Virus record (IMG/VR): IMGVR_UViG_3300032782_000017
Coordinates: 1-43,401 of that record
DNA length: 43,401 nucleotides
Source of the DNA: a virus
Reading direction: 5' to 3' (one strand)
Shown in pieces: positions 1 through 43,401 of the stretch. The position numbers and the translations under genes were made by a program. Under the pieces are notes generated by a model. It made no database searches. It saw only the letters and a program-made list of their open reading frames with translations, and was not told the origin of the DNA. Numbering within the stretch: position 1 is the stretch's first letter; each line of letters opens with the position of its first letter.

Positions 1-1354
1 CCTGGACGAACCGGGCAATCGTGCCCTTTGCGGCCTCGATCGCGCCCTCCATGGAGCCGGAAATGTCGACCATCACGTAGACCCGTAGATCCTTGGTGAC
101 TTCCTCGACCGCCGACTTGAGCGCGTTGTCAGCCGCCTCCTGGAGCTTCTCCTCGACCGCCTTCGACTTGACGCGCGTTGCGATGTTCGCGGCTCGCATG
201 TCGTCGGCCTCCTTGACCGCCCTCTCCCAGCGCTCGCGGAACTCCTGCACCTCGAGCAGCCCTAGCTCCTCGATGGTCGGCGTCGCGATGAGGAGATCCT
301 TGTTGGAAAGACCTCCCGCCTCGACCGTCGCCATGAAGATCGCGCGGGTTACGCCGATCTTCTTCGGAAGGAGTCCCACGACTCGCTTGAAGGAGAGCTT
401 CTCCTGGACGATCTTCTGGCAGATCTGCTCCTCCGTGAGGTCCTCCCAGGACTCGCCCTGGGAGAGGGTCTGTCCGATCGCGATCTCCCGACGTCCGTCC
501 GGAGCCTGTTTCTGGTTCCAGCCGATGATCTCGAAGAACTTCGGCGAGGACGGCTTGTAGTGGGTGAGCCGGACGAGCTGCTTCACGCTCCGCTTGAAGC
601 CGGCCTTGACGAGACTCTCGAGGAGCTTCGGGTTCTCCTCGCGGAACTGTAGCCACTTCTCCGCCGCCTTCTGCCAGCGACCAAAAAATGGATTGCGCGC
701 GCTCCGACCGAAACCCAGCTCGCGGTTGATCGCGGCGATCTCCGGCATTGCCAGGACGTTCCGAACACGAAGAAGCAGCTTCGGATCGAAGTTCTTCTTC
801 TTGTCGTCCTTGCCCTTCGGCTTCTCGTAAAGAAGAAGCATCGCCTCTCCGACGTCGCGGAAGTCCTCGTCGTGGAAGGCGACCTTGCCAGCGTCGATCA
901 CCGGATCGCCCTTGCGCGACTGGACCAGCATGAACGCCGCGAGCATCACCTTGAGATCGCGGTTCTCCTCCCCGAACGCGTGGCTCGCCCAGCGCGCGGC
1001 GAACTCGTTGTCGAGCTTCCACACTTCGGCGATTTGCCGGTAAATGTGGGCGCAAACCTCGTTGAAGAGGCCCGGCGCACGGTAGACGCCGCGAACGGTT
1101 CCCCCCTCGACGATGTCATTGTTCGGCTGGAGAACGCCCATCCGAACTTGCACGGTCTTCTTGCCTTGCTTGACGAGCTTGTAGACGACCTTCTGGCCGT
1201 TCTCTTCCTTGTGCGTGACCGGCTCCCAACGAACGCCCGCGGCGATCGCGGCGTCCTTCGTTACGATGCCTGGTCGCCCGTGGTATGCGTGATCGTGGTA
1301 AACGAGCAACGCCTGAATGATTCGCTCTGCAGGACCAAGGTTTGCGAGTTCCAT
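1..1354 (-). CDS. VWA-domain protein resembling TROVE/Ro60 (partial, 3' end outside window)
   Basis: An open frame of 451 codons runs from ATG at 1354 off the left edge. The N-terminal 400 residues are mostly helical and charged, with TROVE-like features such as a stretch reading LVRLTHYKP followed by FFEIIGW. The last visible part is the start of a von Willebrand A domain, with strand RVYVMVDISGS giving the MIDAS motif DxSxS. TROVE plus VWA is the architecture of Ro60, a ring-shaped binder of structured small RNAs that is known in bacteria and some phages. The VWA call is firm; the TROVE call is inferred from general resemblance. A promoter with -10 ten bases before the ATG precedes it, and no clear Shine-Dalgarno is present. 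Confidence 0.7.
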   Translation of the reverse strand, partial: MELANLGPAERIIQALLVYHDHAYHGRPGIVTKDAAIAAGVRWEPVTHKEENGQKVVYKLVKQGKKTVQVRMGVLQPNNDIVEGGTVRGVYRAPGLFNEVCAHIYRQIAEVWKLDNEFAARWASHAFGEENRDLKVMLAAFMLVQSRKGDPVIDAGKVAFHDEDFRDVGEAMLLLYEKPKGKDDKKKNFDPKLLLRVRNVLAMPEIAAINRELGFGRSARNPFFGRWQKAAEKWLQFREENPKLLESLVKAGFKRSVKQLVRLTHYKPSSPKFFEIIGWNQKQAPDGRREIAIGQTLSQGESWEDLTEEQICQKIVQEKLSFKRVVGLLPKKIGVTRAIFMATVEAGGLSNKDLLIATPTIEELGLLEVQEFRERWERAVKEADDMRAANIATRVKSKAVEEKLQEAADNALKSAVEEVTKDLRVYVMVDISGSMEGAIEAAKGTIARFVQ

Positions 1355-1364
1355 AGGACAGCTA

Positions 1365-1393
1365 CTAGTAAGGTAGTCGTCCTTGATTGTCAA
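1365..1393 (-). promoter_or_regulatory. Promoter of the VWA/TROVE-like gene
   Basis: On the minus strand TTGACA (1393-1388), a 17-base spacer and TACTAG (1370-1365) lie 10 bases before the ATG at 1354. This spacing puts the transcription start close to the start codon. Confidence 0.7.
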
Positions 1394-1692
1394 CCCGATT
1401 TTCGGGTGATTTTCTTTCTCGGTCTTTTGACCTTTATCGGTTTGGACGAGGGGAACGCGCAAGACCGCGCAAGGAGGAGAGCGTCCAGCTCGACGAGCCC
1501 CTCGAGACACCGATGGAGATGCCTAACCAGCTCATAACGCGTCGGTGTGTACGGACCGTACGTCCTGTACTCGTCGAGTAGCGCCTGAAGCGATCTCCCA
1601 CCGAGAAGACACCCTTCGAAGAGGTAAGCCTCCACCTGCACCATCGATGACTCGACCATTTTGTCGAGCGGATGTTTGGGTTTCTTCTGCAT
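1390..1692 (-). CDS. Hypothetical protein, 100 aa
   Basis: Unrecognised small protein starting MQKKPKHPLDKM and ending in a strongly basic tail (KVKRPRKKITRKSG). The middle is helical and leucine-rich. The frame could extend upstream to a TTG at 1728, but that TTG is part of a -35 box, so the ATG at 1692, seven bases after the -10, is preferred. The 3' end overlaps the -35 box of the next gene's promoter. Confidence 0.6.
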   Translation of the reverse strand: MQKKPKHPLDKMVESSMVQVEAYLFEGCLLGGRSLQALLDEYRTYGPYTPTRYELVRHLHRCLEGLVELDALLLARSCAFPSSKPIKVKRPRKKITRKSG

Positions 1693-1699
1693 TGCGAGA

Positions 1700-1728
1700 A
1701 ACGTACGACCCTGTTCTCGAATTGTCAA
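1700..1728 (-). promoter_or_regulatory. Promoter of the 100-aa gene
   Basis: TTGACA (1728-1723), 17-base spacer, TACGTT (1705-1700), then 7 bases to ATG. Same layout as the promoters at 1365-1393, 4160-4188 and 7749-7777. Confidence 0.65.
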
Positions 1729-1756
1729 TGTCGCCCCTTGACGATCCCGAGTAAGT

Positions 1757-2098
1757 CTAGTCGTCGACGTGCTCGCTCGCGCAGTCCTTCATGTCGCACC
1801 CGTGGAAGACGCAGTAGGCGCCTGAGAAGCCCTCCGATTCGAGGACCGGCTTGGCGTGCCGAAACAGCTCTCGGAAAGAGTATTCCATGTGGGCGCGCGA
1901 CTTCTGAAAGGCAGTGAACCTCCAGTCGTCGTTATCGCCCTCCTCGAGAGGGGCCGCGACGAATCGCAGCAGCTGGTCGTCAGAGAGCGTCTTGAAGATC
2001 TCTTCGAGACGGCGCATGTACGCCCATAGCGCCTCGTCGAGCGTCGTGTGAAGCTCGCAGTAGCCGCCGGCCGCGTCGCAGTCCGCGCAGACAACCAT
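1757..2098 (-). CDS. Hypothetical Cys/His-containing protein, 113 aa
   Basis: Starts MVVCADCDAAGGYC and ends with a second cysteine group (YCVFHGCDMKDC), so a bound zinc is plausible. The middle is helical (LDEALWAYMRRLEEIF). The ATG shares a base with the stop of the preceding small frame (TGATG), which suggests translational coupling. An upstream extension of the frame is possible but has no start with a ribosome binding site. No family recognised. Confidence 0.65.
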   Translation of the reverse strand: MVVCADCDAAGGYCELHTTLDEALWAYMRRLEEIFKTLSDDQLLRFVAAPLEEGDNDDWRFTAFQKSRAHMEYSFRELFRHAKPVLESEGFSGAYCVFHGCDMKDCASEHVDD

Positions 2099-2262
2099 CA
2101 GATCCCCAGTGGCCAAGGTTTGGGGCACCCGTATTTGTGCGGGGCTGGCCTCACGCAGAAGCAGGCGGTCCCTGAAGACCGCTGGAGCCACGACTCGGCG
2201 TCCCGCCGCGCGTCGCGCGCAAGCCACTCAAGGAGGAGGCAGAATGAGTCGAAACGGACCAT
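2098..2262 (-). CDS. Hypothetical small Cys-rich protein, 54 aa
   Basis: ATG at 2262; product begins MVRFDSFCLLLEWLARDARR and ends with a short Cys/Pro/His segment. The stop overlaps the next ATG as TGATG, which supports it being translated. It overlaps a competing minus frame (2151-2381) and an opposite-strand frame, so it is less certain than its neighbours. Confidence 0.45.
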   Translation of the reverse strand: MVRFDSFCLLLEWLARDARRDAESWLQRSSGTACFCVRPAPHKYGCPKPWPLGI

Positions 2263-2381
2263 TCGGCGACTATCTCACGGATCCGAGAAGGATGCCAGCG
2301 GCGACGCGAGTCGGGGTAGTCGAGGGCGACAGCCTCTCGATAGCCGTGCGCGAAATCGATCTGGCTCACCACTCGCCCCAT
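2151..2381 (-). CDS. Possible small protein, 76 aa
   Basis: ATG at 2381 overlaps the end of the 68-aa gene upstream. The first 40 residues (SQIDFAHGYREAVALDYPDS and following) look protein-like. The last 35 are low-complexity and overlap the better-looking frame 2098-2262 by about 110 bases. It may be a shorter gene with a frameshift near 2262, or not a gene. A plus-strand frame 2244-2390 is the alternative for this stretch. Confidence 0.3.
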   Translation of the reverse strand: MGRVVSQIDFAHGYREAVALDYPDSRRRWHPSRIREIVAEWSVSTHSASSLSGLRATRGGTPSRGSSGLQGPPASA

Positions 2382-2572
2382 TTCCGGTAGCGGGACACGC
2401 CCCGAGTGGGTCGGAACCGACGCGCGAAGTACTTCTCGGTCAGCTCAAAGAGAACGCCTCCCTCGGCCCTCAGCTGGATCCGATTCGCGCTGCCACCGAT
2501 GATCCGAACGCGGCGTTTCCCGTCGGTCCAGACGTCGCCGGCTCTGAGGTTAAGCACTAGTCGGTCTTTCAT
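2366..2572 (-). CDS. Hypothetical basic protein, 68 aa
   Basis: Starts MKDRLVLNLRAGDVWTDGKR at an ATG one base after the HNH gene's stop (stop 2576-2574, ATG 2572). Short beta-rich, basic product with the pattern of a small SH3-like or DNA-associated fold; no family recognised. It is placed directly after the HNH gene and is probably translated from the same transcript. The frame extends upstream through the HNH gene, but that part does not look coding. Confidence 0.6.
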   Translation of the reverse strand: MKDRLVLNLRAGDVWTDGKRRVRIIGGSANRIQLRAEGGVLFELTEKYFARRFRPTRGVSRYRKWGEW

Positions 2573-2573
2573 C

Positions 2574-2990
2574 CTACTCGAGGCTCCGCCTAGCCTTCCG
2601 CTTTCGCTTGGCTTCACGCTCGTATACTCTTTTTGCGTCACGGCAAAGAGTGCAGCGGCAGTATCGATAGGCCGAGATAGTGCCGTGTGTACCGCGCGCC
2701 TTTTGTTTGCCGCTATCCACGATGGATTTTTCCACGTGATGGAGGCCGCACAAAAGCTGACACTTGTCGATCTCCGCCCAGAACTTCGTTTCGGACAACG
2801 CGTGGCAGGCATGATCGGCCGGGTAGGTTTTCGTACGGGGGTCGATATGATCGAGCTGTAGATCGGCTGTTGTTCCGCACACTACACATTTCCCGCCCAA
2901 ATACGCCAGAGCCTTTGCTCTACGTGTCCGATATCTCTCGGCCATATAGACGCGCATGTACTCGTTGTACTCTTTACCCTTCTTCGGCAT
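2574..2990 (-). CDS. HNH endonuclease, tRNA-adjacent (paralogue of 5057-5479)
   Basis: 138 aa starting MPKKGKEYNEYMRVYMAERY. The HNH core has a CxxC (CVVCG), the metal and catalytic His in LDHIDP, and LLCGLHH near the end of the domain. A C-terminal module with CRCTLC probably binds a second zinc. It is clearly related to the gene at 5057-5479, with the same order of elements and the same GTIS.YRYC..C..C segment. The ATG lies 11 bases after the 3' end of a tRNA-Asn gene. HNH genes of this kind in phages are usually free-standing homing endonucleases. A TTG six bases upstream is an alternative start. Confidence 0.85.
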   Translation of the reverse strand: MPKKGKEYNEYMRVYMAERYRTRRAKALAYLGGKCVVCGTTADLQLDHIDPRTKTYPADHACHALSETKFWAEIDKCQLLCGLHHVEKSIVDSGKQKARGTHGTISAYRYCRCTLCRDAKRVYEREAKRKRKARRSLE

Positions 2991-3001
2991 TTCCAACTTA
3001 G

Positions 3002-3072
3002 CGCCCCTTAAGAGAATCGAACTCTTCGTCGTTCCGTTAACAGCGGAATGCTGCCCAGCCAGCTAAAGGGGC
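3002..3072 (-). tRNA. tRNA-Asn (GTT)
   Basis: Acceptor stem GCCCCTT/AAGGGGC with discriminator G, U8A9, D-arm, anticodon stem TTCCG/CGGAA with 7-base loop CTGTTAA, and T-arm AAGAG-TTCGATT-CTCTT. No encoded CCA. First of three tRNA or tRNA-like units between 3002 and 3283. Confidence 0.85.
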
Positions 3073-3128
3073 GTATCTTCGACACCATGGCATGCCTGTT
3101 GACCGAAGACAACACGCATTTGAATTAG

Positions 3129-3199
3129 CTCCGGCGCAGGGACTTGAACCCCAATAGCGCGTTAAACAGACGCGCGTCCTACCATTGAACGACACCGGA
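3129..3199 (-). tRNA. tRNA-Asn (GTT), second copy with U37
   Basis: Acceptor TCCGGTG/CGCCGGA, D-arm GTTC...GGAC, anticodon stem CGCGT/ACGCG with loop CTGTTTA, and T-arm with loop TTCAAGT. The loop gives GTT at 34-36, but position 37 is U rather than the usual purine, so decoding may be altered or the gene may be degenerate. It is not a duplicate of the Asn gene at 3002, since the stems differ. Confidence 0.75.
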
Positions 3200-3208
3200 A
3201 TAGGAGCA

Positions 3209-3283
3209 TCCCTCGGCCCGGATTTGCACCGGGATCCTCGAAACAACGCGCGTCGAGTGCTCTGCTCTTGAGCTACGCGAGAA
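3209..3283 (-). tRNA. tRNA-like gene with 11-base anticodon loop (possible pseudo-tRNA)
   Basis: The T-arm is clean (CCCGG-TGCAAAT-CCGGG) and the D-arm fits TA-GCTC-AAGAGCA-GAGC. The acceptor pairs TTCTCG(C)G with CCGAGGG only if one C is bulged. The anticodon stem CTCGA/TCGAG encloses 11 bases (CGCGCGTTGTT), so no anticodon can be assigned. It shares a GACGCGCGT tract with the tRNA just downstream, perhaps from recombination between them. A decayed tRNA or a tRNA-shaped small RNA are both possible. Confidence 0.5.
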
Positions 3284-3396
3284 GGATGAGCCGCATTTGT
3301 ATTCCGTCTTGGCCAGTGACGGTTTGAGGGTGTATTGGTGAGCCCACTTCCTCAAGGCGTCCCGCGTTGCGCTAGGGGTTCCCTACGCGGAAATCT

Positions 3397-3615
3397 TTAG
3401 GCAGCTTGTCTTGGTACATCGTCCTCGCCGCAGAAACCCACCGCGACGAGGTCGATGTTCTCGATGTCAACGTCGGCAGCGGGGCTGGGGGTGATCGACC
3501 GGGCCTGCTTGAGAGCGGCTCCGGCGCGATGGGTACGATCGAGAGCTTCTTCGGGAGAGTCCGCGCGAACGCGCGCGATCGACGTGTACAGGACACGCCA
3601 AACCTTCTTCTTCAT
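3397..3615 (-). CDS. Hypothetical protein, 72 aa
   Basis: ATG at 3615 is preceded by a good Shine-Dalgarno (AAGGAGAG, 6-7 bases upstream). Product starts MKKKVWRVLYTSIARVRADS, with a strand-strand-helix pattern (RADSPEEALDRTHRAG) common in small phage proteins. It follows the 171-aa gene by 21 bases and is probably its operon partner. The stretch 3284-3396 downstream, before the tRNA-like unit, holds no gene. Confidence 0.7.
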   Translation of the reverse strand: MKKKVWRVLYTSIARVRADSPEEALDRTHRAGAALKQARSITPSPAADVDIENIDLVAVGFCGEDDVPRQAA

Positions 3616-3636
3616 CGGCCTCTCCTTCCGTTTGCT

Positions 3637-4152
3637 TCAGAACGATCTGTGCTTGGTCTTCGACCGATACATCTCACGACACGCCATGAAGCCTTGGACG
3701 AACCTAAGGGCCTCGCTGAACTCCTTTTGCGGCATACCCGAGAAGGGGCCGGGAGTCTCGGAGTCCGCGGAGGGGAAGGCGCGGGAGCCGGTCTTGATCA
3801 GCCAGAGCGTGTAGTTGCCGCTGTTGGTGGCTGGGTCGCCGGGAATGAACTGTTGAATGACCAGGCTGATCTGGCTGCTCCAGTGGAACCGCTTGAGGAA
3901 CGCCGCTTGGAGGCGCCCCAGCTCCTGAGGGTCCAATTCGCGGCGAAGATCCATGAGGTGCCACGCCTGAAGCGGTCTCGCGGCGGGGTACTCCACGTAG
4001 AAGTCCTCGTCCTCCTTCTCCTTCGACTCGCGCAGCTCCGATTCGAGGGAGGTGATCTTCTTCTCGTACTCCGCGCGTACCTGCTCTCGCAGCGCCTCTA
4101 GTGCTCTCTGCGTCTTCTTGTCGAGTTCCTTCCACGAGTAGGGATCGCTCAT
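3637..4152 (-). CDS. Hypothetical protein with N-terminal coiled coil, 171 aa
   Basis: Starts MSDPYSWKELDKK and has a heptad-rich segment over residues 15-55 (ALEALREQVRAEYEKK and on), followed by a mixed alpha/beta region without known motifs. The frame extends 12 codons upstream, but the ATG at 4152 sits 7 bases after a -10 box, the usual layout here. No family recognised. Its control region contains three stacked inverted repeats (4177-4227). Confidence 0.7.
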   Translation of the reverse strand: MSDPYSWKELDKKTQRALEALREQVRAEYEKKITSLESELRESKEKEDEDFYVEYPAARPLQAWHLMDLRRELDPQELGRLQAAFLKRFHWSSQISLVIQQFIPGDPATNSGNYTLWLIKTGSRAFPSADSETPGPFSGMPQKEFSEALRFVQGFMACREMYRSKTKHRSF

Positions 4153-4159
4153 CGCGAGC

Positions 4160-4188
4160 AACCTAGCACGTAGGGTCGGGCTTGACAA
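4160..4188 (-). promoter_or_regulatory. Promoter of the 171-aa gene
   Basis: TTGTCA (4188-4183), 17-base spacer, TAGGTT (4165-4160), 7 bases to ATG. The -35 box sits in the centre of a perfect 7-bp inverted repeat CGGGCTT-GAC-AAGCCCG (4177-4193), a likely repressor site. Confidence 0.7.
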
Positions 4189-4207
4189 GCCCGGCTAGCT
4201 ACGGTAG

Positions 4208-4525
4208 CTAAAGGTCCGTGCGGACCTCGTCGCCGCTGGGAGTACGTTTGCAGGCGTGCACCGTTGCGCCTCTTTTTCTCAGCCAATCGACCGCGACAAT
4301 CGCGAGATCTTCATCTTTTTCGTCGTAAGAGAAGGACACCTCGACGTGCGCGAGAATCCTTCGGGCGTGTGCGGGATCCGCCGGTAAGATGCTGTGCCTG
4401 GAACCTGGGTCGTGGAGAAACAGTCTACGGATCTGTTGGTAGCCCTCGATGTCGTTCGTGACGAACGCTTCGAGAGTCTCTGCATCCCAGTGATTCATTT
4501 GGATCGCGAAGACATGTGCAGCCAT
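4208..4525 (-). CDS. Hypothetical protein, 105 aa
   Basis: ATG at 4525, product starting MAAHVFAIQMNHWDAETLEA. Residues 20-60 include a degenerate ankyrin- or HEAT-like helical segment (ETLEAFVTNDIEGYQQIRRL), but no family is certain. The last codons and the stop are formed by the palindrome at 4212-4227 (VRTDL then TAG). The frame stays open upstream through the tRNA region, but that part is not credible as protein. tRNA-Val lies 91 bases upstream. Confidence 0.6.
   Translation of the reverse strand: MAAHVFAIQMNHWDAETLEAFVTNDIEGYQQIRRLFLHDPGSRHSILPADPAHARRILAHVEVSFSYDEKDEDLAIVAVDWLRKRGATVHACKRTPSGDEVRTDL
4212..4227. repeat. Dispersed palindrome, GTGC-centred variant
   Basis: AGGTCCGTGCGGACCT; arms perfect, centre GTGC in place of GTAC. 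It lies in the last codons of the 105-aa gene and upstream of the promoter at 4160-4188. Confidence 0.7.
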
Positions 4526-4615
4526 TGCGGGTACTCTACCACAAGAGATCGAGTCGGACGCCCTTCGGGAGCGCTTCTGGCGAACCACCTCGAGACGAGG
4601 AGGCCGACTCTTTGG

Positions 4616-4686
4616 TACCCCGCGATAGAATCGAACTATCGCCTCTGCTACGTCAAAGCAGTGCTCGACCTTCGAGCTGGCGGGGC
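4616..4686 (-). tRNA. tRNA-Val (GAC)
   Basis: Acceptor GCCCCGC/GCGGGGT (first pair G.U) with discriminator A, D-arm GCTC-GAAGGTC-GAGC, anticodon stem CTGCT/AGCAG with 7-base loop TTGACGT, T-arm loop TTCGATT. No encoded CCA. Confidence 0.8.
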
Positions 4687-4692
4687 AAAAGA

Positions 4693-4713
4693 GCGAGATC
4701 TGTTGGATCTCGC
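4693..4713 (-). terminator. Hairpin with U-tract, candidate terminator
   Basis: On the minus strand GCGAGATC-CAACA-GATCTCGC (8-bp perfect stem) is followed at once by TCTTTTG. It stands between the upstream tRNA cluster and tRNA-Val. The stretch 4714-4916 upstream of it shows no gene or complete tRNA cloverleaf. Confidence 0.5.
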
Positions 4714-4916
4714 CCTGCTTTATGGAGAGGAAGACTGTTCTGTCGAACCGTTTGGTAGGCGAGGCATTCTCGCACGACGGTGACTGCGCGCGTCCTCCCC
4801 CGAAGTGTACCTCTCGGGTCTCTTGGGCGCGTGCCGGCTTTTCCGATCTCTCGGTGAGAGCCTTCCAAGTCCAATTTGAGTTGTCAGAGATCAGCCGCGT
4901 CTTTCGACTCGGTTGG

Positions 4917-4988
4917 TTGCGGTGGCTGGAATCGAACCAGCTGGGCCTTGTGTCAGAAACAAGTACTCCGCCGTGGAGACTCACCGCA
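4917..4988 (-). tRNA. tRNA-Gln (CTG)
   Basis: Perfect acceptor TGCGGTG/CACCGCA, D-arm TCTC...GGAG, anticodon stem CTTGT/ACAAG with loop TTCTGAC, T-arm with loop TTCGATT. Only 6 bases separate it from tRNA-Lys(CTT). Confidence 0.85.
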
Positions 4989-4994
4989 GTGTCG

Positions 4995-5066
4995 TGGGAG
5001 GCACGGGAATCGAACCCGCCTCGTACGCCGTAAGAAGACGCCGCACCTCCTTGGTGCTAACCTCCC
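4995..5066 (-). tRNA. tRNA-Lys (CTT)
   Basis: Acceptor GGGAGGT/GCCTCCC, discriminator A, D-stem GCAC/GTGC, anticodon stem GCGTC/GGCGT with loop TTCTTAC, T-arm CGGG-TTCGATT-CCCG. Its first 10 bases are also the last codons and TAG stop of the HNH gene at 5057-5479; U8A9G10 of the tRNA is the stop codon. Confidence 0.85.
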
Positions 5067-5479
5067 TCATTTTTAGTGCGTCTCTGACGCCATTCTTGAT
5101 GATACTCCCTCTTCGCTTTCCGGCACGACTCGCAATGGCAGTACCGATAAGATGAGATTGTTCCGTGTTCCCCTTTTGCGCGTTTGAAACCTAGATCAGT
5201 AATTGTCTTAGCCTCATGACACGGTCGACATAGGAGCTGACACTTACGGACCTCTGCCCAGAAGCGTTCGGACTGGTGCCAGGTTTTGAACAACGAAATC
5301 TCTTTGGTGGCAGGATCTTTGTGGTCCAACTCCAGTCCGGTTGTGGAGCCGCACCTAGCACACTGACCACCTAGAAATTCGATTGCTTGTGCTCGTCTCT
5401 CCGCATATCTCCTTTTCATCAGCACGCGCATGCCTGCGTTGGACTCTTCCCTAGTTTGAGGCTTAGCTTTCGTGGGCAT
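5057..5479 (-). CDS. HNH endonuclease nested between two tRNA-Lys genes
   Basis: 140 aa starting MPTKAKPQTREESNAGMRVL. HNH core: CARCG, catalytic His in LELDHKDP, then LLCRPCHEAK; a C-terminal CHCESC module follows. It is paralogous to the gene at 2574-2990. Its ATG lies 5 bases after tRNA-Lys(TTT), and its stop codon lies inside tRNA-Lys(CTT), so it exactly fills the space between the two. Phage HNH genes of this type are usually free-standing homing endonucleases that spread by cutting alleles lacking them. Confidence 0.88.
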   Translation of the reverse strand: MPTKAKPQTREESNAGMRVLMKRRYAERRAQAIEFLGGQCARCGSTTGLELDHKDPATKEISLFKTWHQSERFWAEVRKCQLLCRPCHEAKTITDLGFKRAKGEHGTISSYRYCHCESCRKAKREYHQEWRQRRTKNEGG

Positions 5480-5484
5480 CCGGG

Positions 5485-5558
5485 TGGGTCCGGTCGGATT
5501 CGAACCGACAATGTCCTACTTAAAAGGAAGGCGTAATCTCCAGTTTTACTACGGACCC
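5485..5558 (-). tRNA. tRNA-Lys (TTT)
   Basis: Perfect acceptor GGGTCCG/CGGACCC, D-arm GTAA...TTAC, anticodon stem CCTTC/GTAGG with one mismatch and loop CTTTTAA, T-arm GTCGG-TTCGAAT-CCGAC. Together with the CTT gene both lysine codons are covered. Confidence 0.88.
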
Positions 5559-5621
5559 GGTATTACCGTATTTCGGGGCCTGTTTTCGTTTCGTATGCAT
5601 CGCCTATTCCTCTTCTCGTTG

Positions 5622-5706
5622 TCCCGTCGGGTGGTAACGCTCCACAAGGCACTGAGTCCCAGCCGCTTTACAGGCGGTGCTATCTGCTTCGATAGGAACC
5701 GACGGG
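5622..5706 (-). tRNA. tRNA-Tyr (GTA)-like, class II, with non-canonical T-loop
   Basis: Acceptor CCCGTCG/CGACGGG, anticodon stem CCGC/GCGG with loop CTGTAAA, and an extended variable region fit tRNA-Tyr. The T-arm pairs as GTGG/CCAC, but the loop is AGCGTTA instead of TTCRANY. It may be degenerate, or the call may be wrong in the 3' half. Confidence 0.55.
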
Positions 5707-5750
5707 GTAAATATACCCATCCTCGTCGGTACTATAGCTTTCTCTGAGTG

Positions 5751-5927
5751 TCATTGGTTCTTCTTTGGAAGGTTAGCGAGGTCGATGCGGGAAACGACGA
5801 TATCGCGTTTCCATGCGTACACGAGCAGCGGATCGCCTTCTTTGTCTACGAGGACCTTAGTGGAGAACCCAACTTCGGTGAGTCCATTCGCGATCTCGAT
5901 GCTTGTCTTGGATGGCTTGATCTTCAT
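5751..5927 (-). CDS. Hypothetical protein, 58 aa
   Basis: Starts MKIKPSKTSIEIANGLTEVG and ends KNQ. Short alternating strands suggest a small beta-rich fold; no family recognised. The frame continues upstream through a structured non-coding stretch, so the internal ATG at 5927 is preferred. The gene lies just upstream of tRNA-Tyr on the same strand. Confidence 0.55.
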   Translation of the reverse strand: MKIKPSKTSIEIANGLTEVGFSTKVLVDKEGDPLLVYAWKRDIVVSRIDLANLPKKNQ

Positions 5928-5960
5928 GGGGTTAAACGAAAAAGGCCACCGCGGTTTCCC

Positions 5961-6001
5961 GGGCAGCCCTCGAATTGCACTCACGTGCTCTCAGACTGCC
6001 C
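5961..6001 (-). other. Nested inverted repeat between two small genes
   Basis: Outer stem GGGCAG/CTGCCC (5961-5966 with 5996-6001) encloses an inner hairpin GCAC-4-GTGC (5977-5988). It begins at the stop codon of the 54-aa frame. The flanking sequence GGGAAACCGCGGTGGCCTTTTT on the minus strand adds a T-run downstream, so a terminator or a small structured RNA are both possible. Confidence 0.4.
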
Positions 6002-6165
6002 TACTCTTGTCCCACCTCGAAATTGACATGCTTCGGGGTGGGATAGGCTTCCGTGGCGAGATCCTGGCTGCTGCCGCGGACGTGGCCGGATTGCCCCTTC
6101 GACGCGCACCACGGCCTCATCGCCAGCGGCGATTTGGACAATAGGAGCGACGTCCGGGTAGTCAT
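6001..6165 (-). CDS. Possible small protein, 54 aa
   Basis: ATG at 6165, product starting MTTRTSLLLSKSPLAMRPWC. Supported mainly by a promoter whose -10 is 12 bases upstream and by a GGAAGAG ribosome binding site 5 bases before the ATG. A second frame over the same stretch reads more like protein (YPDVAPIVQIAAGDEAVVRV) but has no start codon, so a frame shift or sequencing error near 6160 is possible. Confidence 0.4.
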   Translation of the reverse strand: MTTRTSLLLSKSPLAMRPWCASKGQSGHVRGSSQDLATEAYPTPKHVNFEVGQE

Positions 6166-6177
6166 GAGTACTCTTCC

Positions 6178-6206
6178 ACCCTAGCCAGTCACGCCTAGAG
6201 TGTCAA
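6178..6206 (-). promoter_or_regulatory. Promoter upstream of 6165
   Basis: TTGACA (6206-6201), 17-base spacer, TAGGGT (6183-6178), 12 bases to ATG. The -10 is identical to that of the promoter at 7749-7777. The stretch 6207-6373 upstream holds no credible gene. Confidence 0.65.
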
Positions 6207-6373
6207 GGGGTTCTTTTGGTCGGGGCGTCAAGAGCGCGTACGACAGCCTCTACGAGAGCGCTATGGCAGCGCCAGCATTCGCAGAGTCGGAACTGGATTC
6301 CGAGGGATCGCGCCAGTCTTGCGAGATTGGGGTAGCTCGCTTGAGAGAGGGTCTGCCGATCGATCCGTTTCAA

Positions 6374-6387
6374 GGTCCGTACGGACT
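6374..6387. repeat. Dispersed palindrome
   Basis: GGTCCGTACGGACT. On the minus strand its first base pairs complete the TAG stop codon of the gene at 6386-6799. Confidence 0.85.
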
Positions 6388-6799
6388 AGTCGTCCCAGCC
6401 GACCGCTTCGGCCATTTCGGCGTAGCAGATCTTGTCGCAGAAGGAGGTTGAGTAGAGGGAGTCGGGGACCTTCCCGAGTTCTTCCATCACTGCGAAGATG
6501 GGCTCGCCGCAGTTCATACACCGGCCCACGCGGACTTCCTGGCCGGGCTGAAAGCGCTCGTAGCTCAGAAAGACTGCATCCTCGAACTGGATGCGGGTGG
6601 GATCGACGATCTCCCCCTCGGAGGTCTCGCACCACCAATGTGCGCGACGACCCGATTGGTAGCTCTGGACGTGACCTGGTACGCGTGTCAACTCCGGGAA
6701 AGCGGCGACCATCTGCGTAGTCGCAGCCGAGCACGCCCCGAACGCTGTAGAGACCGTCGGGTAGTGGGTCTCGATCCAGTCTACGTACCTCTGATCCAT
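6386..6799 (-). CDS. Hypothetical protein with CxxC-CxxxC zinc site, 137 aa
   Basis: Starts MDQRYVDWIETHYPTVSTAF. The N-terminal half has an aromatic-rich segment (GRRAHWWCETSEGEIVDPT), and the C-terminal half carries CMNCGEP and, 35 residues on, FCDKIC, a probable zinc site. The pattern around HWWC...DPT is seen in phage proteins of unknown function. The ATG directly follows the TAG of the gene upstream. The stop overlaps a copy of the dispersed palindrome. Confidence 0.75.
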   Translation of the reverse strand: MDQRYVDWIETHYPTVSTAFGACSAATTQMVAAFPELTRVPGHVQSYQSGRRAHWWCETSEGEIVDPTRIQFEDAVFLSYERFQPGQEVRVGRCMNCGEPIFAVMEELGKVPDSLYSTSFCDKICYAEMAEAVGWDD

Positions 6800-7024
6800 C
6801 TAGTCCTCGTCGAGACGCTTTCTCACGCGAACCATTCGAGCTTCGCCGAAGTAGAGGCCCTTTACCGCAAGAGCAAAACTTTGGAGGTCGGTGAAGTGTG
6901 TGGCGTCAGCGCGCTCGTCTGTCCACCGCACCAGCGGTTGCGGCGGTGTTCTCCGGACAGTTGCGACGTCAGACGTAAAGGAAAACAAGAACGTGTCCTC
7001 AGGCTCGAACGTGGGGTTGATCAA
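6800..7024 (-). CDS. Hypothetical protein, 74 aa, TTG start
   Basis: Best start is TTG at 7024 (MINPTFEPEDTFLFSFTSDV) with AAGGGA 10 bases upstream; no ATG exists early in the frame. The same frame is open back to the stop of the gene at 7064, and that leader (reading WSAKGPFC) also looks coding, so the true start is unsure. The stop TAG abuts the next ATG. No family recognised. Confidence 0.55.
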   Translation of the reverse strand: MINPTFEPEDTFLFSFTSDVATVRRTPPQPLVRWTDERADATHFTDLQSFALAVKGLYFGEARMVRVRKRLDED

Positions 7025-7030
7025 GCAGAA

Positions 7031-7047
7031 CGGTCCCTTTGCGGACC
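7031..7047. repeat. Degenerate copy of the dispersed palindrome
   Basis: GGTCC-CTTTGC-GGACC: the outer arms of the palindrome are kept but the GTAC centre is replaced by six bases. It lies just upstream of the TTG start of the 74-aa gene. Confidence 0.4.
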
Positions 7048-7063
7048 ACCCAGGAATCCGCGA

Positions 7064-7318
7064 TCATTCGTCCACCGGAACCCACTTCGTAACGGTCTGC
7101 TCCTCAGCTCGGACCTTGATCGCGCTGATGGTTTTTCCGTAGAACTGCCACCCATCTTCGTGGTGGACGTCCACCCACGTCAGCCAGTGCGCGCCGTCTG
7201 CCTCGAAGACGTGGGCCTCTTTGTGACCGTGTCGCCAATTGGCCATGTCGACGCTGTCGCTCTCCATGAGCGTTTCGGTGAGTTCTTCGGTGAGTGGGAA
7301 GTTCTTGGTAATTGCCAT
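7064..7318 (-). CDS. Hypothetical protein, 84 aa
   Basis: Starts MAITKNFPLTEELTETLMES. Contains an aromatic- and His-rich middle (ANWRHGHKEAHVFEADGAHW) and ends with VPVDE. No family recognised. It lies in a run of five minus-strand genes (6386 to 7740) probably read from the promoter at 7749-7777. A dispersed palindrome fills the gap between it and the gene upstream. Confidence 0.65.
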   Translation of the reverse strand: MAITKNFPLTEELTETLMESDSVDMANWRHGHKEAHVFEADGAHWLTWVDVHHEDGWQFYGKTISAIKVRAEEQTVTKWVPVDE

Positions 7319-7328
7319 TGGCGCCTCG

Positions 7329-7344
7329 AAGTCCGTACGGACTT
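7329..7344. repeat. Dispersed palindrome, extended to 16 bp
   Basis: AAGTCCGTACGGACTT is perfect over 16 bases. It starts directly after the stop of the gene at 7347 in the intergenic gap. On the plus strand TTTT follows, so it resembles a plus-strand terminator, but the genes here are minus. Confidence 0.85.
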
Positions 7345-7346
7345 TT

Positions 7347-7535
7347 TCACTCGTCGTCGTGATGCAAGCCGGCATCCTTCATGAGAGCCTCGGCGTCATT
7401 CATGGTGTCGCAATCCATCTCCTCGAAGAGAGTCACAAGCTCGCGCGCCACCTGTTTGCGATTCTGCTCGGGGGTGTGCTTCCCAACGAGCGCCCACACA
7501 TCTACAGCCAATCGGCTGCCACTCGCCCAACCCAT
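7347..7535 (-). CDS. Hypothetical protein, 62 aa
   Basis: Starts MGWASGSRLAVDVWALVGKH with a strong Shine-Dalgarno (GGGAGG, 5 bases before ATG) that overlaps the end of the gene upstream. A helical segment (EQNRKQVARELVTLFEEMD) is followed by an acidic end. It resembles the short predicted helical proteins common in phage early regions; no family recognised. Confidence 0.7.
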   Translation of the reverse strand: MGWASGSRLAVDVWALVGKHTPEQNRKQVARELVTLFEEMDCDTMNDAEALMKDAGLHHDDE

Positions 7536-7536
7536 C

Positions 7537-7740
7537 TCAACCTCCCTTTGCCGGAAGACCCTTCACGATGCCGCCCGCAGAAAGATAGGCGTGATCCCAC
7601 GCACGAATCATCTCGGCGATCGTTGTCGTGAAGATCGGCAGCCGAGCGAGAACCTCGTCGGCCTGATCTCTTGCGGTCTTGGTGGGGTACATCGCTTCGA
7701 AGCTCGGAAGCTTCAAGGTTTTCGACCCGCCGCGTTTCAT
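7537..7740 (-). CDS. Hypothetical protein, 67 aa
   Basis: Starts MKRGGSKTLKLPSFEAMYPT and is predicted helical in its second half (TTTIAEMIRAWDHAYLSAGG). First gene after a strong promoter whose -10 is 8 bases before the ATG. Its stop lies next to the ATG of the 62-aa gene, so the two are probably coupled. Confidence 0.7.
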   Translation of the reverse strand: MKRGGSKTLKLPSFEAMYPTKTARDQADEVLARLPIFTTTIAEMIRAWDHAYLSAGGIVKGLPAKGG

Positions 7741-7748
7741 CGCTGACC

Positions 7749-7777
7749 ACCCTATCAGGGCGTCAGCTGATTGTCAA
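7749..7777 (-). promoter_or_regulatory. Promoter of the 7740-6386 gene run
   Basis: TTGACA (7777-7772), 17-base spacer, TAGGGT (7754-7749), 8 bases to ATG. It is embedded in the last codons of the gene upstream (7755-8093). Confidence 0.75.
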
Positions 7778-8093
7778 CCTTGGGCCTCGGCGGGCACGAG
7801 CAGGGGTCGCAAGTTTCGCAGACGTCGAGCCCGTGAGGCTCGCACGTGATTGGAACCGCGCACGTAATGGCGAGCCGTCGTTGGCACCCGAGGACATGCC
7901 GACGCGCCGCCTCGCAGCAGCATTGCAAATGGCTACAGTCGCAGTCCACAACGCGTCCGCGCGCGATGTAGTCTTCAAAGCGTTCCCACCCTAGAATTTC
8001 CCCCTCAGGGTCCACGAGAAGCACGTTGTCTTCTTCCGGGGTCTGCAGAAACAACATTTCGACCTGTTCCGGACTAAGCTCGGTAAGCTTCAT
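7755..8093 (-). CDS. Hypothetical Cys-rich protein, 112 aa
   Basis: Starts MKLTELSPEQVEMLFLQTPE. The second half has about ten cysteines and several histidines (DCDCSHLQCCCEAARRHVLG, then CETCDPCSCPP), which suggests one or more zinc sites. No family recognised. Its 3' end contains the next promoter. It follows another Cys-rich gene by a few bases, so both probably belong to one transcript. Confidence 0.7.
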   Translation of the reverse strand: MKLTELSPEQVEMLFLQTPEEDNVLLVDPEGEILGWERFEDYIARGRVVDCDCSHLQCCCEAARRHVLGCQRRLAITCAVPITCEPHGLDVCETCDPCSCPPRPKVDNQLTP

Positions 8094-8100
8094 GTGCGCC

Positions 8101-8448
8101 TCACCAACCGCCCGAATAGCCAGCCCCGCACTTGGAACAGCCGTTGTAGATGCCGTTCACCCAGGTCCCGCAGTAGCAATTCCAAACGAAGTTCGCGCTT
8201 TCGGTTGTCGAGGCCTTTGGCGTTGATCGGGCGTGGGATGTTCTTTCCACCACAAGGGAAGGACGGGCGGGGCGTTCCGCACAGCTGTCGCAATCCGAGG
8301 CAGAACAGGCCTTCTCTAGCCAAATGTCACATTTCAAACACGCGAACGCGTCATGCCGGACACTCCGACGGGGGAGGCCTTCGCAGGACCAGCAGGGCCG
8401 ACAGCGCTTGGCTAGGGAGCGCGGTGGATCCCAATCGGCGTCATTCAC
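8101..8448 (-). CDS. Hypothetical zinc-ribbon protein, 115 aa
   Basis: Contains CRPCWSC, CLKC, CSASDCDSC near the middle and a C-terminal CYCGTW...CSKCG ribbon, so two to three zinc sites are likely. Starts MNDADWDPPRSLAKR at an ATG that overlaps the stop of the gene upstream (ATGA). Role unknown; such ribbons in phage proteins often mediate nucleic-acid or protein binding. Confidence 0.7.
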   Translation of the reverse strand: MNDADWDPPRSLAKRCRPCWSCEGLPRRSVRHDAFACLKCDIWLEKACSASDCDSCAERPARPSLVVERTSHARSTPKASTTESANFVWNCYCGTWVNGIYNGCSKCGAGYSGGW

Positions 8449-8602
8449 AGACTGCGCGCTCCTCGCGAATGATCTCCTTGCCGAGGCGACGGCGTGCGCG
8501 GCGTAGACCTTTCTTGAGCCCCCACTGCCGGGGATGGCAGGAGCAGTGGTTGTACCGGGAAAGGCCTTTCCCGCCCATCCCCGGACGCCGCGCGTCGCTC
8601 AT
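8441..8602 (-). CDS. Hypothetical basic protein, 53 aa
   Basis: ATG at 8602, starting MSDARRPGMGGKGLSRYNHC; very rich in Arg and Lys with a CSCH pair. It ends in an ATGA overlap with the zinc-ribbon gene. An earlier in-frame start seven codons upstream is possible. The small size makes it tentative. Confidence 0.5.
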   Translation of the reverse strand: MSDARRPGMGGKGLSRYNHCSCHPRQWGLKKGLRRARRRLGKEIIREERAVCE

Positions 8603-8625
8603 TATCCGCGACCGCCGCGTCACGC

Positions 8626-8841
8626 TCAGTCCTTATCGCCCAACCACTGCGGATTCTGGCAGAGGTCGAAGCGGTGCTCGCTGCGCCAGTTGCCGCAGCA
8701 AACGCAGATGACGTCCTTCTCAAAATGCTCCACACGAAGCACTGTGTCTTCGGTCTCGGCGTCTGCCTCCCACGACGTGAGCGTCGGATCGGCGGGGTGT
8801 GCGGGAGTGGGCATTTCGGGCTCCTCTAGGTGGTCGAACAT
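8626..8841 (-). CDS. Hypothetical protein with CVCC motif, 71 aa
   Basis: Starts MFDHLEEPEMPTPAHPADPT. A C-terminal CVCCGNWRSEHRFDLC group probably binds a metal. The leader between its -10 box and ATG is about 39 bases and ends in a small hairpin (GCCGG/CCGGC) touching the start codon. Probably the first gene of a four-gene unit down to 7755. Confidence 0.65.
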   Translation of the reverse strand: MFDHLEEPEMPTPAHPADPTLTSWEADAETEDTVLRVEHFEKDVICVCCGNWRSEHRFDLCQNPQWLGDKD

Positions 8842-8880
8842 GCCGGGAAATTACGCCGGCTTAGACGATCCACATACCAT

Positions 8881-8909
8881 CTAGTAGATGGCTTTGGCCG
8901 AATAGTCAA
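8881..8909 (-). promoter_or_regulatory. Promoter of the 8841-7755 gene run
   Basis: TTGACT (8909-8904), 17-base spacer, TACTAG (8886-8881); the -10 is identical to that of the first gene's promoter. The leader to ATG 8841 is longer (39 bases) than for the others. Confidence 0.6.
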
Positions 8910-8958
8910 CAGAATTCGGAGTGTTCGCGGCCAGAGGCGCCCGCGCTGTCAACTACAT

Positions 8959-9285
8959 CTAGACGAAGCCCGCTTTTTGCAGAAAAACCGTGCTGTACGC
9001 GGGGTCTTGCAGCATGCGATTCAACTCGATTGGGTTGTACTCGGCCGGAAGGAGTGCCACGCCGAGGTTGTCGGCGTCCTCGCTGCGGCTCTGTTCGCGA
9101 AGCGCGTGTCTCTGCGAGGTGGCCCACGCCATGAGCAGCTCCGGTGGCCCGAAGCGGTAGAATCTCAGGGACTCGGCGTCGAACGCTACGGCTACGCGCC
9201 GCGCCGCCCATCGCCTGTGAACCGTCCCGTCTTCGTACTCGTAGAAGGTCAATTTCCCATCTTCGACTACGAAGTACTGATTCAT
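8959..9285 (-). CDS. Hypothetical protein, 108 aa
   Basis: Preferred start ATG at 9285 (MNQYFVVEDGKLTFYEYEDG); the frame extends back to a TTG at 9336 that coincides with a TTGACT box. The first 40 residues look like a small beta-sheet, the rest is helical. No family recognised. Confidence 0.6.
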   Translation of the reverse strand: MNQYFVVEDGKLTFYEYEDGTVHRRWAARRVAVAFDAESLRFYRFGPPELLMAWATSQRHALREQSRSEDADNLGVALLPAEYNPIELNRMLQDPAYSTVFLQKAGFV

Positions 9286-9340
9286 CAGCGATGTGTCCAC
9301 ACGACTAATGGTCGGCTGTAGAGCTTGCAAAGTCAACTAC

Positions 9341-9844
9341 TTACGCGACCATCGTCGGAAGGCTGTCGAAGTCTGCCGCGCGCAGTCGAACCTCGGAGGC
9401 CGGGACAATGAGTTCCGACTGGATCGGGCTGTAGATGGACGCGAGCTTCTTTCCGAGAATGTACGCGGGCTCGCCGTCACCGAGGTACTCGAGGCCGTCC
9501 CAGCCGTTGCGGATGTTCCGGCTCCAGCGGTAGCCGACCGACTCGAGGAGGACTTCGAGATCGGGGCTTGGCGTGTTCGCGTAGAATTTCTCGTCGACCA
9601 GGCAGAGAGAGGCGCGTGCGGGATCGCCTCGATGGGCGGCGGGATCGATCTGCGGTTGATCGAGGAGGACCGCGCCGAGCGCGTCGCAAGCCCGGATGGG
9701 GCAGCGCTCCTCGTCCCACATCCAGATCTGCTGGGTGGCCTCCCAAAAGACCCCCCAGTCGCCTGCGATGAGAGTGAAACCCTCGGCGAGCTGGGTTTCG
9801 ATGGCGCGCGTGATGAGGGCTTCCATATCGTCGAGCGTTCGCAT
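9341..9844 (-). CDS. Hypothetical protein, 167 aa
   Basis: ATG at 9844 with a good Shine-Dalgarno (GGGAGG, 6 bases). Starts MRTLDDMEALITRAIETQLA and has an aromatic-rich core (GDWGVFWEATQQIWMWDEER). No motif of a known enzyme. The 275 bases upstream to 10119 hold a minus frame (from 10049) that could be a small separate gene, but no clear signal supports it. Confidence 0.65.
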   Translation of the reverse strand: MRTLDDMEALITRAIETQLAEGFTLIAGDWGVFWEATQQIWMWDEERCPIRACDALGAVLLDQPQIDPAAHRGDPARASLCLVDEKFYANTPSPDLEVLLESVGYRWSRNIRNGWDGLEYLGDGEPAYILGKKLASIYSPIQSELIVPASEVRLRAADFDSLPTMVA

Positions 9845-10119
9845 CGCTTGCCTCCCAAGTAGGATGACTCCACCTGTCGATCACGAAGCGCAAACCTTGC
9901 GCCAGACAGTACCCACGGACAGGTGAATTTTGCCCCGGTATGTCCACCGGAGTGAGGCTCTTGTGGTACCAGCGATCGAACGCGCTAGTCAACGTAAAAA
10001 CGTCCGGTCTTGCGAGCACTTGAGTGGGACAGTGTCTCTCGTGCCACATTCAAGCTGGCGCTACCTTTAGGGCCATCGTAGCGATATGCCTCGGATAGCC
10101 CTAACGGGGGGGTGCAAGA

Positions 10120-10554
10120 TTAGCGCTGTGGGGCAACCTGATAGGTTCCACGACCTTTGCGCACCGCCAAACGGAGTCCGCAGGCGCGTTTGAGACGCAG
10201 GCCGAGGGCGGTGCGACTCACGCGAAGCCGCTTCGTCAGCTCCCCGATCTTCCACGCGCGGGCCGACTCGCTCTCCATGACCCGCATCAGCTCGGCGATC
10301 GTACGGCGGGTGTGGGGATGCAGCCCTTGGAGCCGTTCCTCCGCTGTCGCAGAGATCTTCGCCTTCGCGGGAAGCGGTCGCCTCACCAGCACCGACGCCA
10401 CGCGCTTCCTCTCGAGCAGCAGCTGCTGCAACTTCCCGATCTCGGAGTTGACGATCTCGAGATCGGCGCGGAGCTTCGCGCGCTGAAGGATGAGAGCCTC
10501 GTAGGACTCGAAGCTGACACCCTCGTTCCTTGACGGTTTGCTTGCAGTATCCAT
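10120..10554 (-). CDS. Putative DNA-binding regulator: coiled coil plus winged helix, 144 aa
   Basis: Starts MDTASKPSRNEGVSFESYEA at ATG 10554. Residues 15-50 form a coiled coil (LRADLEIVNSEIGKLQQLLL). Residues 80-140 have a winged-helix pattern: TIAELMRVMES, then WKIGELTKRLRVSRTALGLR and a basic wing RKGRGTYQV. This suits a phage-encoded transcription regulator. The leader carries a copy of the dispersed palindrome 10 bases before the ATG, next to the ribosome binding site GAGGAAAAAG, so autoregulation through that site is conceivable (inference). Confidence 0.65.
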   Translation of the reverse strand: MDTASKPSRNEGVSFESYEALILQRAKLRADLEIVNSEIGKLQQLLLERKRVASVLVRRPLPAKAKISATAEERLQGLHPHTRRTIAELMRVMESESARAWKIGELTKRLRVSRTALGLRLKRACGLRLAVRKGRGTYQVAPQR

Positions 10555-10564
10555 CTTTTTCCTC

Positions 10565-10578
10565 GGTCCGTACGGACC
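10565..10578. repeat. Dispersed palindrome in a regulator leader
   Basis: GGTCCGTACGGACC, perfect 14 bp, between the promoter at 10626-10653 and the ATG at 10554. Confidence 0.88.
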
Positions 10579-10625
10579 TCGTTGAGGTGACCGCCGCCAC
10601 GGCGGAACACCTTGTAAACATCTGT

Positions 10626-10653
10626 ACCTTAGTGCTTTGTTTGCGATTGTCAA
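10626..10653 (-). promoter_or_regulatory. Promoter of the winged-helix gene
   Basis: TTGACA (10653-10648), 16-base spacer, TAAGGT (10631-10626). The leader of about 65 bases holds a small hairpin CCGCC-GT-GGCGG and the palindrome at 10565-10578. Unlike most promoters here the mRNA would not be leaderless. Confidence 0.6.
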
Positions 10654-10733
10654 GGGACTGCCGCGCTTTTAGCTGCTCCGTAAGTAAGCGCAATTCACTT
10701 GGATTTTCTGTTAATGCGTGTACCTTGCTGGTC

Positions 10734-11306
10734 GTGTTACCCCGCATCGTCGTGTTTGGAGATACAGGGCATACTGCCGGGTTCTGTTGTGGCGGCTGCG
10801 GCGCTCTTTGGGCGCAAAGTGATAAGGCCGCTCTATGTTGCTCGCCGCCCCCGTGTGCGAGCTGCCAGACGCCTGTTCTCACGGGCGACGCGCTCTGCGG
10901 GGGCTGCGGAGAACGCGCTCTGCGGGAGCAGGCGGCGACAGCCCTCCAAACGGCTGCGAAGATTCTCTACGTGGAGTACGAGGCTCCGTACCTCTATTGG
11001 AGCGACACCGATCGGTTTTTTCGAACGAAAACCGCTATCGACGACTACTGCGTGAGTCGTAATCTGGTGCCGCCGCGCTGGGTCTGGGGAGTGGAGCCCA
11101 AACCCTTGGAGTTATCCGCGACGGATGTGCTCACCGCGAGTACGCCAGATCTCGCCGGTTTGATCGACGAGGGGGAGATCGCGGAGCTACAGACCGGGCT
11201 CGATGCGTGGGCCATGAAGCTTCCGATCAAGAACTTCAAACCCGACTACACTACAGTCGTGGTCCTCGATCCGAGTTTATACGAAGAGTTCGCCAAACAG
11301 CGGTGA
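10734..11306 (+). CDS. Hypothetical Cys-rich protein, about 190 aa
   Basis: The N-terminal 70 residues contain CCGGCG, a CASC pair and CGGCGERAL, a probable double zinc ribbon. The rest is alpha/beta with aromatic patches (YVEYEAPYLYWSDTDRFF). The frame opens far upstream through another promoter region; GTG at 10734, seven bases after TACCTT with TTGGAT 16 bases further up, is the preferred start. No family recognised. It is the first plus-strand gene and stands divergent to the winged-helix regulator. Confidence 0.6.
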   Translation: MLPRIVVFGDTGHTAGFCCGGCGALWAQSDKAALCCSPPPCASCQTPVLTGDALCGGCGERALREQAATALQTAAKILYVEYEAPYLYWSDTDRFFRTKTAIDDYCVSRNLVPPRWVWGVEPKPLELSATDVLTASTPDLAGLIDEGEIAELQTGLDAWAMKLPIKNFKPDYTTVVVLDPSLYEEFAKQR

Positions 11307-11331
11307 CGCCGTTAGACCACGGTGTCATCAT

Positions 11332-11407
11332 GGCCCCGTAGGTCCAAGTCAGGTAGAGCCGACCCTTTAAACCGGTTGCAGTGTGGGTTCGAATCCCATC
11401 GGGGCTA
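11332..11407 (+). tRNA. tRNA with enlarged anticodon loop, best read as Leu (TAA)
   Basis: Acceptor GGCCCCG/CGGGGCT (first pair G.U), T-arm GTGGG-TTCGAAT-CCCAT and discriminator A are good. The anticodon stem CGACC/GGTTG encloses nine bases (CTTTAAACC) unless a C.C mismatch closes it; with that mismatch the anticodon is TAA, but a leucine tRNA would normally have a long variable arm, absent here. Only plus-strand tRNA in the window. Confidence 0.6.
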
Positions 11408-11414
11408 CTAAGAA

Positions 11415-11684
11415 ATGTCAAATACCGCGGAAATCCGCCAGAAACTGGCCGTCGCTCCCGCCTCTCTCGATCGTTTCGATGTGTACGATCTGCTCCTCGC
11501 CTCGGGAGTCGTTGAGCCTGCGGTCGTGGTTTTCGATTCGCTACACGTGGTTGGCCACTGGGTGAATCTCGCGACGATTACACGGCAGAAACGCATTCTT
11601 GTCTCGAAGAGCAAGGGCGTCGAAGTGCTCGGGCAAGGCTCGTCGTGGGAAGAGGCTTTGCGCGCCGCCGGAATTGCCGGCTGA
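11415..11684 (+). CDS. Hypothetical protein, 89 aa
   Basis: ATG at 11415, eight bases after the tRNA. Starts MSNTAEIRQKLAVAPASLDR and is alpha/beta (VYDLLLASGVVEPAVVVFDS). No family recognised. It may be carried on the same transcript as the tRNA. Confidence 0.65.
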   Translation: MSNTAEIRQKLAVAPASLDRFDVYDLLLASGVVEPAVVVFDSLHVVGHWVNLATITRQKRILVSKSKGVEVLGQGSSWEEALRAAGIAG

Positions 11685-11726
11685 TTCACATCAAGCCGTA
11701 GAATCCGTGTGGGCTAGAATGGCCCT

Positions 11727-12065
11727 ATGGATGTCGGCGAATTTCGCAGACTAATCGCCGAGCTGAAAGAGCGGCTCGACTGGAACTGTCGCGGAAAGAA
11801 GAATCAAGCTCTCTGCTGGCCCCACTACGGGCTGATTGGGATCCCGCGTCATTTCGACGGTCCGCACCCATTCGGCGGAACCGGCCACATGGGTACAGAA
11901 ACTCCTGGTGCACCGCAAGGTAACGGTCCGGGAACCAGCTTTGGTACGGGAACCGGCACCTCCGGTGGAGGCGCTCCGGGTGCCGGTGCGGGTGCCGGTG
12001 GAAGCGGTGGCGGCGGGGCCGGCGGTGGTGGAGGCGGCGGAGGCGGCGGAGGCGGGGGTGCCTGA
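11727..12065 (+). CDS. Protein with polyglycine tail, 112 aa
   Basis: The first 50 residues are ordinary (MDVGEFRRLIAELKERLDWN, WPHYGLIGIPRHF). From about residue 55 the protein is Gly/Thr/Ala-rich, and from about 92 it is nearly pure glycine encoded by GGC, GGA and GGT codons. Polyglycine tracts occur in some phage fibre and structural proteins, but the function here is unknown. A TAGAAT -10 lies six bases before the ATG. The repetitive end overlaps the start of the HNH gene. Confidence 0.65.
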   Translation: MDVGEFRRLIAELKERLDWNCRGKKNQALCWPHYGLIGIPRHFDGPHPFGGTGHMGTETPGAPQGNGPGTSFGTGTGTSGGGAPGAGAGAGGSGGGGAGGGGGGGGGGGGGA

Positions 12066-12534
12066 CGATTGGAGGAAGTCGCGATGGCTTCCTGAGGAGA
12101 TCGTTGCTGCCCCACAGGGAAAGGGATTCCAGGGTCGAAACCTGTGCCGGTGGTGTCACAATGAGGTGCCTCCTAGAAAGCGTTCTTTTTGCGGGCCAGA
12201 TTGTGTCCACCAGTGGAAGCTGCGTCGTGACCCGGTGTACGTCAGGCAGTGCGTGTGGAACCGGGACAAGGGCGTCTGTGCCGAGTGTGGCACCGACACG
12301 GACACACTACGACGGTCTCTTTGCGGAGCGCAATTCGTGTACGAGCTTGTCGCGCGTGGTTACAAGGAATCGGACGCCTCTCGCACGAGTCTTTGGGATG
12401 CCGATCATATCGTTCCCGTCGCAGAAGGCGGGGGTTGCTGCGGACTGGAGGGTTACGCTACCCTTTGCCTTATCTGCCATCGAAAGAAGACCGCCTCATG
12501 GAACGCCAAGCGCTCGCGGAAGCAGCCGCAGTAG
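12058..12534 (+). CDS. HNH endonuclease with N-terminal zinc finger, 158 aa
   Basis: GTG at 12058, inside the end of the polyglycine gene, is the most economical start (PDDWRKSRWLPEEIV); a longer in-frame version would run antiphase through the glycine repeat. CRWCHNEVPP and CGPDC form one zinc site, CAECGTD a second. The HNH core is DADHIVPVAEGG followed by LCLICHRKK. It is unlike the two tRNA-linked HNH proteins in order and length, so it belongs to a different HNH branch. Possible roles are homing or DNA processing. Confidence 0.8.
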   Translation: MPDDWRKSRWLPEEIVAAPQGKGFQGRNLCRWCHNEVPPRKRSFCGPDCVHQWKLRRDPVYVRQCVWNRDKGVCAECGTDTDTLRRSLCGAQFVYELVARGYKESDASRTSLWDADHIVPVAEGGGCCGLEGYATLCLICHRKKTASWNAKRSRKQPQ

Positions 12535-12716
12535 CGACGCTCACTCGAATCTTCGTAGGGTTTCGTACCCAGTCCTCCGACCCTATTTACGCGGTCCGTT
12601 GCTGCGGGCGCGCCTATCTCGGATGGGAACCGGCAGTAAAATGCCGTACTTGCACGAAGATTCCGAAAAACGTCGAAATTTGCGAAGAGAAGGACCTCGA
12701 GCAGTTGTTCCGGTAG
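12498..12716 (+). CDS. Hypothetical zinc-ribbon protein, 72 aa
   Basis: ATG at 12498 overlaps the HNH gene by 37 bases. Product starts MERQALAEAAAVATLTRIFV and has YAVRCCG...VKCRTCTK, a probable zinc ribbon. Position suggests co-translation with the HNH gene; role unknown. Confidence 0.55.
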   Translation: MERQALAEAAAVATLTRIFVGFRTQSSDPIYAVRCCGRAYLGWEPAVKCRTCTKIPKNVEICEEKDLEQLFR

Positions 12717-12750
12717 CGTCGGTTGTCGCCCCTTGACAGCTCAGAGCTAC

Positions 12751-12771
12751 GCCTCATGTTGAACGTGAGGC
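12751..12771 (+). promoter_or_regulatory. Hairpin covering the ribosome binding site of the next gene
   Basis: GCCTCATG/CGTGAGGC forms an 8-bp stem (one T.G pair) with loop TTGAA. The 3' arm contains GAGG, the only Shine-Dalgarno candidate for ATG 12778. A TTGACA box lies at 12733, upstream. Confidence 0.5.
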
Positions 12772-12777
12772 ACCGAC

Positions 12778-13140
12778 ATGATCACCTTTTTCATCGCAGG
12801 CGACGTCACATTCTCCACGTCCGACCAGGACACGTTTCTCTTGCTGGACGCGACCGATGCCGCAGATCTGATGCGGTGGCTTGGTTATCCGTGTGAGGGC
12901 GGCAGCCCCTTCGGCACCCTCCCCGTGAGCGACCTCAAGGCGCGATGTCGTCGCCGTCTCTGGCCGATCCCGCGCAATACCGACCCCGCGCTCGAGTCGC
13001 GACGCCGCGTGGGTCACAGCGGTGCGGTTCTGGATACGCAAAAGGCTCGCGAGGCAGGCTTCCTGCGCAAGCAGACCCAACGGTTGCTTGCGCTGGCGGA
13101 GCGTGCCAGCGAGCCCAATGCGATGATCCTCTTCGGCTGA
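12778..13140 (+). CDS. Hypothetical protein, 120 aa
   Basis: Starts MITFFIAGDVTFSTSDQDTF. The N-terminal half is alpha/beta, and the C-terminal half is basic and helical (KAREAGFLRKQTQRLLALAE). It converges with the protease-like gene at 13142, with one base between stops. No family recognised. Translation may be controlled by the hairpin just upstream. Confidence 0.6.
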   Translation: MITFFIAGDVTFSTSDQDTFLLLDATDAADLMRWLGYPCEGGSPFGTLPVSDLKARCRRRLWPIPRNTDPALESRRRVGHSGAVLDTQKAREAGFLRKQTQRLLALAERASEPNAMILFG

Positions 13141-13141
13141 G

Positions 13142-14077
13142 CTACTTAGGCCAGTACGTCGAGAGGATCTTCTCGACCTGTGCGAGTGTCAACGTCTTCG
13201 CTGCAGGCGCCGGAGGAGGCGCCGGCGGCGGTGCAGGAGGCGTCGGCGGCGCAGGCGCAGGGACCGGTACGGTTCCGCCCATCGCGTCGAAGTCCGCCAC
13301 GAGCGCTGCCCAGTCAAAACCGTTCGGTGCCTTGGTCTGACCCTTTGCGAGCTGATCCGGCGAGAGCATCGCGTGAAGCTCGCCACCACCAGAGGCGGTC
13401 GCGTACTTGGCGACCGCTGCCCAGGTGAGGGTTCCGATCATGCCCCACGAATCGATCAGTACGCCTTCGCTGTTGTAACCAACGCCCATCACGCAGTGGC
13501 CGTTCGAGGGATCTGGCGCGCCTGCGACGTCCCAAACGAATCCGTTACCAGAGGGAAACGGCGAGACCCATGCGTCCGGCAGAGCCATGCCGAAGTAGAG
13601 GTTCTCGAAGAGATCCATCGCCTGCATGACTTCGGTCTTGTTCGTGGCGTCGATGGAGATCGAGCCGAGAAGCTTCGTGCCATTGGCGAAGCCGTGGCTC
13701 GTCCAATACATGAGCGCCGTCGGAAGCTCGCAGCCCTGGTCGGTGCTGGGGTCGCCGGGCACGTATCCGCCGATCGCCGAGTAGTCCTTGATGATCTGCG
13801 CAGACGTCGCGTGGAAGGCCGTGCCCGCGTTGCCGGTTTCAACGCCGACAATGTGATAGCCACCTGCGATGACGCAATCGCCCAACTGGTCGTTCTCGTA
13901 GACATCCTCGAGTACGACTTTGGCTTTCGGCGAGAAGTCGCACGACGCGGGCGGCGTCGGCAGACTCTCTAGATGCGAGAGGTAGCTTTTGAAGTGAATC
14001 TTCGGACGAGAAGTCGGAAGCTTCCTACCGAAAGAGACTTTGCGACCATGAAACGGCGAATCAACTTGTTTGACCAT
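13142..14077 (-). CDS. Papain-like cysteine protease homologue with Pro-rich linker, 311 aa
   Basis: Start ATG 14077 (MVKQVDSPFHGRKVSFGRKL), nine bases after TATAAG. The likely catalytic Cys is in NDQLGDCVIAGG, the His in NGHCVMGVGY, and the third residue in IDSWGMIG, matching the C1/C39-like order Cys-His-Asp/Asn with the papain-type (N/D)SWG. A proline/alanine linker (about residues 250-285) leads to a short C-terminal helix. No signal peptide. Proteins of this type in phages are of uncertain role (virion maturation, lysis or host interaction). Confidence 0.7.
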   Translation of the reverse strand: MVKQVDSPFHGRKVSFGRKLPTSRPKIHFKSYLSHLESLPTPPASCDFSPKAKVVLEDVYENDQLGDCVIAGGYHIVGVETGNAGTAFHATSAQIIKDYSAIGGYVPGDPSTDQGCELPTALMYWTSHGFANGTKLLGSISIDATNKTEVMQAMDLFENLYFGMALPDAWVSPFPSGNGFVWDVAGAPDPSNGHCVMGVGYNSEGVLIDSWGMIGTLTWAAVAKYATASGGGELHAMLSPDQLAKGQTKAPNGFDWAALVADFDAMGGTVPVPAPAPPTPPAPPPAPPPAPAAKTLTLAQVEKILSTYWPK

Positions 14078-14123
14078 AAGGACGAGCTTATAGCGGTCCA
14101 AATGGTTTGGTCGGGCTTATTTA

Positions 14124-14140
14124 GGCTCACCTCGTGAGCC
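14124..14140 (-). terminator. Hairpin downstream of the methylase gene
   Basis: GGCTCAC-gag-GTGAGCC on the minus strand, 7-bp perfect stem, 4 bases after the methylase stop, followed by TAAATAAG rather than a clean T-run. Confidence 0.45.
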
Positions 14141-14144
14141 GACC

Positions 14145-14873
14145 TCACACCTTATGCGAGACCCAAATCAGTTCTCGGCTGTGATGGTTGTTCGAGGCTT
14201 TTCGACGGCTCGTAATCCGTTCGCCGAAAAACTCAAACGGCAGCCACGTCGGAACTGCGCCCGTCTTCTGACACACAGCCTCGCAACAGATGACCTGCCC
14301 CTTACACTCCCTTAACCTCGCTGCGAGTCTTTCGTAGTCGAGGCGTGTTTTCGACCGGTACTGGTAGTTATGCTCGTAAGGAGGGTCGACAAACCACGTC
14401 CGCGCCTCCGAGTCGAATGCGAGGAGTCCGTCCGCGCCCACGATCCGCCAGTGTTTTACGCACTGCACTTCCTCGGCTACGCGGGCACGTGTCGAGGCTG
14501 TCCATTGGCCCGGCTTGCTCCCCCAGGGCGAGACCGTCCAGCAATCGCCGACGTTGTTCGTTCGTTGCCAGTTCTTCAGGAGGAGCTGCTGTCCGTGAGA
14601 TAGGCCGAGCGTGCGGATGTCTGTGCCCTCCGGGACTCCTAGAGGGATCTCACGAATCGCGGCCTCCGAGGCTTCGTCTGTCAGCCACTTCCAGAGCGCG
14701 AAAATGTGCGGATCGCGCTCGTAGAGTCGAACGTTGTGTGCGGCATGACGAAGCGAGTAGCCGGCACCACCCGCGAAGGGCTCGACGATCGAGGCGTATT
14801 CGGGACGTGGAAGCTTCTTCGCGCTGAGCCACTTCGACCCGAACCACTTGAAGAGCGGCCCAGAGGGGATCAC
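14145..14873 (-). CDS. DNA adenine methyltransferase (D12/Dam class), 242 aa
   Basis: Transfers a methyl group from S-adenosylmethionine to N6 of adenine. Residues 6-15 give the family's FKWFGSKW entry motif, 30-40 the SAM-binding VEPFAGGAGY, and 163-166 the catalytic DPPY. Length is normal for a single-domain D12 enzyme. GTG at 14873 overlaps the stop of the gene upstream. The recognition site cannot be read from the sequence; phages use such enzymes to protect DNA from host restriction or to time processes. Gene order dUTPase, coiled-coil protein, methylase implies one operon. Confidence 0.9.
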   Translation of the reverse strand: MIPSGPLFKWFGSKWLSAKKLPRPEYASIVEPFAGGAGYSLRHAAHNVRLYERDPHIFALWKWLTDEASEAAIREIPLGVPEGTDIRTLGLSHGQQLLLKNWQRTNNVGDCWTVSPWGSKPGQWTASTRARVAEEVQCVKHWRIVGADGLLAFDSEARTWFVDPPYEHNYQYRSKTRLDYERLAARLRECKGQVICCEAVCQKTGAVPTWLPFEFFGERITSRRKASNNHHSRELIWVSHKV

Positions 14874-15229
14874 CTCGAGCGCTTCTTCGAGGTCCGTACG
14901 GACTTTTTTCTTGGCTTCTTTTGGGCTTTCTTGAGCGCCGCGAGTTCCGTCTCGAGCGCGGCAATCCTCTGTAGGAATGCGACCTTCTCTGGGCGTTCAC
15001 AATCGGGATGCCCGAGAAGGGTATCAAGGCGCCGAGCAAGATCCAACGCTTCTCTAACGTCCTTGAGAAGCTGTTGTAGCTGGTCTGGCGGGATTGCCGG
15101 CTGCCATGGAATGGGGAGTGGCGGCAGTGGAGGCACCCATCCGGGAGAGACCGGCGCTAACGGCTCCGGATTGACAGGGATCGGAATGATGGGGCCGAAG
15201 CCGTCCATGACGTTCGAGTAGACGCACAT
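14870..15229 (-). CDS. Pro-rich protein with coiled coil and basic tail, 119 aa
   Basis: Starts MCVYSNVMDGFGPIIPIPVN. Residues 10-45 are proline-rich (PLPPLPIPWQPAIPP), residues 50-105 helical with heptads (LQQLLKDVREALDLARRLD, AALETELAALKKA). The end is strongly basic and partly encoded by a dispersed palindrome (VRT). ATG lies two bases after the dUTPase stop. Unknown function. Confidence 0.6.
   Translation of the reverse strand: MCVYSNVMDGFGPIIPIPVNPEPLAPVSPGWVPPLPPLPIPWQPAIPPDQLQQLLKDVREALDLARRLDTLLGHPDCERPEKVAFLQRIAALETELAALKKAQKKPRKKSVRTSKKRSR
14891..14904. repeat. Dispersed palindrome
   Basis: GGTCCGTACGGACT inside the last codons of the coiled-coil gene; on the plus strand TTTTTT follows. 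Confidence 0.85.
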
Positions 15230-15230
15230 G

Positions 15231-15665
15231 TCAGGCCCCGGTGGATCCCCAGCCACCGGCACCGCGCTCTGTCGTACCAAGCGCTTCTAGCGAGTTCACC
15301 TCGACGAGCTTCGGTGACAGTACCTCGACAAAGCACAACTGGGCAACGCGCTGTCCGGGACTAACGACCTGCCGTGTATGTGTGAGGTTAAGCAGAATCG
15401 CTGCCAACTCCCCCCGAAATGGAGCGTCGATCGTGCCCAGACTTACCAAAATACCCTTCGCGCTAAGAGAAGAGCGCGGCCTGATTTGCGCCTCGATCCC
15501 CGGACTCATCCCCAAATGGATTCCAGTGGGGATCTTGACGGGCACGAAGGGCACCAGCACGATTGGCCCCTCAATGCACGCCGTAAGGTCGTACCCCGAG
15601 TCCTGCTCGATGTGCTTGTACGGAAGGGGAATCTGAACATCGCGGCGGTAAACAGGTATTTCCAC
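15231..15665 (-). CDS. dut: dUTPase, trimeric type (deoxyuridine 5'-triphosphate nucleotidohydrolase), 144 aa
   Basis: Hydrolyses dUTP to dUMP and pyrophosphate, keeping uracil out of phage DNA and feeding dTMP synthesis. All five motifs are present in order: DSGYDL, RPRSSLSAKGI, GTIDAPFRGEL (Phe in place of the usual Tyr), GQRVAQLCF and the P-loop-like C-terminal RGAGGWGSTG. Length matches the family. Start is GTG at 15665. First gene of an operon with the coiled-coil protein and the methylase. Confidence 0.95.
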   Translation of the reverse strand: MEIPVYRRDVQIPLPYKHIEQDSGYDLTACIEGPIVLVPFVPVKIPTGIHLGMSPGIEAQIRPRSSLSAKGILVSLGTIDAPFRGELAAILLNLTHTRQVVSPGQRVAQLCFVEVLSPKLVEVNSLEALGTTERGAGGWGSTGA

Positions 15666-15754
15666 GCGTTAGGGTGTACCACATAGAACCCCGCGTTTTC
15701 GACTTGAAACGTCTTTTTCGCCACGATCCTGAACTCTCGGCTAAAATCAGAACA

Positions 15755-16021
15755 ATGAGTTCGCAACTTATCGAGCAAGTTCAGGCCCTGATCGTAGCGG
15801 GCGAGGCTATCGGTCAACCTCCTACCGAGGTCGAACCGGACCCGGAGCCCTCCATCGAGGAGATGGCGAAGCTTGGCTCGGGAGCCCGCTTCAAGGCTCT
15901 CGCGAAGAAGATCGGCTCGCGCGGCGGCGTCCGAGATCCGGACGCAGTTGCAGCAGCGATCGGTCGCAAGAAATGGGGAGCCAAACGAATGGTTCGAATG
16001 GCTGCGGCCGGACACAAGTAA
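15755..16021 (+). CDS. Hypothetical basic protein, 88 aa
   Basis: ATG at 15755, seven bases after TAAAAT, the leaderless-style layout used on the minus strand as well. Starts MSSQLIEQVQALIVAGEAIG; an acidic Pro-rich link precedes a basic C-terminal half (RFKALAKKIGSRGGVRDPDA) of a kind common in small phage proteins. An in-frame extension to 15674 has no promoter support. Function unknown. Confidence 0.65.
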   Translation: MSSQLIEQVQALIVAGEAIGQPPTEVEPDPEPSIEEMAKLGSGARFKALAKKIGSRGGVRDPDAVAAAIGRKKWGAKRMVRMAAAGHK

Positions 16022-16222
16022 GTGGGCGGCTGGACGGTGGAGTTTAGACCACCGCTTCCACGCAAACTGGCACGCGTGGTGAATATCCTGGCTAGAGGTC
16101 TATTCGCGTTCTGCCTAGGCGCGATGATGGGCTTAACGATCGCGCGGATCTTAGCAGAGCGCGGCTGCTATATCGAATCAGACCTAGTTACCGTAGTCTG
16201 TGCAGACAGGGTCTCAAGGTAG
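16022..16222 (+). CDS. Small membrane protein, 66 aa
   Basis: GTG directly after the stop of the gene upstream. One strong transmembrane helix (VVNILARGLFAFCLGAMMGL) with basic residues before it. Could be a holin-like or anchoring protein, but a single helix gives no family. The 3' end overlaps the convergent gene at 16214 by nine bases. Confidence 0.55.
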   Translation: MGGWTVEFRPPLPRKLARVVNILARGLFAFCLGAMMGLTIARILAERGCYIESDLVTVVCADRVSR

Positions 16223-16552
16223 ATTTCGAATAACTCGTGCGCAGTCCTGCCAGTAGGAGGCGCGCGCGTCGAGGTCCTCGCAGGCTCTCGCGGCCTCTTC
16301 GAGCGCGTCACGTCGCGTCTCTGCGAGGAGCTTCTCGAGGGCCTCGTAGTCCTCTTTGGGCGGATCGCACGGAATCGAGATTGCGCGGAAGCGCTGCAAG
16401 TACATCTCCACTCGTGATCGGAAGATGCGCTGCGGCAGCTCCTGCGGGTTGTGTGTGGCACCGCACGCGCACGGACCGCTCAACAGGTCACATTCCTGAC
16501 CGCCGTTGAATAGTCTTAGGCCCGAAGGAAGGGCCGTAATGGGCTCCATCAT
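16214..16552 (-). CDS. Hypothetical Cys-containing protein, 112 aa
   Basis: Starts MMEPITALPSGLRLFNGGQE. An N-terminal CDLLSGPCACGATH group is probably a zinc site; the rest is helical (EDYEALEKLLAETRRDALEE). ATGA overlap with the gene upstream. Last gene of the minus operon starting near 19.05 kb. Confidence 0.7.
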   Translation of the reverse strand: MMEPITALPSGLRLFNGGQECDLLSGPCACGATHNPQELPQRIFRSRVEMYLQRFRAISIPCDPPKEDYEALEKLLAETRRDALEEAARACEDLDARASYWQDCARVIRNLP

Positions 16553-17106
16553 TTCGCCCTCTGTGAAGGGTCGTCTCCCAGTGCGTACTTGATCGCCTTC
16601 TCCAGCTCACGTCCTGCCTTGAGCGTGATTCTGTACGTCGGCGCGCGCATAGCCTCAATCTCCGACTCCTTGATTTTACCTGTCTCGATCAGACGGAGGA
16701 GATGCGTCGGGCTGAACTCGCGCACTGTACTCTCGACGAAGACTGCGTTGTAAGGGATCTCTCTGGTCTCGAGAAGTGCCTTCAGGAGCTGAAGGTCAGG
16801 GAGAGTCGGGACGCTTTTCTCTCGAGTGAGAACGTTTTCCCCCACTTTGACTGACTTGTGGCCCTTGTCGGACTCTTCCCCGAACTTGTCAGCGCACGCA
16901 TGAAGGGTCGGCTTGATCGCCTCGAGTCGAGCCGTGATCTTCGCGTGGAGCTGCTTGAGAGCGATGTACGAGGCCAGCAGACGGTCGAAGTCCTCAAACG
17001 ACTCTGGGGTCTCAGGCACGGCCGCGATCTCTTCTTGCATAATCGGGCCTAGCCCGAACTTCGCAAGCTCCTCGCGAATAAAGGTTGAAACGGGTCTGTC
17101 AGCCAC
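16549..17106 (-). CDS. Hypothetical protein, 185 aa
   Basis: Starts MADRPVSTFIREELAKFGLG. Helical N-terminal half (FDRLLASYIALKQLHAKITA), then a region with mixed strands and helices ending in DDPSQRAK. Weak resemblance in layout to phage Gam-type host nuclease inhibitors, but no key motif supports this. Directly downstream of GroES in the same operon. Confidence 0.7.
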   Translation of the reverse strand: MADRPVSTFIREELAKFGLGPIMQEEIAAVPETPESFEDFDRLLASYIALKQLHAKITARLEAIKPTLHACADKFGEESDKGHKSVKVGENVLTREKSVPTLPDLQLLKALLETREIPYNAVFVESTVREFSPTHLLRLIETGKIKESEIEAMRAPTYRITLKAGRELEKAIKYALGDDPSQRAK

Positions 17107-17115
17107 TGCTGCTCT

Positions 17116-17406
17116 CTACTTGGCAACGACCGCGAGGATGTCCTCTTCACGGAGGATCAGACACTCGATACCCTCGAGCTTCACTTCGGTCCCCGCGTAC
17201 TTCCCGAACAGTACGCGATCGCCGACCTTCACCGTGAGCGGGCGGGTATTTCCGTCCTCGTAGATCTTCCCCTCGCCGACCGCCAAGACCTCGCCCTCGA
17301 CGGGCTTCTCCTTGGCATTTTCCGGGTAGATGATTCCGCCGGGAGACTTGGTCTCGGCGGCAATCCGTTTGAGGACTACACGATCTTGGAGGGGGACGAT
17401 GTTCAT
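17116..17406 (-). CDS. groS: Co-chaperonin GroES, 96 aa
   Basis: Caps the GroEL ring during protein folding. The sequence matches GroES from end to end: LQDRVVLKR at the start, the mobile loop region SPGGIIYP, the GEVLAVGEG strand, [17 protein letters not shown] and the terminal [11 protein letters not shown]. No GroEL is visible, so it probably works with host GroEL, as phage T4 gp31 does for capsid protein folding. It sits mid-operon between unknown genes. Confidence 0.95.
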
Positions 17407-17416
17407 AGCTTCTCTT

Positions 17417-17719
17417 CTACTTGATTAGGCGCGTTTCGTCCAGCGCCGACATTGCCAGCGCAGCCTGGTAGGCGCGCTCATCGAATGGGATGAAATTGCG
17501 CTCGACCCTCTTCCCCGTGTAGCCGCACTCATGACAGCCATATGGGCCGTACCTGACCCCATAGTCACCATAATCGGTACAGCCGGTGCAGTCGCGAGTG
17601 TAGACAGACTCGTAACCCTCAACCCCAAGATGCCAGCGCACGCGACGAAACACGCCCATCCAGTCGCGACGCATTCTGTACTTGGCCGTGGCGCCTGCTC
17701 TGGTTAGCGAACTATCCAC
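17417..17719 (-). CDS. Hypothetical zinc-ribbon protein, about 100 aa
   Basis: The core [11 protein letters not shown]...[10 protein letters not shown] forms a CxxC-CxxC zinc ribbon. Start is uncertain: GTG 17719 overlaps the stop of the 51-aa gene and has GGAA upstream; ATG 17674 would give 85 aa ([15 protein letters not shown]). A role in nucleic-acid binding is possible but not shown. Confidence 0.6.
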
Positions 17720-17867
17720 TTGCCGTTCCGAGCGCACGGCGTTGGAAGGCCGAGGACACCGGCGCCTGCTCTGCCGTTTCCTGCGCTTGCCGGATCAACC
17801 GCTCGCACAACTTACATGTCACGCGCCGAATGGCTAGATTACCGGCGAAATGTGTCCGAAGGCTCAT
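17712..17867 (-). CDS. Hypothetical protein with CKLC motif, 51 aa
   Basis: ATG at 17867 overlaps the stop of the membrane-anchored gene (ATGA). Product starts MSLRTHFAGNLAIRRVTCKL and continues helical; one CxxC pair. The overlap on both sides supports a real, coupled small gene. Function unknown. Confidence 0.5.
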   Translation of the reverse strand: MSLRTHFAGNLAIRRVTCKLCERLIRQAQETAEQAPVSSAFQRRALGTASG

Positions 17868-18496
17868 TTGCTGAATTGAGATCGGGTCTCTGAGAGCGGG
17901 CAGCTATGCGCGGCCGTAGGCGCAAAGAAACACGGCTTGTGAGGCTGTGCTCGATGGCCGCACGTACCTTGCGCAGCATTTGCTAGATAGGCCGGAGGGG
18001 GCTGTTTGAGGTGCACGCACGGATGCGGCCCCGGGGGAACCTTGGGGAGCTTCATGTGCTGCTCGCGAACCACACGTTGTCGCGGGTGTGTGCGATCGGC
18101 TTCTGCAACAACGCCAGGCTGGGGCTCTCTCATGCGCGCCGCAGGCTGGGGCGGGACTGGGAGGATTCCGGGCATTCCCGCGTCCCCCGCCATAGCATCC
18201 TCGTCGTCTAGCGCGGCAAACGCCGCATCGACCGCGCCGGGCACGTTTTCTGTCGCTGCGACTGCCGCTGCCGCCTCAGGTGGGATTGAGGCGGCTAACG
18301 TCATGTTTGCGTAGTCTTTGACGCCCACCGAGAGCCGTGCGGCCCACGCCTCCATGGCTGCGTACGTAGCGACCGGCACATCCAGCACGAGCCGTTTCGT
18401 TTCTTTCACGTTGCCCTTTCGAAACTCGTGCCACTCCCGAAATCCGACAGCCATCCCTACGAGGACTCCCAAAAGGATGATTCCGGGCAGAAGCAT
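17864..18496 (-). CDS. Membrane-anchored protein with Pro/Ala-rich tail, 210 aa
   Basis: Residues 2-20 form a hydrophobic signal anchor (LLPGIILLGVLVGMAVGF). A short globular part (KRLVLDVPVATYAAMEAWAA) looks like a ribbon-helix-helix or small alpha/beta segment, then Ala/Pro-rich low complexity and a C-terminal His/Cys-rich stretch. Likely inner-membrane with the bulk in the cytoplasm or periplasm; no family. Confidence 0.6.
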   Translation of the reverse strand: MLLPGIILLGVLVGMAVGFREWHEFRKGNVKETKRLVLDVPVATYAAMEAWAARLSVGVKDYANMTLAASIPPEAAAAVAATENVPGAVDAAFAALDDEDAMAGDAGMPGILPVPPQPAARMREPQPGVVAEADRTHPRQRVVREQHMKLPKVPPGPHPCVHLKQPPPAYLANAAQGTCGHRAQPHKPCFFAPTAAHSCPLSETRSQFSK

Positions 18497-18497
18497 T

Positions 18498-18779
18498 TCA
18501 GGCTGCGACTCTACGCCGATTCGGGTCGTTTAGGAAGATCCGAATACGACGCTTGCGTGTCCAACCGATTACGTCCATCGCCGCGCGGAGCTTCTGGATG
18601 TTCTCTCCGTTCTTTCCGATCACTCGACCGAGATCCTCCGGAGCCGCATTGACGGTAAGGATGAGTCGATTGTCGCGTACTTCCTCCCGTACTCGTAACT
18701 GTTCGGGGTGATCCACCATGAAGAGAAGAAACTCCTCGAGCAGCTCGGCCTCCGACAGCGGAGTGTTGTCGTCAATCAT
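18498..18779 (-). CDS. KH-domain RNA-binding protein, KhpA/YlqC-like, 93 aa
   Basis: Contains the KH signature APEDLGRVIGKNGENIQKLR, with the GxxG loop as GKNG, preceded by a strand FMVDHPEQLRV like that of KhpA. KhpA is a small bacterial single-KH protein that binds many RNAs with KhpB. An extended acidic N-terminus and a basic tail (KRRIRIFLNDPNRRR) are extra. In a phage it might act on tRNAs, small RNAs or host mRNA. Confidence 0.85.
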   Translation of the reverse strand: MIDDNTPLSEAELLEEFLLFMVDHPEQLRVREEVRDNRLILTVNAAPEDLGRVIGKNGENIQKLRAAMDVIGWTRKRRIRIFLNDPNRRRVAA

Positions 18780-18780
18780 G

Positions 18781-19050
18781 TCACTTTCCTTTGTACTTGA
18801 GCTGAATCAAGTACCGATGGCCCCAGTCGCAGTCGTGGAAGGCGCGACAGTTCTGGCAGTCGGAGACTCCCTGCATGTCCTGGCAACGCAGAACACGCTT
18901 GGTCAGAAGGGCTCGCTCGAACTCGGGTGTCCCCGGACTCAAGCCCTCCAGCTCAACCTCTTCCTCCAGCTCTTCCAGCGTCGCGCTCACTCGGACCCGA
19001 TTGGGGCTCTGATGGGAGACCCTGATACCTTCTACGGTACAGCGCGTCAA
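18781..19050 (-). CDS. Hypothetical protein with CxxC-like sites, up to 89 aa
   Basis: Contains a glutamate-rich helix (ATLEELEEEVELEGLSPGTP) and CQDMQGVSDCQNCRAFHDC, a likely zinc site. No ATG exists at the start: TTG 19050 gives the longest version, and a GTG 20 codons later is the alternative if the TTGACA box at 19063-19058 is a true -35. First gene of the minus operon. Confidence 0.6.
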   Translation of the reverse strand: MTRCTVEGIRVSHQSPNRVRVSATLEELEEEVELEGLSPGTPEFERALLTKRVLRCQDMQGVSDCQNCRAFHDCDWGHRYLIQLKYKGK

Positions 19051-19154
19051 TCGTTTGTGTCAACTATTTAGAATTGCTTGCGAATTGCACAAGCTCTGCC
19101 TGGTCGGCGTATAGAGGTTGACAATCGTTGACGATTGAGCCACCTTGCGCGGTT
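19051..19154. promoter_or_regulatory. Divergent control region between the two arms
   Basis: Minus side: TTGTGC with 17 bases to TAAATA, or TTGACA (19063-19058) with 18 bases to TACCGT. Plus side: TTGACA (19118-19123) overlapping a perfect 7-bp inverted repeat CAATCGT-TG-ACGATTG (19122-19137), a good operator candidate. From here genes run leftward on minus and rightward on plus. Confidence 0.55.
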
Positions 19155-19733
19155 ATGGATCTAGCAACCGCAGCATTTTTGGCCGCCCTCAGTGTGACTC
19201 CCGACGCGTACAAGCCGACGGGGCTTTCTCAGCGCCTCATCGCCTACGAGAGCATCGCTACGGACATCGGAGCTGCGGTCGCACAGATGTCAGGCGAGCT
19301 GCCTTTCGATGGGCCGGCTGCGTCCGAGGCCACGGTCTACGCGCTCGTTGCGATCTCTGCCGAAGAGTCGTCCTTCGATCCGAAAGTCCGCGACTGTCGC
19401 CGAAAGGGCGATGGCGGCAAGTCCATCTCCGTCTTCCAGCTCTACCGGGGGCCAGGTCGAGGCGGCCACTCGGAGAAAGAGATTTGCGAGGATCCCGTGC
19501 TCGCTGCACGCCTGGCCATCAACATCCTCGATTGGTATCGTGGGGAGTACTCAAGCCAGCGAATCTTCAACGGCTACGCAACCGGAGTCGCCAATATCGG
19601 TAACTACGCGTCCTCCGTCCAGGATGGTTCGTTTCGACGACTGCTCCGAGAGAACAAGATCACGCTGACCAAAAAAGGGGTTGGGCGCCTCTACGCGCAG
19701 GCCGACGAGGCCGCTGTTGCAGTGCTTCCGTGA
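19155..19733 (+). CDS. Lytic transglycosylase-like / lysozyme-fold protein, 192 aa
   Basis: Residues 70-150 resemble the SLT goose-lysozyme-like fold: ALVAISAEESSFDPKV supplies the catalytic Glu, followed by SISVFQLYRG and a helix AARLAINILDWY with an NGYATG segment. Such enzymes cut peptidoglycan and occur as phage endolysins or tail lysozymes. No signal peptide or membrane helix. ATG 19155 is chosen; an earlier in-frame start at 19128 lies in the promoter region. The stop overlaps the next GTG. Confidence 0.65.
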   Translation: MDLATAAFLAALSVTPDAYKPTGLSQRLIAYESIATDIGAAVAQMSGELPFDGPAASEATVYALVAISAEESSFDPKVRDCRRKGDGGKSISVFQLYRGPGRGGHSEKEICEDPVLAARLAINILDWYRGEYSSQRIFNGYATGVANIGNYASSVQDGSFRRLLRENKITLTKKGVGRLYAQADEAAVAVLP

Positions 19734-20194
19734 AACGTCCCAAGTGCCCGATAAAATGCGAGTGCCTCTGCCACGACACCGGCGGGGGCGTTCACGACCA
19801 TCATGGTCAGCCCTGTCCGGGAAAGACGCTCGCTGCGAAGCCCGCTGCGGTACAGGCTAGAGGCTGCCCATGCCTGATCATAGAGCCCTGTTCGAATCGC
19901 TGTACTTGCCGGTGGCCGGGCCATTCGGGTGGCTGTCGCCGTTGCGCCTCGTACGGTTCGGAAGAGCAGGTGCGAAACGCCGCCCACTTCATTGCGAGCG
20001 CGGTGGAGGCGGCGATTTGGCGGACTCGTCATCTTGAAGAACAGCCGCTTCGCGAGGCTCTGGAGCGGGTCATACTCAGCCTTGGCGTCCGTGCGGACCT
20101 GCACTCGATCGTGGTCGCGGACATGCTCACGGAGTGGGCGCGCGACAAGTTGAACCTGCGCGACGGGTTCTTCGCCGGGCGTAAAACCGATTGA
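19730..20194 (+). CDS. Hypothetical Cys/His-rich protein, 154 aa
   Basis: GTG overlaps the stop of the transglycosylase gene (GTGA). The first 75 residues contain many Cys and His (CPIKCECLCHDTGGGVHDHH, CTCRWPGHSGGCRRC), so two or three zinc sites; the rest is helical (AHFIASAVEAAIWRTRHLEE). A GTGC-centred palindrome copy lies inside the coding region. Function unknown. Confidence 0.65.
   Translation: MKRPKCPIKCECLCHDTGGGVHDHHGQPCPGKTLAAKPAAVQARGCPCLIIEPCSNRCTCRWPGHSGGCRRCASYGSEEQVRNAAHFIASAVEAAIWRTRHLEEQPLREALERVILSLGVRADLHSIVVADMLTEWARDKLNLRDGFFAGRKTD
20087..20098. repeat. Dispersed palindrome, GTGC-centred variant, intragenic
   Basis: GTCCGTGCGGAC inside the coding sequence of the 154-aa gene, about 100 bases before its end. 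Confidence 0.55.
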
Positions 20195-20231
20195 TGCGAG
20201 GACTCCAAGGTGAGACCATGCCGATTCTTGC

Positions 20232-21083
20232 ATGGATTCGCTAATTGAGCGCCTACCCGCAGACAGTTTCGTCTCCAAGCAGATACCTCACTACGAAGAC
20301 ATTCGCGGTCTCCACGAGTGGTTCGACCGTCTCAGTTTCAACGCGGACCTCATCCTGTCCGGGGAGAAGGGCAACGGCAAAAGCCTCGCGTTGGCCGCGT
20401 ATTGCGCGCAAAAAAAGCTTCCCTCGGTAGTCTTTGATTGCTCGGAGGATGTGAGGCGCGCGCAGCTATTCGGGATGTTCGTACTCCGAGGGGATCGCAC
20501 GCCCTTCGTACTTGGGCCTCTTCCTACGGCGATCGAAGTGGCTAACGAGGTTGGGCAGTGCGTGCTCGTCCTGGAAGAGCTGAATTCGCTTTCTCCGGCC
20601 GCACAGAAGCTGGTCAACCCGCTTACCGACTTCCGCAAACGCATCGAACTCCCCGAGGCACAGCGGGTATTCCAGCTCAAGGAGAGCGCGAGGCTCTGGG
20701 TGTGCGCGACCATGAACGTCGCGTCCTACGCCGGAGTCCACGCGCTCAACGAGGATCTCAAGAGTCGGTTCCGGATCATCAGTGTTGGCTATCCTGACAC
20801 CAAGGCAGAGCAGAAGCTCGTCGCCTCGCTCCTCGAGAAAAAAGATCTTCGGATCGCCGAGACCGTTCTAAGGAAGGTCTTCACCCTTGCCAAGGAATCT
20901 CGACAGGAGCAGTTCGGCTACGCTCTGTCGACCCGCGACGTCGTGCAGGTGGCGGAAGACATTGCGAGACACGGTGTGGATCGTGGGCTGTGGTTGATGA
21001 GCGGGAAGTTCGACGAGGCGTTTCGCGCAACCGTCAAAAAGCGCGTCACGTCGATCTTTGGCCCCGTCACGGATCTCTGGTGA
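20232..21083 (+). CDS. MoxR-type AAA+ ATPase (CbbQ/NirQ/GvpN-like), 283 aa
   Basis: Walker A SGEKGNGKS (Lys at about 50), Walker B CVLVLEELN with Glu in place of the first Asp, sensor-1 Asn in CATMNVAS and an arginine finger in LKSRFRI. This is the MoxR branch of AAA+, whose members remodel protein complexes together with a VWA partner. The GTGA-overlapping VWA gene follows at once. A short in-frame-less ATG with a better ribosome binding site lies 14 bases upstream (eight codons). It may act on a replication or virion complex (inference). Confidence 0.85.
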   Translation: MDSLIERLPADSFVSKQIPHYEDIRGLHEWFDRLSFNADLILSGEKGNGKSLALAAYCAQKKLPSVVFDCSEDVRRAQLFGMFVLRGDRTPFVLGPLPTAIEVANEVGQCVLVLEELNSLSPAAQKLVNPLTDFRKRIELPEAQRVFQLKESARLWVCATMNVASYAGVHALNEDLKSRFRIISVGYPDTKAEQKLVASLLEKKDLRIAETVLRKVFTLAKESRQEQFGYALSTRDVVQVAEDIARHGVDRGLWLMSGKFDEAFRATVKKRVTSIFGPVTDLW

Positions 21084-22789
21084 CTCGCAGCCCTGACCTT
21101 GAGGCTGCCGAACAGACGGTGGCCTCTTTCGCCGGTCTCCTTGGAACCCCTTTGTTGCTGAAGGACGCCAAGGTCCCATGCAACCTCGACAATCAGCTCC
21201 ACGTCCCTTTCAAGGATAGTCGTCTCTACTGCCTTGTCGAGCGGCAGCTGGCACACTTCGTGTTTGGCTCGGACCCTGCCGCGCAAGATGCCTTTATCGA
21301 GCAGTTCATCTCGCGTACGGCGGATGTCACAGGTCGCACGAAGTACTCTGCGCGAGACCTATCGGAATTTCGCTCGAAGCTGCCGACAATCATAGGTATT
21401 CTCGAGACGCGCCGCGTGCTCAGCCTGTGGGAATTGCTCTACGAGGAAAGTGCCGACCAGATCCGACAGCTCCTCCGAGGCCACCTGCGAGTCGACGAGT
21501 CCTCTCTTATGGACGCGTTTGCAGCGCTATCCGTCGATAAGGATAGGGACTTGGCCGCCTTCGAACGGTTTGTGCCTCTCTTTCGCGAAGCCCTCCGTCG
21601 GGTCGAACGTCGTTCCTTTGCCGCTACGCTCGTTGTCGCCCGCTGGCTGATTTCGCAACTCGTACAACAGCTGCACCCCGCTGGAGCCTCAACCGAGGAG
21701 CGACTCACTGCACTGCTAGATCTCTCCATCCTTTTCGGGGAGCCCTTAACGCCCGTTCAGAAGGTGTTCGCCAACTACGGCGGGGAATCAGGGGACGCAA
21801 CGATCGGTGAGGAGGCCTTCGAGTTCGACACGCGCGATACGGATGCGCTCGAGGCTGCGCTCGCGGCGAGCGAGCGGCGCGCTCAGGACCTCCTGCGCGC
21901 AGCCCACGTGCCAACCGCCGCACCGCCCGAACCGCTCTCAGAGCCCACGACGTTCATTACGCGCACAGTCGACATTCACGTTGATGGGCCAAGCCTTCTT
22001 GCGTATGCAGCGGATCCGGCAGATACGCTAGCTGCCCGCCAAATCCAACAGGAGCTTCTAAGGTTAGGGCAGCGGAAGCGCGTCGCTCTAGATGAGGTTG
22101 GCGTAGAGCTTGACACGAGCGCTCTGCTCGAACGCCTGGTCGGAGGCAGTGCCGTGCCGTGCTTCCGGCAGGACGGTCGTACGCGCGAAGTTCACGCTGT
22201 TCTTCTCGTAGATCGCTCAACAAGCATGCTGTTCGATAATCGAGTTGTTGAGGCGGAACGGGCGGTTCGAGTGCTCGTTCGCGCGCTTCGAGTCCCTGGT
22301 GTGCGCTTTCAGGTCTGGGGATTCCAAGCCCCTGAGGATGGCGTGGTCGCCATCACGCGATTCCACTCGGCACGTCCCAGCCTTCACACGAAAACCTCTC
22401 CCGTCCTAGGCGGCACACCGCTTCACGTTGCGATCGATTTGGCCGTCGATGATCTCGAGCCTCTTTCGGGGTCTAGGTACATCTTTTGCGTAACGGACGG
22501 TGCGCCTGACTTTGCAGGTGTTGCAGGGTACAAACCTAGACCTCAGCTGCTTCGTAGCGCCGTTCGGGCCCGAATCGATAGGGCTGCGCGGGCAGGGATG
22601 GGATTCCTAAGCCTGATTCTGGGAAGCCCCTCTGAGACCGGATCCGTTGCGTATGAGGTTTCGGTCGACGAGGCGGACGAGATCTTCGGGGACCGATCGC
22701 GATACCGGTTTGTCCCGTGTTCGACGCTAATGCGATCTCTGGTCGAGGCCGTCGCGTCGAGCGTCCGCCAGCACGTACGATTGGGTTGA
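21080..22789 (+). CDS. CobT/MoxR-partner VWA protein, 569 aa
   Basis: GTG at 21080 overlaps the stop of the MoxR ATPase. The N-terminal 300 residues are largely helical without motifs; acidic and Ala-rich linkers follow. The C-terminal VWA domain has a complete MIDAS: DRSTS (Asp 378, Ser 380, Ser 382), Thr 446 in LGGTPLH and Asp 473 in CVTDGAPD. MoxR/VWA pairs act as metal-insertion or remodelling machines (for example CobS/CobT). Together with the left-end VWA protein the window holds two such proteins. Substrate unknown. Confidence 0.85.
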   Translation: MTRSPDLEAAEQTVASFAGLLGTPLLLKDAKVPCNLDNQLHVPFKDSRLYCLVERQLAHFVFGSDPAAQDAFIEQFISRTADVTGRTKYSARDLSEFRSKLPTIIGILETRRVLSLWELLYEESADQIRQLLRGHLRVDESSLMDAFAALSVDKDRDLAAFERFVPLFREALRRVERRSFAATLVVARWLISQLVQQLHPAGASTEERLTALLDLSILFGEPLTPVQKVFANYGGESGDATIGEEAFEFDTRDTDALEAALAASERRAQDLLRAAHVPTAAPPEPLSEPTTFITRTVDIHVDGPSLLAYAADPADTLAARQIQQELLRLGQRKRVALDEVGVELDTSALLERLVGGSAVPCFRQDGRTREVHAVLLVDRSTSMLFDNRVVEAERAVRVLVRALRVPGVRFQVWGFQAPEDGVVAITRFHSARPSLHTKTSPVLGGTPLHVAIDLAVDDLEPLSGSRYIFCVTDGAPDFAGVAGYKPRPQLLRSAVRARIDRAARAGMGFLSLILGSPSETGSVAYEVSVDEADEIFGDRSRYRFVPCSTLMRSLVEAVASSVRQHVRLG

Positions 22790-22790
22790 G

Positions 22791-22804
22791 GGTCCGTACG
22801 GACC
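22791..22804. repeat. Dispers palindrome between VWA and initiator genes
   Basis: GGTCCGTACGGACC, perfect 14 bp, one base after the stop codon of the VWA gene and 48 bases before the ATG of the initiator gene. Confidence 0.88.
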
Positions 22805-22852
22805 TTCGTTGACGATGCGACTCGATCTCTGTTACTCGATCCCTCGGATAGT

Positions 22853-24304
22853 ATGAATGTAGGCGACACTTATAACCCTCGTGGTCTTTTCTACGGCGCG
22901 ATGACTCCGAACTGGTTGCTGCGGCGCTATGAGTTGACCGGTTGCGCTAAACTAGTCTTTGGACGGCTCTGTCAGTATTGCAACGAGGAAGGTCGTGCGT
23001 TTCCGTCGGTCGACGATTTGGCCGCAGAGGTCGGCTTCCATCCAAGCGCCGTGAAGGCCGCGGTGAAGGCTCTGACGGCCTTAGGGCTCATTAGGGTCGA
23101 GCAGCATCGAGGAGACCATCGCTCAAACGACTACTACTTCCTATGGCACGAGTGGATTGAGGCGGGCACCGCAACACCTCTTCGACCTGCAGGAGCTTCG
23201 TCGATGCCACCAATCGGGTGCCAAGTCGCAAAACAGGACGTGGAGGAGCGAAGTCGCAAAACAGGACGTGGCCACGTCGCAAAACAGGACGTGGCCACGT
23301 CGCAAAATAGGACCCCGCCACGTCCTATTTTGCGACCTCTTCTAAATAAGATCAGGGAAGTAAAATCAGAGGAAATCACATCAGGTGAAATCACATCAGC
23401 TGTCGGGCTCCCCCACGACGGCTCGAGAACCGGGCAGCGAACGGATGAGATTGAGAAAGATCTGGATCAACAAAATTTCCGTACGGACGAGCTAAAGCCG
23501 AACGCAGAGGAACCGTTTGAGGGGGATCGGCCCGGACCCGCAAGTGTCGATTCCGGCGCCGTGGAGGGGGCTAGGAGCGCTCCGCGCGACGCAGATGGGG
23601 GAGGATCGGTTTCGGATCGTGAAACGCATTCTGAGGGCAAATGGGGCGGCAGAGCTGAAGGTGGCTTCGACGAGGACGCTTTTCTCGCGCAGACACGTGA
23701 CGCATTGAAGGCTCGTGCGACCGAGCAGGTCCATAATCCCAAGCCGGAGAGCGCACCGCAAAGGCGAAGGTCGTACGACGAGGCTCCGTCGCGTTCACGG
23801 GCAGGCAAAGATTGGTCGAGGCCGAAGGGAGATCGAGCCGACTCCGTGTCGGCCAAACCGATTGCAGTTACTGCGGAGGTAAAAGAACTGGCCGACTTGT
23901 GGGCGAAGCTTATGACGGTTCATCGCGACCTTAGCGAGGCGACTGCCAGGCTAGGCGCTCAGGACCTGGCTCGACTGCAATCAGCGATTGCCGCGTATGG
24001 CGCCGATCGTGTAAAGATCGCCATTCACTACCTGATCGAAAACTGGGACGACATCGCAGTGCAGAAGAAGATCGTCGGTGGTGATCCGGGTCCGGTATTT
24101 CTGACGGGAGGTTGGGCGTCAGGGATGTTTGCGGACGCGGTGGCGTGGAAGCGCGATGGGGCGGTCTATGCGGCCTTCGAAGAGAAGCGCGAGGCCGAGG
24201 GAGTCAGATTTGCGCCCGCGCTCGAAGAGACAGAAAAGTACGAGTTGGCACGGAAACGGTTGAAACGGATGGGCCTTACGCATGTTTGGAAGTGGCAGCT
24301 CTAA
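22853..24304 (+). CDS. Replication initiator-like protein with N-terminal helix-turn-helix, 483 aa
   Basis: Residues 15-90 form a winged-helix domain: NWLLRRYELTGCAKLVFGRL, then SVDDLAAEVGFHPSAVKAAV and LGLIRVEQHRG, as in phage replication organisers. Residues 124-161 are encoded by a DNA iteron array, and the following stretch (LLNKIREVKSEEITSGEITS) by an AT-rich repeat. Residues 180-330 are charged, low-complexity linker. The C-terminal 130 residues look DnaD-like (ARLQSAIAAYGADRVKIAIH, DDIAVQKK), a region that in such proteins recruits the helicase loader. Same design as lambda O: HTH, origin inside the gene, partner-binding C-terminus. The stop shares an A with the loader ATG. Confidence 0.8.
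   Translation: MNVGDTYNPRGLFYGAMTPNWLLRRYELTGCAKLVFGRLCQYCNEEGRAFPSVDDLAAEVGFHPSAVKAAVKALTALGLIRVEQHRGDHRSNDYYFLWHEWIEAGTATPLRPAGASSMPPIGCQVAKQDVEERSRKTGRGHVAKQDVATSQNRTPPRPILRPLLNKIREVKSEEITSGEITSAVGLPHDGSRTGQRTDEIEKDLDQQNFRTDELKPNAEEPFEGDRPGPASVDSGAVEGARSAPRDADGGGSVSDRETHSEGKWGGRAEGGFDEDAFLAQTRDALKARATEQVHNPKPESAPQRRRSYDEAPSRSRAGKDWSRPKGDRADSVSAKPIAVTAEVKELADLWAKLMTVHRDLSEATARLGAQDLARLQSAIAAYGADRVKIAIHYLIENWDDIAVQKKIVGGDPGPVFLTGGWASGMFADAVAWKRDGAVYAAFEEKREAEGVRFAPALEETEKYELARKRLKRMGLTHVWKWQL
23225..23399 (+). other. Candidate replication origin: iterons plus AT-rich repeat tract
   Basis: Three exact copies of GTCGCAAAACAGGACGTGG (23225-23243, 23253-23271, 23276-23294), a fourth partial copy (23299-23313) and an inverted copy (23318-23336), spaced 28, 23 and 23 bases. 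Two GTGGCCAC palindromes link copies 2-3 and 3-4. An AT-rich stretch follows (23338-23399) with GAAATCACATCAG twice, 15 bases apart. The repeats fall in different reading frames of the initiator gene, so selection is on DNA, not protein. Confidence 0.8.
23478..23487. repeat. Dispersed palindrome, core only, intragenic
   Basis: TCCGTACGGA inside the linker-coding part of the initiator gene, about 80 bases after the AT-rich tract of the origin. Confidence 0.7.
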
Positions 24305-25083
24305 TGGCGGCTCTTTACTGCGCGGAGTGCAATCACCGATTCGATAGTGGACGCGCCCCTCCTTGTCCGAACTGCGGTGGGGATGACGCCCGCTATCGAA
24401 CCGAGAGCGAGCATCGTGTGCTCGAGGAGAGCGACTACAAACGGATGTGCTTGCCCCGAGGGTATTGGTCCGTACGGACGCGTCTCGTGCCCAAATCGAT
24501 TGCGCTGCAGGTGGCCAAGTACACCGTTCAGATCGATCGTGTAGTCAGAGGTGGGTACGGGTTGACGTTCACCGGCGGCCCCGGAGTGGGGAAAACGGCG
24601 GCCGCGGCGGTGATCGCGCGCGAAGCTACTAGTCACGGAAAGTACGCGTTCTTCACGACAGTCTCGGATCTTCGCGAATACATTCGCAATCGAATCGAAT
24701 TTGACAGAGATTCGACGGTCCTTGAGCGGGTGAAAGAAGTGCCCCTCCTGGTGCTCGACGCGCTTTGGAAAGAGCCTGAAGGGGATCACACGTTGAATCC
24801 GGCGATTCTTGCTTCGATCGTCGAGACACGCGTGCAGAACAAGCGCGCAACGATTGTGACGACGCGGATGAGCGCGGCCGCTCTCGCTGAGGCGCATCCA
24901 ACGCTCACCTCATTGCTTACCGGGGTGAACATTACGCTCGAGGTGACCGGACCGAATCAACGCGAGCGTCGCGGTCACCCAATAGAAACCGAAGAACCGG
25001 TGCACGCTGCGTCTGACGCACCTGCCCAGACAACGACAAAAGTAACCCCCAAAGCGTCCTTGTTTGCGTCTGACGACGAGTAG
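24304..25083 (+). CDS. Helicase loader, DnaC-like AAA+ with zinc ribbon, 259 aa
   Basis: N-terminal zinc ribbon CAEC...CPNC (residues 6-24). Walker A GGPGVGKT at 91-98. The Walker B strand PLLVLDALW keeps one Asp but has Ala where DnaC/IstB proteins have a second acidic residue. Sensor-1 region IVTTRM. The last 50 residues are polar and disordered. Immediate position between initiator and helicase genes supports a loader role, as for lambda P or DnaC. A dispersed palindrome lies in the coding region for residues 55-60. Confidence 0.8.
   Translation: MAALYCAECNHRFDSGRAPPCPNCGGDDARYRTESEHRVLEESDYKRMCLPRGYWSVRTRLVPKSIALQVAKYTVQIDRVVRGGYGLTFTGGPGVGKTAAAAVIAREATSHGKYAFFTTVSDLREYIRNRIEFDRDSTVLERVKEVPLLVLDALWKEPEGDHTLNPAILASIVETRVQNKRATIVTTRMSAAALAEAHPTLTSLLTGVNITLEVTGPNQRERRGHPIETEEPVHAASDAPAQTTTKVTPKASLFASDDE
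24467..24479. repeat. Dispersed palindrome, intragenic
   Basis: GGTCCGTACGGAC, encoding part of WSVRTR in the loader, 163 bases after its start. Confidence 0.75.
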
Positions 25084-25089
25084 GATCTC

Positions 25090-26427
25090 TTGGACTTAGA
25101 CAAACTTTTTGTATCGGCCCTTCTTCGAGAGGGACGTGAAGCCTTTGAGAAAGCGCGAGCCGCCGGGGCAAAGGATCGTTTGCGAGGCGAAGGCCTTCAG
25201 GCGTTTCAGTTTGTTAGCGGTTATGTGCGGGACTACGGGGAGATGCCCGTCCCGCATCAGATCGAAGGCAGGCTAGGCATCAGCCTGGAGGGGGAGGACA
25301 TCTTTCAGCTCGAGGATACGCCTCCCAAGGCGTTCGCGTGGTACCTCGGAGAGGTCACCAATCGCTATCTCGGGGAAACGATAAACACAGCCCTCGCGAG
25401 GGTCTCCGACCTCCAAGCGGATCCGAGACAGGCCGCGGAGCTTATTACGCGGTTGGCCGCCCAGCTCCAAGAGAGCGGAGGGCAGAGTCGAACTGAGAGC
25501 TTCTTCGCGGGTAACGAAGAGGTTTGGCAATACTACGAGCGCATCGAGGCGGGCGAGCGCGGCGTGCTTACGCCGTGGCCGAGCATGAACGAAGCCACGT
25601 TCGGCTTCTGGCCGGAAGACCTCGTGCTCTTTGCAGCTCGGTTGGGAACTGGAAAGACGTTTCTAATGATTCTGCTGGCTTTGCACGCCTGGCGGAATCC
25701 AGACCCGAAGACCGGCAAGCCGCACAAAGTACTGTTCATCACCACCGAGATCTCGCAGCTTCGAATCCGGCTGAGGTTTTTCTCGGTGTTTGCGAAGCTC
25801 CCCTACGGAGACCTCACGCACGGACGGCTCACCCACGAGGGCAAGCACAAGTTTCGCAAGTTCCTCGACGAGACGAAGTTCGCCGAGGGCATCGACATCA
25901 TCGGCGGCGACTTCGATTTCAGCATCGGCGCCGTAGCAGCGGCCATCGACGCCTCGAAGCCTGGCATCGTGATTCTCGATGGTGCCTATCTGCTCCAGGC
26001 GGACGGGAATACGCGAACCGAGCGCATGGCCAACGTGTTCAACGACGTCAAGCGGTTGGCGAAGACTAAGCACGTCCCTATCGTGATTACGACGCAGTTC
26101 AATCGCGAGGTAAAAAAGGACGTTAGCAAGTCCGTCCAGGTAGAGTCGATCGCGCTCTCCGATGTTGGAGGATGGAATGCCGATCTTATCTTCGGTATGA
26201 TTCAAACAGAGGAGATGAAGGTCGCCCGGCAGATGATCTTCAAACCACTCAAGGTGCGCGAGGGCGAGGGCAAGGAATTCATGTGTCAGTGGGACCTGTC
26301 GTTGATGGCATTCAACGAGCTGAGTACGGAAGGCGGTGGGGGCGGGGACGCAGATGAGCACGGCACGCCGTTGCACACGGTAACGGAGGACGAGGGGTCC
26401 AATACAGACGACGGGTTGCCGTTCTAA
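25090..26427 (+). CDS. Replicative DNA helicase, DnaB-like RecA fold, 445 aa
   Basis: TTG start with AGGA upstream. Residues 1-130 are the helical N-terminal domain that in DnaB contacts primase. The RecA-fold domain has Walker A RLGTGKTF at 184-191, Walker B GIVILDGAYLL and the DnaB-type TTQFNRE segment (sensor/H4 region). The C-terminus is Gly/Asp-rich and ends DDGLPF, like the tip of bacterial SSB. Unwinds DNA 5' to 3' ahead of the polymerase in related systems. Located directly after its presumed loader. Confidence 0.85.
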   Translation: MDLDKLFVSALLREGREAFEKARAAGAKDRLRGEGLQAFQFVSGYVRDYGEMPVPHQIEGRLGISLEGEDIFQLEDTPPKAFAWYLGEVTNRYLGETINTALARVSDLQADPRQAAELITRLAAQLQESGGQSRTESFFAGNEEVWQYYERIEAGERGVLTPWPSMNEATFGFWPEDLVLFAARLGTGKTFLMILLALHAWRNPDPKTGKPHKVLFITTEISQLRIRLRFFSVFAKLPYGDLTHGRLTHEGKHKFRKFLDETKFAEGIDIIGGDFDFSIGAVAAAIDASKPGIVILDGAYLLQADGNTRTERMANVFNDVKRLAKTKHVPIVITTQFNREVKKDVSKSVQVESIALSDVGGWNADLIFGMIQTEEMKVARQMIFKPLKVREGEGKEFMCQWDLSLMAFNELSTEGGGGGDADEHGTPLHTVTEDEGSNTDDGLPF

Positions 26428-26792
26428 TGGTTCCTCTCCCAAATCTGATCAAGCACGCCACGGTTGCGATTTTTCGCGAAGGCGGAATCACTGCGAAAAC
26501 GCAGAAGGACAAGTTCCGGCAAGCGCTCCTAATTGCGAGGTCGCGCATGGCTCAGTACGGGTTCGTGATCCTCGGTGGAGAGAAGGTCACGGATCCTCTT
26601 CACCTGACCCCGAAGGGAAAGAAGCGTGAACAGAAGCACCGACGGGAGGGTCGCGCGAAATCGGTTCTGTTCGATACGCTCTACGAGAAGTACGACATCG
26701 ACGGCTCGAAGGCTCGCGCAAAGAAGGAGCTTGAGAAGGCCGCAGAGAGGGCGCTCGAGGCCTCGCCGTCAGGCGATGAGAGGAAGAGCTGA
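26427..26792 (+). CDS. Hypothetical basic protein, 121 aa
   Basis: ATG shares a base with the helicase stop (TAATG). Starts MVPLPNLIKHATVAIFREGG; contains a compact alpha/beta part and a basic, helical C-terminal half (KKREQKHRREGRAKSVLFDT). Its place between helicase and primase suggests a replication role, but no motif shows it. Confidence 0.7.
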   Translation: MVPLPNLIKHATVAIFREGGITAKTQKDKFRQALLIARSRMAQYGFVILGGEKVTDPLHLTPKGKKREQKHRREGRAKSVLFDTLYEKYDIDGSKARAKKELEKAAERALEASPSGDERKS

Positions 26793-26794
26793 AG

Positions 26795-27817
26795 ATGGAC
26801 GTAGCGGATATTCACCGCTTCTTAGAGCGGTTGGGATGCCAGCGAATCCGTGTGCGCTCCAATACGGTCGACGCGCAGTGCCCACTCCACTGGAAGCACT
26901 CAAAGGGCACGGATAACAAGCCGTCGTTCGGGGTGTCGATCAGACCCGGAAGTACCTCTCACTTCAACTGTTTCAGCTGCCACAGCCACGGAACACTTCT
27001 CGACCTCGTACGAGAAATCTCGGACCACAATGGGACGGATCTCAAGGAGCTGCACGACTGGCTCATTCTGAACAACGCTCCGAATCCGGCCGATAAGAGA
27101 CCGAAGCGGTTTGCGCCCAATTACGCACGTCCCAGTGAGGACGGAAAGCCGACGCCACTCCCACCGCTCCCCGTGGAGACTGAAGAGTATATCGAGGAGG
27201 AAGTCCTGAAGGGGTTTAGGGCGATCCCGCAGGAGGCGATGGAGTACTTGTTGAAGAAACGACGACTCACACGCAAAACGATCGAGGCGTGGGAGCTGGG
27301 TTGGCACGAAGGTTCGCGGAGGATCGTCATTCCAATTCGGGCGAGGAAAAAGGATGTACCGCTGGTAGGACTGACAGGGCGGAGCCTGGACGATGATGCG
27401 CGACCGCCTAAGTACCTTCACAGCAAGGGATTTAGGACTGCACTTCACCTGTACGGCGAGCACAAGGCACGGACTCACATGCCGGTGTTTCTCTGTGAGG
27501 GCTTTTTCGATGTCATGTACCTCTGGCAGTGCGGGTACAACGCCGTCGCGGTGTTCGGCTCGAATCTTTCGAAAGGGCAGTTGGAGTTGCTTCTTCAGCT
27601 CTGCCCGGCGAACTCCCCTCCAACAGCAGCGGTGTCAATCACAACGGACGGCGACGGACCCGGATACGAGGCGGCCAAACGATTCGAGCTGATCATCAAG
27701 ACGCGTGAGTCGCGGACACGGATTGTCCCGATGCCAGAGGGCAAAGATCCAGATCAACTTACGGACGAGGAACTAGAAACGCTCCTTGGTCCACCACAAT
27801 TCGAACGAACCGTTTGA
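26795..27817 (+). CDS. DNA primase, CHC2 zinc finger plus TOPRIM, 340 aa
   Basis: Residues 28-70 give the CHC2-type zinc finger (CPLHWKH then CFSCHSHGT). TOPRIM follows at about residues 228-300: FLCEGFFDVMYLWQCG with the catalytic Glu, and TDGDGPGYEAAKR with the DxD-type acidic pair. It makes RNA primers for lagging-strand synthesis. Shorter than bacterial DnaG and lacks a clear helicase-binding C-terminal domain. Two bases separate it from the gene upstream. Confidence 0.9.
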   Translation: MDVADIHRFLERLGCQRIRVRSNTVDAQCPLHWKHSKGTDNKPSFGVSIRPGSTSHFNCFSCHSHGTLLDLVREISDHNGTDLKELHDWLILNNAPNPADKRPKRFAPNYARPSEDGKPTPLPPLPVETEEYIEEEVLKGFRAIPQEAMEYLLKKRRLTRKTIEAWELGWHEGSRRIVIPIRARKKDVPLVGLTGRSLDDDARPPKYLHSKGFRTALHLYGEHKARTHMPVFLCEGFFDVMYLWQCGYNAVAVFGSNLSKGQLELLLQLCPANSPPTAAVSITTDGDGPGYEAAKRFELIIKTRESRTRIVPMPEGKDPDQLTDEELETLLGPPQFERTV

Positions 27818-27825
27818 GAGTGGCG

Positions 27826-27854
27826 TTGACGTGGCGGGGCCAAGTCCGTTAGTG
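27826..27854 (+). promoter_or_regulatory. Promoter of the SSB gene
   Basis: TTGACG (27826-27831), 17-base spacer, TTAGTG (27849-27854). A Shine-Dalgarno AGGAG stands 6 bases before ATG 27911. The leader contains the imperfect palindrome GGGCAATTGGCCC. Confidence 0.5.
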
Positions 27855-27910
27855 TGAATGAAGTTCTCGTGGGGAACACTTAGGGCAATTGGCCCAACTA
27901 GGAGAGTAAA

Positions 27911-28669
27911 ATGGGAAAGTCTTGGTATAACACTGGGTTCGACTCGATTGCGGCCGAGAAAGATCGTCTAGCGCGACTTGGAGGCCCGGACCGGCTCTGG
28001 ATCAAAGAGGGGTCGCCGACCCGCTCGATCGTCCTTCTCGACGACGAACCGTTCGTGATCTACGAGCACAACTGGCGCGCGAACGGCACCTGGCGGAACT
28101 GGACTACGTGTCTCGCTGACACGAGCGACGTTCTTCCATGCTGCGACAAGCTCACGCCGCGAAATCGGTCGTGGACAGGCTTTTTCACGTGCATCGATTG
28201 CACGGAACGCAAGGACGCAAAGGGAAACAGCTATCAGTACGGACTGATGCTGCTCCCCACGAAGCTTCAGACGGCGGAGCTTCTGAAGAAGCGCAAGGAG
28301 AGCAAGGGCTCGCTGGTTGGGGCGGCGTTCAACGTGACGCGAATCACCGCGGACGATCCTAACGTCGGAAACGACTGGGAGTACGATCGCCCGGCGGACA
28401 TGGAGAAGCTCTTCAAGGTCGCGCAGTACAAGGGCAAGAAGATCGTCGACCTCTACAAGGAAGCCAGCGAGAATCCTGACGTGCTCAAGCGGCTGCAGTA
28501 CACGTTCGCTCTGTCCCTGACGGAGGGAAAGATCGCGCCGAAGCTCGTACCGTTCAACTACGCATCGATTCTCGCACCGAAGTCGGTGACCGAGGTCCGA
28601 CAGCTGCTCGGTTCGATCGTTGCGGAAGGCGGACCGGCGAACAAGCCGGACGACGAAATTCCGTTCTGA
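27911..28669 (+). CDS. Single-stranded DNA-binding protein with zinc site and SSB-type tip, 252 aa
   Basis: Starts MGKSWYNTGFDSIAAEKDRL. CCDKL...CIDC (residues 77-97) is a probable zinc site as in T4 gp32-like binders, and the body is aromatic- and Lys-rich. The C-terminus DDEIPF matches the acidic tip by which bacterial SSB recruits partners. Own promoter and strong ribosome binding site fit a protein needed in quantity. Call rests on tip, context and composition; the OB fold itself is not evident by eye. Confidence 0.75.
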   Translation: MGKSWYNTGFDSIAAEKDRLARLGGPDRLWIKEGSPTRSIVLLDDEPFVIYEHNWRANGTWRNWTTCLADTSDVLPCCDKLTPRNRSWTGFFTCIDCTERKDAKGNSYQYGLMLLPTKLQTAELLKKRKESKGSLVGAAFNVTRITADDPNVGNDWEYDRPADMEKLFKVAQYKGKKIVDLYKEASENPDVLKRLQYTFALSLTEGKIAPKLVPFNYASILAPKSVTEVRQLLGSIVAEGGPANKPDDEIPF

Positions 28670-28684
28670 TCGCAACACCAAAAA

Positions 28685-28697
28685 GGTCCGTACGGAC
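28685..28697. repeat. Dispersed palindrome, first of a pair
   Basis: GGTCCGTACGGAC in the intergenic region downstream of SSB; a T-run follows on the minus strand. Its centre is exactly 30 bases from that of the next copy. Confidence 0.85.
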
Positions 28698-28714
28698 GCT
28701 ACGCTTGAGCGAGC

Positions 28715-28727
28715 GGTCCGTACGGAT
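28715..28727. repeat. Dispersed palindrome, second of a pair
   Basis: GGTCCGTACGGAT, upstream of the small gene at 28776 and the kinase. The two copies lie about three helical turns apart, so proteins bound to them would face the same side. Confidence 0.85.
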
Positions 28728-28775
28728 CTCTTACGTCTTGGGCTGACTTCCTTAGTCTTATCTTACTGAGGCGCC

Positions 28776-28988
28776 GTGAAGCTTTTGTTCGCAGTCAACT
28801 ACGAATCCGAACAGCGCACGGAGTTCTTTATCGAGGACGCCGACGGTAAGAAACGTCGAATCGAGGTGGCGTGGAAGTCGCGCGATCCGCAGCCGATCAT
28901 GGAGAGCTGGCGTGACGTCGTGAAGGCCGAAGTCGAGGAGCAACGCACCATCGAGTGGGAGCGTAAGACGGGGCGAGGTCTTCTATGA
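28776..28988 (+). CDS. Hypothetical protein, 70 aa
   Basis: GTG start six bases after TACTGA. Starts MKLLFAVNYESEQRTEFFIE and has beta then helical character (PIMESWRDVVKAEVEEQRTI). ATGA overlap with the kinase gene. No family recognised; two palindromes lie upstream. Confidence 0.6.
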   Translation: MKLLFAVNYESEQRTEFFIEDADGKKRRIEVAWKSRDPQPIMESWRDVVKAEVEEQRTIEWERKTGRGLL

Positions 28989-29626
28989 TTGTAGGACTCT
29001 CTGGGTATGCTGGCGTGGGCAAGTCGGTAGCAGCGGACATGTTGAGTCGCGACTATGGATTTGTCGCCGTGTCGCTGGCAGATCCTATCAAGCGTGCCGC
29101 CGCAGACTGGTTTGGCTGGGACGAGGAGCGACTGTGGGGGCCGAGCGCAGCTCGCAACGAACCAGATCCGCGATTTCGCGGACTTTCGGCGCGGACGGCT
29201 CTCCAAAAAATGGGGTCCGATACTGCGCGCGCGCTCTACGAGGACGTATGGGTAGAATACGCACTCCGGGTTGCAGACTCGCTTTTTCAAAGCGGCATTC
29301 TACGGAGTGTCCACTACTCGTACACCGCGGCCGGAGGTCTGAGGGTCACGAATGTCCCCGAGGAACCAAGGCCGGTTGGCGTGGTGATCCCCGACGTCCG
29401 GTACAAAAACGAGCTGGCAGCGCTCCGCTCGCGCAAGAACGCGATGGTCATTAGGATCAAGCGTTCTATGAGCGGACTCACAGGCGAGGCTGCCGCTCAT
29501 CTATCGGAGCGCGAGCAGCAGGGGATCCCCGACTCCGCGTTCGACGCTGTTATCGATAACGATGGCAGTTTGGACGAATTCCTGACGAAGGTCGCCAAGG
29601 TGGTCAACGAGCGTCGCAACGTATGA
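28985..29626 (+). CDS. Deoxynucleoside monophosphate kinase, 213 aa
   Basis: P-loop GYAGVGKS at residues 7-14. Phage dNMP kinase features follow: DYGFVAVSLADPIKRAA, a helix TALQKMGSDTARALYEDVWV and the substrate-site strand VVIPDVRYKNELAALR. Phosphorylates dNMPs to dNDPs, supplying precursors for phage DNA (as T4 gp1). ATGA overlaps on both sides tie it to its neighbours. Confidence 0.85.
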   Translation: MIVGLSGYAGVGKSVAADMLSRDYGFVAVSLADPIKRAAADWFGWDEERLWGPSAARNEPDPRFRGLSARTALQKMGSDTARALYEDVWVEYALRVADSLFQSGILRSVHYSYTAAGGLRVTNVPEEPRPVGVVIPDVRYKNELAALRSRKNAMVIRIKRSMSGLTGEAAAHLSEREQQGIPDSAFDAVIDNDGSLDEFLTKVAKVVNERRNV

Positions 29627-32193
29627 AGGTGCGTGTGGACTCTATGGCGTGGCTGTCGAAAGCTGATCTCACGACGTCGGCGCTCCAGGCGCTAAGGCAG
29701 TCGTTGACGATCGTGCCAAAGAAGTTCGCTGAATACGAGGACGACGACGAGGATGGGCCGCTCTTTCTGTTTCGCGAGACAGAGACGGAGTTCGGGATGC
29801 CACGCGAGTATTTTCTGGCGAACAAGAAGCCACATCACGAAGTCGATCTCGAGACGACCGAGGGAAATCTCGCCGACTGGCCAGGAGCGTTGACCTTCAA
29901 CCCCGAGCGCAAGCTCAGACAGCAGCAGACTGAGGCCGTCGGTGCCGTGGTGACAGGCTTTCGAGCCGACAAACTCGGAGGGATCGTTAAAGCGTGCCCA
30001 GGCTTTGGAAAGTGCCTTCGCGGTGATTGTTGGACTGTCGACCAGCGTACAGGCGAGCGTCGAAGGCTTGACGAGCTGGTAGGGCAGATCCCGCTGGTAC
30101 CTTCGTTATCAGAAACCGGCTCTATTGTGGCGGCGGAGAGTAGTCGCGTCTGGTGTTCGGGATACAAGCCTTGCCTTCGGCTCACCCTCGCATCGGGTCA
30201 GAGCATTGTCGGCAGCGAGGATCATCCGGTATTAACGCAGCGAGGCTACGTGCGGCTAAGCGCGTTGGTCGCAAGTGATTTTGTAGGAACAGCACGACAG
30301 GTCCCCGCCCCCGAGCGTGTACTGGAGACGACCGATGCAGAAGCGGCGCTGGTCGGGGCTCTATTGGCCGATGGTCGGACAAAAGCCACGATTACTTACC
30401 ACAAGGGAGATCGTTCTCTGGTCGACCTTGTTATAAAATTGGCGAGCGAACTGCCAGAATTTGAAGGTGTCGGTGTCGACTACTTCGATCGCGGCTGTCA
30501 CACTGTCTCCCTTCTCGGCATCCATAACATCGCGAAGAAGTGGGGCATACGCGATCTGTCTAAGGACAAGAGGGTTCCGACCGCTTTTTTTGGACTATCC
30601 AACACGCAGCTAGGAATGTTCTTGCGCTGGCTGTACACGGACGCGCATGTGGCAGCAAGGGCTCGTGGTCCGGCTTTAATCGAGCTGACACTCGCGAGTG
30701 AGGGGCTGATCGATGATGTGCAGTACCTGCTCAAGCGTTTCGGCATTCGCAGCGCAAAGTACTACAAGCGCGCCACAATCAGAGGGGTAGACGGGACTGC
30801 CGAGTGTTATGACGCTTGGCGCCTAACGGTGTCCGGTCGCCAGGACCTCGAGCTATTCATGACGCACATCGGGCCGATTCCGGGGAAGATCGCCGCCTGT
30901 GCGGCCCTAGCAGCGAAGGTAGCAGCCACAAAAGCCAACACGAGCTACGACGTGGCTCCAGTAGATTGCGAGAGTATTGCGGAGTTAAACAAATGCTCCG
31001 TAAAATCGTCGTGGAAGAGGTTATTGTCCTCCCACGGAATAGGGCGTGAACGATTTAAACGAGTAGCCGCCAAGGTTGGATACCAGGGTCCCATCCTGGA
31101 TCTCGTTAACGCCGATCTGGTTTGGGAGCGAATTCGCTCGATCACCGAGGAAGGGACGTTTCCGGTGTATGATCTGACAGTGCCGGCTACGCACAATGCG
31201 ATTGTCGGCGGCATCGTCGTTCATAATACGGTTATCGGCTGCGCAGTGGCCGCCGAGATGGGCGTTCCAACACTGGTTGTGGTGCACAAGACCTTCCTGC
31301 TCAACCAGTGGAAAGAACGCATCGAGGAGTACCTTCCGGGGGCAAAAGTAGGCATTGCCCGACAGAAGCGTTGCGACTTTCGTGGAAAACACGTCGTGAT
31401 CGGGATGATCCATTCGCTCGTGCGCGACAAGTATCCGAAAGAGTTCTACGAACACTTCGGACTGGTCATCACTGACGAGGTCCACCGACTTGGCGCGCGC
31501 ACCTTCAGCCTCATGCCCGAACGGTTTCGCGCTCGGTGGCGCCTGGCCCTCTCCGCGACCCCGCGGCGTAAGGACGGGTGTGAAAATGTCTTCTACTACC
31601 ACGAAGGTCCGATTGTGTACGAGGCCACCGAGCGTCGTTTGAAGCCGCTCATCAAGCGCGTCTACAGCAGTTTCCGTTTGGTTCAGACACCCAGCTTCAA
31701 CCCCAAGCTGGCCCCGGAGAGCCTCGTGCTCTCGTTTCTATGTGCGAACGAGCCGAGAAATCGCAAAATTGTAGAGCTTGCGATTGAGGCGCTTCACACG
31801 GGCCGGAAGCTCCTGATACTGAGCAAACGTATCAACCACCTGAACAGACTCGATGCGATGCTCCGGCAGGAATGGGAGAGCCGCAAGCTCGGCCCTCCAC
31901 CGTCGATCGACTACTACATCGGAGGACGTTCCGAGGAGGCTCTCTATAAGGCCTCGTTTGCACGTGTGATTTTCGCCACGAGCCAGTTCGCCTCCGAGGG
32001 GCTCGACGTGCCCGCGCTTGACACGCTCTTTCTGGTCATCCCGATGAGCGACGTCGAGCAAGCAGTCGGGCGGATCTGTCGCGAGTTCGAGGGAAAGCGT
32101 ACGCCCATCGTGGTGGATGTGCGTGATGACATGGTCGGACGTTTCAAGGGCTACGGCGCTAACCGTGATCGCCTATACGAGCGTATCTCTTGA
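29623..32193 (+). CDS. SF2 DNA helicase (XPB/UvsW-like) interrupted by an intein, 856-aa precursor
   Basis: The extein is 451 aa after splicing. N-terminal part (residues 1-130) ends in the P-loop ACPGFGK; the intein (131-535) follows, and the C-terminal extein resumes with TVIGCAV, restoring GKT. Further motifs: VVVHKTFL (Ia), ITDEVHRL (DEVH box, II), LALSATPRR (III), VIFATSQFASEG (V) and QAVGRICR (VI). Related SF2 enzymes unwind or anneal DNA in repair and recombination. ATG overlaps the kinase stop as ATGA. Confidence 0.92.
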   Translation: MKVRVDSMAWLSKADLTTSALQALRQSLTIVPKKFAEYEDDDEDGPLFLFRETETEFGMPREYFLANKKPHHEVDLETTEGNLADWPGALTFNPERKLRQQQTEAVGAVVTGFRADKLGGIVKACPGFGKCLRGDCWTVDQRTGERRRLDELVGQIPLVPSLSETGSIVAAESSRVWCSGYKPCLRLTLASGQSIVGSEDHPVLTQRGYVRLSALVASDFVGTARQVPAPERVLETTDAEAALVGALLADGRTKATITYHKGDRSLVDLVIKLASELPEFEGVGVDYFDRGCHTVSLLGIHNIAKKWGIRDLSKDKRVPTAFFGLSNTQLGMFLRWLYTDAHVAARARGPALIELTLASEGLIDDVQYLLKRFGIRSAKYYKRATIRGVDGTAECYDAWRLTVSGRQDLELFMTHIGPIPGKIAACAALAAKVAATKANTSYDVAPVDCESIAELNKCSVKSSWKRLLSSHGIGRERFKRVAAKVGYQGPILDLVNADLVWERIRSITEEGTFPVYDLTVPATHNAIVGGIVVHNTVIGCAVAAEMGVPTLVVVHKTFLLNQWKERIEEYLPGAKVGIARQKRCDFRGKHVVIGMIHSLVRDKYPKEFYEHFGLVITDEVHRLGARTFSLMPERFRARWRLALSATPRRKDGCENVFYYHEGPIVYEATERRLKPLIKRVYSSFRLVQTPSFNPKLAPESLVLSFLCANEPRNRKIVELAIEALHTGRKLLILSKRINHLNRLDAMLRQEWESRKLGPPPSIDYYIGGRSEEALYKASFARVIFATSQFASEGLDVPALDTLFLVIPMSDVEQAVGRICREFEGKRTPIVVDVRDDMVGRFKGYGANRDRLYERIS
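30013..31227 (+). mobile_element. Intein with LAGLIDADG homing endonuclease, 405 aa, in helicase P-loop
   Basis: Starts with Cys1 (CLRGDCWTVD), ends VVHN with Thr as the +1 residue. Block B has GSEDHPVL with the His needed for splicing. Two LAGLIDADG-like helices: LVGALLADG (about residues 243-251) and FLRWLYTDA (333-341). Blocks F and G read VYDLTVPATHNAIVGG and IVVHN. Insertion between Lys and Thr of GKT is the classic site in P-loop ATPases, where the target is conserved. Splicing residues all appear intact. Confidence 0.92.
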
Positions 32194-32202
32194 TTTTCCG
32201 CT

Positions 32203-32231
32203 TTGACAATCCACAGGCTTCCGGCTACTTT
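32203..32231 (+). promoter_or_regulatory. Promoter of the tandem-MerR gene
   Basis: TTGACA (32203-32208), 17-base spacer, TACTTT (32226-32231). The leader to ATG 32258 is 26 bases and has AAGG and GGAG. The same TTGACAATC start occurs in several minus-strand promoters. Confidence 0.65.
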
Positions 32232-32257
32232 TACTCCATCGGGGCAAGGTTGGAGTC

Positions 32258-33076
32258 ATGTCATCCGGAGCATTTTCATTTCAGCAGTGGTACCAAGCCA
32301 ACGGCGAGCGACTCAACGAGAAGCGGAAGGCCCGCTATCACGCAGATCCTGAGTACCGCGAGAAGGTTCTCAAGCAGAATCAGGAAAGTCGCGCCAAGCG
32401 AAAGGAAGAGGCTCGCAAGCAGCCCCGACCTCCCCGACCTCCGCAGCCCAGCCGGCTCGAACGCCCCATCGAGATGGAGGTCGAAGGCGTCGTTCAGCGC
32501 GTTTTCACTACAGGGGCCGTGGCTAAGCAGCTCGGCTGTTCGGTGCAGACGCTTCGTCAGTGGGAGGCCAAGGGCGTCATCCCAGAGACGCCTCTCAGGG
32601 CTGAACACGGCTCCAGCCGTGATCGTTTGTACACTGCGCAAATGGTCGACGAGATGCGGACACAGCTGCACGCGCAAGGGCGACTGCAGCGACGCAAGCC
32701 TCTGGTCCGTCCCGACGGGCTCAAACGGTATGTGCGGTTCAAGGACCGGCATGTCGAGGAGGTGCAGCTCTACCTGATTGGCGTCTTGGCCAAGACCGTC
32801 AATCGCAACGTCGTTACGTTGAAGCAGATGGAGGCGCGCGGACTGCTTCCGCGTACTCCGTTCGTGACCTCTCGCGTGGATCGCCGGCTATACACAAAGC
32901 CCATGATCGACGCGGTCAAGACGGCGTTTGAGCGCTACGCATACGATTTGCGCGATCCTGAGTACGGGAAATTGTTCCACGACCAGATCCTCGCGCAGTG
33001 GACAGCACAAGGCATTGTGGGTGCTGTCTTGGTCCAGTCAGCGCCCAAAAAGGGCACTGACAGTGGCAGACACTAA
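32258..33076 (+). CDS. Transcription regulator with two MerR-type helix-turn-helix domains, 272 aa
   Basis: Starts MSSGAFSFQQWYQANGERLN with a basic Pro-rich N-terminal 70 residues. First MerR-like unit at residues 82-115 (FTTGAVAKQLGCSVQTLRQW then GVIPETP), second at 172-205 (LIGVLAKTVNRNVVTLKQME then GLLPRTP), each followed by RLYT. Two HTH units in one chain could bind two half-sites alone or act as a dimer. Candidate binder of the dispersed palindrome, but unproven. Own promoter; next gene overlaps by 14 bases. Confidence 0.75.
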   Translation: MSSGAFSFQQWYQANGERLNEKRKARYHADPEYREKVLKQNQESRAKRKEEARKQPRPPRPPQPSRLERPIEMEVEGVVQRVFTTGAVAKQLGCSVQTLRQWEAKGVIPETPLRAEHGSSRDRLYTAQMVDEMRTQLHAQGRLQRRKPLVRPDGLKRYVRFKDRHVEEVQLYLIGVLAKTVNRNVVTLKQMEARGLLPRTPFVTSRVDRRLYTKPMIDAVKTAFERYAYDLRDPEYGKLFHDQILAQWTAQGIVGAVLVQSAPKKGTDSGRH

Positions 33077-33368
33077 ATCTACGCATACCTTTTCTTCTAC
33101 TCAGAACTTCCAGGGCAAGGAGCCGACCGGGCAGCCGGTCACGACCGAGGAGTTCCTCAAGACGCGTCGCTTCGAGAGCGCGCCTGCGATGGTGAATGTG
33201 GGGTTCGGCCTCACGTTGAACCTCGGGAACTTCGAGAGCGCGCGCATCGACGTCGGCATCGAAATTCCGTGCTACCCAAGCGAAGCGGAAGAGGCGTATA
33301 ACTACGCTCATGACTGGGTCGAAAAGAAGATCAACGCCGAGGTAGCTCGGGTTCGATCGCGGTCCTAG
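33063..33368 (+). CDS. Hypothetical protein, 101 aa
   Basis: GTG at 33063 overlaps the MerR-like gene. Starts with ADTKSTHTFSSTQNFQG and has a beta-rich centre (NVGFGLTLNLGNFESARIDV) followed by a helix with acidic residues (SEAEEAYNYAHDWVEKKINA). Of a kind seen in phage replication modules; no family recognised. Confidence 0.65.
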   Translation: MADTKSTHTFSSTQNFQGKEPTGQPVTTEEFLKTRRFESAPAMVNVGFGLTLNLGNFESARIDVGIEIPCYPSEAEEAYNYAHDWVEKKINAEVARVRSRS

Positions 33369-33400
33369 TTCCTTTCGCAAAATGCTTTCTTAGGAGTTCG

Positions 33401-34648
33401 ATGCTTATGCCGCCGAAGAAGTCGGCCGACGACGCAGGTCGTTCGGTCTCTAACGCCTCATCTGGCAAGTCTAAGTCCGAGAAGGACAAAGACAAGGGGA
33501 AGCCGGAGCTTCAATCAGCGCTGGGAATCGAACCGCGCGAGACTCGAACCTCAAAGGTCTTGTGCGGGGAGACGATCAGCAAGATTCAGAAGAAGTGGGG
33601 CTCCGTCTCGGTGATGCGAGCCTCGGATCTCGCGCACCAGGAGGTTCCCCGACTCCCCTCGGGGATCTTCCAGCTCGATTACGCGCTAGGCGGTGGCTTC
33701 GCTGCGGGTCGAATCAACACCATCTACGGAGAGAAATCGGCGTCCAAGACGACGACGATTCTCAAGACGATCGCGAACGCGCAGAACGTCTGCGCGAACT
33801 GCTTTACCGGCCCTCAAGCGACCCCCGACGGGGAAATCACGCGAGATTGCAGGTGCGGCAACTTCCGCGAGATGGTGGCCGCGTTCATCGACGTCGAGGG
33901 CACTCTTGATCTCAAGTGGGCCGCCAAACTCGGCGTGCAGAACGATCGGCTCCTCGTCTCGACTCCGGAGTACGCCGAGGAGTCCCTCGACATCATGGAG
34001 GCGCTCGTTCGGAGCGGCGATGTAGACATCGTCTGCCTCGACTCCCTCGCGTTCCTCACCGCGAAAGAGGAACTGGAGAATTCGCACGAGACAGGAATGA
34101 TGGCCGTCCAGTCTCGAGTGATCGGGCGGGGCATCAGGAAGCTCACGTCGGCGATGGCCGCGATTAAAAACGAGCACAGCAGGCTGCTGACGGTGTTCTT
34201 CACCAACCAGATTCGGATGAAGGTGGGGTTCGTCCTCGGCGATCCGACTGTACAGCCCGGCGGGAAAGCACCCGGATTCGCTGCAACCGTCGAGGTGAAG
34301 GTGTGGCCCGGCAAGTACGAAATGGACGAGCTTACGGGGCGGCCTGTCTCCGCTGAGATGAAGTTTCGCGTCGAGAAGAACAAGTCCGGTCCGGCAAAAA
34401 TGGAGGGCCTTTACAAGCTCATCCTGACTGACACGGAGACGAAACGGACTGGCGAGGTCATGGAAGAGGAAGACATGGTGAAGCTCGCCACCAAATACGG
34501 CGCCATTACGGGCGGAGGCGGATCATGGACATGTCTAGGGCAAAAGTTCAGCGGGAAAAAGGAAGAGATCGAACTCGAACTCGCAAGGAACCCGCAGCTA
34601 AAAAAGCAGCTGCGCGATCTGCTGATCAAGACCATGCTCGCCGCGTAA
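33401..34648 (+). CDS. recA: RecA-like recombinase with inserted zinc finger, 415 aa
   Basis: Walker A GEKSASKTT at 110-118, catalytic Glu in AAFIDVEGTLD (Glu 166), Walker B VDIVCLDSLAF, and the DNA-binding loop L2 segment TNQIRMKVGFVLGDPTVQPG with GGKA. A zinc-binding insert CANC...CRC (131-152) replaces the usual short loop between the P-loop helix and the next strand. The N-terminus is a basic disordered stretch. Promotes strand exchange on single-stranded DNA coated by SSB. ATG 33401 has AGGAG six bases upstream. An overlapping gene starts inside its 3' end. Confidence 0.9.
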   Translation: MLMPPKKSADDAGRSVSNASSGKSKSEKDKDKGKPELQSALGIEPRETRTSKVLCGETISKIQKKWGSVSVMRASDLAHQEVPRLPSGIFQLDYALGGGFAAGRINTIYGEKSASKTTTILKTIANAQNVCANCFTGPQATPDGEITRDCRCGNFREMVAAFIDVEGTLDLKWAAKLGVQNDRLLVSTPEYAEESLDIMEALVRSGDVDIVCLDSLAFLTAKEELENSHETGMMAVQSRVIGRGIRKLTSAMAAIKNEHSRLLTVFFTNQIRMKVGFVLGDPTVQPGGKAPGFAATVEVKVWPGKYEMDELTGRPVSAEMKFRVEKNKSGPAKMEGLYKLILTDTETKRTGEVMEEEDMVKLATKYGAITGGGGSWTCLGQKFSGKKEEIELELARNPQLKKQLRDLLIKTMLAA

Positions 34649-34824
34649 CTAGACAGCGATCGTTTCTCGAAGAGCTTACGATCGCGGAAGGGGTGTGTGC
34701 GGCCTGCGGATCCGAGGCGATGTACGCGACCGGACCCGATCTCAACTCGTTTCTCAGCCTGCCGCTGCTTCTTCGCTGGAGATGCGAGGCGTGTGGATAT
34801 ACCGAGGACCGTCAGGATGAGTGA
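34525..34824 (+). CDS. Basic zinc-ribbon protein overlapping recA, 99 aa
   Basis: ATG 34525 has a strong ribosome binding site GGAGG, six bases away, although it lies 124 bases inside recA. Residues 1-45 are basic and low-complexity (the part that overlaps recA); residues 55-95 hold CAACG...CEACG, a zinc ribbon. No start codon exists in the frame after recA ends, so the long overlap is needed if the ribbon is translated. ATGA-type overlap with the next gene. Confidence 0.6.
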   Translation: MDMSRAKVQREKGRDRTRTRKEPAAKKAAARSADQDHARRVTRQRSFLEELTIAEGVCAACGSEAMYATGPDLNSFLSLPLLLRWRCEACGYTEDRQDE

Positions 34825-35212
34825 GGAGGGCGGACGACCGCGAATCAAGCACCTCGACGCCAACTATGACCGCTACAAGCGTTCCAAGCGTCACGAAGAC
34901 CGCGTAGCGAAGCGTTTGGGCGGTCGGCGTCTTCCGCGGTCGGGCGGTCTTGCGTGGTCCCGTTGGGACCGAAGCACTGCAGGTGCCGATCTGGGTACAG
35001 CAGAGTTTCACATCGAACACAAGCGTACTCAGAACAAGTCGATCTCTGTCACGCGGGAGTGGCTCGAAAAGGTCTCAGAGGGCGCGCGGAAAGCCATGAA
35101 AGACCCGGGCCTGGTACTGTGCTTCGAGCACAAAACAGGAGAGCCCGACGAATGGATCGCGATCCCGCTCGAGGTGTTCGAGAAGCTACTGAAGGCCGTC
35201 GAAACGAAATGA
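34817..35212 (+). CDS. PD-(D/E)XK nuclease, Holliday junction resolvase Hjc-like, 131 aa
   Basis: RSKRHEDRVAKRLGGRRLPR at the start, then GADLGTAEFHIEHKRT with the acidic Asp, and Glu-x-Lys of the PD-(D/E)XK active site, and a downstream helix (VTREWLEKVSEGARKAMKDP). Size and spacing match archaeal-type resolvases found in phages. Directly follows recA and a zinc-ribbon gene, so a role in resolving recombination intermediates fits. Confidence 0.7.
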   Translation: MSEEGGRPRIKHLDANYDRYKRSKRHEDRVAKRLGGRRLPRSGGLAWSRWDRSTAGADLGTAEFHIEHKRTQNKSISVTREWLEKVSEGARKAMKDPGLVLCFEHKTGEPDEWIAIPLEVFEKLLKAVETK

Positions 35213-35415
35213 CCGACTTCTCCGACAAGGCGCTCGCACAGGTGCTACTTCGGTTCTACTATCGCGTGCGAAACCGGGGAGGCTCAGGCCAGATGATGAC
35301 GGCGTTCACGTGCGAATACTGCCAGAGGGAGTCGGGGCACGCAAATACGGGCTGCCCTCTCTTCTGCGAGGACTGTTTTCAGGGACTTCGTAAGATTGCA
35401 TATGGATCCGTCTAA
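35209..35415 (+). CDS. Hypothetical zinc-ribbon protein, 68 aa
   Basis: ATG overlaps the stop upstream (ATGA). Helical start MTDFSDKALAQVLLRFYYRV, then CEYC...CPLFCEDC, a four-Cys zinc site. Unknown role; small DNA- or protein-binding adaptor is possible. Confidence 0.6.
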   Translation: MTDFSDKALAQVLLRFYYRVRNRGGSGQMMTAFTCEYCQRESGHANTGCPLFCEDCFQGLRKIAYGSV

Positions 35416-35780
35416 TGAATGATCCGAAACTTCCCCCAATGGGGGAGGCGCTTGTCTCGCTCAGGGACCGAATCTCTCTGGATCCCACTGGCTCCATTCG
35501 TGTCGTCTTTGAAATCAACGAGATCGACGGCTCGATGGAACCGATGTTCGAGTGCGTGGCGTGTGCGGATATCATGCAGTGGAGGCTCTCACCACTATGG
35601 TGGCAATGCCCGAGCTGCTCTTACGAGTTGACGGCTTCCGAAGCAAAATTGATAGTGTCGAAGTCTCAGAAGCAACTTAGGGATCTCTCAGGGGAGATCG
35701 ATAGAAGAGGCGGCTTATCTTGGGGTCTACTAGAGTGGGTGCGAAGGCTGTTTCGACCGAAGGCAGCCTTAAACAGCTGA
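35415..35780 (+). CDS. Hypothetical zinc-ribbon protein, 121 aa
   Basis: ATG overlaps the TAA upstream (TAATG). Residues 45-75 form a ribbon CVACAD...CPSCSY, followed by a helix and a basic end (LLEWVRRLFRPKAALNS). The nuclease gene starts inside its 3' end. Function unknown. Confidence 0.65.
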   Translation: MNDPKLPPMGEALVSLRDRISLDPTGSIRVVFEINEIDGSMEPMFECVACADIMQWRLSPLWWQCPSCSYELTASEAKLIVSKSQKQLRDLSGEIDRRGGLSWGLLEWVRRLFRPKAALNS

Positions 35781-36559
35781 TCCGAACACATCTCGGGGAG
35801 ACCCGAGAAGTTCTGCCGCTGGTCCAGAACGGTCAGCTGCGCGCGTCGGGGTTGTCCGGGCTATGTCCGCGCGAAGAGGTTCTCGCGAGCCAGCTCAAGC
35901 TGATCCGAAAAGACGAGGTGTCGGCCGAACTCGGTCTTATCTTCGCACACGGCAAGGGCCTCCACTGGGTGCTCCAGAACGAGGTCCTGGCCCACACGCG
36001 GGCTTTGGTGGGCATCTGGACGTGCCTGGGATGCGCCAAAACGTTCGGGGCCCTAGAGCCGAACTTGGCCGAGAAGCACTCGTTCGTACCCCAACCCAGC
36101 GCTTGCGATGTCTGCAAGAGTACGGAGTTCGTGTACCGCGAGCAGCACTTTCACAACGACGAGTACCGCGTAGGTGGTCACCCAGACGGCTTCCTGGTGT
36201 TACCGGGAATGCCTGGGATCGGGATCGTGGAGTGCAAGTCGATTGGCTCGCATCGGGTCTGGGAGGTCAAACACACCCCGGACATGGGACATGTTGTCCA
36301 AACGCAGGCCTACATGTGGCTCACAGGCCTAAAATGGGCGAAGATCCTCTACTGGGAGAAGGGCGGCAGCGGGATCAACGCGCTTATCGAGCACGCGGTT
36401 GAACGCGACGAAGAGGCCATTGAGGCCATCAAGTCGATGCTCCAATCGATTTGGAAGGGCCTTGAAACGGGTGAGCTTCCAGAGAGGATCTGTGCGGTTA
36501 GCGACTGCCCGAGAGCGAAGAAGTGCTCCGTGGTCCAGCAGTGCTTTGAGGGGACATGA
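35735..36559 (+). CDS. Cas4/RecB-like PD-(D/E)XK exonuclease, about 274 aa
   Basis: Core HPDGFLVLPGMPGIGIVECK gives the Asp and the Glu-x-Lys of the active site, followed by a helix with QTQAYMWLTG (motif Q). A C-terminal cluster CAVSDCPRAKKCSVVQQC with an internal Cys near the middle (CDVCKSTEF, CLGCAKTF) suggests an iron-sulphur cluster and a zinc ribbon as in Cas4. Start is uncertain: GTG 35735 is preferred, TTG 35720 is the alternative. In phages such nucleases are tied to DNA recombination; no CRISPR array is present. Confidence 0.8.
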   Translation: MGAKAVSTEGSLKQLIRTHLGETREVLPLVQNGQLRASGLSGLCPREEVLASQLKLIRKDEVSAELGLIFAHGKGLHWVLQNEVLAHTRALVGIWTCLGCAKTFGALEPNLAEKHSFVPQPSACDVCKSTEFVYREQHFHNDEYRVGGHPDGFLVLPGMPGIGIVECKSIGSHRVWEVKHTPDMGHVVQTQAYMWLTGLKWAKILYWEKGGSGINALIEHAVERDEEAIEAIKSMLQSIWKGLETGELPERICAVSDCPRAKKCSVVQQCFEGT

Positions 36560-36939
36560 ACCCCTACCGAGAAGTAGGCAAAGGTCCGTACGGACGCGTA
36601 GTCCGATTGCAGGGGGCGGCGATTCGCCCGATCCCGCGGAATACTGCCCAGATCACGATGTGCACGAACTGCAAGAGGCGGTCGGCATCGTGGGAGGTAG
36701 GCCAGAAAGGCCCCGCACCGCGCCTTGCGTGCTCGATGTGCGTGCTCTACGAGTTGCCGGACATGGCGCGCCAGCGCGAAGCCCTCGACGGTTTCATAGA
36801 GGCTGTGGAAAAAAGCCGAGACAAGCTAATGCCCCGTGACGGGGAGGGCCGCCTCTCGCAGGTCGACGACGCGGATCGTATTGCCGGCGCGCTGATTGCC
36901 ACGGAGCGCGTGCTGGCCGTGAGAGGACGAGCGCGGTGA
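36556..36939 (+). CDS. Hypothetical zinc-ribbon protein, 127 aa
   Basis: ATG overlaps the nuclease stop. Residues 36-63 hold CTNCKR...CSMC, a zinc ribbon; the rest is helical. A copy of the dispersed palindrome encodes part of the N-terminus (GPYGRVV). GTGA overlap with the next gene. Confidence 0.65.
   Translation: MNPYREVGKGPYGRVVRLQGAAIRPIPRNTAQITMCTNCKRRSASWEVGQKGPAPRLACSMCVLYELPDMARQREALDGFIEAVEKSRDKLMPRDGEGRLSQVDDADRIAGALIATERVLAVRGRAR
36583..36595. repeat. Dispersed palindrome just after a start codon
   Basis: GGTCCGTACGGAC beginning 27 bases into the gene at 36556. Confidence 0.8.
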
Positions 36940-37592
36940 CGAACCTGACGAAAGCCGAACTGCGGACGATCTTCGATTCGTTGTCGCGCCTTCTCCCGCC
37001 CGGGTCTTTGCCGCGCGATCCCGGGGAATTGGTTCGAATCGGGGAGGTCCGAGAGCGCGTCGCGCGCATGATCGAAGAGCAACGTCAAACACTCGAGCGC
37101 GGTGAACTCGTGTTCACCTGGCGAGTACCGCGAGAGCACGCGATGACGATGAATGAGTACGCAGGCAAAAAAGGCTGGGTCAAACAAAAGATCCGCAAAG
37201 CGCTGGATGACTCTCTTCGGCGCGAGTTGGAACGAGGGATCTTTCCAAAAGCCCTCCTCCACGGCGCGCAACGACGCCGATGGCTCCGAGCGACAAGGTT
37301 CTCGCCTCGACGAATAGACGAGCTGTCTGTAGACGTAATCGGAGGAAAGTGCCCTACAGACGCCCTAGTACGGGGCGGAGTCCTCGCCGATGATGACCAC
37401 GAGCACCTCCATCGAGAAGCCCGATGGGAGAAGACCAAGCCTGGAAATACGCATTTGCTGGTAGAGGTGTTCGAGATGTCTTGTGAGGGGGCATCCGTTG
37501 GGGAGCCGACGGATGTGCAGGTCGAACAGATACGCCATGCTCCGGGTTTCATGACCGAGGTAATCAAGAATGGCGAAGTCAAGCAGCGATAG
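36936..37592 (+). CDS. RusA-like Holliday junction endonuclease (tentative), 218 aa
   Basis: GTG start overlapping the gene upstream. After a helical N-terminus, FTWRVPREHAMTMNEYAGKK and IDELSVDVIGGKCPTDALVR then GVLADDDHEHLHREA follow the layout of phage RusA-like resolvases, in which a basic segment and two aspartates of the (D)xx(K)..DD kind carry the metal site. RusA proteins are about 120 aa, so this one has an extra N-terminal 70 residues. Call depends on motif order. Confidence 0.5.
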   Translation: MTNLTKAELRTIFDSLSRLLPPGSLPRDPGELVRIGEVRERVARMIEEQRQTLERGELVFTWRVPREHAMTMNEYAGKKGWVKQKIRKALDDSLRRELERGIFPKALLHGAQRRRWLRATRFSPRRIDELSVDVIGGKCPTDALVRGGVLADDDHEHLHREARWEKTKPGNTHLLVEVFEMSCEGASVGEPTDVQVEQIRHAPGFMTEVIKNGEVKQR

Positions 37593-37827
37593 GGCTGTGT
37601 TAGAGACTCGGATTCTCCAACTTCGAGAGCAGATACAAGATCTCTGTGTGTTGGAGAAGTCACTAGTCGAGGAGATTCTGCCCGTGTGCGAGCACACCTC
37701 GGTAGAGGAGTACGTGTGGGAGCACGATAACGGCTACGGGCGTCAAAGCTGGCATACCGGCGAGCGCTGCAGAGTCTGTCGAAAGAGACGTTCGTGGCCC
37801 GGCCACGGCGTGTGGTCGTCGGAATAA
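37570..37827 (+). CDS. Hypothetical protein, 85 aa
   Basis: ATG 37570 overlaps the end of the RusA-like gene by 23 bases. Helical, coiled-coil-like N-terminal half (LETRILQLREQIQDLCVLEK), then a Cys/His C-terminus (CEHTSVEEY, CRVCRKRR). Function unknown. The 126 bases after it hold TTTTTT at about 37870, a small inverted repeat AAGCC...GGCTT, and no gene. Confidence 0.6.
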   Translation: MAKSSSDRAVLETRILQLREQIQDLCVLEKSLVEEILPVCEHTSVEEYVWEHDNGYGRQSWHTGERCRVCRKRRSWPGHGVWSSE

Positions 37828-37953
37828 ACGGTTTGTACGGGATCACGCGGATGGATAAATTTCAAGCCTGGTTTTTTCGTTCGTGGCGGATGTAGGCTAG
37901 GTCTTCAAGCCGGCGATCGGGCTTCGAATGATCGACAAACGAAGAGGTGACTT

Positions 37954-38844
37954 TTGGACTCTGCGCTTCAGGTTATCGACGGTGGTCTTAGTGAGAACGG
38001 TTCGGCAACCGGTTCTACGCAGGTAGGCTCGAAGGGATGGAGCACACGTATCCGCCGCCGCGCGAAGGAACTCTCGGAGCAGCTCGACGTCGGCTACATG
38101 GAGTTGGCGCGGATCCTCTACGAGGTCTACGACTCGCCTATCGACAACGACCCGCGACGCGGCCCCGTTTACATCAGTTGGGGTTACGCGAACTTCGCTG
38201 ACTACGCGATGCAGGAGCTGGGGATTCAGCCGAAGAAGGCTGAAAGGCTCCGCCATATCTGGTACACGCTCGAGATCGAGTTGAAAGGTCTGGATCCTTC
38301 ACTCAAAGAGCGCGTAGCCAAGCTCGGGTTTGCGAAGGTTCGCGAGCTGATTCGCGTGCTTACGCTGCGCAACGCTGAACAGTGGGTGGCGTTTGCGGAG
38401 AAGAACACATTCGCTCAGATCGAACGTGCAGTCGTGGATGAGCACCGTCGCGCGAAGGTCGCGGAGACCGTATTGGGGTCGACAAGCGCTGAAGGGGCCG
38501 AAGATGGCGCTGGACCCGATCCGACAGAAGCAATTCCCCCACCGCCAACGGAGACTGCCAAGCAAGAGCGGTTCGATCTCTTCCCGGCCCAGCTCGAGAA
38601 CGTCTACGAGGCTCTCAAGAAAGCAGAGGAGCTGTCTGGATCGAGCAAGAAAGGCCACAACCTGGACCTCATCTGCAGCGACTTTCTCGCGACCAACGAC
38701 TTCATCGGAAACGACACGCTCGACAACAAGCTTCGCATGATCGCGAAACTCGAGAGGGTCTTCAAAGGTCTCCGTTTCGTTGTGGTTGACGTCGAAGCCA
38801 AGGACGTCGTCTACGGCATCGAGAGTCTCAAGCTGGTCGAGTAG
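37954..38844 (+). CDS. Hypothetical helical protein, 296 aa
   Basis: TTG start with AAGAGGTG upstream. Mostly alpha-helical with GYANFADYAMQELGIQPKKA and a Pro/Gly-rich linker near residues 175-200, then a second helical and beta part. The first half resembles the layout of phage proteins containing small DNA-binding modules, but no motif is certain. First gene of the group that ends with the ParB-like gene. Confidence 0.7.
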   Translation: MDSALQVIDGGLSENGSATGSTQVGSKGWSTRIRRRAKELSEQLDVGYMELARILYEVYDSPIDNDPRRGPVYISWGYANFADYAMQELGIQPKKAERLRHIWYTLEIELKGLDPSLKERVAKLGFAKVRELIRVLTLRNAEQWVAFAEKNTFAQIERAVVDEHRRAKVAETVLGSTSAEGAEDGAGPDPTEAIPPPPTETAKQERFDLFPAQLENVYEALKKAEELSGSSKKGHNLDLICSDFLATNDFIGNDTLDNKLRMIAKLERVFKGLRFVVVDVEAKDVVYGIESLKLVE

Positions 38845-38851
38845 GACCCTT

Positions 38852-39217
38852 ATGCAGATCCGGCATAGCACCCAGGAGGGAGGGCTTCCTCTTCTCTTGG
38901 TGGTCCAAACAGAAAAGCCTGCATTCGCCCTGCAAGCGGACGGCACCTGGAAAGAGTCTCCCGGAGGGAGGCTAGAGGTCCCGGTGCTCACCATCTCGGG
39001 CGGTCCCCGCTACGCGCTGGCCACGTACGTACAGGACCTCAGGGATGAATTCGGTCGCAGAGACGAGTTCAACGTCATTGTTCTCACTGCGGGGTGGCGG
39101 GGCGAGACGTTGATGGTGGCCCTAGCAGCGCAGAAAGACGCGTACAAACCAGGTCGAGGCGAACTACGCGATCTCCTCCTGAGCGCGCCAGACGCCGACG
39201 TATCCTTGGACGTGTGA
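38852..39217 (+). CDS. Hypothetical protein, 121 aa
   Basis: ATG 38852, eight bases after the stop upstream. Starts MQIRHSTQEGGLPLLLVVQT and is alpha/beta with a second strand-helix region (RRDEFNVIVLTAGWRGETLM). No family recognised. Confidence 0.65.
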   Translation: MQIRHSTQEGGLPLLLVVQTEKPAFALQADGTWKESPGGRLEVPVLTISGGPRYALATYVQDLRDEFGRRDEFNVIVLTAGWRGETLMVALAAQKDAYKPGRGELRDLLLSAPDADVSLDV

Positions 39218-39224
39218 GGGAAAC

Positions 39225-39440
39225 ATGATCTCGAAAGCGGTTCTGACGGAAGAACTGAGTATGGCGCAGCGCGTGCTCACCAAGTGGCTCCAGAAGATTC
39301 AGGAGGGCATTCCAGGTTCGGACCTCCCAGCCACGGAGTACGATCAGGCGGCCTGGATCGGGGAGCTGATCGGGGAGTCCCTGCTCATGTCGGCCAAGCT
39401 CCAGGCGCTCGCTGAAGTCCTCGAACGCGACAACGGCTGA
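39225..39440 (+). CDS. Hypothetical helical protein, 71 aa
   Basis: Starts MISKAVLTEELSMAQRVLTK; predicted all-helical. Its stop overlaps the ParB-like start (TGATG), which suggests that both are translated together. No family recognised. Confidence 0.6.
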   Translation: MISKAVLTEELSMAQRVLTKWLQKIQEGIPGSDLPATEYDQAAWIGELIGESLLMSAKLQALAEVLERDNG

Positions 39441-40330
39441 TGGGCAAGAAGAAGACAAGCGCGCCGCCCGCGGAGGCGGCTCCGATCGAGCCGAAGCCTG
39501 CAGGCCGCGCGATCGATCTTCAGTGGATTCCCATCGACTTGGTGATCCCTAACGACTGGAATCCCAACGAAGAGGACGACATAGCGTTCAACCTTCTTCA
39601 GGACGAGATCAACCAGGTCGGCATGATCTCGCCAATTCAAGTGGTTCCGCTCGATGACGGACGTTACCTGATCATCGGCGGTGAGCATCGCTGGAGGGCC
39701 TGCAAGAACTTAGGCCACGAAGAGATTCCGTGCGCGCTCCTTACCGACTCGAAGTGGCAGGAAACCGATCTCGAAAAGTTCGCGACTGTCCGGCTAAACG
39801 TGATGCACGGGAAACTCAATCCCGAGAAGTTCATGAAGCTGTACAAGGAGATGGCCGCCAAGTACGGCGAAGAGTCCATGCAGCGCATGATGGGCTATTC
39901 GGATCCAAAAGGCTTCCAGCGGATGTTGGGCTGGGTGAAGAAGGGTCTCAAGCAGTCCCTGCCGGCCGACATGGCTGCCGATGTCGACGACGCCACAAAA
40001 GACGTCCGATCAGTTGCAGAGCTTCAAGCGGTCATTCAGGAGATGTTCGCCCAGCACGGGGACACGCTCGAATATTCCTTCATGGTCTTCAATTTTGGCA
40101 AGAATCGGCATGTCTACATCAAGTGCAACGCGAAGATGCGCCGAGGCCTGGAAAAGGCCATGGAGTGCTGCAAACAGTTGAAGGTCGACATCAACGACTT
40201 CATGGAGCCGGTCTGCGCGGAGTTTATCCGCAAAGCGGCGATCGACATCGAACGAAAACATCAAGAGGATGCGATTTCGGGCGGTAGCGGGTCAAGCGGG
40301 ACCGTTGATCCGAAAGATCCAAAGTGGTAG
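39440..40330 (+). CDS. ParB-like nuclease-domain protein, 296 aa
   Basis: The ParB/Srx core is clear: IDLQWIPIDLVIPNDWNPNE, LQDEINQVGMISPIQVVPLD and the GEHRWRACKNLG signature (the ParB CTP-binding box region). Residues 130-160 could hold a helix-turn-helix (EESMQRMMGYSDPKGFQRML). The C-terminal 100 residues are unlike bacterial ParB. Phage ParB-like proteins act in DNA binding, partition or as nucleases. No ParA is visible. One candidate binder of the dispersed palindrome. Confidence 0.85.
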   Translation: MGKKKTSAPPAEAAPIEPKPAGRAIDLQWIPIDLVIPNDWNPNEEDDIAFNLLQDEINQVGMISPIQVVPLDDGRYLIIGGEHRWRACKNLGHEEIPCALLTDSKWQETDLEKFATVRLNVMHGKLNPEKFMKLYKEMAAKYGEESMQRMMGYSDPKGFQRMLGWVKKGLKQSLPADMAADVDDATKDVRSVAELQAVIQEMFAQHGDTLEYSFMVFNFGKNRHVYIKCNAKMRRGLEKAMECCKQLKVDINDFMEPVCAEFIRKAAIDIERKHQEDAISGGSGSSGTVDPKDPKW

Positions 40331-40698
40331 TGTCGAAGATTCGTGAAAAGACTCGGGGGCGCCTAACAGTGCGGACGAATACAGACCAGCTCAAACAGCT
40401 TCTTCAGGCAGTCGGCGCATTCGACTCCATCGACCCGAACGAAACCGTTCTCGCAGCCATACCGAACAAACGGATTCGGGGGAGTCGACTTCTCCTCTTG
40501 CTCCACCTAAATGGAATCCTCTGTCGAGGTCTGGGGCATGGGACGGGCTCACTGATTCGAGGCAGGATCGAGACGCGTGTTCCTGATCTCGTTGTTCTTG
40601 CGGTCCACAAGAGCCATTTGAAACGCGCCCATCTCTACCTTCGACTATTCGGTGTCGAGGCGGCTATCGCGGACATCGCTACGGCTGCTTCTCGTTGA
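40324..40698 (+). CDS. Hypothetical protein, 124 aa
   Basis: GTG overlapping the end of the ParB-like gene. Starts with VSKIREKTRGRLTVRTN; contains helices and strands (DLVVLAVHKSHLKRAHLYLR). No family recognised. A hairpin over the next ribosome binding site follows. Confidence 0.55.
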   Translation: MVVSKIREKTRGRLTVRTNTDQLKQLLQAVGAFDSIDPNETVLAAIPNKRIRGSRLLLLLHLNGILCRGLGHGTGSLIRGRIETRVPDLVVLAVHKSHLKRAHLYLRLFGVEAAIADIATAASR

Positions 40699-40709
40699 CT
40701 CCGCCTCGC

Positions 40710-40729
40710 TCCTCGTGAGAAAACGAGGA
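40710..40729 (+). promoter_or_regulatory. Hairpin covering the ribosome binding site of the winged-helix gene
   Basis: TCCTCGT-gagaaa-ACGAGGA, 7-bp perfect stem, 5 bases before ATG 40735. The 3' arm contains the Shine-Dalgarno GAGGA. A TTGACT box lies at 40694, upstream. Confidence 0.55.
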
Positions 40730-40734
40730 CCCTA

Positions 40735-41145
40735 ATGGATACTTCGATCGTGGTTGAAAGCGAACTTGGTCTTACTGAGACGACTCCCAAGAAGAAGCGC
40801 CGCTGGCCGGCCCAGACCGGCCAGAGCGGGCCGCCGCTGAACCTGACAGGAGCGAAGCTCAATCCGAAAGAGAAACGCGTCCTGGCGGTCTTAGAGAGCG
40901 ACGCAAATGCCCTCCCGCTTGTCACTCTGGCCTTGGCGTGCTTTCCGGAAGAGGACGCGAAGAAGGCCAACTCGTGGGTGAGAAATTCGCTACGGCGTCT
41001 CGTGAGGGGCGAATGGGTGGCGCGAGTCGGAGAGGGCACCTACCAGATCACCGAGACGGGGAGACGACGCATGCCTGGCGCGAGCGTCGGTGTCTCTCCG
41101 ACGGTAGAGACCGCGATGATCGCTCCGATCGCGCAGTCGGCGTGA
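40735..41145 (+). CDS. Winged-helix DNA-binding protein, 136 aa
   Basis: Residues 40-105 form a winged helix (EKRVLAVLESDANALPLVTL, then NSWVRNSLRRLVRGEWVARV and GTYQITETGRRRM with a basic tail). A short unstructured N-terminus holds KKKRRW. Likely a small transcription regulator. Translation may be controlled by the hairpin in front. Confidence 0.65.
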   Translation: MDTSIVVESELGLTETTPKKKRRWPAQTGQSGPPLNLTGAKLNPKEKRVLAVLESDANALPLVTLALACFPEEDAKKANSWVRNSLRRLVRGEWVARVGEGTYQITETGRRRMPGASVGVSPTVETAMIAPIAQSA

Positions 41146-41441
41146 ACAGCAAACTCAGATTCGTTGTTCACGGTGTGACGGCCGAGGTGTGGTCGGCGCG
41201 GTGGGGTGTCGAGATCTTCAGTCATCCCTGTTCTGAGTGCGGCCGGATGTGCACGACGTCCATCCCTTTCATTCAGGGAACGCTTCGAGGGCTTCAGGCG
41301 CCTCCGCGTGAGTGTGGAAATGTGCGGACGCCGTACGGGCTAGTTCGAGATCCCGCATACGGCGATCTTCTGACAGGGAGAGAGCGTGATAGCTTACAAG
41401 TACGTCACAAACGCCGAAGACCTCGGCCAGATCGCAAATGA
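41142..41441 (+). CDS. Hypothetical Cys-containing protein, 99 aa
   Basis: GTG overlaps the stop upstream (GTGA). Beta-rich start (LRFVVHGVTAEVWSARWGVE), CSECGRMC zinc-like group, and a very basic tail (RHKRRRPRPDRK) that lies inside the polymerase gene's 5' end (56-base overlap). Function unknown. Confidence 0.55.
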   Translation: MNSKLRFVVHGVTAEVWSARWGVEIFSHPCSECGRMCTTSIPFIQGTLRGLQAPPRECGNVRTPYGLVRDPAYGDLLTGRERDSLQVRHKRRRPRPDRK

Positions 41442-43401
41442 GATCGATACCGCCAGCGTAGTTGCGGCCGACACAGAGACCACGGCGCTCTCTCCGTACG
41501 ACGGAAAGATCCGCCTGATCAGTCTCAACACCGGGAAGGGCGTCTACGTGGTCGACGCCTTCAAGTGCGGAACCCTAGATCCTATCGTTGCAGCGTTGAG
41601 GACGACTAACGCGGTATTAACCATTCACAATGCTAAATTTGACCAGCGGTTCCTTTTCCACCACTACGGGCTCGAGCTGAACAAGATTTTCGACACGTTT
41701 CGAGCATCGAGCCTCATCTACAACGGAAAGTTCAAGGGTCGCGGAGGTCACGATCTCTACGCACTCTATCAGCGCGAACTTGGACTAGGGCCGGAGGCGC
41801 CTGAACTAGGCGGATCAGATTGGGCGGCCCCAGAGCTGACCAAAGAGCAGCTCGACTACGCCGCGGAGGACGTCACGCACTTGCCTACGCTGCGCGAGGT
41901 CCTTCGTCCGAAGTTAGCCACAAACGGTCTGAATCAAGTCGCGCTCATCGAATTTCAAGCGATTCTGCCGGAAGCGGTAATGGAGCTGAACGGCATCCCG
42001 TTCGACAAACATCAGTGGGTGGAACTAGCTCATGAGAACGAAAGGCTCGCGAAACAGCTGGAGAAGGAGCTTCTCCGCGAGCTGCCACACCCGCAAAAGC
42101 AGCTCTCGCTGATTGGGTTCGATCCGGACTTTAACCTGGGTTCTCCCCAGCAGGTGCTGAAGTCACTTCAGATGTTGGGGCTGAAGGCCGACGACGATAG
42201 AGGCGGAAAAAAACTCATCGAGGACACTAATGAGATGACACTCGCGATGTGTACTGATGAGTTTCCGATAGTGGAGAAGCTCCTCAAGTTCCGCGAGTAC
42301 CGCCAGGCGGTCAAAACCTTCGGAGAGAACTGGCTCGAACACCTCAACCCCCACACGGGCCGCGTACACACCAACTACTGGCCGTTCACCGGGGCGGGCC
42401 GATATGCGTGCCTGCCGAAATCTAGCCGTGTAGCAACAAACAGAGGTCTCATTCCAATCGGGGATGTCGCCGTGGGCGATCTTATTCAGACGCCCTTCGG
42501 GCCGAGGCCGATCACTAAATTTTGGGATAAGGGGCGCGCCCCGCTTCTACGATTTAAGCTGAGTCGAGGCAGGGAGCTGGTCTGCACCGCAGAGCACCAG
42601 GTACTTGTTGACGGCGAATGGCGGCGAGCCGGAGACGTCGACACGGGCATGTATTTGTACGCGTCTGGAATTGCCGGCCCCGATACCGGCATCGAGCCGA
42701 CAGCAGTCGAGATAGAGAGGCGGGGTTGGAAGAGGCTCGAGTTCCCCACGGTGATCGACGAGACCCTCGCATTGCTTCTAGGGCATTACGTGGCTGAAGG
42801 GTGTATTGGCTTCAATATCCAGAAACCACGCAAGACTGCGAAACGGAAGGTGCGATACCCGGATGGCACACGTATTCCCGCTTCGGTGATTATTGCCTAC
42901 AGTCAATCCGAGCGCGATCTCGCCGATCGGCTGATGCTGGCTTGGCAGAAAATTTTCGGTCCGTCTCTAGGGGGCAAACATATCCTCTGCGGGGCCACAA
43001 AAAGTCCGGCATTCAGGTTCAGCTCAGGAGATCTCGGACGATGGCTGTTGGCGATCGGCGCGGGAGGACTGGCGCACGAGAAGCGAATCCCACCGAAGAT
43101 ACTCGAGGCTCGTAGGCAAGTAAAAGGCGCCTTTATTCGCGGACTATTTGAAGGCGACGGCGGCGCATACCGCGGGAGGCCGTCGCTAACCACCTACAGC
43201 CCCGATCTGGCGGAGGAGGTGGCGACGCTACTGGCGAGCGAAGGGATCCACTTTACCGTACACAAGGGAAAAGGGCGGGGCAAGCATTGGAACGATAGAG
43301 CCAACGGCACGGGATACATCATCAGAATCTTGGGTCGGTCCCGAGAGGCTTTCCGAGCTTTTGCCGGATTTGTCAGCCCCGTCAAGCAGGCGCGTATAGG
43401 A
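41386..43401 (+). CDS. DNA polymerase I family, 5' part, with intein; runs off the window
   Basis: GTG start with GGGAG nearby. N-terminal 3'-5' exonuclease: AADTETTALSPYDG (ExoI, Asp 29 and Glu 31), HNAKFDQRF (ExoII) and LDYAAEDVTHLPTL (ExoIII). No 5'-3' exonuclease, as usual for phage enzymes. The polymerase part begins with GRVHTNYWPFTGAGRYA, equal to the TGRLSS region of bacterial Pol I, and is cut there by an intein from residue 342. The rest, with the catalytic motifs A, B and C, lies beyond 43401. Confidence 0.92.
   Translation, partial: MIAYKYVTNAEDLGQIANEIDTASVVAADTETTALSPYDGKIRLISLNTGKGVYVVDAFKCGTLDPIVAALRTTNAVLTIHNAKFDQRFLFHHYGLELNKIFDTFRASSLIYNGKFKGRGGHDLYALYQRELGLGPEAPELGGSDWAAPELTKEQLDYAAEDVTHLPTLREVLRPKLATNGLNQVALIEFQAILPEAVMELNGIPFDKHQWVELAHENERLAKQLEKELLRELPHPQKQLSLIGFDPDFNLGSPQQVLKSLQMLGLKADDDRGGKKLIEDTNEMTLAMCTDEFPIVEKLLKFREYRQAVKTFGENWLEHLNPHTGRVHTNYWPFTGAGRYACLPKSSRVATNRGLIPIGDVAVGDLIQTPFGPRPITKFWDKGRAPLLRFKLSRGRELVCTAEHQVLVDGEWRRAGDVDTGMYLYASGIAGPDTGIEPTAVEIERRGWKRLEFPTVIDETLALLLGHYVAEGCIGFNIQKPRKTAKRKVRYPDGTRIPASVIIAYSQSERDLADRLMLAWQKIFGPSLGGKHILCGATKSPAFRFSSGDLGRWLLAIGAGGLAHEKRIPPKILEARRQVKGAFIRGLFEGDGGAYRGRPSLTTYSPDLAEEVATLLASEGIHFTVHKGKGRGKHWNDRANGTGYIIRILGRSREAFRAFAGFVSPVKQARIG
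42409..43401 (+). mobile_element. Intein in DNA polymerase I with LAGLIDADG endonuclease (partial)
   Basis: Starts with Cys1 (CLPKSSRVAT, residue 342), block B CTAEHQVLV with the splicing His, then dodecapeptide helices LALLLGHYVAEG and FIRGLFEGDGG. The splice junction end lies outside the window. Insertion falls in the conserved TGRxSS-like segment of Pol I. 331 intein residues are visible, which do not resemble the helicase intein beyond shared family motifs. Confidence 0.9.

Follow-up and report, generated by a model that had tools for sequence, protein, structure and literature searches.

A probable replication origin carried within the initiator gene of a phage contig

The 43,401-bp virus contig analysed here (hereafter the window) carries, within the coding sequence of its replication initiator gene, an array of repeats followed by a weak duplex. 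An earlier note, made from the sequence alone, had proposed a lambda-like replication origin inside the initiator gene. Our results indicate that positions 23225-23399 are very probably this phage's replication origin, carried in its own initiator gene.

Iterons and a weak duplex inside the initiator gene

A 15-bp core, GTCGCAAAAYAGGAC, occurs five times within 23225-23336, at 370-480 bp into the initiator gene, and a scan of the whole record returned matches in this interval only; the reversed-pattern control returned none. Four copies lie on the plus strand (23225-23239, GTCGCAAAACAGGAC; 23253-23267; 23276-23290; and 23299-23313, GTCGCAAAATAGGAC), while the fifth (23322-23336) is inverted on the minus strand, which agrees with the earlier description of four direct iterons and an inverted one. 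The spacing of 23-28 bp given in the earlier note is likewise correct, the iteron centres being separated by 28, 23, 23, and 23 bp. The direct iterons occupy frames 0, 1, 0, and 2, encoding VAKQD, SRKTG, VAKQD, and SQNRT, respectively, and the inverted copy reads RPILRP. As the direct copies fall in differing frames and the fifth is inverted, protein conservation cannot account for them. In 200 synonymous-codon shuffles of the initiator gene, the largest repeat family within 150 bp comprised two members, compared to the five observed, no shuffle (0/200) exceeding two. With all three frames occupied and shuffles limited to two copies, the earlier assertion that conservation acts at the level of DNA is supported.

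The iteron has dyad symmetry centred on an A-tract, which the first reading had not remarked upon. The symmetry is fullest in copy 3 with its flanks (CCACGTC-GCAAAACAG-GACGTGG), where the arms extend to 7 bp; inner GTC...GAC arms are present in 5/5 copies, while the outer arms are imperfect in copies other than the third. Dyads in the array exceed those of control windows (fraction 0.013). Iterons 4 and 5 have a C-to-T variant in common and together make up an inverted repeat with perfect 15-bp arms and an 8-nt spacer or loop, for which an RNA hairpin of -23.2 kcal/mol is predicted.

The base directly after the last iteron, 23337, is where the least stable 40-bp and 60-bp duplexes of all 43,401 bp begin in a nearest-neighbour stability scan, and the least stable 80- and 100-mers of the record overlap the same tract. 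The segment 23337-23399 is thus a predicted DNA-unwinding element. Equally low stability arose at the same place in 36/2000 synonymous shuffles, such that encoded residues and codon choice both contribute to it. The AT-rich tract reported earlier is real, and constitutes the weakest 40- and 60-mer of the record, but at approximately 62% A+T it is AT-rich only relative to a 59% G+C background. The tandem 13-mer noted within it (GAAATCACATCAG, 23372-23384 and 23387-23399) is also present, but its period of 15 preserves the reading frame (EITSG EITSA), which makes it weak evidence for an origin. We accordingly dropped it as DNA-level evidence; it may be a repeat of the unwinding element or merely a peptide repeat.

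Strand skew was similarly set aside. Purine and AT skews turn at 22973-23037, with minima near 23.0 kb, but fourfold-site skews shift only weakly and without persistence; GC skew has its minimum at 8773 and does not clearly mark the site.

The initiator and its neighbouring genes

The initiator gene (22853-24304, plus strand) encodes 483 residues comprising an HTH_36 domain, a linker, and a helical C-terminal region. In a Pfam scan the protein matched PF13730 (HTH_36) at 36.5 bits against a curated cut-off of 25, and returned no match to PF04492 (Phage_rep_O) or PF06970 (RepA_N). It further matches the replication initiation families PHROG_270, PHROG_391, and PHROG_1032, and profile searches indicate weak MarR/GntR similarity. 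The AlphaFold model of the whole protein was poor (pLDDT 43), and the N-terminal domain alone was therefore used. Residues from about 19 to 98 are predicted to form a winged helix, with pLDDT values mostly in the 80s, and the linker falls below 50. Residues from about 125 to 183, encoded by the iterons and melting tract, are modelled with very low confidence, and the array is thus predicted to be encoded in a disordered linker. Beyond the linker, the C-terminal region is predicted, with low confidence, to be helical. Structurally, the N-terminal model best matched the N-terminal domain of B. subtilis DnaD, a replication initiation protein, at a weak E-value of 2.3e-3; MarR-type regulators, also with weak E-values, were among the best remaining matches. 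Close relatives of the initiator were absent from the phage records and IMG/VR data searched, and the repeats are consequently not traceable through recent divergence.

The initiator stop codon overlaps the ATG of the following gene (TAATG), which profile matches assign to a DnaC/IstB-type helicase loader (24304-25083). A DnaB-like replicative helicase (25090-26427; PF03796, 1.4e-18; PHROG_19, 2e-46) and a DnaG-like primase with a Toprim domain (26795-27817; profile matches) follow, all on the plus strand. The loader and helicase genes which the HTH_36-initiator pattern places downstream are thus present, and Pfam and PHROG matches confirm the succession of helix-turn-helix initiator, loader, helicase, and primase given in the earlier note.

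Several further features of the record were noted. Directly upstream of the initiator, 20232-22789 encodes a CobS-like AAA+ ATPase (PHROG_249) and a VWA-domain protein in a CobT-like position. ATPase genes are similarly placed in phage RcZahn and the RHph phages, and Gordonia phage ChisanaKitsune features a CobS/CobT pair near its helicase. An 856-aa ORF at 29623-32193 encodes a SNF2/ResIII-type helicase with intein-splicing and LAGLIDADG endonuclease domains, and seven tRNA genes, six of them on the minus strand, are found between 3001 and 11408. A ParB-like nuclease ORF (39440-40330) matches PHROG_26387 at 4e-58, and related genes occur in Stenotrophomonas phages DLP3 and DLP5. Of the ORFs scanned across 1-43401, none was recognised as a structural or packaging gene, and the contig may represent only part of a larger phage genome, roughly 100 kb in size.

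Related phages and known in-gene origins

Helicase similarity leads to siphophages of ~94-102 kb (RcZahn, RHph_TM16, DLP3/5, and PA_L9) with a gene order parallel to that of the window. Their helicases are only 24-28% identical to the window's, tblastn detected no similarity between their sequences and the initiator, and an IMG/VR search returned no close helicase relatives. The clearest likeness is to RcZahn, in which a CobS-like ATPase, HTH initiator, loader-position gene, DnaB, primase, helicase, RecA, Holliday resolvase, and Cas4-like exonuclease follow the same order. Most of these siphophages resemble the window in combining in-gene repeats with a weak duplex, but their iteron sequences differ. 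In RcZahn gp51, three copies of CGGTGCAGATATGCACCA recur every 23 bp, with a purine-rich tandem 12-mer after them; DLP5, DLP3, and PSS2 carry arrays at 22-23 bp in three frames; and PA_L9 has two in-gene copies at a spacing of 22 bp. In-gene repeats also occur in Margaery, RcSwan, and KellEzio, which are HTH_36 phages, with sequences unrelated to those of the window. The repeat scan missed DelaGarza, where three dyads nonetheless lie in a row, and gave no clear array in RHph_TM16 or RHph_Y1_11 at the settings used. The earlier note had held that relatives with an intact gene and no repeats would count against an origin; RHph_TM16 weakly fits this description, although its least stable segment still lies within the initiator gene.

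Arrays of at least three copies in at least two frames were found in 7/12 initiators and in 0/118 other ORFs of at least 200 aa from the same loci (Fisher p 7e-9, an optimistic value given that DLP3 and DLP5 are close kin and the relatives are not independent). In 10 of 13 cases, lambda O included, the initiator gene itself contains, 360-550 bp into its sequence, the least stable 40-mer of the locus, a rank more easily reached in the shorter of these loci, which span 1.8-43 kb. In DLP3 and DLP5 the in-gene 40-mer ranks second in its locus, and DelaGarza is the exception. Upstream of the tract, the window, lambda, RcZahn, Margaery, and DelaGarza have a clear excess of dyads, which elsewhere did not reach significance. 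A survey for HTH_36 in 114 genomes of one bacterial class and five single genomes gave few matches, two of which (L068 and L072) contain in-gene repeats in different frames; the others have in-frame repeats only or none. Scans of viral and genome collections for the paired-iteron pattern returned one viral locus (L003) and 41 genome loci, none of them in a recognisable HTH initiator, overlapping ORFs having been judged by eye in the genome loci.

The in-gene plan is itself known from lambda, where O dimers bind to inverted-repeat iterons and a neighbouring A+T-rich region of 40 bp opens as they do so (PMC5043065, PMC7466680). The window resembles lambda in placing A-tract dyads mid initiator gene, those of lambda being 20, 24, and 23 bp apart; in the weak duplex after the array, where the fetched lambda locus has its least stable 40-mer; and in the loader gene next after the initiator. 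A 9-mer, CAAAACAGG, common to the window iterons and lambda iteron 4 is suggestive only. Unlike lambda, the window has five copies, one of them inverted, and its phage encodes its own helicase and primase. The window initiator belongs to HTH_36 (PF13730) while lambda O matches PF04492, the PHROGs common to both being broad O-like ones only, and the loader is a DnaC/IstB-type AAA+ protein rather than P. As tests for the Phage_rep_O domain and for a P-type loader both returned negative results, the window origin falls outside the lambda O/P family. The earlier description as lambda-like thus stands for architecture (multi-frame array, dyads, spacing, weak duplex, gene order, and relatives), from which a function like that of orilambda is predicted, but not for the ancestry of the parts.

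A second likeness is to plasmids of the RepA_N type, in which origins of the pSK41 type are situated where rep encodes the linker (PMC5703833). As in pSK41, pTZ2162, and the chimeric pPR9, the window pairs a DnaD-related winged-helix N-terminal domain with putative binding boxes in linker-coding DNA, and RepA_N iterons are similarly described as inverted repeats converging on an A-tract, a likeness of arrangement (PMC5703833, PMC7145576). The pPR9 Rep carries an N-terminal domain of PF13730, the family of the window initiator, and its rep region replicates autonomously (PMC5703833); an HTH_36 domain operating with an in-gene origin thus has a precedent in experiment. Unlike these plasmids, the window shows no RepA_N match, and its phage has a replisome operon where the plasmid relies on its host.

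An origin reading and its alternatives

Repeats, symmetry, spacing, weak duplex, gene order, and the anatomy of relatives are the observations from which we infer binding, melting, helicase loading, and an actual start of replication at this site. In the mechanism we propose, the winged-helix domain of the initiator would bind the five dyad iterons, centred on A-tracts and mostly 23 bp apart, probably as dimers. The bound protein would bend the DNA into a nucleoprotein complex, the strain of which may melt the adjoining weak duplex at 23337-23399. The DnaC/IstB-type loader could then place the phage's DnaB-type helicase onto the melted DNA, after which the DnaG-like primase would begin synthesis. 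An in-gene origin at 23225-23399 together with this mechanism is, to our minds, the best explanation of the data as a whole, with a probability of roughly 0.88.

Assigning confidence to this reading requires that others be weighed. A winged-helix protein with weak MarR/GntR similarity, and dyad repeats of typical operator form, might also suggest an operator array through which this or another regulator controls transcription of the early operon, the origin lying elsewhere. The array is, however, sited well inside the gene, not at its start; a regulator alone would leave the record's weakest duplex alongside unexplained; and the pairing of array and weak duplex recurs in other phage initiators. 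We thus consider an operator unlikely. Replication slippage in a tolerant linker, a neutral source of tandem copies with no function for the DNA, might account for iterons 2 and 3, which are identical, spacer included (GTCGCAAAACAGGACGTGGCCAC), as recent slippage would leave them, and the predicted disorder of the linker would favour such tolerance. The cores are nevertheless conserved at 14-15 of 15 positions while the remaining spacers vary both in their sequence and in their length (28 vs 23), the fifth copy is inverted, and none of the 118 other ORFs in phage loci bears a frame-shifted array, which renders slippage very unlikely.

We give still less credence, indeed next to none, to a partition (centromere) or incompatibility site. 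The ParB-like ORF encoded by this phage, and the persistence of its relative DLP5 as a phagemid (PMC5834331), might invite this explanation, but the gene is 16 kb distant and matches nuclease-type ParB families, while the repeats reside in an initiator gene and adjoin an unwinding-type tract.

The pattern across phages with unrelated repeats makes the finding in this phage more useful. For this phage, with an initiator lacking any close relative in the searched collections, the analysis offers a precise candidate origin. A limited literature search found no described origins for these ~100-kb siphophages, and the pattern supplies candidates for the group, including a temperate phage which forms phagemids. 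It also suggests a simple screen for origins, namely frame-shifted repeats in the initiator gene (7/12 initiators, 0/118 other ORFs) with the weakest duplex of the locus alongside. Tentatively, and at somewhat less than even odds, the DNA-binding domain and its in-gene iteron and melting segment may form one exchangeable cassette across phages, each initiator carrying its own target in linker-coding DNA. New specificities would then arise by swap or co-evolution of a ~500-bp piece, with loader, helicase, and primase kept. Iteron sequence would change under this reading, whereas the weak duplex and a spacing of about 22-23 bp would persist.

In-frame tandems were also observed in the melting tracts of several of these phages. 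Two units with a 15-bp period occur in the window, a 15-bp period is found in RcSwan, and the tract of RcZahn (L052:6818-6853) comprises three copies of a purine-rich 12-mer. A tandem recurring in these three phages may be functional in its own right.
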